This document shows, piece after piece, positions 1-31,201 of a DNA stretch of 31,201 nucleotides (positions are counted from its first letter, which is position 1; each line of letters begins with the position of its first letter). The notes beneath the pieces were generated by a model. That model saw nothing but the letters and a program-made list of their open reading frames with translations, was not told the DNA's origin and searched no databases. Origin of the DNA: a virus. A program made the translations under genes and the position numbers. The stretch lies in the IMG/VR virus record IMGVR_UViG_3300020472_000109, positions 1 to 31,201 of that record. One strand, written 5' to 3'.

Positions 1-1079
1 AAATTAGTTAGGAGGAAGTCAGTAAACTTGTCAGTTTGCTTGGCAATCTCTCCGTCTAACTGTTGAGCAAAACGAGCATGCTCGCCATTCTTAACGCGCT
101 TGATGGTATTTGTCCATTGCGTCCACGCAGAATGTACTCGAAACAAAGTATCTGTTCTTGTATAAAGATTTCCACCTTTAAGAGCAGAAGGAGCAGCATA
201 GATCCTTTCGATCTCTTGTACTTTATTGTTAGATACAGGGAGATCTACATTGCGGATCGCTGAAGCTTCTTCTGCAGCTTCTATTTCTTTTCTAAAGAAG
301 CTACGGATAATCTGTTTTCCTTGACGTATTTCACATCGTGTGTTGATCATGGATTCTTTATGTTCAATCCATCTCTTGGACTCATCAGTCGCTGCTGTTA
401 AAGCTTGATGAATATCATAAGCACCTCTTTCAGATCGGTGATTCACTCTTGCACTGCCATCTTGTATCTTGCGGGTCATACCATTAGTACAAACTAATTC
501 GTTTGCCCAGATAGTAGCTTTCATGGATTGAGCTTTGGCATAATTTACATGGAACATCAAGAAGAAATCAGTGGTGTCACCAACCTTCTTAAGGTGCCCA
601 GGATTCAGGTCTGTAAGTTTGGAGGCTACATAGAATACCTTCTGTTGTGGAAGCCAACCAACAACATCTAATGTGATGTCCTGCATATGTGCCCACCCAT
701 TAGCTTGATTGATAAAGTCCTTATACCAATCCACAATGTCCACAGGATTTACAATATGCCTTCTGTCAGAGAATCTTCCTAGTAAATCACCGTTGTCTCC
801 TTGGTACCAATCAACCACATTGGGATATGTTCTGTTCCAATGCTTGGAATACAAAGGTTCAGGTTTCACAGTCCAATTACAGTGAATGGAATTCAATTGT
901 TCTTCTGTTGTTTGATGCGCTCTGCATTCAGATACATCTCCTTGAAAGAACTGACGATCTTCTTGCTTAAGCTTTCCAGGGATGAAGACTGTTGAGCCAG
1001 GATCATCTACTTCTTTTGTACAAATACCTGCGACTGTTTGTGAACGAGGCATAGTTACGAGGGCGGAATTTCGGTTCAT
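1..1079 (-). CDS. DUF932-domain protein, 3' end cut by window edge
   Basis: The minus frame is open from the ATG at 1079 to the window edge, giving 359 codons with no stop, so the C-terminus lies outside. A central segment reads ATIWANELVCTNGMTRKI and is followed by ARVNHRSERGAYDIHQAL. This matches the conserved core of DUF932 (phage/plasmid-like protein) families, in which a V-C-x-N-G/T segment precedes a basic, histidine-containing stretch and a helical C-terminal half. The molecular function of the family is unsettled; members are common in phages and plasmids. It follows the 77-residue gene at 1097-1330 with a 17-base gap and is probably the third gene of the transcription unit starting at 1964. 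Family assignment is by recalled motif only. Confidence 0.75.
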   Translation of the reverse strand, partial: MNRNSALVTMPRSQTVAGICTKEVDDPGSTVFIPGKLKQEDRQFFQGDVSECRAHQTTEEQLNSIHCNWTVKPEPLYSKHWNRTYPNVVDWYQGDNGDLLGRFSDRRHIVNPVDIVDWYKDFINQANGWAHMQDITLDVVGWLPQQKVFYVASKLTDLNPGHLKKVGDTTDFFLMFHVNYAKAQSMKATIWANELVCTNGMTRKIQDGSARVNHRSERGAYDIHQALTAATDESKRWIEHKESMINTRCEIRQGKQIIRSFFRKEIEAAEEASAIRNVDLPVSNNKVQEIERIYAAPSALKGGNLYTRTDTLFRVHSAWTQWTNTIKRVKNGEHARFAQQLDGEIAKQTDKFTDFLLTN

Positions 1080-1096
1080 GTTAATAAGAGGGATAA

Positions 1097-1330
1097 TTAA
1101 GTCTTGTGAAGTTTAATTTTCGTAATCAATTCATCCACTAGAAGTTCAATATGTTTGACCTTGGTACGGTGGATAGGTGCAACTTCTAGCTTTAAATTGT
1201 TGACTCGATCACGAATGAATTGCAAGTTAGGCAACGTACCACCAGGAGGAAGCTCCTCCCGAATGATGACGTCGAGTAGCTTTGCTTGTCTCTGTCTGGC
1301 CAAGCTTGGAATCTTAGATCCTTCAATCAT
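1097..1330 (-). CDS. Small basic helical hypothetical protein (77 aa)
   Basis: I do not recognise this gene. The product is rich in Lys, Arg, Leu and Ile, has no cysteine, signal peptide or membrane segment, and is probably mostly helical (RQRQAKLLDVIIREEL, then HIELLVDELITKIKL near the C-terminus). Its ATG overlaps the end of the upstream gene by 8 bases, and the DUF932 gene follows after 17 bases, so the three genes are probably cotranscribed and translationally coupled. A plus-strand open frame over the same bases is taken as its shadow. Confidence 0.65.
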   Translation of the reverse strand: MIEGSKIPSLARQRQAKLLDVIIREELPPGGTLPNLQFIRDRVNNLKLEVAPIHRTKVKHIELLVDELITKIKLHKT

Positions 1331-1964
1331 TGTTGACTCGTTGTAAGAAAGGAGCTGGTTGCCCTAGTAGTAGAGCAAGTTCATTGACTTGATCTTGAAA
1401 CGCATTGATTTCACGCTCTGCTTGTTGAAAGTAAAGCGGTTGATCTTTGTCAAAGAACATCTCAATAAATGTTCCCTTATATGTGATGGTTTTGCCAGTT
1501 CTAGGGTCAGTTACTTGAACTCCTTCACCTTTCTTAGCAAATAAGGTGGCATGGAATTCTTCTAGATCTAGCCCAGCTTTATTGAATTGTTGGGTTATTT
1601 CTAGGAGAGCTCCGACTAAACAGGCAACATGGTTCTGAACCAATGTTGTACCTGTTCGAGAAGGATTACCGTTGCACTTGAGTTTGAGTACAGATAAGCG
1701 AGAGTCTGCCTCAGAGATAGGTTCTAGAAAGGCGTACCTGAAGTAAGGACATCTTTCGTTTTGACTTGTGTGCCAGTCGATTCCGATAACAGGCTTGCCC
1801 ATTACTCGTAATCCTTGGTCTGGTTTGAGGGTGAATTCTGGAGATCCAGCTTTCTCTCCCCAACCAAAGAACTGACCAGCTAGGTCAATCCCGTAGGTTT
1901 GTATTTGACCACTAGGTCTAGTGGGATAGTCATAGGAAGAAGTAGTTACTAGTTCAGTGGACAT
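1323..1964 (-). CDS. Hypothetical phage protein (213 aa), first gene of a unit
   Basis: This is a soluble 213-residue protein that I cannot assign. It contains a segment with GKPVIGIDWHTSQNERCPYF, a central LVQNHVACLVGALLEITQQF helix, and a C-terminal helix (FQQAEREINAFQDQVNELAL). The start at 1964 is chosen because the conserved minus-strand start element lies 16 bases upstream and nothing in frame extends further. It is divergent from the Dps-like gene at 2042, and the 77-base gap must hold promoters for both. It overlaps the 77-aa gene at its 3' end. Confidence 0.7.
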   Translation of the reverse strand: MSTELVTTSSYDYPTRPSGQIQTYGIDLAGQFFGWGEKAGSPEFTLKPDQGLRVMGKPVIGIDWHTSQNERCPYFRYAFLEPISEADSRLSVLKLKCNGNPSRTGTTLVQNHVACLVGALLEITQQFNKAGLDLEEFHATLFAKKGEGVQVTDPRTGKTITYKGTFIEMFFDKDQPLYFQQAEREINAFQDQVNELALLLGQPAPFLQRVNND

Positions 1965-1980
1965 AAACGAAGCAAATGAA

Positions 1981-2003
1981 AATGCACAGTTGAATTACTG
2001 CAA
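1981..2003 (-). promoter_or_regulatory. Minus-strand start element, copy 1
   Basis: On the minus strand it reads TTGCAGTAATTCAACTG followed by TGCATT. It lies 16 bases upstream of the ATG at 1964, in a divergent gap with no terminator. This argues that the element is an initiation signal in its own right and not part of a terminator. Confidence 0.6.
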
Positions 2004-2041
2004 AAACAAAAACCTAAACTAAAGAAAGCAGAAAACTTTCA

Positions 2042-2572
2042 ATGGAATCTACAGAACAGCACACCCCAGAAGGTGCCCCTAACCTCGTCCTGATGATGAA
2101 CGAGGCTACACAAGTTGATAGATCAAGTGATATTTGTCAAAAATTAGTCTTGCTTGCGTCATTTGTCAAAGAGCTACAGACGCAATCTCACTTGATTCAT
2201 TTCAACTATGAAGGAAGCAACTTCTTTGAGGTGCATAATTTCTTAAAGGATCAATATGAATTACATCTCGAACAATTTGACAAGTTGGGTGAATTCGTTC
2301 GAATCTTAAATTACTGGATGCCTATGTGTTCTATTGGGCTAAAGGATGCTTTAGGTGGTTGTTTTAAGAATGTGGATTCTTACGAAGGTAATGACATGCT
2401 GAAGGTATATCACGATAACTTGGGAACATTAGAGAATATGTTAAAGATGATTCAACCCGCAGTTGAAGAAGCTTGTCACTATGACGTTGCTAATTACTTA
2501 GCTGAGTTGTTGGGTCAAAGTTGCAAAGCTTCTTGGATGCTGCGAGCTGTCTTAAGGAATTCTATTCAATAA
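2042..2572 (+). CDS. Dps/ferritin-like protein
   Basis: This is a 176-residue, mostly helical protein of the size usual for Dps, the mini-ferritin that oxidises Fe(II) with peroxide, stores iron and can protect DNA. Residues 49-90 align with the Dps ferroxidase region. IHFNYEG corresponds to AHWNMRG, VHNFL to VHEML, and EQFDKLGE to DHLDTMAER. This places candidate iron ligands at His53, His65, Asp80 and Glu84, the full Dps set. Near the C-terminus, DVANYLAELLGQSCKASWMLRA resembles the helix ending in W-(F/M)-L-R-A of Dps. The N-terminal ~30 residues are polar and not strongly basic. The gene is alone on the plus strand, divergent from the gene at 1964 and overlapping the convergent gene at 2566 by 7 bases. 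No clear Shine-Dalgarno is visible. The assignment is from recalled motifs. Confidence 0.72.
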   Translation: MESTEQHTPEGAPNLVLMMNEATQVDRSSDICQKLVLLASFVKELQTQSHLIHFNYEGSNFFEVHNFLKDQYELHLEQFDKLGEFVRILNYWMPMCSIGLKDALGGCFKNVDSYEGNDMLKVYHDNLGTLENMLKMIQPAVEEACHYDVANYLAELLGQSCKASWMLRAVLRNSIQ

Positions 2573-2787
2573 GAGTGGACATCTAAGTGGGCTTCATCTC
2601 TAATTGCATCGACACATGCGGTTTTGCATTCGTTATCACTCGTTGAACATTCGGTAATACATTCAAAGTACTGGTCTACTTCATCTAATTGAGTAGCGTC
2701 TTGAGGTAGCAATTGGTTGCTAGCAATGGTTTGCATTGGCTTGTCTCCTGTGGTTCCGTCGTTGGACTGCTTTCCTTCTGATGCCAT
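2566..2787 (-). CDS. Small acidic protein with paired CX3C motifs (73 aa)
   Basis: This 73-residue acidic protein has four cysteines near the C-terminus in the order C-x3-C, six residues, C-x3-C (FECITECSTSDNECKTACVD). That spacing suggests a helical hairpin held by two disulphides or a small metal site. The N-terminal 40 residues are polar and probably disordered. There is no signal peptide. Its end overlaps the Dps-like gene tail to tail, and a degenerate start element lies about 60 bases upstream. I do not recognise a named family. Confidence 0.65.
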   Translation of the reverse strand: MASEGKQSNDGTTGDKPMQTIASNQLLPQDATQLDEVDQYFECITECSTSDNECKTACVDAIRDEAHLDVHSY

Positions 2788-2845
2788 AAATAATTACAAA
2801 TAGAGAAAACAATCCAATATAGTCTATGAAGTTCATGACGTGAAG

Positions 2846-2867
2846 AAATGTTGAATAATTGTATTAG
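2846..2867 (-). promoter_or_regulatory. Minus-strand start element, degenerate copy
   Basis: On the minus strand it reads CTAATACAATTATTCAACAT, about three mismatches from the core consensus. It lies just past the stop of the DUF2997-like gene and about 60 bases upstream of the ATG at 2787, farther than the other copies. It is the weakest member of the set. Confidence 0.35.
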
Positions 2868-2869
2868 GG

Positions 2870-3085
2870 CTATGATTGTGGGCTTAGATGCTCTGTCTGT
2901 TGTTTCACCTGAGGGAGATCACAAGGCTTGTAGTAGTCAGGTTTGTACTTAGTCTGAGTAACTGTACCTAGTTCCCTTTCTACATTCTTAGTGATCTCTG
3001 TGCATTGGTTGCAACTCACACCAATGACTTCCTCTTGAACAGTTCCATCTGTTCTAATGGTGAATTTGATTTGTTGTTGTTTCAT
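2870..3085 (-). CDS. DUF2997-like small protein (71 aa)
   Basis: The N-terminal 50 residues fit DUF2997: a strand pair (IKFTIRTDGTVQEEVIGV), then a Cys-x2-Cys (SCNQCTEITKNVERELG) and an amphipathic helix, then a YKPDYY tail. In cyanobacteria small proteins of this family are often found next to ycf35 (DUF1257) genes. The function is unknown, and no DUF1257 partner is visible here. The start codon overlaps the stop of the upstream gene by 4 bases, so it is the last gene of the overlapping operon that starts at 5296. The last ~20 residues are polar. Confidence 0.65.
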   Translation of the reverse strand: MKQQQIKFTIRTDGTVQEEVIGVSCNQCTEITKNVERELGTVTQTKYKPDYYKPCDLPQVKQQTEHLSPQS

Positions 3086-3366
3086 GGAACCAATGCTTGA
3101 ACTTCTATATTCTTCTTATCTTTATTCATAACTTGAATACATTGAATCTCTGTACATGCTTCAGAAAGTTTTAAGACTTTCATGTTTCCTCCTTTACCTT
3201 TTACGAATAGGTAGGAACGGATCTTAGGATCCATTGACCATTCTTCTTGAGGTGCTTTAGAAGGAATCCAAGCATGGAATTCATTGTTGTCGATTGATAC
3301 TTTAACGCCAACTCCTTCTCTAAGAAGAGAGGTTGTGTGTGTTGCGTTGTTGTTCCATTGAGTCAT
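3082..3366 (-). CDS. Hypothetical protein (94 aa) in overlapping operon
   Basis: I do not recognise this 94-residue soluble protein. It looks beta-rich (VGVKVSIDNNEFHAWIP, then IRSYLFVKGKG and NIEVQALVP at the end) and carries two cysteines in ACTEIQCIQV. It overlaps the upstream gene by 47 bases and the downstream DUF2997-like gene by 4 bases, so translation is probably coupled. Upstream bases (AGAGAAGG region inside the preceding gene) give no clear ribosome site. Confidence 0.6.
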   Translation of the reverse strand: MTQWNNNATHTTSLLREGVGVKVSIDNNEFHAWIPSKAPQEEWSMDPKIRSYLFVKGKGGNMKVLKLSEACTEIQCIQVMNKDKKNIEVQALVP

Positions 3367-3529
3367 TTTGGCACTGAATGTTGTAGGAATCTAAGGTGTA
3401 TGGGGGTGGATAGTCGTGTTTAGGTGGCCATGCTTCCGTGTACTCCACTAATGTCTTAGTGGTCGTCTGAAAGAATGGCCATTTCTTACTGAACAAGAAA
3501 GATAATTCGAAAACCTTACGACTTTCCAT
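3320..3529 (-). CDS. Hypothetical protein (69 aa) in overlapping operon
   Basis: This is a small protein with an aromatic, basic N-terminal half (FELSFLFSKKWPFFQTTTK) and a proline/tyrosine-rich middle (WPPKHDYPPPYTLDSYN). No domain is recognised. The stop of the upstream gene is 3 bases before its ATG, and its last 47 bases are shared with the next gene in another frame. The position between two credible genes supports it being real, although the C-terminal polar residues may only be a consequence of the overlap. Confidence 0.5.
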   Translation of the reverse strand: MESRKVFELSFLFSKKWPFFQTTTKTLVEYTEAWPPKHDYPPPYTLDSYNIQCQNDSMEQQRNTHNLSS

Positions 3530-3532
3530 TAA

Positions 3533-4213
3533 TTATTCGTCAATAACGTTCTCATCTTGCACTTGAGACTTCATGTAGTCAACATATGCAATACCAACAG
3601 AGGTCACATGTTTCTGAATCGTGTCCTGACGGATTGGTTCTCTACAGCCAAGCCTGCCTGCTGCATAGATCTGACCGTTGACATACATATCAAGTAGTCT
3701 CTTGAAATGTGGATCTAATTGTTCACCTGCTTCACGTACTCGTTGTGCATGTTCTGTCTCATTGCGAGCCACTTTCTTCCGAACTGATGGAGCTCTGACG
3801 CCAGCTCTAGGGATCCGACCTCTTATAGGTTGAGATTCAACGATATTGTCAGAGTCTTTCCATCCATCTTCGGGCATGTTTGTAATGAACGGATAATCTT
3901 CTTGTATCTCCTGCTCGCCAGTGGATGTGAAGTCGAATAGTAAGAACGTTGCTTTATATTGTTCATTCCATTCTGTTCTAGTGGTGTAATTGAACCCTTC
4001 GATTGGGGTTCCGTTGAGACTGAATGGTGTGCCTTGCTTGACGAAGTCTTTGACTGCTTCTGGAAAGCAGACGGTGCATTCTCCTCCTTGGGAGGTTCTG
4101 GAGTTGTAGTAGGCATAGTAGATCTTATCTTCCCTTGCCCCTTCTCTGGTGCTGAGCTTGGGGTTGGAGGTGAAGATGTGGATCTTTGCGGGGGATTGAG
4201 TGGACTGAGCCAT
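3533..4213 (-). CDS. Hypothetical protein (226 aa)
   Basis: This 226-residue soluble protein has an N-terminal beta-rich part (KIYYAYYNSRTSQGGECTVC, ATFLLFDFTSTGEQE), a basic linker with RIPRAGVRAPSVRKKVARNE, and a helical C-terminal part (LDPHFKRLLDMYVNGQIYAA). The basic middle suggests nucleic-acid contact, but no family is recognised. Its first 390 bases are also open in the frame of the upstream gene. Its own N-terminal sequence looks protein-like, so this frame is probably the main coding frame there. Confidence 0.68.
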   Translation of the reverse strand: MAQSTQSPAKIHIFTSNPKLSTREGAREDKIYYAYYNSRTSQGGECTVCFPEAVKDFVKQGTPFSLNGTPIEGFNYTTRTEWNEQYKATFLLFDFTSTGEQEIQEDYPFITNMPEDGWKDSDNIVESQPIRGRIPRAGVRAPSVRKKVARNETEHAQRVREAGEQLDPHFKRLLDMYVNGQIYAAGRLGCREPIRQDTIQKHVTSVGIAYVDYMKSQVQDENVIDE

Positions 4214-4410
4214 TTGATTTGATAGGTAGAGGGAATAAAGGTATCGACAATCAGATTAATATCCTCGAGAGGATGCGTAACTGATTGACCGATAAGAAGC
4301 TCTGGAAATAATTGTGGGAAGAATTTAAGAGCTTGTTCTGAAACTGGAGTTAGAGTGACATCGCCAACTCCTTTGTTGTTAATGACAAAGAAGTCGTACT
4401 GATCACTCAT
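3823..4410 (-). CDS. Hypothetical protein (195 aa) with long overlap
   Basis: The first ~68 residues (MSDQYDFFVINNKGVGDVTL onward to about YQIKWLSPL) look like a compact real domain. The start overlaps the stop of the Gp157-like gene by 4 bases. The remaining ~130 residues are Ser/Thr/Pro/Lys-rich and lie entirely inside the 226-aa gene in another frame. Either the protein has a long disordered tail encoded by overprinting, or the N-terminal domain is joined to the 226-aa frame by a -1 frameshift. No stop codon separates the alternatives. The N-terminal part is well supported, the tail is not. Confidence 0.5.
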   Translation of the reverse strand: MSDQYDFFVINNKGVGDVTLTPVSEQALKFFPQLFPELLIGQSVTHPLEDINLIVDTFIPSTYQIKWLSPLNPPQRSTSSPPTPSSAPEKGQGKIRSTMPTTTPEPPKEENAPSAFQKQSKTSSSKAHHSVSTEPQSKGSITPLEQNGMNNIKQRSYYSTSHPLASRRYKKIIRSLQTCPKMDGKTLTISLNLNL

Positions 4411-5069
4411 TTAATCCACCAGTCTCTCTTTTGTAATAGTTGGACACCATCGATTTGTAGGTCTTTCTCCTGTATTGCTTTCTTTAAAGCTGTCTTATTT
4501 GGACGAACAGATATCGTCTTATATTCATCTGGTAGTGAATCAATATCACATATATGTTCATCTATATCCACTGTAGGATTACCCATTCGAGATCGTATGG
4601 AGTGAAAAGGTAGTTCGAATTTTGTCTCAGGTTGAAACAAGATACGAACAAAACTAATCACCATAGATTTGATACGTTTAGCTCTGTTGATTCCTGGTTT
4701 TACCAGCTTTATCAATCTATCAGCTTCTGCTTGCCTAGCGGCTGCTTCTGCTTCTAGACGGAAAGCATAGTTCAGTAGATCTGTGGCTTTGGTCTTAAAG
4801 TTCTCTTTATCTCTAAGGTAAACTTCTATTTGCTCAACAGCAGCTATTACTTCTGCTGGGTTGTCACTCTCTAGATTCTCAATAGCAGTATCAATAGATC
4901 TCAGGGATTCCTGAAGTTTGATAGCTAGTTCGAATGAGTTGAGACGGTGCTTCAAGTTTTGGGAGAGACCCTTCGTAGTACTCACTGGAGTAGAGGGTGA
5001 GGCAGTAGTTACCTGCGTCGATTTCACAGTCGAATTGCTCGACCCATTTGAGGTTCGTTTGGAGGTCAT
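4407..5069 (-). CDS. Gp157-like (siphovirus Gp157) family protein
   Basis: The protein is 220 residues long. After a Ser/Thr-rich N-terminus it has a long helical, coiled-coil-like part (about 40-130, including AFRLEAEAAARQAEADRLIK). The C-terminal part follows the Gp157 pattern: FELPFHSIRSRMGNPTVDID, then SLPDEYKTISVRPNKTALKK and AIQEKDLQIDGVQLLQKRDW. In that family a beta segment containing a P-x-V-x-(I/V)-D and a P-x-x-(Y/F) precede K-x-x-(I/L)-K-x-A-I. The biochemical role is not settled; an association with phage resistance and DNA metabolism has been suggested. Its first ~60 codons overlap the 96-aa gene, and the low-complexity N-terminus may reflect this. A later start is possible. Confidence 0.72.
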   Translation of the reverse strand: MTSKRTSNGSSNSTVKSTQVTTASPSTPVSTTKGLSQNLKHRLNSFELAIKLQESLRSIDTAIENLESDNPAEVIAAVEQIEVYLRDKENFKTKATDLLNYAFRLEAEAAARQAEADRLIKLVKPGINRAKRIKSMVISFVRILFQPETKFELPFHSIRSRMGNPTVDIDEHICDIDSLPDEYKTISVRPNKTALKKAIQEKDLQIDGVQLLQKRDWWIK

Positions 5070-5181
5070 GAATCAAAAGGCGTTTGTAATCGCCACGAAA
5101 TGGAATAATGTTATAACGATCTTCAGGATTTAAGTAATCTCCCGTTAATCGTATTGATGATGTTGTTAATCTTTCGCTCAT
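4891..5181 (-). CDS. Hypothetical protein (96 aa) in overlapping operon
   Basis: I choose the internal ATG at 5181 (MSERLTTSSIRLTGDYLNPE) because the upstream extension is low-quality and shared with the preceding gene. The product is 96 residues with many aromatics (EDRYNIIPFRGDYKRLLI, NYCLTLYSSEYYEG) and looks like a folded small domain. It overlaps the gene before it by 59 bases and the Gp157-like gene by 179 bases. No family is recognised. The protein-like C-terminal sequence inside the overlap suggests this frame carries the stronger constraint there. Confidence 0.5.
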   Translation of the reverse strand: MSERLTTSSIRLTGDYLNPEDRYNIIPFRGDYKRLLIHDLQTNLKWVEQFDCEIDAGNYCLTLYSSEYYEGSLPKLEAPSQLIRTSYQTSGIPEIY

Positions 5182-5296
5182 TTGAGGTGTCACCTGTGGG
5201 TATGGTTGTCTGCGCTGTCTTAATGGCAGCAAGAAGTTCAGACAAGTATTGAAGGCGTGAACGATCCGTAGAAGTGTTATAGACATGTAAATTCAT
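5123..5296 (-). CDS. Small hypothetical protein (57 aa), first gene of overlapping operon
   Basis: The start at 5296 (MNLHVYNTSTDRSRLQYLSE) is chosen because a variant of the conserved start element abuts it. The longer frame from 5335 would begin upstream of that element. The product is a short helical polar protein (LQYLSELLAAIKTAQTTIP, NNIINTINGRLLKS). It opens a run of eight genes read on the minus strand, in which nearly every junction overlaps. No family is recognised. Confidence 0.5.
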   Translation of the reverse strand: MNLHVYNTSTDRSRLQYLSELLAAIKTAQTTIPTGDTSNERKINNIINTINGRLLKS

Positions 5297-5305
5297 ATGA
5301 ATTAG
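5284..5305 (-). promoter_or_regulatory. Minus-strand start element, variant at overlapping operon
   Basis: On the minus strand it reads CTAATTCATATGAATT then TACATG, like the consensus with a one-base deletion. The ATG at 5296 lies within it. It fits the position expected for the start of the eight-gene operon. Confidence 0.4.
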
Positions 5306-5341
5306 AGATGCCTGTAAATGATGCCGCATATACAACTAGTT

Positions 5342-5388
5342 GGGTAGACCCAGGAATTACATGTCAGAAATCTGACACGACCTAGGTC
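5342..5388 (-). terminator. Cluster of three perfect palindromes, terminator or operator
   Basis: Three inverted repeats lie within 47 bases: GGGTAGACCC (5342-5351), TGTCAGAAATCTGACA (5362-5377) and GACCTAGGTC (5379-5388). They sit between the end of the gene at 5395-5811 and the operon starting at 5296. By analogy with the other intergenic gaps they may terminate the upstream unit, but the T-run on the minus strand is poor. A protein-binding operator for the operon is the alternative. Confidence 0.4.
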
Positions 5389-5394
5389 ATTTAG

Positions 5395-5811
5395 TTAAGC
5401 CGTGGCTGTTTCTACGTCAGGAGTGACATTAGTCATGGTTGGATTCATTTCTAAATCCAGTTTTTGACGTCGTAGTTCACTCTCTTTCTCGTTGATACTT
5501 CTGAGCTTTGCTCGAGCTGCTAACTCTTGAGCAGAGTAGGTAATCTTCTGTTGATTACCATTCTCATCAGTACCCCAACCAATAGACTTGGCTGTGTATG
5601 TTTGACCGTCTTGAACGATCGAATCACCTGGTTCTTCATTGGCGATGAATTCTGCCAAGGTGTCTGATCTTGCTCCGACAGTGACGGAATCTTCCATACA
5701 GGCTTGGGAGTTCCTGTTACGGTTGAAACCGACAGTGATTAGACCTGATTTACTAAAGACATTTGGCCTTATAAAGAAGGAAAATGACTTAGTACCTAGG
5801 TAAAGGGTCAT
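5395..5811 (-). CDS. Hypothetical protein (138 aa)
   Basis: This soluble 138-residue protein has a hydrophobic beta-like N-terminus (LYLGTKSFSFFIRP, SGLITVGFNRN), a central acidic part (ANEEPGDSIVQDGQTYTAKS) and a helical charged C-terminal part (AQELAARAKLRSINEKESEL). The last residues are Thr/Val-rich. No family is recognised. It is divergent from the plus-strand gene at 5927. The conserved start element lies 48 bases upstream of the ATG, the longest spacing among the good copies. Confidence 0.65.
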   Translation of the reverse strand: MTLYLGTKSFSFFIRPNVFSKSGLITVGFNRNRNSQACMEDSVTVGARSDTLAEFIANEEPGDSIVQDGQTYTAKSIGWGTDENGNQQKITYSAQELAARAKLRSINEKESELRRQKLDLEMNPTMTNVTPDVETATA

Positions 5812-5859
5812 AAGCGTGTGGTTGTGGACAGTACAGACCTAAAGCAACAACACAAATAA

Positions 5860-5882
5860 ATGCATTATTGAATTAAGTCAAT
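5860..5882 (-). promoter_or_regulatory. Minus-strand start element, copy in divergent gap
   Basis: On the minus strand it reads ATTGACTTAATTCAATAATG then CATT. It lies in the divergent gap between 5811 and 5927, again without a terminator beside it. Confidence 0.6.
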
Positions 5883-5926
5883 AAAAAAGACCCTAATATA
5901 TAGGTAATATCTCAATTGTTGAATAC

Positions 5927-6493
5927 ATGCTCGGACGTTATAAAGCTGCAGACCAAGCTGTTCAAAACTTCTTATTGAATCAAGGTCGTAAGATTGATAA
6001 CTTATCGGCTGGCGTCAAAGATGCTAAGACTGAAAGGGTTATTGCTAACTTAGCGGCGATCCAAAATAAGGATCCGAAAGTGGCTTTACAGGATTTAGCA
6101 ACTGGAATGGCTTCTAAGCGTTCGTTGAATCCTGTCTATCAATTCAGTGAGGAAGGCGTAGGAGTTGCAGAAGCTTTGCAAAATAAAATAAAGGTAGGAG
6201 ATGCTCGTTCTATTAGGGATAATCTTGGAGATGTTGCTAGTGCTAGGGGTCGTGTACTAGATCCAGCAGCTAATCTGCTTGGGTTACTCGGCGGAAGAAA
6301 ACCAGGAACTGATTTCGTAGCTGCTGACAGGATTAGTAATGCGGGGAGGTATGGTCAAGCAGCAAGAGCTGGTGTAGCGGGGGTAGCAGGAGGTTCAGCT
6401 TTGACTGCAGCCGGTTCGGGATTAATAGATCTCATGGCCTACATTCAAAGTAGTAACGAGCAGATATCAGAGAGGGCTGATCAGTTAGCATGA
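5927..6493 (+). CDS. Putative virion protein with glycine-zipper segment (188 aa)
   Basis: This 188-residue protein has a helical N-terminal part (AVQNFLLNQGRKIDNLSAGV) and a glycine/alanine-rich hydrophobic stretch near the C-terminus (AGVAGVAGGSALTAAGSGLI, about 155-175) that could insert in or cross a membrane. It resembles in style the glycine-zipper proteins of the plus-strand late block (15093, 17776, 19129, 25764), so I infer a virion or ejection-type role. With the gene at 6490, which it overlaps by 4 bases, it forms a two-gene plus-strand island inside the minus block. No named family is recognised. Confidence 0.65.
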   Translation: MLGRYKAADQAVQNFLLNQGRKIDNLSAGVKDAKTERVIANLAAIQNKDPKVALQDLATGMASKRSLNPVYQFSEEGVGVAEALQNKIKVGDARSIRDNLGDVASARGRVLDPAANLLGLLGGRKPGTDFVAADRISNAGRYGQAARAGVAGVAGGSALTAAGSGLIDLMAYIQSSNEQISERADQLA

Positions 6494-6720
6494 TCAATCA
6501 ACCCATCATGAAAGAATTAAGGTTCGCAGGAGACATGTTCGATTTAGATGTGAGAGAGGGTTTGAAGGATAATAATTTGGATAGCTTGCGTCGAAGTTTT
6601 CGACGAGACAAGTTGATGCCGTCTTTGTATAAGACGTTTAACGAAATGTCTCCTGAAAATAGCGAACCAGAATATACCATGTCAGGTAGTTATCAGCCCG
6701 AAGTGGCTTATGGTTTGTAG
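6490..6720 (+). CDS. Small hypothetical protein (76 aa), paired with 5927 gene
   Basis: The start codon overlaps the stop of the glycine-zipper gene (ATGATC junction), which implies translational coupling. The product is polar and charged (FDLDVREGLKDNNLDSLRRS), has no membrane segment, and ends in VAYGL, a short aromatic/hydrophobic ending similar to several late proteins. It is convergent with the gene at 6724, only 3 bases away. The function is unknown. A minus-strand frame over the same bases is judged a shadow. Confidence 0.6.
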   Translation: MINQPIMKELRFAGDMFDLDVREGLKDNNLDSLRRSFRRDKLMPSLYKTFNEMSPENSEPEYTMSGSYQPEVAYGL

Positions 6721-6723
6721 TTA

Positions 6724-7128
6724 CTACTTAGCTTTCTTAAAGAAGGTTCCGTCGATAGCTTGATAGCGACCACCTTTGGTCTTGCCGACCCAGTAGTCTT
6801 CCTTTCTAAAGCTATACAGGAACTCGATAAATTTCATAAATGGTCGGTTCTGTTTCTGCTTAGCCCATTTCTCGTAGCTAGCGGCTGTCTTCTTAATGAA
6901 GAAGAGAAAACGGACGACAGAAGGGAGCAGTCTATGACATAACTCTTTAGTGAAGCGACCCATGAAATAACAGACAAATAAAGCTTGGGTTGAAACTTGC
7001 AAGAAAGATTCCTTGAAGTTTTCATACCTAGTATTAGTGTCATAGTAAGAAGGATCGTAGTCAACCAATTCACCAGGCTGATCTTGAAATTCTTTGACTG
7101 TCATGGTTGTATCTAATGAATAGGACAT
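6724..7128 (-). CDS. Hypothetical protein with hydrophobic segment (134 aa)
   Basis: This 134-residue protein has an acidic tyrosine-rich N-terminal part (PGELVDYDPSYYDTNTRYEN), a hydrophobic central stretch (QVSTQALFVCYFMGRFTKEL, then LLPSVVRFLFFIKK) that may be membrane-associated, and a basic aromatic C-terminus (YWVGKTKGGRYQAIDGTFFK). No family is recognised. The start element and an upstream terminator lie just before it, so it is a stand-alone cassette. Confidence 0.62.
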   Translation of the reverse strand: MSYSLDTTMTVKEFQDQPGELVDYDPSYYDTNTRYENFKESFLQVSTQALFVCYFMGRFTKELCHRLLPSVVRFLFFIKKTAASYEKWAKQKQNRPFMKFIEFLYSFRKEDYWVGKTKGGRYQAIDGTFFKKAK

Positions 7129-7146
7129 GTGTGTAAAAACGAAGGA

Positions 7147-7168
7147 CGCACTATTGGATTAGTGCAAT
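7147..7168 (-). promoter_or_regulatory. Minus-strand start element with perfect 7-bp arms
   Basis: On the minus strand it reads ATTGCACTAATCCAATAGTG then CG. Arms TGCACTA/TAGTGCG give a near-perfect inverted repeat. It follows the terminator at 7175-7194 directly and lies 18 bases before the ATG at 7128. Confidence 0.62.
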
Positions 7169-7174
7169 AAAAAA

Positions 7175-7194
7175 GCCCCACCCGAAGGTGGAGC
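7175..7194 (-). terminator. Intrinsic terminator (minus strand)
   Basis: The hairpin CCACC-CGAA-GGTGG (7178-7191), with GC flanks, is followed on the minus strand by six T. It ends the two-gene unit 7715-7202. Confidence 0.85.
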
Positions 7195-7201
7195 TGATTA
7201 C

Positions 7202-7378
7202 CTATATATGGGACTCGTTTAGAGTGTCGTCTTCCATTAGACAGCTTGCGGCATAGCCTTCTCTATCTGGAATCTCATCCTCCTCATACAGACTGGTAGT
7301 TAGGTGGGTACCTATCATTTGAGTCTTATGAGGGTTGATCTTCTTAGGAAGACCTTCAAGTCCACGTTTGTCACTCAT
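7202..7378 (-). CDS. Small acidic hypothetical protein (58 aa)
   Basis: The frame starts at the ATG at 7378, which overlaps the last bases of the 114-aa gene, and runs 58 codons to TAG at 7202, a few bases before the terminator. The product starts MSDKRGLEGLPKKINPHKTQ and is acidic in its second half (YEEDEIPDREGYAASCLMED). There is no membrane segment. The overlap, the terminator just after the stop, and the absence of any other gene in this gap support it. No family is recognised. Confidence 0.55.
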   Translation of the reverse strand: MSDKRGLEGLPKKINPHKTQMIGTHLTTSLYEEDEIPDREGYAASCLMEDDTLNESHI

Positions 7379-7715
7379 GATCGTTGTCCTCTTTTAGTGA
7401 TGAGTACTCAAGTTCCTTCTCTTTACGCTTAAGCCTCTCCTCTAGTAGAGCATTAGCTTGAGCGTCGTTGTCCAGATAATCTTTGAGTTTCTTATCAGCT
7501 TCGACTGCACGTTTGTTAGCTTTCAATCTGTCCTCATCCGCATGTCGCAGATGAAATCCAATACCGTTGACTAGATCTCGATGAATCTTGTCTAACTTTG
7601 TGGAATTAGAGAGATGTAAAACATGTATCAGTTCTAAAGCTTCTTCTGAGGTTAGACCACCGATAAAGATGTCTGAAGTAAACATCTTTGGTTCTGGCTG
7701 ATCAGGGTAATCCAT
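7371..7715 (-). CDS. Hypothetical helical protein (114 aa)
   Basis: This is a 114-residue, charged, largely helical protein. After an N-terminal hydrophobic turn (SDIFIGGLTSEEALELIHVL) it has a coiled-coil-like C-terminal half (RLKANKRAVEADKKLKDYLD, ALLEERLKRKEKELEYS). It begins right at the start element (ATG directly after it) and is followed by the overlapping 58-aa gene. The function is unknown. Confidence 0.62.
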   Translation of the reverse strand: MDYPDQPEPKMFTSDIFIGGLTSEEALELIHVLHLSNSTKLDKIHRDLVNGIGFHLRHADEDRLKANKRAVEADKKLKDYLDNDAQANALLEERLKRKEKELEYSSLKEDNDHE

Positions 7716-7736
7716 GGAATATTGAATTAGGACAGT
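7716..7736 (-). promoter_or_regulatory. Minus-strand start element abutting ATG
   Basis: On the minus strand it reads ACTGTCCTAATTCAATATTC then C, directly followed by the ATG at 7715. If transcription starts inside or after the element, the mRNA would be leaderless or nearly so. Confidence 0.58.
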
Positions 7737-7740
7737 AAAA

Positions 7741-7768
7741 AGCCCACCCAGTCGAAACCAGATGGGCT
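7741..7768 (-). terminator. Intrinsic terminator (minus strand)
   Basis: Arms AGCCCA (7741-7746) and TGGGCT (7763-7768) are followed on the minus strand by five T. It lies 8 bases after the stop of the 148-aa gene. Confidence 0.8.
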
Positions 7769-7775
7769 GATGATA

Positions 7776-8222
7776 CTACTTAGTAGCTGATGAGCGAGTC
7801 TCATCGTTAAGAACTTCATAGCTCTTAACTCTTAGTTGCTTGCGGGTGCACTTAAGATAACCGCCAGTTAACTCAGGGTTGGCAGCAGGTACCCAGAAAC
7901 CTTTTAAGGCAACTTTGACCCACTTACCTTCACCTGTATGCTTGGTTTGTAAAGCAAGTAACTCAGTGGCTAGCTTCACACCATTGTCACTGGCAATAAA
8001 GTTATCACCAGGTAGATCAATAGATGTAGGCATGCCATTGAATGTATCTTTACATCCGATGCTAAGGAATCCTCTAACCTGATACTTGGCATCAGGACCT
8101 TGACCAATAAACTCTTGAGTTCCTCTTAATATGCCAACGATCTTGACATCATCGTCATATTTAGCGGCTGTTGTAGCAGCTTTGGTGGTTGCTTTTGGAG
8201 CCTTAGTAGCAGAAGCAGTCAT
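7776..8222 (-). CDS. Hypothetical protein with Ala/Thr/Lys-rich N-terminus (148 aa)
   Basis: I choose the ATG at 8222 (MTASATKAPKATTKAATTAA) because the longer frame would begin with a GTG inside the start element. After a 22-residue Ala/Thr/Lys tail, the body looks beta-rich: DVKIVGILRGTQEFIGQGPD, YQVRGFLSIGC, KWVKVALKGFWVPA, RKQLRVKSYEVL. The alternation and length would fit a small OB-like fold, but I cannot demonstrate it. A basic tail on a beta-rich body suggests nucleic-acid binding as an inference only. It is a single-gene cassette between two terminators. Confidence 0.62.
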   Translation of the reverse strand: MTASATKAPKATTKAATTAAKYDDDVKIVGILRGTQEFIGQGPDAKYQVRGFLSIGCKDTFNGMPTSIDLPGDNFIASDNGVKLATELLALQTKHTGEGKWVKVALKGFWVPAANPELTGGYLKCTRKQLRVKSYEVLNDETRSSATK

Positions 8223-8245
8223 GAATAGAGTAAGTAAACAACAAA

Positions 8246-8269
8246 AATGCACTATTGGATTAGTGCAAT
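8246..8269 (-). promoter_or_regulatory. Minus-strand start element with perfect inverted repeat
   Basis: On the minus strand it reads TATTGCACTAATCCAATAGT then GCATT. Arms TGCACTA and TAGTGCA are a perfect 7-bp inverted repeat. It lies directly after the terminator at 8276-8293 and 23 bases before the ATG at 8222. Confidence 0.62.
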
Positions 8270-8275
8270 AAAAAA

Positions 8276-8293
8276 CCCCACCTTGCGGCGGGG
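8276..8293 (-). terminator. Intrinsic terminator (minus strand)
   Basis: CCCCACC-TTGC-GGCGGGG forms a 7-bp stem with one mismatch. On the minus strand six T follow. It lies 6 bases past the end of the SLOG-like gene. Confidence 0.85.
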
Positions 8294-8299
8294 AAAGAT

Positions 8300-8842
8300 T
8301 TATAGGAGATTTAAATATTGAAGGATACTTTCAAGCATGGCATCATCGCCAAGGTTCTTGATAGGGATCTTCATTCTTTGTGCAATCCTCAAGGCTTGAC
8401 CGGTTCCTCCTTCTACCATCCCTCCAGGGGTATAAGCAATAACCATAGCGGAGGGGGAACTAAGATCAGGACCTAGAACTTGCATAGCATTTCTGGCCAT
8501 CAAATGTTTAGCCCCCGGCTTCAGCCCATGTGGCTTGGGATGGAATTCTTCGACTGAAGCTCGTGCTTTGGGAGAAGCTGGCAAGGATTGATAATTAATG
8601 AACTGTGGTTGGGATTTAGAAACAACGCGGTTGTTAAAGCCTGACCAAGGTAGGAATATTTGGGACGTAGCCGGTTGTCTCACGCCGACCTCGAAGGCCG
8701 TATCGGCACCTTCTGCACCGCCCGACCTAAGACGTAGACCCTGACCCTCTAATCTCTGCGCCAAAAGGCTCATGATTTCGAGGATATGATCAGGAGTTGA
8801 TCTAGAACCTATACCTGCGTAATAACGTGTCATAATCTTCAT
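8300..8842 (-). CDS. SLOG/DprA-like Rossmann-fold protein (180 aa)
   Basis: From the ATG at 8842 the product reads MKIMTRYYAGIGSRSTPDHI. It has the hallmarks of the SLOG superfamily (DprA, LOG and YpsA relatives): an N-terminal Y-x-G-I-G-S-R strand-turn, LRLRSGGAEGADTAFEVG (nucleotide-binding glycine-rich loop, about residues 34-51), FLPWSGFNNR, ARNAMQVLG, and a C-terminal SAMVIAYTPGGMVEGGTGQA followed by LRIAQRMKIPIKNL. Such domains bind nucleotides or nucleic acids; DprA loads RecA, and others sense NAD-derived or related molecules. The exact role in this phage is unknown. A longer frame to 8962 runs backward through the start element and is not believed. It is a single-gene cassette. Confidence 0.8.
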   Translation of the reverse strand: MKIMTRYYAGIGSRSTPDHILEIMSLLAQRLEGQGLRLRSGGAEGADTAFEVGVRQPATSQIFLPWSGFNNRVVSKSQPQFINYQSLPASPKARASVEEFHPKPHGLKPGAKHLMARNAMQVLGPDLSSPSAMVIAYTPGGMVEGGTGQALRIAQRMKIPIKNLGDDAMLESILQYLNLL

Positions 8843-8850
8843 TCTAAATA

Positions 8851-8875
8851 AAATGCAGCATTGAAATACTGCAAG
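8851..8875 (-). promoter_or_regulatory. Minus-strand start element upstream of SLOG gene
   Basis: On the minus strand it reads CTTGCAGTATTTCAATGCTG then CATTT. It lies 8 bases before the ATG at 8842. A GC-rich stretch with a T run precedes it, but there is no clean hairpin. Confidence 0.6.
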
Positions 8876-8942
8876 AAAAAGCCGACCGACCTGCAAGACA
8901 GACCGACCGGAAGCGTAGTTAAAGCGGTTAGTACTGATGTAC

Positions 8943-9095
8943 TTACATAGACAGACAAGCAATATCTAGGACATGCTTGGGATTACTTGGGTGAAGAATA
9001 ACTTCAAGGAGAAAGGCTTCGCTTTCAGCATCTTCTTCACTCTTATGGAAGCTAGAAAACTTCCCATCCAAGATGACCACCCAGAGACTTTCCAT
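8943..9095 (-). CDS. Small hypothetical protein (50 aa)
   Basis: This minus frame starts at the ATG at 9095, one base after the start element, and ends with TAA at 8943. The product begins MESLWVVILDGKFSSFHKSE and continues with an acidic helix (EDAESEAFLLEVILHPSNPK). It fills the gap between the SLOG cassette and the next terminator exactly as a cassette gene should. A plus-strand frame of 76 codons over the same bases is considered the shadow. The function is unknown. Confidence 0.58.
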   Translation of the reverse strand: MESLWVVILDGKFSSFHKSEEDAESEAFLLEVILHPSNPKHVLDIACLSM

Positions 9096-9096
9096 G

Positions 9097-9119
9097 AATG
9101 CATAATTGAATTACTGCAA
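9097..9119 (-). promoter_or_regulatory. Minus-strand start element of 50-aa gene
   Basis: On the minus strand it reads TTGCAGTAATTCAATTATGC then ATT. It directly follows a terminator and ends one base before the ATG at 9095. Confidence 0.62.
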
Positions 9120-9126
9120 GAAAAAA

Positions 9127-9154
9127 CCCCCACCCAGACAAAATCTGAGCAGGG
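9127..9154 (-). terminator. Intrinsic terminator (minus strand)
   Basis: Outer arms CCCC/GGGG and inner CAGA/TCTG form a bulged hairpin, followed by six T on the minus strand. It ends the unit of the 68-aa membrane protein. Confidence 0.75.
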
Positions 9155-9162
9155 GATATGGG

Positions 9163-9369
9163 TTACTTACCAGTGTAATAACCATTCTCTCCGCAGAATT
9201 TAATCAAGGCAGCTTGATCTACTCTTGGCTGACCACTCAAGTATTCAACGCCAGAGCATTGAACTTGGGTAGAGGCTGTTAAACCAGTAACCAACTGGGT
9301 AACAAGCATTATTCCTCCAAGAGTAAAAGAAAAGACACAGAGAGGATAGAGAAACGCAGGAGTTTTCAT
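9163..9369 (-). CDS. Small membrane or exported protein (68 aa)
   Basis: The preferred start is the ATG at 9369 (MKTPAFLYPLCVFSFTLGGI). An alternative ATG three codons upstream lies inside the start element. Residues about 5-28 form one hydrophobic segment (FLYPLCVFSFTLGGIMLVTQ) preceded by one lysine, compatible with a transmembrane helix or signal peptide. The rest is short and polar, with two cysteines (VQCSGVEYLSG, LIKFCGENGYY) that could pair outside the cytoplasm. The function is unknown; small membrane proteins of this type are common in cyanophage accessory regions. Confidence 0.62.
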   Translation of the reverse strand: MKTPAFLYPLCVFSFTLGGIMLVTQLVTGLTASTQVQCSGVEYLSGQPRVDQAALIKFCGENGYYTGK

Positions 9370-9370
9370 G

Positions 9371-9395
9371 AAATGCATTATTGAATTAGAACAAT
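9371..9395 (-). promoter_or_regulatory. Minus-strand start element abutting ATG
   Basis: On the minus strand it reads ATTGTTCTAATTCAATAATG then CATTT, one base before the ATG at 9369. The element itself contains an in-frame ATG (ATGCAT). Confidence 0.62.
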
Positions 9396-9400
9396 AAAAA

Positions 9401-9432
9401 TCCCCCGATCATAAGGCTGACCAGGGGATCGG
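9401..9432 (-). terminator. Intrinsic terminator (minus strand)
   Basis: Two alternative stems, TCCCC/GGGGA and CCGATC/GATCGG, precede a five-T run on the minus strand. It lies 8 bases after the stop of the 72-aa gene. Confidence 0.65.
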
Positions 9433-9439
9433 AGGTTTC

Positions 9440-9658
9440 CTACGCCGTAGCAAACACTCGAGCTTTAGAAAGAGACTTCTTAGCTTTAAAGTGAGCGCGA
9501 GCGGTAGCGACGTCGCGAACGCAGCATTGACCATAGATCTTATTACGAGGCTTATCACTTAAAGGAAGGTAATGAATCCTCGCTAGATCTCTGGCTTGAC
9601 AGATTTCATACACTATCTCTACAGTTGGGAACTTAATAGTGTGTGTAGTGAAATTCAT
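9440..9658 (-). CDS. Small basic hypothetical protein (72 aa)
   Basis: Starting at the ATG at 9658 (MNFTTHTIKFPTVEIVYEIC), this 72-residue protein is basic, especially toward the C-terminus (ATARAHFKAKKSLSKARVFA), and has three cysteines, two adjacent (GQCCVRDV). There is no membrane segment. It is the first minus gene left of the central non-coding region. The ATG follows the start element directly. No family is recognised. Confidence 0.6.
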   Translation of the reverse strand: MNFTTHTIKFPTVEIVYEICQARDLARIHYLPLSDKPRNKIYGQCCVRDVATARAHFKAKKSLSKARVFATA

Positions 9659-9659
9659 G

Positions 9660-9684
9660 AAATGCATTATTGAATTAGTACATT
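9660..9684 (-). promoter_or_regulatory. Minus-strand start element at edge of central region
   Basis: On the minus strand it reads AATGTACTAATTCAATAATG then CATTT. It lies one base before the ATG at 9658 and has no terminator behind it. Confidence 0.62.
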
Positions 9685-9801
9685 AACATCGCACTAACAT
9701 AACTTGTTGCATTGACTACTGAAAGTAGCTATATTTGTCTCCTAATAACGTTATAAGTAGGCGATCCTGTTACATATCAACTAAGGGACCTAAGATGCGA
9801 G

Positions 9802-9928
9802 CACTAAGCGAACGTTAGTGAGCGCAAGGGTGAGGTTAAAAGAAGCGAACAAAGTGAGCGTCGAGCTCGTTTACAAAGTAAACATGAGCGAGTCGATATT
9901 AACGAGTGAGCGAAGCGAACGAGAGTGA
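9802..9928. repeat. Iteron-like GCGAAC...AGTGAGCG repeats
   Basis: Copies: GCGAACGTTAGTGAGCG (9808-9824), GCGAACAAAGTGAGCG (9845-9860) and a partial GCGAACGAGAGTGA (9915-9928). The starts are 37 and 70 bases apart, close to one and two units of ~35. The first copy also forms CACTAA/TTAGTG arms (9802-9820). Single GAGCG or GCGAG words continue to about 10140. Confidence 0.6.
9861..9896. other. Extended stem-loop
   Basis: Nested arms TCGA, GCTC and GTTTAC surround an AAA loop and are matched by GTAAAC, GAGC and TCGA on the other side, with small bulges. No T run follows, so a terminator is unlikely. It lies directly after the second repeat copy. Confidence 0.6.
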
Positions 9929-10140
9929 AAGAGCAACAGTAACGAGAGATAGCCTAGCTTGTCATTAGATCTGGTCCCCGAGAGAGAGCGAAGAGGAGAG
10001 GCGTGGGAAACGCGCTATGTATGCGTCAGTGTGTGGGATAGCTGTTGCTAACTCAGGATCGCATGGGAATCAATAGTAGTAACTAAAGTTAACTATGGAT
10101 AACACCCTTGAAGCGAGCGGCTATGAAGAGCGAGCGCATA

Positions 10141-10155
10141 CTTTTGTGACAAAAG
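10141..10155. promoter_or_regulatory. Perfect palindrome, possible operator
   Basis: CTTTTGT-G-ACAAAAG is a perfect 15-base inverted repeat with 7-base arms, the shape of a dimeric regulator site. No regulator can be matched to it from the sequence. Confidence 0.45.
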
Positions 10156-10444
10156 AAAAGAACGCGGCGCAATATTCGTTCTATTAATTAACAAATAACT
10201 AACATCACTCTTCTGCGCACTAACATACGCGTCAACATATCGATCGCGTTGCTTCTCTTATGTGTATCTTTTTTTTGTCTGAGCGGGACCAGACCTAGCG
10301 GCGGGTGTTTAATGTATAACGCGCTGAGCAGAATTTTTCGCAATTCTCCCGCGAGGCCCATCGATAGGGAATAAAACGCTTCATCGTGAAAGCACGCTTG
10401 CTATTTCGCGGCATAATGAAATAACAAAAGCTTTCGCCCTATAG

Positions 10445-11089
10445 ATGGATAAGGAGTCTCTTAAAAAATATCGTTTTTTTCAGGACGTCGAGTCGTTCTC
10501 TGCTAGAAAAACACCTTTGTATTTGACTTACGACTTTCCTGAATATGAACGTGTCAATAAAAATTTAAAAAAATTCATTATTTACAATTTGCATAATGAC
10601 GTCCTAGGTGAGGCAAAGAGAACCGCATTTAATCTTCATCGCTTAAATAATCAGCTACACCCTGCTGTTAGACAAATTTTGCAGTTTTTACATGACAATC
10701 TGCAAGATGTCGCCGTGCAATTTGCTATAGGAGAAGATAGCAACACAACTATGGAAAGAAGAAAAAATGATTTGAATTGGAATTGGCAAGATATAGGATT
10801 AGCTGAATGTTGGGGTATTTATTACGACAAAGGCCAAGGAGTTATTACCCATAATCATTTCCCTTTTACCCTTAGTTTTTGTTATTGCGTTAGTGCTCCT
10901 GAAGGGTCGGCCCCTTTAATACTTAATGACTATGAAGGTAAAGATGTAAAGCTATATCCAAAGGAAGGTCGATTAACAATATTCCTAGCATCTACTTGGC
11001 ATCGAGTTTGTCCTAATGATCAAAAAGCGGATGGCAGATGTTCCTTAGTAGGTAATTATGTATACGCACCAAGATTCATACAAGCGTAA
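10445..11089 (+). CDS. 2-oxoglutarate/Fe(II) oxygenase-like protein (214 aa)
   Basis: The C-terminal half shows the phage 2OG-Fe(II) oxygenase pattern. ECWGIYYDKGQGVITHNHFP places His136 and His138 as candidate metal ligands, LSFCYCVSAPEGSAPLIL forms the next strands, and RLTIFLASTWHRVCPN gives the distal His186. Arg198 in DGRCSLVGNY is the expected 2-oxoglutarate salt-bridge residue. Such enzymes hydroxylate or otherwise oxidise a substrate using O2 and 2-oxoglutarate; the substrate is unknown. The usual HxD is replaced by HxH, as in the other two copies in this window. It is the first plus-strand gene right of the central region and is AT-rich. No clear Shine-Dalgarno is seen. Confidence 0.75.
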   Translation: MDKESLKKYRFFQDVESFSARKTPLYLTYDFPEYERVNKNLKKFIIYNLHNDVLGEAKRTAFNLHRLNNQLHPAVRQILQFLHDNLQDVAVQFAIGEDSNTTMERRKNDLNWNWQDIGLAECWGIYYDKGQGVITHNHFPFTLSFCYCVSAPEGSAPLILNDYEGKDVKLYPKEGRLTIFLASTWHRVCPNDQKADGRCSLVGNYVYAPRFIQA

Positions 11090-11125
11090 AGAATGTAGAC
11101 TACTTCTATATATGTCAATTAAATT

Positions 11126-11674
11126 GTGACGTTCAATCTAGGGGAAGCACAAGGTACTGGAGCATCTTTCGATAATATGAAAGATTTTTATGAGTTCGGT
11201 GTAATACCAGAAGGTATGCGCTTTGCCATGAATGCTGAGACTAGTAATCCAGCAGTTAACAGAATAAAAGACTTCATATTAAGCGGCAAAGTCAATGAGG
11301 GTGCGACGATTGATAGAAACACTGGTGCTTTAACACTGCATCCTGGAAATAGTAAATTTAACGCTGTTTTATCTCCCGGTTTATTTGGCAGCGGCCCAAG
11401 TGTTGAAGTTAATTATGATTCGAATCGCGGTTTAGAGACTATGCCTCAAGGTTCCACTGCTGAAGATGCTATTTCACAAGCGTTAATGGAGTATGAATTG
11501 CGGGAAAAAGCAGACATCATAAATAAATTAAATGCAGGAAATGCCGTAGAACTAGGATTACAAGCTTTTGCATCTCCTAATAGTCCTGTTCCAGTAAATC
11601 CTAAAGATATTCCTACAGAGCCTAGTAGTCCTTACCTTCCAGGCAAATCACCTTACAAAGGACTCTTCGTATAA
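11126..11674 (+). CDS. Hypothetical protein, putative virion component (182 aa)
   Basis: The frame begins with GTG at 11126 (TFNLGEAQGTGASFDN). A downstream ATG (MKDFYEFGVIPEGM) is a possible alternative. The middle reads like a small beta-rich domain (GALTLHPGNSKFNAVLSPGL), followed by an Ala-rich helix and a Pro/Ser-rich tail that ends KGLFV. The short Phe-Val ending is shared with the products at 15093 and 19129. No family is recognised. Position in the plus block suggests a late gene. Confidence 0.6.
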   Translation: MTFNLGEAQGTGASFDNMKDFYEFGVIPEGMRFAMNAETSNPAVNRIKDFILSGKVNEGATIDRNTGALTLHPGNSKFNAVLSPGLFGSGPSVEVNYDSNRGLETMPQGSTAEDAISQALMEYELREKADIINKLNAGNAVELGLQAFASPNSPVPVNPKDIPTEPSSPYLPGKSPYKGLFV

Positions 11675-11676
11675 TT

Positions 11677-11692
11677 AAGTCTTAGTAGACTT
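11677..11692 (+). other. Perfect stem-loop after 182-aa gene
   Basis: AAGTCT-TAGT-AGACTT is a perfect 6-bp stem with a four-base loop, 3 bases after the stop. No T run follows, so it may be an RNA processing or stability element rather than a terminator. Confidence 0.4.
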
Positions 11693-11716
11693 GTAATACA
11701 GATATAAATCGTATAA

Positions 11717-13684
11717 ATGGCTCTCGGCGGCGTAGGTAATTTCAGGCAATGGGAAGACCCGAACGATCCCCGGCGCGGCACACCTCGTGGCCAACGGTCT
11801 TTTTCAAGTAAAGAAGAACGAGATGCATATTTAGCTCAAAGAAGAAAAGCTGAAGAATTAGCAGAAGCGCGTGCAGTTGCAGATCAAATTGCAGCGGAGG
11901 AGATGGCAAATACCACCCCTCGTGACGCCCAAAGATATACAAGACCAGTACAATCTAGAGTTGATGAATACCAAGGACGCTTGGAACGAGGCAATCAAGT
12001 CGTTGGAAGGCAGGAAATTACTTCAAAATTGATTCCTTCGGGAGAAGGATCTCGTCGTATTACACAAAAACAGCAAGTTCAATCCCAAGACGACCGAATC
12101 TTAAGGCAAAAATTCCTAACAGCTACACCAGAAACAATAGTTGAAACGAATCCGAATCTTTCACGCGAGTCTGCAGTCCGAATTCAGCAATATTTAAACG
12201 CTTTACCTGAACTAAACGTTCAACAGGCGGTTTATTTAGTGCAAAACGAAGGAATTACAGATACTCGTCGTAGAAGAGCTGGATCTCCTGTTGTTCAAAC
12301 AGGAATAAATAGAAGAGTTGCCGACAAAGTCTCTGATCTAGGCGATATAGGTGCTGATCCTGCGGGTGCAGCTTTAGTTCGAGCTGCTATTGGTGGAGAT
12401 TACGACGTAACACAAGCACCAAGTGACCAAACTGGAAGAATTAATCCTTATATCAAGGCAGCGCAAGAAGCTAACCCTGCTAATACTGGTGATTACCAAG
12501 AAATTGAAAATAAAAGACTAAATCAGTTAGCAGCTCAAGGCCGAGGACAGAAGGTTAAGCCTAAGAAATCTGCAGAATTATCAGGTTCGTTTGTTGTGCC
12601 TGCTTTAATGGCACCCGTAGGAGAATATTATGACAATCAAACAAAGCAAACTACACCTTTAGCTCCATCAGGATCAGAAGAACGCAAGCTTCAACTAGAC
12701 AACGCAAGGAAAGGATTAGGTAAAGTCCAGCCAGCCATGTATAAAAGAGGTAATTCTTTAAGAATTAACCCAACGGCTGTCAGTTTGGAATTAATTGACC
12801 CCACTATTAAGGTTCCTGTAGATATAGCTAATCGATATAACGCAATATTCCAAGAATTAAACCCTGACACTGGACGATTAGAAACAACAGGTCAAACATT
12901 AGGACAGGCAATTAATACTATTGCGCGTGATTACAGAGCGGATACTAAGATTCTGCCTGACTCCCAAGTTAAAGCTAGTGTAAATAGTTATACCGGTCGA
13001 GTGGAATATAAATTTGGAGACACAAAAGTTCTTCCAGTAAGTAAGTCTGTCAACGGAATGACAGAGTATCGGATAGGTACTGGAAAAATTACAACAAAAG
13101 GATTAAATCTAATTAATGATATTCTTGCTGAGTTAACTGGTAAACAGCTTGTTGTTAACCAAGGTATTACTGATCCCGAGATGAGATCTTTGCAGGAGAA
13201 ATTAATGCAATTTACTAAACCGGGAAGGCAATTAGTTAGGGGAGGACCAAACGAAACAGAAACAGGTGCCGCTTTAATGGATTTAATTGATCAGTTGCAA
13301 GAGGGAAGGAATATAGAAAGAACATTAGGAATGCAATTAAGAGGAGACACAGTTCCTGCACTCGCTAGTGATCGCATGACGGCTGAAGCAGACTTCTTCC
13401 GTAAAGACAGCGTTCTCACTAAACAAGGGCAACAAATAGAAGGTGTGGGGTTAGATAGAACCCTAAACAACTTAAGGACCACTGCCTTATCGTATGGCGC
13501 ACCAGACTTGACGCCACCTGCGGTAGGGGCCACTCCAGAGGCATTGAATGCTCCTATTGCTCAACCAAGTGCAAGTCCCAAGCCTCCCGTTAGACAAGCT
13601 AATATCCCTGCAGGTATGAGACCTACAACAAGTTCTACCTTAGATAAATTTATTCAAATGTTTAAAGGGAGGCGTGGTCTATGA
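11717..13684 (+). CDS. Large hypothetical protein, putative virion component (655 aa)
   Basis: This is the second-longest product in the window. The N-terminal ~150 residues are highly charged and helical (SSKEERDAYLAQRRKAEELA), the middle alternates helical and beta segments, and residues about 385-460 look beta-rich (VNSYTGRVEYKFGDTKVLPV). The C-terminal ~60 residues are Pro/Ala/Ser-rich before a final helix and basic end (FIQMFKGRRGL). There is no membrane segment or enzymatic motif. Size and position suggest an internal virion or tail-associated protein, by inference only. The next gene overlaps its last 4 bases, and the GGGAGG just upstream of that start lies inside this gene. Confidence 0.65.
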   Translation: MALGGVGNFRQWEDPNDPRRGTPRGQRSFSSKEERDAYLAQRRKAEELAEARAVADQIAAEEMANTTPRDAQRYTRPVQSRVDEYQGRLERGNQVVGRQEITSKLIPSGEGSRRITQKQQVQSQDDRILRQKFLTATPETIVETNPNLSRESAVRIQQYLNALPELNVQQAVYLVQNEGITDTRRRRAGSPVVQTGINRRVADKVSDLGDIGADPAGAALVRAAIGGDYDVTQAPSDQTGRINPYIKAAQEANPANTGDYQEIENKRLNQLAAQGRGQKVKPKKSAELSGSFVVPALMAPVGEYYDNQTKQTTPLAPSGSEERKLQLDNARKGLGKVQPAMYKRGNSLRINPTAVSLELIDPTIKVPVDIANRYNAIFQELNPDTGRLETTGQTLGQAINTIARDYRADTKILPDSQVKASVNSYTGRVEYKFGDTKVLPVSKSVNGMTEYRIGTGKITTKGLNLINDILAELTGKQLVVNQGITDPEMRSLQEKLMQFTKPGRQLVRGGPNETETGAALMDLIDQLQEGRNIERTLGMQLRGDTVPALASDRMTAEADFFRKDSVLTKQGQQIEGVGLDRTLNNLRTTALSYGAPDLTPPAVGATPEALNAPIAQPSASPKPPVRQANIPAGMRPTTSSTLDKFIQMFKGRRGL

Positions 13685-13896
13685 AGAAAAAAATGATTGA
13701 GATCACTCCAGAGTTAATGAGGAGGCATACCGAGCAAGGTTATGCATTATTAGATTGCTTGATTAATGAGAGAGGTTTTGATCCTGTATCCGTTGTAATT
13801 TTATCAACCTTAATATTTAACACTCACACGTGGCTACTTCATCAACATGTCTTAAAAACTGGAAAGTTACAAGGTATAGAATTAAGAGATGAATAA
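13681..13896 (+). CDS. Small hypothetical protein (71 aa)
   Basis: The ATG overlaps the stop of the 655-aa gene by 4 bases and has a good Shine-Dalgarno (GGGAGG about 9 bases upstream). The product is basic at the N-terminus (MKKKMIEITPELMRRH), then has a moderately hydrophobic stretch (VSVVILSTLIFNTHTWLL, about 36-53) that could be a buried helix or weak membrane segment. The function is unknown. It overlaps the tiny Cys-rich gene at 13889. Confidence 0.6.
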   Translation: MKKKMIEITPELMRRHTEQGYALLDCLINERGFDPVSVVILSTLIFNTHTWLLHQHVLKTGKLQGIELRDE

Positions 13897-13990
13897 GAAA
13901 CACGATTGCAACAAATGTAAGCATGCTAAGGCTTTAGCTCAGGCTTACCAACAGCAAAAGAAAGATCCTACTGGTGGTTGCTGTAAATAG
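13889..13990 (+). CDS. Cys-rich microprotein (33 aa)
   Basis: A frame of 33 codons starts with an ATG overlapping the stop of the 71-aa gene by 8 bases and ends with TAG. The product starts MNKKHDCNKCKHAKALAQAY and ends GGCCK, with a Cys-x2-Cys near the N-terminus and a Cys-Cys pair at the C-terminus, together enough for a small zinc site. The overlap and cysteine pattern support it. It is too short for family assignment, and chance coding cannot be excluded. Confidence 0.45.
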   Translation: MNKKHDCNKCKHAKALAQAYQQQKKDPTGGCCK

Positions 13991-14020
13991 ATAAAATACG
14001 ATTAAGTGAATTGAGTTCTT

Positions 14021-14782
14021 ATGGCTGACAGATTTCTTGATGTTGAATACGATCCGCTGGAAGATAAATTATATGCTTCTCGTAAAATCGAAGGAATCAA
14101 TAGAGTTCTCTTAACCCCTGCTTCGAGAATCGTAACGGAGGTAGAAAATCATGGTGACCAATACACATTATCTGTAGACGAAGCAGAAAGTATTTTAACT
14201 TTCGACTCAGTTGATGTTAACGTTAGATTGGTTTCTGGTCCTTATAGAGTAGGATCTAAGATTTCTCTAATATCTGGAGACTCTAATCAAATAACGTTAA
14301 CTGGTAGTGGTGTAACTCTTTATTCCGCAACTTCAAATACTTCAACAGCTAATACCTATAGAAATAGTTTTTCTAACGCCAAAATTGATTTGACATATAT
14401 TGGTACGGATAAATGGGCTGTGACAGGAGATATAACGGCAGATGAGAATTTAGCTTATACGGTGACTGCAGATAGTGGTCAATACGTCTTTAATGGCAGT
14501 GGATTCACGAATGAATTTAACCCGTCTTTAACATTAACTGTTGGTCAGTTCATGGAAATAGACAACCAATCTGGCTCAAGTCATCCTTTCGTCATCAAAA
14601 AAGGTAATGTCAGTGGTGCCACTACAGGTGCAGGTCCTGTGAGACCTGGTTGGGCTCGTTTAGACAATAACAACCAACACGGCTCCTCTAATAAGCTTCG
14701 GGTCTCATTTAAGGAATCAGGGGATTATTACTATATATGTCAAGCTCATAGCACTATGAAAGGATCTATTACTGTTTCGTAG
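14021..14782 (+). CDS. Virion-type protein with C-terminal cupredoxin domain (253 aa)
   Basis: The N-terminal ~140 residues are beta-rich and repetitive in style (VDVNVRLVSGPYRVGSKISL), like phage fibre or decoration domains. The C-terminal ~105 residues fold as a cupredoxin: YVFNGSGFTNEFNPSLTLTV, then HPF with His188, and DYYYICQAHSTMKGSITV with Cys240, His243 and Met246. These four residues match the type 1 copper ligand set (His, Cys, His, Met), with Cys-x2-His-x2-Met spacing. Plastocyanin-like domains are known in cyanophages, both as free electron carriers and on virion proteins. Here there is no signal peptide, and fusion to a structural-looking part favours a virion location. Copper binding is inferred. 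Confidence 0.75.
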   Translation: MADRFLDVEYDPLEDKLYASRKIEGINRVLLTPASRIVTEVENHGDQYTLSVDEAESILTFDSVDVNVRLVSGPYRVGSKISLISGDSNQITLTGSGVTLYSATSNTSTANTYRNSFSNAKIDLTYIGTDKWAVTGDITADENLAYTVTADSGQYVFNGSGFTNEFNPSLTLTVGQFMEIDNQSGSSHPFVIKKGNVSGATTGAGPVRPGWARLDNNNQHGSSNKLRVSFKESGDYYYICQAHSTMKGSITVS

Positions 14783-14817
14783 TAGTTATCATAAGTAATA
14801 TATAGTGTGGAATTCGT

Positions 14818-15081
14818 GTGGCGCATAACCTAACAGAACATATAGGTCCAACTAATCAGGCCATAGATAAAGCTATTGCTCAAAAGGACGAAAGAGATGA
14901 ACATGCCGTTAAAGGGTCTTACGAAGAAGGTGCCTTCCAGCAATTTCCAGATAAAAACAACAGAGAATTTGATAACTTAGCGAATAACCCTGAGTCGGAT
15001 CCTGTAGCAAAAGAATTTCTAGCTAAATGGGTCGAACAAATAAGTCGAGGACCTTATGGACCAATGGGTCCTTACGCATGA
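14818..15081 (+). CDS. Small polar hypothetical protein (87 aa)
   Basis: The frame begins with GTG at 14818 (AHNLTEHIGPTNQAIDKAIA). The product is very hydrophilic, acidic and probably partly disordered (AVKGSYEEGAFQQFPDKNNR), ending in a Gly/Pro/Tyr-rich tail (GPYGPMGPYA). No family is recognised. It lies 35 bases after the cupredoxin gene and 11 before the next gene. Confidence 0.55.
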   Translation: MAHNLTEHIGPTNQAIDKAIAQKDERDEHAVKGSYEEGAFQQFPDKNNREFDNLANNPESDPVAKEFLAKWVEQISRGPYGPMGPYA

Positions 15082-15092
15082 GGTATAGATAG

Positions 15093-15716
15093 ATGAGCAT
15101 ACAATTAGCCGTTACGAAAATGCTGCCTTTCCTTCAGCAAGGAACTAAAGCAGCAGCAACAGGAAAATTCATCCGTCGAGCTTTAATTCCAAATTTTCAA
15201 GCAGATCCTTTAGGGGCTGGTATTCAAGCAGCTTTAATCTATGGTCCAGATGTATTATTAATCCCTGCCTTAACAGCTTTTGGTGCTCCAGAGGGTACTG
15301 GTGCATTAACACGATTAGGAATGGCAGGAGAAGAAGCTATTGGTGGTTTAGGATTATCTGTTCTTGGTCAAACAGCAGGACTTGGAGTTGGCAGGAAACT
15401 ATTCAAGCAAGCAAGGTACGTACCTAATCCTAAGATTAATCCTAAGAATCCAATAAAAGATATAGTAAATCCTTCTTTAACTGGACTTCAAGCAGTAGGT
15501 GATATTACAGCTCAGCTAACTGCTCGTCCTGCATTGCCACGTCCTATTCAAACAGGTGTTTGGAATAAGTTGGCCATGGAAAACGAAGAGGCACTTAGAC
15601 GTCAAATAAGAGAAGAGGAGATTGCAAAAAATAGTGCATTGGTTGATTATCTCTTGACAGGTGCTGGATTACAAAATCCAGCCATTAATCAAGGTTTAAC
15701 GGATACTTTCGTCTAA
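15093..15716 (+). CDS. Gly/Ala-rich putative ejection or virion protein (207 aa)
   Basis: The middle of this 207-residue protein holds long hydrophobic, glycine-spaced stretches (LGAGIQAALIYGPDVLLIPA; EAIGGLGLSVLGQTAGLGVG, about 42-115) that could associate with membranes. The flanks are basic and polar, and a charged helix follows (ENEEALRRQIREEEIAKNSA). It ends in TDTFV, like the FV endings at 11126 and 19129. Its stop overlaps the next ATG by one base (TAATG), implying coupled translation. A virion protein that enters or crosses the membrane during DNA delivery is a reasonable inference, but no family is recognised. Confidence 0.6.
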   Translation: MSIQLAVTKMLPFLQQGTKAAATGKFIRRALIPNFQADPLGAGIQAALIYGPDVLLIPALTAFGAPEGTGALTRLGMAGEEAIGGLGLSVLGQTAGLGVGRKLFKQARYVPNPKINPKNPIKDIVNPSLTGLQAVGDITAQLTARPALPRPIQTGVWNKLAMENEEALRRQIREEEIAKNSALVDYLLTGAGLQNPAINQGLTDTFV

Positions 15717-17239
15717 TGGAGTTCCCTCGCGATAACGTATCCCTCAGAGCATTTCAAGAGGGATTCAGATCCAACCCTAGATTCTTTAATCCAAACGATT
15801 TAGTTGTTGCTGATCCTATAGAGGATATGTTCATGAGCTCTTCAGCTCTGGACGCTATTCGCAGAGGATTACCTACCAATGTAGCTGATACCGCATGGGG
15901 AAATGACTTCTCACGTCGGATGGAAGGTGCCCCTAATTGGCAGCGAAAAATTGCCAATGCTTTTAGTAGCATTCCTCTAGGGGGAATGTCTCTTGACAAT
16001 AAAGCAGAGTATCAAGCTCAAAGATTTAATGATCCACGTATAGCAAGAGAAACAATACAACCGGGGCAAGTGAGCAGTCTTAATAGATTTGGCTTGCCAA
16101 TTACAAATGCTTCTAATATTTCTGCAGATGATACTTTTACTGCTTTACCTAACAAAAGAGCACGGTTGGCTCAGATGGCAGGGGTAGCAGGCGGAGACAT
16201 GATGACTGATGGCCTCCGTACTATTTGGTGGTTTTTAAATGCTCCGCAGGCTGTTGCAACATTAGCTTCCTTACAAGGATTGCATTGGGGAGAACATGCA
16301 GGGGATAAACCTGTAAGTAAATCAATGCCTTCTATTAATATTTCAAAAGATAAGACAGTACAGGCTCGTTTACTTCCTACAAGGGGTTATAGGTTAGCAG
16401 CAACAATGCCTGCTGTTGTGGGTACATCTTTAGCTATTGGTAATATTGGACGTCAACCAGGCTATAAAGCAGTTATACCTAGTCAAGATGATCCTCGCAA
16501 GACAGCAGATCCTATCGCTGAGACAATTAGTCGTTATTTCTTAGGACGCACGGGACGACTACTTCCATATAGTGAATTTGTGAAGGAAAGACCAGACGTC
16601 TCTCCTGATGAATACAAACGTTATAAAGCCTATACATTTGATCAACGTACAGATTTAAATCCTTTGGATGGTAATTTCAATATTCTTGGAGCATTGAAAG
16701 GAACAGTAGACGGAATTCAAGGACCTGAGGTTAATTTCATGGGCAAGAGTATTCCTATAGCGACAGGTGTCCTTCCAGCCGCAGCAGCAGCAATAGGCAC
16801 TGGCTTTGGTCTAAGAAGAGCCGGTAGACGTTTAGTTGCTCCTAAGGGAGGTGTAACCAAACTCAAGAGGGTTGATAGGAAGCTTGAAGGTATTGGTACT
16901 GAAAAATATGGAGCACTTAAAGATCAAATGGAAAAAACAGATACAGCACAGATGGCAGCAACAGCGGTAACAAGTAAAGGCTCCAAAGAAAAGAGTTCTA
17001 AATTTAAGCAAGAATTGATTAAAGAAGCACAAACAGAGCAAAGAAAACTAGATTCATTAGTGCAAAGGAAAAACGAATTAACAGATCTTCGACAAGCTAG
17101 GCAAGATGCCAACGAAAGAGAGGCATTCTTATCTGCTATCAAATATGGTTCAGGTGCTCTTGCGGGGGCTGCTGTCACAGGACAGGCTCTAGAATCAATA
17201 AGAAGGTCATTGAAGCCTGATTACAGAGAACAGACTTAA
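15716..17239 (+). CDS. Putative internal virion protein (507 aa)
   Basis: This 507-residue protein has several hydrophobic segments: around 165-190 (LRTIWWFLNAPQAVATLASL), around 340-365 (IPIATGVLPAAAAAIGTGFG) and 470-485 (YGSGALAGAAVTGQ). A strongly charged coiled-coil-like stretch lies between the last two (KEKSSKFKQELIKEAQTEQR, DLRQARQDANEREA). The combination of amphipathic, coiled and glycine-rich membrane-like parts is typical of ejection or lysozyme-less internal virion proteins, but no catalytic motif is seen. It is coupled to both neighbours by one-base TAATG overlaps. Confidence 0.62.
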   Translation: MEFPRDNVSLRAFQEGFRSNPRFFNPNDLVVADPIEDMFMSSSALDAIRRGLPTNVADTAWGNDFSRRMEGAPNWQRKIANAFSSIPLGGMSLDNKAEYQAQRFNDPRIARETIQPGQVSSLNRFGLPITNASNISADDTFTALPNKRARLAQMAGVAGGDMMTDGLRTIWWFLNAPQAVATLASLQGLHWGEHAGDKPVSKSMPSINISKDKTVQARLLPTRGYRLAATMPAVVGTSLAIGNIGRQPGYKAVIPSQDDPRKTADPIAETISRYFLGRTGRLLPYSEFVKERPDVSPDEYKRYKAYTFDQRTDLNPLDGNFNILGALKGTVDGIQGPEVNFMGKSIPIATGVLPAAAAAIGTGFGLRRAGRRLVAPKGGVTKLKRVDRKLEGIGTEKYGALKDQMEKTDTAQMAATAVTSKGSKEKSSKFKQELIKEAQTEQRKLDSLVQRKNELTDLRQARQDANEREAFLSAIKYGSGALAGAAVTGQALESIRRSLKPDYREQT

Positions 17240-17775
17240 TGAGACGTTTTGCAAACATCGATAGTGATTATGCTACGGCATTAATGGCTAGTGAGGATCC
17301 TCGCAACCTAGGATGGAATATGGCTAAAGGCACTCTGGGAAACATTATCAAGCTAGATGAAGCTCAGAATGATGCAGATACGACTGAATATATTGGCGAC
17401 AGGTATGCAAGTCAAACAATAGGCAATGCTCTATGGGGATTAGGTTCTTCTCTACTTAGTCCTATAGCCAAACAAGCAGGTACTAATATTGGAGCAGGTA
17501 GAAATATTTTGGATTCTGGGCAAGGAGGTTTCTTTGGTCCATCTAACAATATCTATGGTGCTAGTAACTACGATTCTCCTATGTTTGAAGACCCTGCAAT
17601 GACGGGTGGTCAGGATGTGTTCTCTACTTGGGATAGTGATACAGGAAAAACTACATATGACTCTTGGAATACTAATTACAGCACTAACCCAAAATATGAT
17701 CCATCATCAGATCAATATTACTCCTTGGGTAATAGATGGGATCGTTTTACATCCGGATTTAGGAGGGGTTGGTAA
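17239..17775 (+). CDS. Hypothetical virion-type protein (178 aa)
   Basis: The N-terminal half has a short glycine-rich hydrophobic segment (GNALWGLGSSLLSPIAKQAG). The C-terminal half is Asp/Ser/Tyr-rich and low in Lys (FSTWDSDTGKTTYDSWNTNY), probably extended or disordered, and ends FRRGW. It starts at a TAATG overlap with the 507-aa gene. The bases encoding its last residues contain the AGGAGG that serves the next gene. No family is recognised. Confidence 0.58.
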   Translation: MRRFANIDSDYATALMASEDPRNLGWNMAKGTLGNIIKLDEAQNDADTTEYIGDRYASQTIGNALWGLGSSLLSPIAKQAGTNIGAGRNILDSGQGGFFGPSNNIYGASNYDSPMFEDPAMTGGQDVFSTWDSDTGKTTYDSWNTNYSTNPKYDPSSDQYYSLGNRWDRFTSGFRRGW

Positions 17776-18219
17776 ATGGCATTAATTTCGAACGATCCAA
17801 ATGCACTTTGGTCTGCTTTTAACTTTGGTGATTACGATTCAGGAACATCATCATCACAAGGTTTTGCTGGTCCATCTTATAAAGGTTATTCAACAAGTTT
17901 TCCATCTGCTAAAAATTATTACGGAGACGAGAAAGCCGGTTTAGAGGCTTTTCGAAATTCAGGATTAGATGCTGATAGTTGGGGTTTCAAGGCTCCTGCG
18001 ACTAATGAGCTAGTAGGAGAAAATGTTTTTGGAGATCAAAAAAGAATGACGGAGATGGCTGGACAGACTCTGTCGTGGGCTGCCTCTATAGAAGCAGCAG
18101 AGCTTCAGAGGAAAGCAGAAGAGAGAGCAGCAAGGGCAAGAGCTAAAGCTTCTGGTAGGGCAGCCATGTTTAATGCTATTGGAGCCATAGGTGGCACAAT
18201 AATTGGCGCTGCGATTTAA
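17776..18219 (+). CDS. Hypothetical virion-type protein with C-terminal glycine zipper (147 aa)
   Basis: The ATG follows the previous stop directly and has a strong AGGAGG about 9 bases upstream. The N-terminal 60 residues are Ser/Gly/Tyr-rich and probably disordered. A helical Ala/Glu/Arg stretch follows (EAAELQRKAEERAARARAKA), then a C-terminal glycine zipper (MFNAIGAIGGTIIGAAI) that ends the protein. This architecture, a charged helix followed by a hydrophobic tail, suits a tail-anchored or ejected protein. No named family. Confidence 0.6.
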   Translation: MALISNDPNALWSAFNFGDYDSGTSSSQGFAGPSYKGYSTSFPSAKNYYGDEKAGLEAFRNSGLDADSWGFKAPATNELVGENVFGDQKRMTEMAGQTLSWAASIEAAELQRKAEERAARARAKASGRAAMFNAIGAIGGTIIGAAI

Positions 18220-18254
18220 ATACGATACCTTAATAGCAGCGTTGTATTAAATCG

Positions 18255-19067
18255 TTGCTGAGCAAGCTAGAACGTACAGATCAGATCATTGATTCTTCGG
18301 TAAATTTTTTCCTTTCCACTTTGGTCATGTGGTCAGGGGGAAAAGATAGTATGGTGCTTCTTCATTTATTGAGGAGACATGGTATCAAAGTGCCAGTAGT
18401 TTTTTGGCGAGAACCTTGGCAGCCATATAAATACGAATTTCATGACAAGATTATTAGAGACTGGGAGTTATTTGTTTATTCGTGGCATCCCTATAAATCT
18501 GCTATGCAACGTAGTGGGGATGAATTTGAAGTGCAGAATTGGTATCAAATCAATGGAGTTTCATTAACTTGTCCTACAGGTATTACGGAGCCTGTTGATG
18601 ATTTACCTCATGTGACGGCTTTAGATATTCTCAAGCGTCCAAAGCAAAATCAAATCATGGTTCCCAAGTTTGATGCTCTATGGATCGGACATAAACAGTG
18701 TGATGCAGATCCGATATTAGGAGGCGATGCAGGTACCCGAATAGAAGTCAGATCTTTACCTCACGATATAGGACCTTCTTTGATATTTCCTTTAAGGGAT
18801 TGGACTCATGATGATGTGTGGCAATATATTGAAGATTACGATGTTCCGTTTGATGAGAAGCGTTACGAGAAGGTAGACGGCAAGTGGAGAGAAAGACCAG
18901 ATAAGAGACATAATGCAGATTATGTTCACGCTTCAATTGAATGTGTAGATAACAGAGAAGGAGCCCCTAAATTTTTCCGATGTAAAAAATTGAACATGGA
19001 CACGGAAAATGTGGCTCATATGGTTCCTTGGGTAGAGCCTTCTAAATTGAGCTATATGCAGGATTAA
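18255..19067 (+). CDS. PAPS-reductase-like PP-loop protein (270 aa)
   Basis: The PP-loop motif WSGGKDSMVLLHLL (SGGKDS at residues 27-32) binds the pyrophosphate of ATP or an adenylyl sulphate, as in PAPS reductases and related phage proteins. Later segments fit the same family: VPVVFWREPW, ALWIGHKQCDADP, SLIFPLRDWTHDDVWQYIED (the R-D-W-x-x-x-D-V-W element), then a Cys-containing C-terminal part (ASIECVDNREG, FFRCKKLN). The best start is TTG at 18255, since the first ATG is internal to the PP-loop strand. True sulphonucleotide reduction is not certain; related proteins act in nucleotide or nucleic acid modification. It lies between virion-type genes on the same strand. Confidence 0.75.
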   Translation: MLSKLERTDQIIDSSVNFFLSTLVMWSGGKDSMVLLHLLRRHGIKVPVVFWREPWQPYKYEFHDKIIRDWELFVYSWHPYKSAMQRSGDEFEVQNWYQINGVSLTCPTGITEPVDDLPHVTALDILKRPKQNQIMVPKFDALWIGHKQCDADPILGGDAGTRIEVRSLPHDIGPSLIFPLRDWTHDDVWQYIEDYDVPFDEKRYEKVDGKWRERPDKRHNADYVHASIECVDNREGAPKFFRCKKLNMDTENVAHMVPWVEPSKLSYMQD

Positions 19068-19128
19068 TACGTCTACTTTCAATACTCACTAGAATCAAGC
19101 TATAGGCTTATTGTGTTTGTAAGGAATT

Positions 19129-19854
19129 ATGCTATACGATCAGTATGGGCGCTCTATGGCTCCTAGGAATAATAATTTATTTAGTAATATAGCCACAGGT
19201 GCAACGAGTATGCCATTCGCCTTTGGACCAGGTTTCCAGCAGGCATTAGGTCAGTTTCCCAATAATTTAGTTTTTGGTGATGTTATTAATAATCCTCAAG
19301 CATTACAAGCCGCAGGACTTCAGCCTGTTCTGAATAATGGGGTGGCAACAGGAAGATTTCAATTCACTCCTGGAGGCACAAGGATGGGTAATACTGCTCA
19401 AATGGTTAGAAATGTTCCTAGATTAAAAGGCGCTGGTGCATTAGGACTTCTAATGCTAGGTGCAGATGCATTTAACCAAATGCAAGATCCAAATGACCCA
19501 ATGGGTGTCAATGCAGGAGAAGCAGCAGGAACATTAATAGGAGGAGGAGGAGGCGCCTGGGGAGGTGCTGCTCTCGGTACAATGCTTGGCGGCCCTGGTA
19601 TAGGTACTGCTATTGGTGCTTTAATCGGAGGTTCTCTGGGTAGTAATATAGGTAATAAGGCAGGTAGAGGTATAGGAAAAATGGCAGTAGGAGGAGAAGA
19701 TGCTATTTGGGATCACAGAAAAGATAGAGCTATTAAACAGATCCAAAGACAAAATGAAATAACGCGAGCTGCTAATACATTGGAATATGAAAACGCAATG
19801 AAGAACGCAATGATTACTGCCGCATTAAACCAAGCCAGCTCAAGTTTCGTCTAA
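19129..19854 (+). CDS. Glycine-zipper virion-type protein (241 aa)
   Basis: Residues about 130-185 are one long glycine zipper (AGTLIGGGGGAWGGAALGTM, then IGTAIGALIGGSLGSNIG), able to form a membrane hairpin or an oligomeric pore. The N-terminal part is Asn/Gln/Pro-rich, and the C-terminal part is a charged helix (KDRAIKQIQRQNEITRAANT) ending in SSSFV. A short upstream gap contains GTAAGGAATT. The following gene starts immediately after its stop. The class resembles phage DNA-ejection proteins in composition; I cannot name a family. Confidence 0.62.
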   Translation: MLYDQYGRSMAPRNNNLFSNIATGATSMPFAFGPGFQQALGQFPNNLVFGDVINNPQALQAAGLQPVLNNGVATGRFQFTPGGTRMGNTAQMVRNVPRLKGAGALGLLMLGADAFNQMQDPNDPMGVNAGEAAGTLIGGGGGAWGGAALGTMLGGPGIGTAIGALIGGSLGSNIGNKAGRGIGKMAVGGEDAIWDHRKDRAIKQIQRQNEITRAANTLEYENAMKNAMITAALNQASSSFV

Positions 19855-20484
19855 ATGGCATTCGCTCCTAATTACACTAATTTCAGACCGACAGCCGCAG
19901 CAGCGGTACGTCCTGTTTTCAATAATCCACAAGTAAAAAGTCTCTCAAGCATTATGAGCACGGAAGCTCAGGAGACGATGTCGGATACTGTCGAGAGAAA
20001 CCAAGAGATTGCTTATGGATTAGCTAAGCAGACGCTTGCTGAAAGTGGAGCAATTAGAAGAGTCGAAATAGCAGGAGAAAATGCAGAAAAATTAGAACGT
20101 TTAAAGCAGAAAAGTCCTATTGCGAAACTTAATGCAATTGCAAACATACGAAAGGGTAGAGCCAATGTTCTTTCTCCTATTGTTCTCCCTAACAGTGAAG
20201 CAAATGTCCAAGGCACTCAAATGGCGGGACAAAGGCTGCTCCAAAATTCGAACGCAAATTTAACAGGTCTAACGCCCTCCAGTTCCAATGCAAAACTTTC
20301 TTCAGAAGAGCAAATAGTTCAATTTGGAAAACTCTCCAAAGAAGAGCAAGGAGACGCATTAGATTCTGCTGTAGGGGATTATATGGGTTTTGATTTGGGT
20401 GGTTGGACATTGGATCGTATATTTACAGATCCTTTTGGTGGACCTAAAGTATTCCAAGATCAGAGACTTGGGGATTTCCAATAA
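19855..20484 (+). CDS. Hypothetical virion-type protein (209 aa)
   Basis: The start directly follows the stop of the glycine-zipper gene. The product is mostly helical and polar (EAQETMSDTVERNQEIAYGL, GENAEKLERLKQKS), with an Asn/Ser-rich middle (QRLLQNSNANLTGLTPSSSN) and an aromatic, Asp/Gly-rich C-terminus (FDLGGWTLDRIFTDPFGG) ending RLGDFQ. No membrane segment or known motif. Gene order suggests a role beside its neighbour in the virion. Confidence 0.58.
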   Translation: MAFAPNYTNFRPTAAAAVRPVFNNPQVKSLSSIMSTEAQETMSDTVERNQEIAYGLAKQTLAESGAIRRVEIAGENAEKLERLKQKSPIAKLNAIANIRKGRANVLSPIVLPNSEANVQGTQMAGQRLLQNSNANLTGLTPSSSNAKLSSEEQIVQFGKLSKEEQGDALDSAVGDYMGFDLGGWTLDRIFTDPFGGPKVFQDQRLGDFQ

Positions 20485-20543
20485 GATGCTAACGTCAACG
20501 CACGAGAGCTATTAGACTATTAACAGTATTTAAGAAGTAGACC

Positions 20544-20999
20544 ATGGCACCAAAGTGGTATAAAAACAAGGGAATGAAGGAGATTCTTGATAAATACAGA
20601 ACAGGATCTATTAGCAAAGATGAGGCTTTGACACAAATTAATGACTATGCAGATCTATTAGAAACTGGTCAAAAAATTCAAGGTATTAATACAGACGTTC
20701 AAACATCGGGTATTGCTGGCGACGTCTCAGGAATAACAGACGCAGCTCTACAAGGAAGGGTAAAAGCGCACCAAATAAATCCCAACTTACAAATTCAAGA
20801 TGTAGGTGTAGGACAGGTACCTCGAAATGTGGGCGATCCGGCAAGTATTAATCAAATGGACATAATAAATAAAACAGCTTACGATGGTGGCTTAAAATCT
20901 AATACGGCTGAATATCTAGTCAAACCTCAACTTAGACATCAATTTAATATGGGTTTAATGAATAATATTGCAGACGGTCTTCTATTCTTCGGACTCTAA
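20544..20999 (+). CDS. Hypothetical protein (151 aa)
   Basis: The N-terminal ~50 residues form a short basic/acidic helical unit (MKEILDKYRTGSISKDEALT) in the style of a helix-loop-helix. The middle is Gly/Val/Asn-rich, and the C-terminus ends in a hydrophobic turn (MNNIADGLLFFGL). No family is recognised. It lies 59 bases after the previous gene and 2 before the next, so the leader (20485-20543) may carry a promoter. Confidence 0.58.
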   Translation: MAPKWYKNKGMKEILDKYRTGSISKDEALTQINDYADLLETGQKIQGINTDVQTSGIAGDVSGITDAALQGRVKAHQINPNLQIQDVGVGQVPRNVGDPASINQMDIINKTAYDGGLKSNTAEYLVKPQLRHQFNMGLMNNIADGLLFFGL

Positions 21000-21001
21000 A
21001 C

Positions 21002-21709
21002 ATGGCTCGCATGACAGACGATCAGGCCAGGTTACAGGCTCAAGAATTAGCATTGTCTAACTCTCCTTCAGGTCCAGTATACGATCCTTTTGGCCCTGCT
21101 CAAAGTACAGTTCAATTTGGTACTAATCAAAGAGCAGATATTCCTTATAGAGATGGTAATCAATCTGAGTTTCAAACAGGTGTTGAGAATATAGCTGACA
21201 ATGGCTCTCAATCTGTTGTTAATACTAATGAGCAACCTACTCCTCAACCTGCTGGCAGGATGACAGCTTCAGAGAGATTGGCATCAATGTACCAAGCAGC
21301 TCGTGAGACGGGAGACAGGCGGAGAGCTAGTGGAGAAGTTGACACTATGGCACCTTTACCTTCAGGCAGTCCTGGGGATGCTACAAGAGATCCTAGGGCA
21401 GCTAAAGCGGCACCTCAAGCCCATCTAGATAATGCAAGAGCTGCGATGAATTCGTTTGATCAGGCAAGGGACGCTAAGAAGCAAGAGTTAGAACCAGGAA
21501 CAGAAAACAAGTCTCCAGAAGAATCAAAAGTTTCCAATGATAAGCAAAAAGAAGCCTTAGAGAGAAGTAAAGGACATCAAGCTAAAAAAGCCGCAGAGGC
21601 ACCAAGTGATCAACCTTCTTGGGATAGACAGAAAAACGCAGGGAATGGATTAACACCTAAAGAGAAGAAAGAAGTGGTGGTTGAGTACAAAGGATTCAGT
21701 TCTTTTTAA
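21002..21709 (+). CDS. Hydrophilic, probably disordered protein (235 aa)
   Basis: This 235-residue protein is almost entirely polar, with Gln/Asn/Ser in the N-terminal half and Lys/Glu/Ala in the second (ARDAKKQELEPGTENKSPEE, NDKQKEALERSKGHQAKKAA). There is no membrane segment and no cysteine. A small hydrophobic beta-like end (KKEVVVEYKGFSSF) closes it. Low-complexity charged composition fits a scaffold-like or internal virion protein, but no family is recognised. Confidence 0.55.
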   Translation: MARMTDDQARLQAQELALSNSPSGPVYDPFGPAQSTVQFGTNQRADIPYRDGNQSEFQTGVENIADNGSQSVVNTNEQPTPQPAGRMTASERLASMYQAARETGDRRRASGEVDTMAPLPSGSPGDATRDPRAAKAAPQAHLDNARAAMNSFDQARDAKKQELEPGTENKSPEESKVSNDKQKEALERSKGHQAKKAAEAPSDQPSWDRQKNAGNGLTPKEKKEVVVEYKGFSSF

Positions 21710-21742
21710 ACCTTTATCATTAAAGTAATAGATTAGAAAATT

Positions 21743-22453
21743 ATGTCTTCCGCAGCAGCCAACGTATCAAATCAATCAGGTACTGCAACCTCTTTACAGA
21801 ACTTCTGGAATACAGCATATGCAGGAAATCAGCCTGTAACGTCTACAGGAAAAATGATTCATGGAGGTGCAGGTAACCTCGTGAATTGGGGTATATTGAA
21901 CCCTACTAATAAGACGATTGGCGGTATCGTTTCAGGTGCCTTAATGGACGCGAATATTAACTATATGCGTATGGGACAAGATTTGCAGTACCAAAAAGGT
22001 CAATATGCAAATATGTTGGACTACGAAGGTGGTATTCAAAACTTAATGACAGGTAATACAGCTACCTTGATGGGGCTAGAAGGGAATATCACAAAAGATT
22101 TAACTAAAGTATCCGGACAAATTGGTAGTAGGCAGATAAAAGAAAAAGGTGATCAAGAACGTAGAACTGCTCGAGTACTAGGAGATGAGACACGCCTAGG
22201 CATGATGGAGGAGGGTTCTCAAAACAGGATGACTCTTGGCGCTCAAGGATTACAGGATCGCCTTCTAACTAAGACGAAAGGAAGCGAAGACAGATTAAGC
22301 AGAAGAGAGCAAGGTTCACAAGATAGAATGCTTACTCAAACCAAGGGTGATCAGGATCGTAAGACACAAAGAGACTTATTTAGAGAAAACAGAAAAATGC
22401 GTGCAGATGCAAGAGGTGCTATACGTAGTTCAGGATCTAGATTTTTCGGTTAA
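21743..22453 (+). CDS. Virion-type protein with tandem 11-residue repeats (236 aa)
   Basis: The N-terminal part is Ser/Thr/Asn-rich with a glycine-containing hydrophobic segment (NKTIGGIVSGALMDANI, about 56-72). Residues about 135-222 form eight consecutive 11-residue units of the type x-G-(S/D)-(Q/E)-D-R-x5, for example KGSEDRLSRRE and QGSQDRMLTQT. Such hendecad periodicity usually makes a long right-handed coiled coil. A basic tail ends SGSRFFG. Repeats of this style are familiar in internal virion proteins of marine podoviruses, but I cannot name the family. The stop overlaps the next ATG. Confidence 0.65.
   Translation: MSSAAANVSNQSGTATSLQNFWNTAYAGNQPVTSTGKMIHGGAGNLVNWGILNPTNKTIGGIVSGALMDANINYMRMGQDLQYQKGQYANMLDYEGGIQNLMTGNTATLMGLEGNITKDLTKVSGQIGSRQIKEKGDQERRTARVLGDETRLGMMEEGSQNRMTLGAQGLQDRLLTKTKGSEDRLSRREQGSQDRMLTQTKGDQDRKTQRDLFRENRKMRADARGAIRSSGSRFFG
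22145..22408 (+). repeat. Eight 33-base units encoding 11-residue repeats
   Basis: The units align in protein without gaps: KGDQERRTARV, LGDETRLGMME, EGSQNRMTLGA, QGLQDRLLTKT, KGSEDRLSRRE, QGSQDRMLTQT, KGDQDRKTQRD, LFRENRKMRAD. Arg is fixed at position 6 and Gly nearly fixed at position 2. The DNA has diverged, so the array is old or under protein-level selection. Confidence 0.75.
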
Positions 22454-22962
22454 TGGTAAAGAAACAAGACGATTTGATCAGTGCTTTTTTAACAGCACTA
22501 GATAATGATCGTCGTGAAGCTTTTTTAGCTTATGTTGAGAACACATATTCTGTTTATGAAATTTGGCTATATGCTCGAGTCTTAGGTTACGAGGCTGGTT
22601 TCAATATTCTGGAAAAATGGATTAATAATAATTATCCAAAACTGAATAGACGAGAAATAATGTTGGCGGAAACTGTTAAGTTGGAAGCTGATATTGACTT
22701 TCTAAGACAACAAGTACATGCAGACTTAGTGAAGCCTGATGCAGCCGCTACTCGTATTGCTCATCTCTCCAAAGAATTAAGGGGTCATATTGTCGAAGTA
22801 GAAAAAATGAGTAAAAGTACAGACAGAAGAGGTTTAATATTAGCCGGTGCTGACAAAGTTATGAGAGAGCTTAAATCAATTTTTAAAGGAAACGAAGACG
22901 TGACAAAGGCTTTGGAGCTTGCCTATGAATCCGTATGGGCGGCGCTAATTGAAGAGAGGTAA
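22453..22962 (+). CDS. Helical protein, possible small terminase subunit (169 aa)
   Basis: The ATG overlaps the stop of the repeat protein by one base (TAATG). The product is fully helical and charged: SAFLTALDNDRREAFLAYVE, then EIMLAETVKLEADIDFLRQQ and RIAHLSKELRGHIVEVEKMS. It precedes terL by three genes. Size, helical composition and position would suit a small terminase subunit, but no DNA-binding motif is clear and other roles are possible. It is followed with overlap or close spacing by a small membrane protein. Confidence 0.6.
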   Translation: MVKKQDDLISAFLTALDNDRREAFLAYVENTYSVYEIWLYARVLGYEAGFNILEKWINNNYPKLNRREIMLAETVKLEADIDFLRQQVHADLVKPDAAATRIAHLSKELRGHIVEVEKMSKSTDRRGLILAGADKVMRELKSIFKGNEDVTKALELAYESVWAALIEER

Positions 22963-22987
22963 CGTAAAAGAAAGAATAGTCACTGAA

Positions 22988-23278
22988 ATGACTGAAGAAA
23001 AAATCAGGGAGATTTTACCTCATTTGTGTTACACGAAAGAAGAAGTAGACATTATGCTCGCAGACGCTGTAGCCAAAGCAAAGGCTATAGACGAAGCTTC
23101 AATGAAGAAGCATAATAGAAACGCAACGATTATTAGTATGATTCTTGGCTTTACATGTCTAGCTTTATTTGTAGATGGGTTGCTAAGAATATTAGGAATT
23201 ATTCCACCTTTCCTCGGGTTAGATGTCAATGTTATTGATCAAATAGTTTACAAAGTGAGGCACTATGGCGGAACCTAA
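22988..23278 (+). CDS. Small single-span membrane protein, holin candidate (96 aa)
   Basis: I prefer the ATG at 22988 (MTEEKIREILPHLCYTKEEV) over a TTG at 22949 that would overlap the previous gene. The N-terminal half is charged and helical (ADAVAKAKAIDEASMKKHNR). One hydrophobic segment follows (ATIISMILGFTCLALFVDGL, about 46-65), then a semi-hydrophobic LLRILGIIPPFLGLDVNV stretch. Holins of podoviruses often sit next to the terminase genes and have this size, so a holin is plausible. A virion membrane protein is the alternative. Its stop overlaps the next gene by 14 bases. Confidence 0.6.
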   Translation: MTEEKIREILPHLCYTKEEVDIMLADAVAKAKAIDEASMKKHNRNATIISMILGFTCLALFVDGLLRILGIIPPFLGLDVNVIDQIVYKVRHYGGT

Positions 23279-23924
23279 AGGCATGATGAATTTGTTCCCT
23301 GTTCAAGTGTTCAAATTCGAATTAGGGGAAGAGTCAATACAAAAGGCTTTAGAAGCATATAAAAAAGTTTACAGAGAGGCTCCTATAGTGCATGCCTTCG
23401 ACGACAATTCTGACTCAAAAGTAGAAGACTCGATGGTATGGAATGAGGTATTAAATAATCCAGAGTTTCTGCCTTTTCAACAAGAGGTGTTAGAAAGTGT
23501 CGCAAGTAGCTGTCCACGAGGACAATCTATAGGTTCGTGGAAGATCGTAAGTGGTTGGATGAATAAACAAGTGAAAGGTGCTAATAGTTTTCCTTTCCAT
23601 TCACATACAGATGCGGTAATGTCGTGTGTTGTTTATCTCAGTGGTAAAGATATGACCATTACGTTTAGAGATAGTCCTAAGGAATCACTCCCTGCAGTCC
23701 AAGGAAATCACGAAGAATTTGGAATTATTTGTCGTCGTAATTGGTGGCAGGATGCAGAAATTCCTGTCTCTCCGGGAGATATTATATTATTTCCTAGTTA
23801 TTTAGTTCACAAAGGTAATACGAATGAGAATGATGAAGACAGAGTATGTGTTGCCTATAATTTTTGGCCAGAGAGACTTATACATCCAGACACACCTCCC
23901 TGGGTCATGAAAATAGCTATATAG
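23265..23924 (+). CDS. 2-oxoglutarate/Fe(II) oxygenase-like protein (219 aa)
   Basis: The pattern is clear. NLFPVQVFKFEL at the N-terminus resembles the phage 2OG family start. SFPFHSHTDAVMSCVVYLSG gives His112, His114 and Asp116 as metal-ligand candidates (HxH and HxD both possible). VSPGDIILFPSYLVHKGN gives the distal His182, and NDEDRVCVAYNFW gives Arg193 for 2-oxoglutarate. It acts as an Fe(II)/O2-dependent oxygenase on an unknown substrate. It overlaps the small membrane gene and lies just upstream of the TerL cluster. It is the clearest of the three copies. Confidence 0.8.
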   Translation: MAEPKGMMNLFPVQVFKFELGEESIQKALEAYKKVYREAPIVHAFDDNSDSKVEDSMVWNEVLNNPEFLPFQQEVLESVASSCPRGQSIGSWKIVSGWMNKQVKGANSFPFHSHTDAVMSCVVYLSGKDMTITFRDSPKESLPAVQGNHEEFGIICRRNWWQDAEIPVSPGDIILFPSYLVHKGNTNENDEDRVCVAYNFWPERLIHPDTPPWVMKIAI

Positions 23925-23960
23925 TGAATAATATAAGTTCAATTTAGTTTCTCACTATTC

Positions 23961-24194
23961 ATGAATAGGGAACAACAAAATGCTGTAAAGCCAGTGCCTA
24001 TGTACGATCTTCTAGATGCGTGCTGTGCTCTTCATGGTGGACTAGAAATGGATAAACATGACGAAAAAGATTATGCCCTAAAACATGCCATGAATGTAAT
24101 GTTCGGTTATTTGTCTCCTGAGGCAAAGGCGGAATTCCAATCATGGGTTGACAAGAAAGGTTGGAGGAAGAAAGAGAAAATCATCTTAATGTAG
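23961..24194 (+). CDS. Small hypothetical protein (77 aa)
   Basis: The protein has 77 residues and is helical and charged, with a Cys-Cys pair (LLDACCALHGGLEMDKHDEK) and a basic C-terminus (DKKGWRKKEKIILM). There is no membrane segment. It lies alone between the oxygenase and terL, and an 11-base word ATAGTGAATAA precedes both it (23921) and terL (24200). The function is unknown. Confidence 0.6.
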   Translation: MNREQQNAVKPVPMYDLLDACCALHGGLEMDKHDEKDYALKHAMNVMFGYLSPEAKAEFQSWVDKKGWRKKEKIILM

Positions 24195-24226
24195 TAGGAA
24201 TAGTGAATAACGTTTAGACTTCTTGT

Positions 24227-25759
24227 ATGTCAAATGTATCTATTTCATTAGCTCGTAGGCGTAGTGCTCAACTTGCTGCTCAGGCTATAACAACAGAGCC
24301 GACTGTCATAGTAACGCCTCCTCATGTTATAAAAGCTCGTAAAAGTTTCGCCTATTTTTGCGAATTAATGGGGAAGCCTGCTGCTAAACATATGAAGGTA
24401 TGGCACAGGGAATTTTTAACAGGAGAAAGTAATGAGCATTTATTGGATATAGCAGGACCTAATACATGTCTTCTAAGCCCAAGAGGAAGTGCTAAATCTA
24501 CCGTTATTGGATTATTAGTTGCATGGCTGATAGGTCGTCATGCTCAGGCGAAGAAACTACTAAGAACCCTGTATGTTTCTTACAACGTTGATGTTGCAAG
24601 AAATAAAAGTGCTGCGATAAAAAACCTGATAATGAATAAGGAATATCAGGAAATTTTTCCGACAGTTCGATTATCTAAACATCGGACAAGTGATGAATTA
24701 TGGTCTATTGATTTTGATTTTGCAGAAGTAGATATTCGAGGGGAGGATGCTTTCACTGTTGCTTGTGCTGGACTAAAAGGAACGATTACTTCAAAAAGAA
24801 GTTCTTTAATCATCGTTGATGATGCTATTAAAAGTGCTGCAGCTATTGCTAATCCAGATATTAGAAGAGAGATGGAAGCTAACTGGACAAACGTTATTGT
24901 CCCTACCATGTTTCAAGGTGCTCGTGCAATTGCTTTAGGTACAAGATTCCACTTTGATGATCTGTTTACAACAACTTTTTGTCAAAAGAAAGGATGGAAA
25001 GTTATAACACAAGGTGCGTTATCTTACGACGATAGTGGTAATCCGAAGTCTTATTGGCCCAAAATGTGGTCAGTCAAATATCTTTTAAAGCTACAAGCAG
25101 AAGATCGATTTGCTTTTTCCTATCAGTATTTAAACCAACCTATTAAAACTACAGAATTAGGTATTTCACCTGAGCTGTTTATAAAAGGTGAAGTACCTGA
25201 TGATTATGACATCGTAGGTGTTGGCATCGACTTGTCTGCAGGGATGAGTGAAAGGAATGATTGGACTGTCTTTACACTTGCTGGGAGAGTAGACGACAAG
25301 GTTTATATCATTGACTACAAGCGTATGAGATCGATGGGGAATATTGAAAAGATAGAAGCTTTATGCGAATTATTAGTTGAATGGAATCTTCTTCGGATGA
25401 ATGATGAAGGGCAGTTTTTCAGGACTGATTCTCCTGTTGTCATTTGGCCTGAGGTCGTAGCTTATCAGAAGAGTTTTGAAGGTGATCTTAAGCGGATGCT
25501 CTTCAACGAATTGCAGCTCTATAATTTAAGTATCAGTCCTGTCAAAGGTTTTAGAGGTGACAAACTTGCACGCCTTCGAGGGATTATTGGTCTCTTCCAA
25601 GGTAAAAAGATCATCTTTAATAAATATCGGGATTTCTCATGCATGACTGATGAAGTCATCAATTTCGGTCACGCATCTCATGACGACTGTGCCGACTCTT
25701 TAAATATGGTCGTATCAGGTTTAATGAAGCGAGGCGGAGCCCAGATAGAATGGAGGTAA
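24227..25759 (+). CDS. terL: Terminase large subunit
   Basis: TerL pumps genomic DNA into the procapsid and cuts it. The ATPase domain has a Walker A-like LLSPRGSAKSTVIGLLV (P85-T92), a Walker B SSLIIVDDAI with Asp198 and Asp199, and a coupling-type IALGTRFHFDDL (about 235-246). The nuclease domain begins with VGVGIDLSAGMS (Asp335), and its C-terminal acidic residues lie in HASHDDCADSLN (Asp486, Asp487, Asp490). Total length is 510, close to the usual 450-600 of T7-like and related enzymes. The order TerL, small protein, portal, scaffold is a typical head-packaging module. No frameshift or truncation is seen. Confidence 0.93.
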   Translation: MSNVSISLARRRSAQLAAQAITTEPTVIVTPPHVIKARKSFAYFCELMGKPAAKHMKVWHREFLTGESNEHLLDIAGPNTCLLSPRGSAKSTVIGLLVAWLIGRHAQAKKLLRTLYVSYNVDVARNKSAAIKNLIMNKEYQEIFPTVRLSKHRTSDELWSIDFDFAEVDIRGEDAFTVACAGLKGTITSKRSSLIIVDDAIKSAAAIANPDIRREMEANWTNVIVPTMFQGARAIALGTRFHFDDLFTTTFCQKKGWKVITQGALSYDDSGNPKSYWPKMWSVKYLLKLQAEDRFAFSYQYLNQPIKTTELGISPELFIKGEVPDDYDIVGVGIDLSAGMSERNDWTVFTLAGRVDDKVYIIDYKRMRSMGNIEKIEALCELLVEWNLLRMNDEGQFFRTDSPVVIWPEVVAYQKSFEGDLKRMLFNELQLYNLSISPVKGFRGDKLARLRGIIGLFQGKKIIFNKYRDFSCMTDEVINFGHASHDDCADSLNMVVSGLMKRGGAQIEWR

Positions 25760-25763
25760 AACC

Positions 25764-26417
25764 ATGAAGGGTATCAGGAAAGCAGAACCAAGATTAATGC
25801 AAGCTCTTGGTATGACAGCAGGAGGAGTCGGAGGAGCTGCGATTGCTAATAGGATGCTGCATGATGATATGGATAAGATTGTCGATCAATACAACGAATT
25901 TAGTAATGAATACGATCAAATAACACAACAAATGCCAAGAGTTGGAAGTGCTTACGAGCATATTGCCAAACAAGGTCCATTTGGATTGATTGATGGTTAT
26001 GGAATATTGGAAATATTGAAAGGAAAGACGCAAGTTAGCAATTACCAAGATCTCACCTCTGAAGATTATCAAGAAAACCCAGTATTGAGACATGCCGTAG
26101 CCGCTACAACTATCGCTGAAAAATTAACGCCTGAAGAAAGTGTGGCACTACAATATTTATTCAATAAAGAGTTAGAGCTGATGGGAGCAGAGAGGATGGC
26201 GGAATTTGACAATCCAGGAACTAGTTACGACTCTCGGACGGTTGTACAGGCTTCCGAAGCAGGAGAAGGTACTAACCCCTACGCTGTAGGAGCAGGAGCT
26301 GGAGTAGGTGCTGGATTAATGGGTGTAGCAATGACGAAAGGCAGTGAGAATCTAATCAATGCTTTAGGCGTCAAGGATATTAAGGTATCTCCACGTCGTC
26401 CTATAAAAGTACGCTAA
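25764..26417 (+). CDS. Virion-type protein with two glycine zippers (217 aa)
   Basis: A GGAGG site precedes the ATG. The product has a short glycine-rich hydrophobic segment near the N-terminus (GMTAGGVGGAAIANRML, about 16-32), a charged helical middle (DDMDKIVDQYNEFSNEYDQI, AEKLTPEESVALQYLFN), and a second segment near the C-terminus (AVGAGAGVGAGLMGVAMTKG, about 175-195) before a basic end (VSPRRPIKVR). Two hydrophobic ends around a helical middle could span a membrane twice. It lies between terL and portal, where I know no standard gene of this type. Confidence 0.6.
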   Translation: MKGIRKAEPRLMQALGMTAGGVGGAAIANRMLHDDMDKIVDQYNEFSNEYDQITQQMPRVGSAYEHIAKQGPFGLIDGYGILEILKGKTQVSNYQDLTSEDYQENPVLRHAVAATTIAEKLTPEESVALQYLFNKELELMGAERMAEFDNPGTSYDSRTVVQASEAGEGTNPYAVGAGAGVGAGLMGVAMTKGSENLINALGVKDIKVSPRRPIKVR

Positions 26418-26423
26418 AGAAGT

Positions 26424-28682
26424 ATGAGCAAACCAAGCAACGAAAGATACCGTCAGATTTTAGAAGCTGCCAGAAAGCGGGACGGTTCTAGCGGTACTGA
26501 CACCATGGTGGTTAATAGCCATCTGGCTCAGATGAAGTTATTCATGCTTCGTCAAGGAATTGAGTTTTTCCCTACACAGGATACTTTTGGTTTTAGAAGG
26601 CTTTTTCTCAATCAATTAGTTGAAGAGAACGAAATAGATAGTCGTTTAGAAGGAATTGTTGATGATTTCTTATTGGATGGAAAAGGATTATTTTATTTCC
26701 GTCCTGTTAATGATACTTACCGCTTAATGTGGTTTAGCAAGGAGAATTACAGAGCATATTACGATGCACAGTCGGAATTAGAAGAAGTTGAATTAATCTA
26801 TTCTTTCTCGGTTCGATCAGGAGTGGGAGCTTTAGCTATCCCAGGTAGTGATGGGGGAAGTAAAAAGTATGTGAAGTTGCAAGTCAGACGAGATGCGATT
26901 AAAGAGTCTATTACCTCGGAGAAGCCATCTTTTGAAGCTGGTGCGGTTAACAACTTCTCTTGGTCTCCTACAACGACTAGAACCTTAACTAACAGCTTAG
27001 GTTTTGTCCCTGCTGTGGAAGCTTTTAATACCATGCGATCAACAGGCATGGATTCTACGGGAGACTTTGATTGGCTATCGGATCAAATTGTGTTGCATGA
27101 TGATCTTGTTAAAAATATTCGAACTAATATTACTTTCTTTGGTAATCCAACCTTAGTTTCTAGTAGACCTAAACATGACTTAGTCGAGTCAGGTAGTGAT
27201 GAAGGATTGAGACCTACTATCAGTTCTCAGGCTGGCTTCTCTTCTATAGGTAGACCATCTACTCGGAATAGCGAACCTGGAGGAGGTGGTGGATCAGGCA
27301 AGGTGCCTCGTATTATTGCGAACGTTGAGCCAACTGATAGGGCTGTTTACTTAACCCCAGATGCTGTTTCTGGTGACCAAAATCTCTACGCACGTCAATA
27401 TAGGGAAGAACTTAGAACAGCTTTAGGTGGTGTTGACGAATTAGGAATCAGCTCTGGTGCTACTGCATACGAAATTAAATCTCTTTATGGTCGAGCAGCT
27501 ACAACGGCTACTCGTAGATGCAGAGGATTATTGACATATGGTTTAGCCAAGTTGTTTGGATTAATTATTTACCACGAAGAAAAAATATTCAGGGATTCAT
27601 TTGCCATGGCAATAGGCATAGAGCAGCCTATTATTCCTATCAAAGAAGATTTTCAAGTAGAACAAGATTATATTTTGGCTGAAAGTATCTATAGGGAACA
27701 AAGAGCAGTTTTTGAACAAGACTTGGATCTAGCCATTCAAAGTGCAGTGCATGACAGGAATCTACCTCAAGGGGTTGTTGGATTAATACCTGATGGAAAT
27801 AGAAAAGTTGAATGGAGATGGAAAGGTCCAGTTTTTGAAGATGGCACAGACGATATACTGAATTCAAGTATTGTCGTCAGAAACCTACAAGAATTAGGCG
27901 TTAATAGCGTCGAGGCTCTTAGGTATCTCTTCCCTGATAAAACGGACGAAGAGAGAAGTGCAATGCTTAGTGGCTATCCATTTAGAATGGCTCAAGCCAC
28001 TCAAAGCAGTATTGGAACATTCTTGTCGCTTATCAATGACATGCGACAAACGCCTCATCCGCAGGCACCAGACTTGCCTTTACTGGCAGACCCTAAACTA
28101 GATTTAACACCCTATGTCTATAGGGCAATAGAATTCCTCAAACGAGAACTTACTTACAGTGGACAATACACAGATGACACAGGCTCCGGCGACCCAACAG
28201 AACTCGATACCATCGAACGCGCCCGTGCCGCCCGTGGCTTACCAACAAGCACCAGCCCAGAGCGTCCAAGCTTCATACCAGACAGCTTCGGCTCCCTCAC
28301 CTCAAGTGGCGCCACAAGTGGCACCTCAGGTAGCACCGCAGCCACAGGTGGAGCAGGCTCCGGTTCAGGAGGCCAATCCATGGCAGGAGGCGTTTCAGAG
28401 TCTCAGCGCGAGTTTGAGCGGAACGCAGACCTCCCAACCCCAGGCAGCTTACTCGACTCCGACCCCACAGGCTCCGGCACCACAAACCAGTTACCAGTCT
28501 CAGGAGGCGGTAGCGCCAACATACCAAGCCGCTCCATCAACTTCGGGGATGCAGACTTATCTGCCCCAAGCAACGCAGGCGTACTCCCAGACCCAGCAGC
28601 CACAGACGCAGTCCTCACAGAACGTAGCGAATCAAACAGGAAGCGACGCGTATCTAGGGAGCGTAAGTCAAGAAAGTCTTGA
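26424..28682 (+). CDS. Probable portal protein (752 aa) with long C-terminal overlap
   Basis: Position directly between the TerL region and the scaffold gene, the large size, and the mixed alpha/beta sequence fit a portal, the dodecameric ring at the head vertex through which DNA enters. The core includes FLLDGKGLFYFRPVNDTYRL, VPRIIANVEPTDRAVYLTPD and ELGISSGATAYEIKSLYGRA, the last resembling a conserved portal segment (S-G-x-(S/T)-A-x-E-I). The ~175 C-terminal residues are Ser/Gly/Thr-rich (SSGATSGTSGSTAATGGAGS) and end with a basic RKRRVSRERKSRKS. These residues are coded by the same DNA as the scaffold N-terminus. The length is above the usual ~500-550 for T7-like portals, partly because of this tail. 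Confidence 0.72.
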   Translation: MSKPSNERYRQILEAARKRDGSSGTDTMVVNSHLAQMKLFMLRQGIEFFPTQDTFGFRRLFLNQLVEENEIDSRLEGIVDDFLLDGKGLFYFRPVNDTYRLMWFSKENYRAYYDAQSELEEVELIYSFSVRSGVGALAIPGSDGGSKKYVKLQVRRDAIKESITSEKPSFEAGAVNNFSWSPTTTRTLTNSLGFVPAVEAFNTMRSTGMDSTGDFDWLSDQIVLHDDLVKNIRTNITFFGNPTLVSSRPKHDLVESGSDEGLRPTISSQAGFSSIGRPSTRNSEPGGGGGSGKVPRIIANVEPTDRAVYLTPDAVSGDQNLYARQYREELRTALGGVDELGISSGATAYEIKSLYGRAATTATRRCRGLLTYGLAKLFGLIIYHEEKIFRDSFAMAIGIEQPIIPIKEDFQVEQDYILAESIYREQRAVFEQDLDLAIQSAVHDRNLPQGVVGLIPDGNRKVEWRWKGPVFEDGTDDILNSSIVVRNLQELGVNSVEALRYLFPDKTDEERSAMLSGYPFRMAQATQSSIGTFLSLINDMRQTPHPQAPDLPLLADPKLDLTPYVYRAIEFLKRELTYSGQYTDDTGSGDPTELDTIERARAARGLPTSTSPERPSFIPDSFGSLTSSGATSGTSGSTAATGGAGSGSGGQSMAGGVSESQREFERNADLPTPGSLLDSDPTGSGTTNQLPVSGGGSANIPSRSINFGDADLSAPSNAGVLPDPAATDAVLTERSESNRKRRVSRERKSRKS

Positions 28683-29274
28683 AGTTTTAAATCACTTCGG
28701 AGCAGAAGCACCAGCTTTACTAAATAGATATTCTTGCGTAGTTGAAGATGCTCTTCTTAAGCAGACTGAAACTGCAGCTAATGCTCTTAAGCAAGTTGAA
28801 AAACTAACAACTAATATTGCAGGAGCTAAAAGAGTTGTTGACGCTGCAGCAGAAGATAATGCTGCTTATCACACCATGTTGACTAATCCCGACATGTTGT
28901 CTTCTTACGTCAACGAATTCTTCGGTCCTCAAGGTCCTCATCCTGTTGAATTATCACAAGACAGATTAGCCGCAGAGGTAGCAGCTAATGAAGCACGCTT
29001 CGGACAAACTCAAGCTCCAGTAGCTCCAGTAGCTCCTACTCCAGCTCCAACTCCAGCTCCAGTAGCACAACAACAGCAGCCAGTTTCCCAGCCAGAGTTC
29101 AAGAGACCTCAACTAGACATGCCTCAGCCAGGAGTACAAGCTCCTACAGGCGGTACAGATTTCTGGTCTAACTTCTCAGCTTTAAGTGACAAGAACCCTC
29201 AGGCAGCATGGCAATTACTGAGCCAAGCAACACCTGATGCATTACGTAGCAAGGTTTTAGTATCTGAAGCTTAG
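28159..29274 (+). CDS. Probable capsid assembly scaffold (371 aa)
   Basis: The C-terminal half fits cyanophage and pelagiphage scaffolds: LTNPDMLSSYVNEFFGPQGP, a helical charged middle, then QLDMPQPGV, FWSNFSALSDKNPQAAWQLL and a closing ALRSKVLVSEA. The N-terminal half is Gln/Pro/Ala-rich (VQASYQTASAPSPQVAPQVA) and shares DNA with the portal C-terminus. Starts at the GTG 28159 or ATG 28174 are possible (MTQAPATQQNS). Scaffolds guide capsid assembly and are usually lost from the mature head. A strong terminator follows after 17 bases. The major capsid gene, expected next, is not in this window. Confidence 0.72.
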   Translation: MDNTQMTQAPATQQNSIPSNAPVPPVAYQQAPAQSVQASYQTASAPSPQVAPQVAPQVAPQPQVEQAPVQEANPWQEAFQSLSASLSGTQTSQPQAAYSTPTPQAPAPQTSYQSQEAVAPTYQAAPSTSGMQTYLPQATQAYSQTQQPQTQSSQNVANQTGSDAYLGSVSQESLEVLNHFGAEAPALLNRYSCVVEDALLKQTETAANALKQVEKLTTNIAGAKRVVDAAAEDNAAYHTMLTNPDMLSSYVNEFFGPQGPHPVELSQDRLAAEVAANEARFGQTQAPVAPVAPTPAPTPAPVAQQQQPVSQPEFKRPQLDMPQPGVQAPTGGTDFWSNFSALSDKNPQAAWQLLSQATPDALRSKVLVSEA

Positions 29275-29291
29275 AAAATAAGCACATATAG

Positions 29292-29321
29292 CCACTGCCA
29301 TTAATATGGTGGTGGTTTTTT
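29292..29321 (+). terminator. Intrinsic terminator after scaffold gene
   Basis: CCACTGCCAT and ATGGTGGTGG form a 10-bp stem (two G-T pairs) around a TAAT loop, followed by six T. It ends the plus-strand packaging unit and separates it from the oxygenase at 29335. Confidence 0.9.
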
Positions 29322-29334
29322 ATGTTTCGAAATA

Positions 29335-30015
29335 ATGAGTGATGTTAAATGGAAGCCTGAATACGAAGGACAATGGAATGAGATTTCATTGAAAAATATT
29401 CCTGTACTGAGCACGAAGTTATCTCAAGAAGTTATTGATCATCTATGGAAGGCAATAGAACAAGCTAAAAAAGATGCACTTGGTCATAATGATCAGCTAG
29501 CAGGGAATATTGGATCTAGCTTGATATTGAAAGATACTGGAGACGTTCTTTTACAAAATATTGATTCAGTCTTGTTCAACTACATCAACGAGTCTCTTAG
29601 TAATTCTCATGTCAATCGTAATTTTCTAACCAACCTCCAAGGAAAAAAACAAAAAATCAGATTAGATTGGTCTGGCTTATGGGTCAATTTTCAAAAGAAA
29701 TATGAATTTAATCCTGTACATGAACACACAGGTGTTATTTCGTTTGTTATTTGGATGAGAATACCAACCTCTTACAAGGTCGAACATGCATTACCTCATG
29801 TTGCAAATAGTAATTGTCCCTCTGCTTCTAACTTCCAAATACAATATGTCAACGTTTTAGGGGAAATGAATAGTCATGACGTTTGCCTAGATAAAGAATC
29901 TGAAGGTATAGGGTTATTTTTCCCTTCCACTATGAGACATCAGGTTTACCCTTTCTACGGAAGCGATGAAGATAGAATCTCTATTTCAGGTAATTTGATG
30001 TACCGCCAGGTATAG
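29335..30015 (+). CDS. 2-oxoglutarate/Fe(II) oxygenase-like protein (226 aa)
   Basis: This is the third copy of the fold in the window. GLWVNFQKKYEFNPVHEHTG carries His129 and His131, SFVIWMRIPTSY follows as the next strand, GLFFPSTMRHQVYPFYGSDE gives the distal His202, and DRISISGNLMY contains Arg214 for 2-oxoglutarate. Metal ligands are HxH rather than HxD. Related proteins are common in T4-like cyanophages. The substrate is unknown. It starts 13 bases after the terminator T run and is convergent with the two minus genes at 30018-30449. Confidence 0.78.
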   Translation: MSDVKWKPEYEGQWNEISLKNIPVLSTKLSQEVIDHLWKAIEQAKKDALGHNDQLAGNIGSSLILKDTGDVLLQNIDSVLFNYINESLSNSHVNRNFLTNLQGKKQKIRLDWSGLWVNFQKKYEFNPVHEHTGVISFVIWMRIPTSYKVEHALPHVANSNCPSASNFQIQYVNVLGEMNSHDVCLDKESEGIGLFFPSTMRHQVYPFYGSDEDRISISGNLMYRQV

Positions 30016-30017
30016 AA

Positions 30018-30164
30018 TTACATCTTGACGCAGTTATCTACTTTCTTACCACCTTTCATTTTCGTCCCAGCAAGCTTATATCCGTCCCAACAGGCTTTAC
30101 CGTCTAACCCTTTCTTCTTTTGATGTCCTTGTGCTCGGGCCTTAGCTTCTTGTTGTTTGTTCAT
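30018..30164 (-). CDS. Small conserved phage protein with CW-x-GYK motif (48 aa)
   Basis: The minus frame runs from the ATG at 30164 to TAA at 30018. The product is basic, begins MNKQQEAKARAQGHQKKKGL and continues KACWDGYKLAGTKMKGGKKV before DNCVKM. The C-W-x-G-Y-K ... K-x-G-G-K-x-V-x-N-C pattern recurs in small proteins or protein ends of many marine phages; the role is unknown. The ATG follows the TAA of the upstream gene directly, so the two are coupled. I found no better frame in this stretch. Confidence 0.7.
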   Translation of the reverse strand: MNKQQEAKARAQGHQKKKGLDGKACWDGYKLAGTKMKGGKKVDNCVKM

Positions 30165-30449
30165 TTACCAACTCCAATTACAAGACCAGTACCCTGGTGT
30201 AGTTTTATCTTTCTTTTGGTCGCAGTTGTGGCGACTCTTAAAGTTAGCTCTTCGTTTCTTATCTCCGTGACCACTTTTGCCTTTTGAGCCTTCTTTGAAG
30301 TGCTGCATATTCGGATCACCGAAACGCACTATTTTGTCTTTTCCTCCATCTTTTACTAATACTGCAAATTTCTTTTTACCTCCTGGAGTCTTCTTAGGCT
30401 TGTTGTAGCCTTCGAAAACCTCTCCTGCGTATCTAATGGTCTTCGCCAT
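30165..30449 (-). CDS. Basic DUF5754-like phage protein (94 aa)
   Basis: The sequence follows a widespread phage family pattern: GYNKPKKTPGGKKKFAVLVK, then KIVRFGDPNMQHFKEGSKGK, RRANFKSRHNC and a final YWSCNWSW. Proteins of the DUF5754 type contain K-P-K-x-T-P, R-F-G-D, R-R-x-x-F-x-x-R-H and a W-x-x-x-x-W ending; the function is unknown, although association with the virion or DNA is suspected from their basic charge. An AGGAGG Shine-Dalgarno lies about 9 bases upstream. It is divergent from psbA. Confidence 0.75.
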   Translation of the reverse strand: MAKTIRYAGEVFEGYNKPKKTPGGKKKFAVLVKDGGKDKIVRFGDPNMQHFKEGSKGKSGHGDKKRRANFKSRHNCDQKKDKTTPGYWSCNWSW

Positions 30450-30550
30450 AAATTAATAGCCTCCTCACTTTAAAATAGCGATATTGCAGATAGAGAAGAA
30501 GAGCTTATATAAATCATTAATACAGATAATGTGCCGAATTGCTAACATTA

Positions 30551-30589
30551 GGTCTGGGTATTCCCCTGCCTCAAACCGAGACCATGGGG
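30551..30589 (+). promoter_or_regulatory. Structured leader of psbA, PhotoRC-like candidate
   Basis: CCCCTG (30563-30568) can pair with CATGGGG (30583-30589) with one bulge, and CTC (30570-30572) with GAG (30578-30580), giving a hairpin about 47-75 bases upstream of the ATG. GGTCT (30551-30555) can alternatively pair with AGACC (30579-30583), so two mutually exclusive folds exist. PhotoRC RNA motifs are described upstream of psbA in cyanobacteria and cyanophages. I cannot confirm a match to their consensus. A TATATAAAT box lies upstream, near 30510. Confidence 0.45.
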
Positions 30590-30635
30590 CTAAGTCTCTC
30601 GTCATACAAGTTCACAAAATCGTACTATTACTTAA

Positions 30636-31201
30636 ATGACTTCTTCTTCTTTAACAAGAAGCGGCAGTTTATTGAAAGGTTGGGACGAGTTCTGTGAGTG
30701 GACAACATCTACTAACAATCGTATTTACGTTGGTTGGTTCGGAGTCTTAATGGTTCCTTGTCTACTTGCCGCAGCAACTTGTTTCATCATTGCTTTCATA
30801 GCTGCCCCTCCCGTTGATATTGACGGGATCCGTGAGCCAGTCGCTGGCTCTTTCATGTATGGAAACAACATCATTTCAGGCGCCGTTGTACCGTCGTCAA
30901 ATGCAATCGGTCTTCACTTCTACCCAATCTGGGAAGCTGCAACCATCGATGAATGGCTCTATAACGGAGGACCATATCAACTCGTTGTGTTCCACTTTCT
31001 CATCGGTATCTCAGCTTACATGGGACGCCAATGGGAACTTAGTTATCGACTAGGAATGCGCCCTTGGATCTGTGTTGCCTACTCTGCACCAGTATCTGCC
31101 GCGTTTGCTGTATTCCTCGTCTATCCTTTCGGACAAGGATCATTCAGTGACGGTATGCCTCTTGGCATTTCAGGCACGTTCAACTTTATGTTTGTCTTTC
31201 A
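30636..31201 (+). CDS. psbA: Photosystem II D1 protein, 3' end cut by window edge
   Basis: The sequence is D1 almost residue for residue in its first 188 codons: [46 protein letters not shown]-type [40 protein letters not shown] and [21 protein letters not shown]1 is the fast-turnover core subunit of photosystem II, in the thylakoid membrane; phage copies keep photosynthesis going in infected cells. Two extra N-terminal residues shift numbering by +2. TyrZ is Tyr163, Asp170 is Asp172, and residue 130 is Gln132, the Gln form typical of D1:1-type proteins. Helices A-C are present; the Mn-ligand and QB part lies beyond the window. No intron or frameshift is seen so far. Confidence 0.97.

Follow-up and report, generated by a model that had tools for sequence, protein, structure and literature searches.

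Promoters of single-subunit RNA polymerases such as those of T7 and Syn5 are contiguous, directional blocks of about 20–23 bp that occur in many copies. Cluster K mycobacteriophages have SAS and ESAS elements; the SAS is a 13-bp asymmetric repeat located at start codons, has a Shine-Dalgarno-like GGAG core (GGGATAGGAGCCC) and has been proposed to act in translation initiation, with its function unproven (PMC3203893). T4-type phages carry PeSL (promoter early - stem loop) modules, which combine a terminator stem-loop with a promoter and, in the account given in PMC4503421, shuffle gene cassettes (Arbiol 2010; Comeau 2014, both as cited there).

The DNA analyzed here (the window) is a 31.2-kb IMG/VR virus record. 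Plus-strand genes, including the terminase, extend from position 10445 onward, and what reads from the sequence as a psbA (D1) gene lies near the end; the other side (before 10445) consists of small, mostly minus-strand genes. Synechococcus phage S-EIV1 is the sole close isolate, with 52% identity in the large terminase subunit (TerL); the other isolates listed share less than 25%, and many relatives in IMG/VR reach 76–91%. We read eight of these relatives (G001–G008, 54–85 kb; G002 without its last 539 bases) together with S-EIV1. The contig ends of G003 match over 114 bases. The window and its relatives constitute an uncultured S-EIV1-related cyanophage lineage. A Pfam survey of the G002 contig returned a VapE-like primase/helicase and no DNA polymerase family; S-EIV1 has a family A polymerase.

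A first-pass annotation of the window had described a conserved element, in nine good minus-strand copies and two weak ones, at the start of nearly every minus-strand transcription unit. The copies that we retain, with the terminators and repeats adjoining them, are as follows.

9682–9700, minus strand, pair of ATGTTAGT-like repeats spaced by an 11-bp period, immediately ahead of the outermost element and repeated in several relatives
9661–9683, minus strand, element copy 1, outermost, without an upstream terminator; ATG at 9658
9399–9430, minus strand, intrinsic terminator of the upstream cassette, its T-run running into copy 2
9372–9394, minus strand, element copy 2; ATG at 9369
9127–9155, minus strand, intrinsic terminator joined to copy 3
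9097–9119, minus strand, element copy 3; ATG at 9095
8882–8910, minus strand, intrinsic terminator joined to copy 4
8852–8874, minus strand, element copy 4, preceding a DprA-like gene; ATG at 8842
8276–8293, minus strand, intrinsic terminator joined to copy 5
8246–8268, minus strand, element copy 5, with near-perfect arms TGCACTA/TAGTGCA; ATG at 8222
7741–7768, minus strand, intrinsic terminator joined to copy 6
7713–7735, minus strand, element copy 6, with the start codon (ATG at 7715) inside the element; low matrix score, supported by context
7174–7195, minus strand, intrinsic terminator joined to copy 7
7145–7167, minus strand, element copy 7; ATG at 7128
5859–5881, minus strand, element copy 8, in a divergent gap; ATG at 5811
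1981–2003, minus strand, element copy 9, in a divergent gap facing a Dps-like gene; ATG at 1964; top match to the cross-phage matrix

An 18-nt core with up to three mismatches matches the window six times, against 0.04 expected by chance. When a matrix built from other phages only was run over both strands of the window, eight of the nine copies took ranks 1–6, 8 and 9, with rank 7 falling at an unrelated position (19449); the scores at ranks 8 and 9 (9.0 and 7.4) are by themselves no better than chance. The ninth copy (7713–7735) scores only −1.1, yet the terminator, the T-run and the start codon are all present. We accept all nine good copies as real. The weak copies at 2846 and 5284 were rejected (matrix scores of −7.7 and below −25, respectively), and the gene at 2787 has a sigma-70-like pair upstream instead (2844–2816). 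The distance from the core to the first start codon is 1–50 nt. Six of the nine copies stand right behind a terminator, while those at 9661, 5859 and 1981 do not. The earlier observation is largely, though not fully, confirmed, and its interpretation is partly supported.

Further ATGTTAGT-like repeats occur at 10198–10226 of the window and in the relatives G006 (56368–56400 and 56780–56800), G002 (59858–59877) and G007 (13782–13812). They are spaced by 11 or 21 bp and lie around the non-coding gap that separates the structural genes from the cassette cluster; they are possibly a regulator site or a replication origin. Positions 9700–10440 of the window form a non-coding stretch of about 700 nt in which many short, imperfect GCGAACGAGAGTGA-like repeats can be seen by eye.

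Using matrices built with each genome left out in turn, the element was found in seven relatives of 56–85 kb. The 128 distinct copies share the consensus (T5)nn-TG-Y-M-C-nnnn-TTCARCAGTGCATT, and the logo of 95 curated sites reads T5-nn-TG-Y-M-C-nnn(n)-TTCA-R-CAGTGCATT. Lineage variants occur behind terminators, namely TGTACCTTTTCATCAGTACTTT in G002, GTGCACTCACTCAGCAGTGCATT in G003 and TTGCACTCATATAACAGTGCATT in G006. The consensus does contain the arms noted in the first-pass annotation (TG..C / G..CA), but in most individual copies they pair imperfectly. In the leave-one-genome-out scans, strong matches fall in one region and on one strand in 14/14 cases in G001, 12/12 in G004, 11/11 in G005, 15/16 in both G003 and G007, and 9/11 in G002. 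The refuting condition set initially, a lack of further copies in the rest of the genome, had an intermediate outcome: the relatives hold many copies, nearly all of them in one cluster. The strict form of the motif matches only 21 stretches in the viral collection, several of them these same relatives. No convincing copy is present in S-EIV1 or in the fragment G008, and the element is absent from the other loci with a Dps-like homologue. Among the matches listed for bacterial genomes, the strict motif is scattered over phyla at about chance level, and a host origin was rejected on that ground. A literature search with the motif strings returned no relevant paper. Across the genomes compared, the element is a property of the phage lineage and not of a single genome. 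No part of the window matches Rfam at gathering score, and only chance-level matches were obtained around the elements; in another phage contig, the minus strand of L133:11984–12020 matches the abiF RNA family (abortive-infection associated RNA).

An intrinsic terminator lies directly upstream of 94 of the 128 copies (73%), compared with 2.8% of random positions. The T-run is partly kept in 14 of 30 copies that have no terminator (2 at a control position), so the element seems to make use of the terminator T-run as well. Within 75 nt, 92% of copies are followed by an ORF that starts with ATG, which is true of 27% of random positions; a Shine-Dalgarno sequence precedes none of 87 such element-led starts, as opposed to 23% of other genes. 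Start codons lie 1–8 or 17–28 nt past the core and rarely between, with 48, 4 and 34 starts in three successive 8-nt bins (n = 86); the nominal value of 1e-10 for this pattern is too strong because related phages are not independent samples, but the bimodality recurs in unlike genomes. The simplest reading would be that the RNA has a constant 5′ end close to where the element ends on the right, which would make messages either leaderless or equipped with a workable leader, though the bimodality may also have arisen in some other way. Of the long leaders, 52% contain a complement of the right arm, against 13% in shuffles, which suggests that this arm is transcribed; in that case the transcript start would move upstream.

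The element looks promoter-like but resembles no known promoter. It was originally described as a single block without separated −35 and −10 boxes, and indeed no −35/−10 pair fits: the conserved columns leave these boxes no room, and TAnnnT is depleted inside the element (28 occurrences versus 50.8 in shuffles). Host sigma-70 promoters have a TATAAT-like −10 box, usually with a −35 box at 16–18 bp, and the element has no such arrangement, so it should not be recognized by host polymerase on its own. On the opposite strand, a TAMAAT box similar to a sigma-70 −10 box is conserved ahead of the Dps-like gene, upstream of window position 2042 and in its homologues (L127–L132 and L137); start signals in these phages are therefore of two kinds or more.

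The first-pass annotation favored a promoter for a phage-encoded RNA polymerase, or an activator site. Promoters of single-subunit phage polymerases are similar in size and contiguity, and the element varies between phages while being coherent within each. The relatives, however, contain no single-subunit RNA polymerase detectable with PF00940 or with a home-made T7/Syn5/P-SSP7 profile, although all four controls (T7, Syn5, P-SSP7 and the split enzyme of N4) were matched. They also lack a two-barrel DxDGD polymerase candidate of plausible size and any unassigned conserved ORF of polymerase size, leaving this explanation very improbable and close to refuted. Searches for sigma-70 regions 2 and 4 gave nothing above cut-off, and no activator gene was recognized. 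A phylogenetic profile for proteins conserved in phages with the element and absent from S-EIV1 yielded mostly replication, nucleotide-metabolism and virion proteins and no candidate regulator; a small trans factor may be the reader. The element could instead be an operator, bound by a dimeric regulator from either host or phage and overlapping promoters that we do not recognize. The partial dyad TGYMC(Y)-N8-(R)GTRCA, which keeps the same center across phages with differing arms, fits this idea, but no sigma-70 promoter is visible near most copies, the center and right half are asymmetrically conserved in a constant orientation relative to the gene, and the ORF survey of G002 contains no RNA polymerase, sigma factor or DNA-binding regulator among the matches listed. 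We regard an operator as unlikely.

The main rival is an element that acts at the RNA level. Longer RNAs would arise from ordinary promoters, read partly through the terminators and be cut at the U-run, and the element would cap the resulting mRNAs at their 5′ end, controlling stability or translation without a Shine-Dalgarno sequence. Because half of the long leaders carry the right-arm complement, we keep such a role as a serious competitor. It is also consistent with column −6/9, where C-G, U-G and U-A occur but never C-A, with the conserved repeats upstream of the outermost copy, which could mark the real promoter, with somewhat more TAnnnT 5–16 nt upstream of terminator-less copies (35% versus 12–21%, n = 34), and with the presence, between genes of the sister lineage, of a true RNA pseudoknot (see below). 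The dyad, however, shows little covariation: paired cells amount to 75.2% against 72.5% when shuffled, and the covariation score of 0.182 compares with 0.134 for shuffles and 0.170 when the frame is slid by −2. Both strands fold equally well, and the case for an RNA hairpin of the element is weak. Transcription would also have to pass as many as ten strong terminators in succession, and copies open units in divergent gaps too. We regard an RNA-level element as possible, though less likely than a promoter.

Nearly identical genomes differ in their cassettes. At about 96% identity between G003 and G004, some cassettes of one are absent or replaced in the other. Both ends of the differing cassettes fall within terminator-element modules, and in one place a single module of the shorter genome corresponds to two modules of the longer in the alignment. 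Cassettes present in only one of L157 and L176 are likewise bounded by such modules, and L128/L131 are compatible with breakpoints there. Cassettes are thus gained, lost or swapped, with breakpoints inside the module.

All of the sequence evidence fits an element that is promoter-like, opens most minus-strand units and is separate from the terminator. We give roughly even odds to the explanation in which the element is the cassette start signal within a composite terminator-promoter module of a hypervariable region, with a core that is not sigma-70-like. Transcription of one cassette would end, and that of the next begin, within about 60 bp. The start would probably lie at ..GTGC|ATT or close to it, within the right end of the element, so that mRNAs would be leaderless or have a 16–25-nt leader; host RNA polymerase would read the element with the help of a host or phage factor, and homologous recombination between modules would shuffle the cassettes. 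Recombination alone, without any reader in trans, could also homogenize the copies. A bolder proposal, which we advance tentatively, is that the element represents its own promoter class without −10 and −35 boxes, to which host RNA polymerase is redirected via a factor so as to transcribe leaderless or short-leader cassettes, and that the fused module is also the site of recombination through which the gene set stays fluid. If a cassette start signal is the correct explanation, the gene-regulation code of an uncultured cyanophage lineage becomes readable, and sequence alone is enough to locate the start of every cassette. It also raises the question of what reads a non-sigma-70 promoter where no phage polymerase or sigma factor is found.

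While seeking the element in S-EIV1, we came upon a widespread 26-nt H-type RNA pseudoknot, NGUC-CYRRGYAU-GACN′-YUAAAC-URCY, that was not found in the window. It occurs on the minus strand of S-EIV1 (L007) at 25920, 29170, 30514, 33603, 38810 and 39529, at position 43013 of the S-EIV1 record, in Staphylococcus phage B166 (L487:1201–1226), in L488, L489, L490 and L492, and at about 160 IMG/VR loci (L297–L460). Hosts of these phages include cyanobacteria, Staphylococcus, Lactobacillus, Mycobacterium, Arthrobacter and Paracoccus. Both stems covary strongly in a set of 20 hand-picked rows (0.46 versus 0.16 shuffled, 0/500); owing to that selection, an analysis of 165 distinct copies, with the outer pair unscored, is the fairer count. 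In the latter set, column 9–23 has U-G 41 times and C-A 5 times, which marks the pseudoknot as RNA. Its most frequent location is 5–6 nt past a stop codon and 21–30 nt ahead of the next gene, or near a tRNA. No Rfam family matched in the stretches searched, and there is no sign of selection for read-through; it might block RNA decay in the 5′→3′ direction or cause a pause at the stop codon. The pseudoknot stands outside the finding in the window and may be the larger discovery.

Compared with known systems, the element is like T7 and Syn5 promoters in size, contiguity, direction and copy number, but its copies are confined to one region and the relatives searched have no such polymerase gene. 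Like SAS/ESAS, it occurs in many co-oriented copies that precede some of the non-structural genes at a very short distance from the start codon, with imperfect inverted repeats and a lineage-specific consensus; it differs in being one 23-nt block that is coupled to a terminator, with a Shine-Dalgarno sequence at 0/87 starts. In arrangement it resembles PeSL modules as PMC4503421 describes them: those place a stem-loop terminator and a promoter between the small genes of a hypervariable region, and the terminators and putative promoters of the present lineage are placed likewise. In that description the stem-loop is joined to the promoter, and here a terminator is joined to the putative promoter element in 94/128 copies. 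The promoter of the PeSL modules described is a host-like sigma-70 early promoter, while the element has no −35/−10 pair and is depleted in TAnnnT; almost all genes of the cluster carry the element here, unlike what that source portrays for PeSL; and the hosts of PeSL are T4-type phages, whereas the present lineage is a different one, with a TerL nearest to that of S-EIV1 (52%) and with relatives of 80–85 kb. In both systems, shuffled cassettes are bounded by the modules, as seen here in G003/G004 and L157/L176. If our explanation is correct, this lineage provides an independent case, outside the T4-type phages, of terminator-promoter modules serving as gene-shuffling joints.
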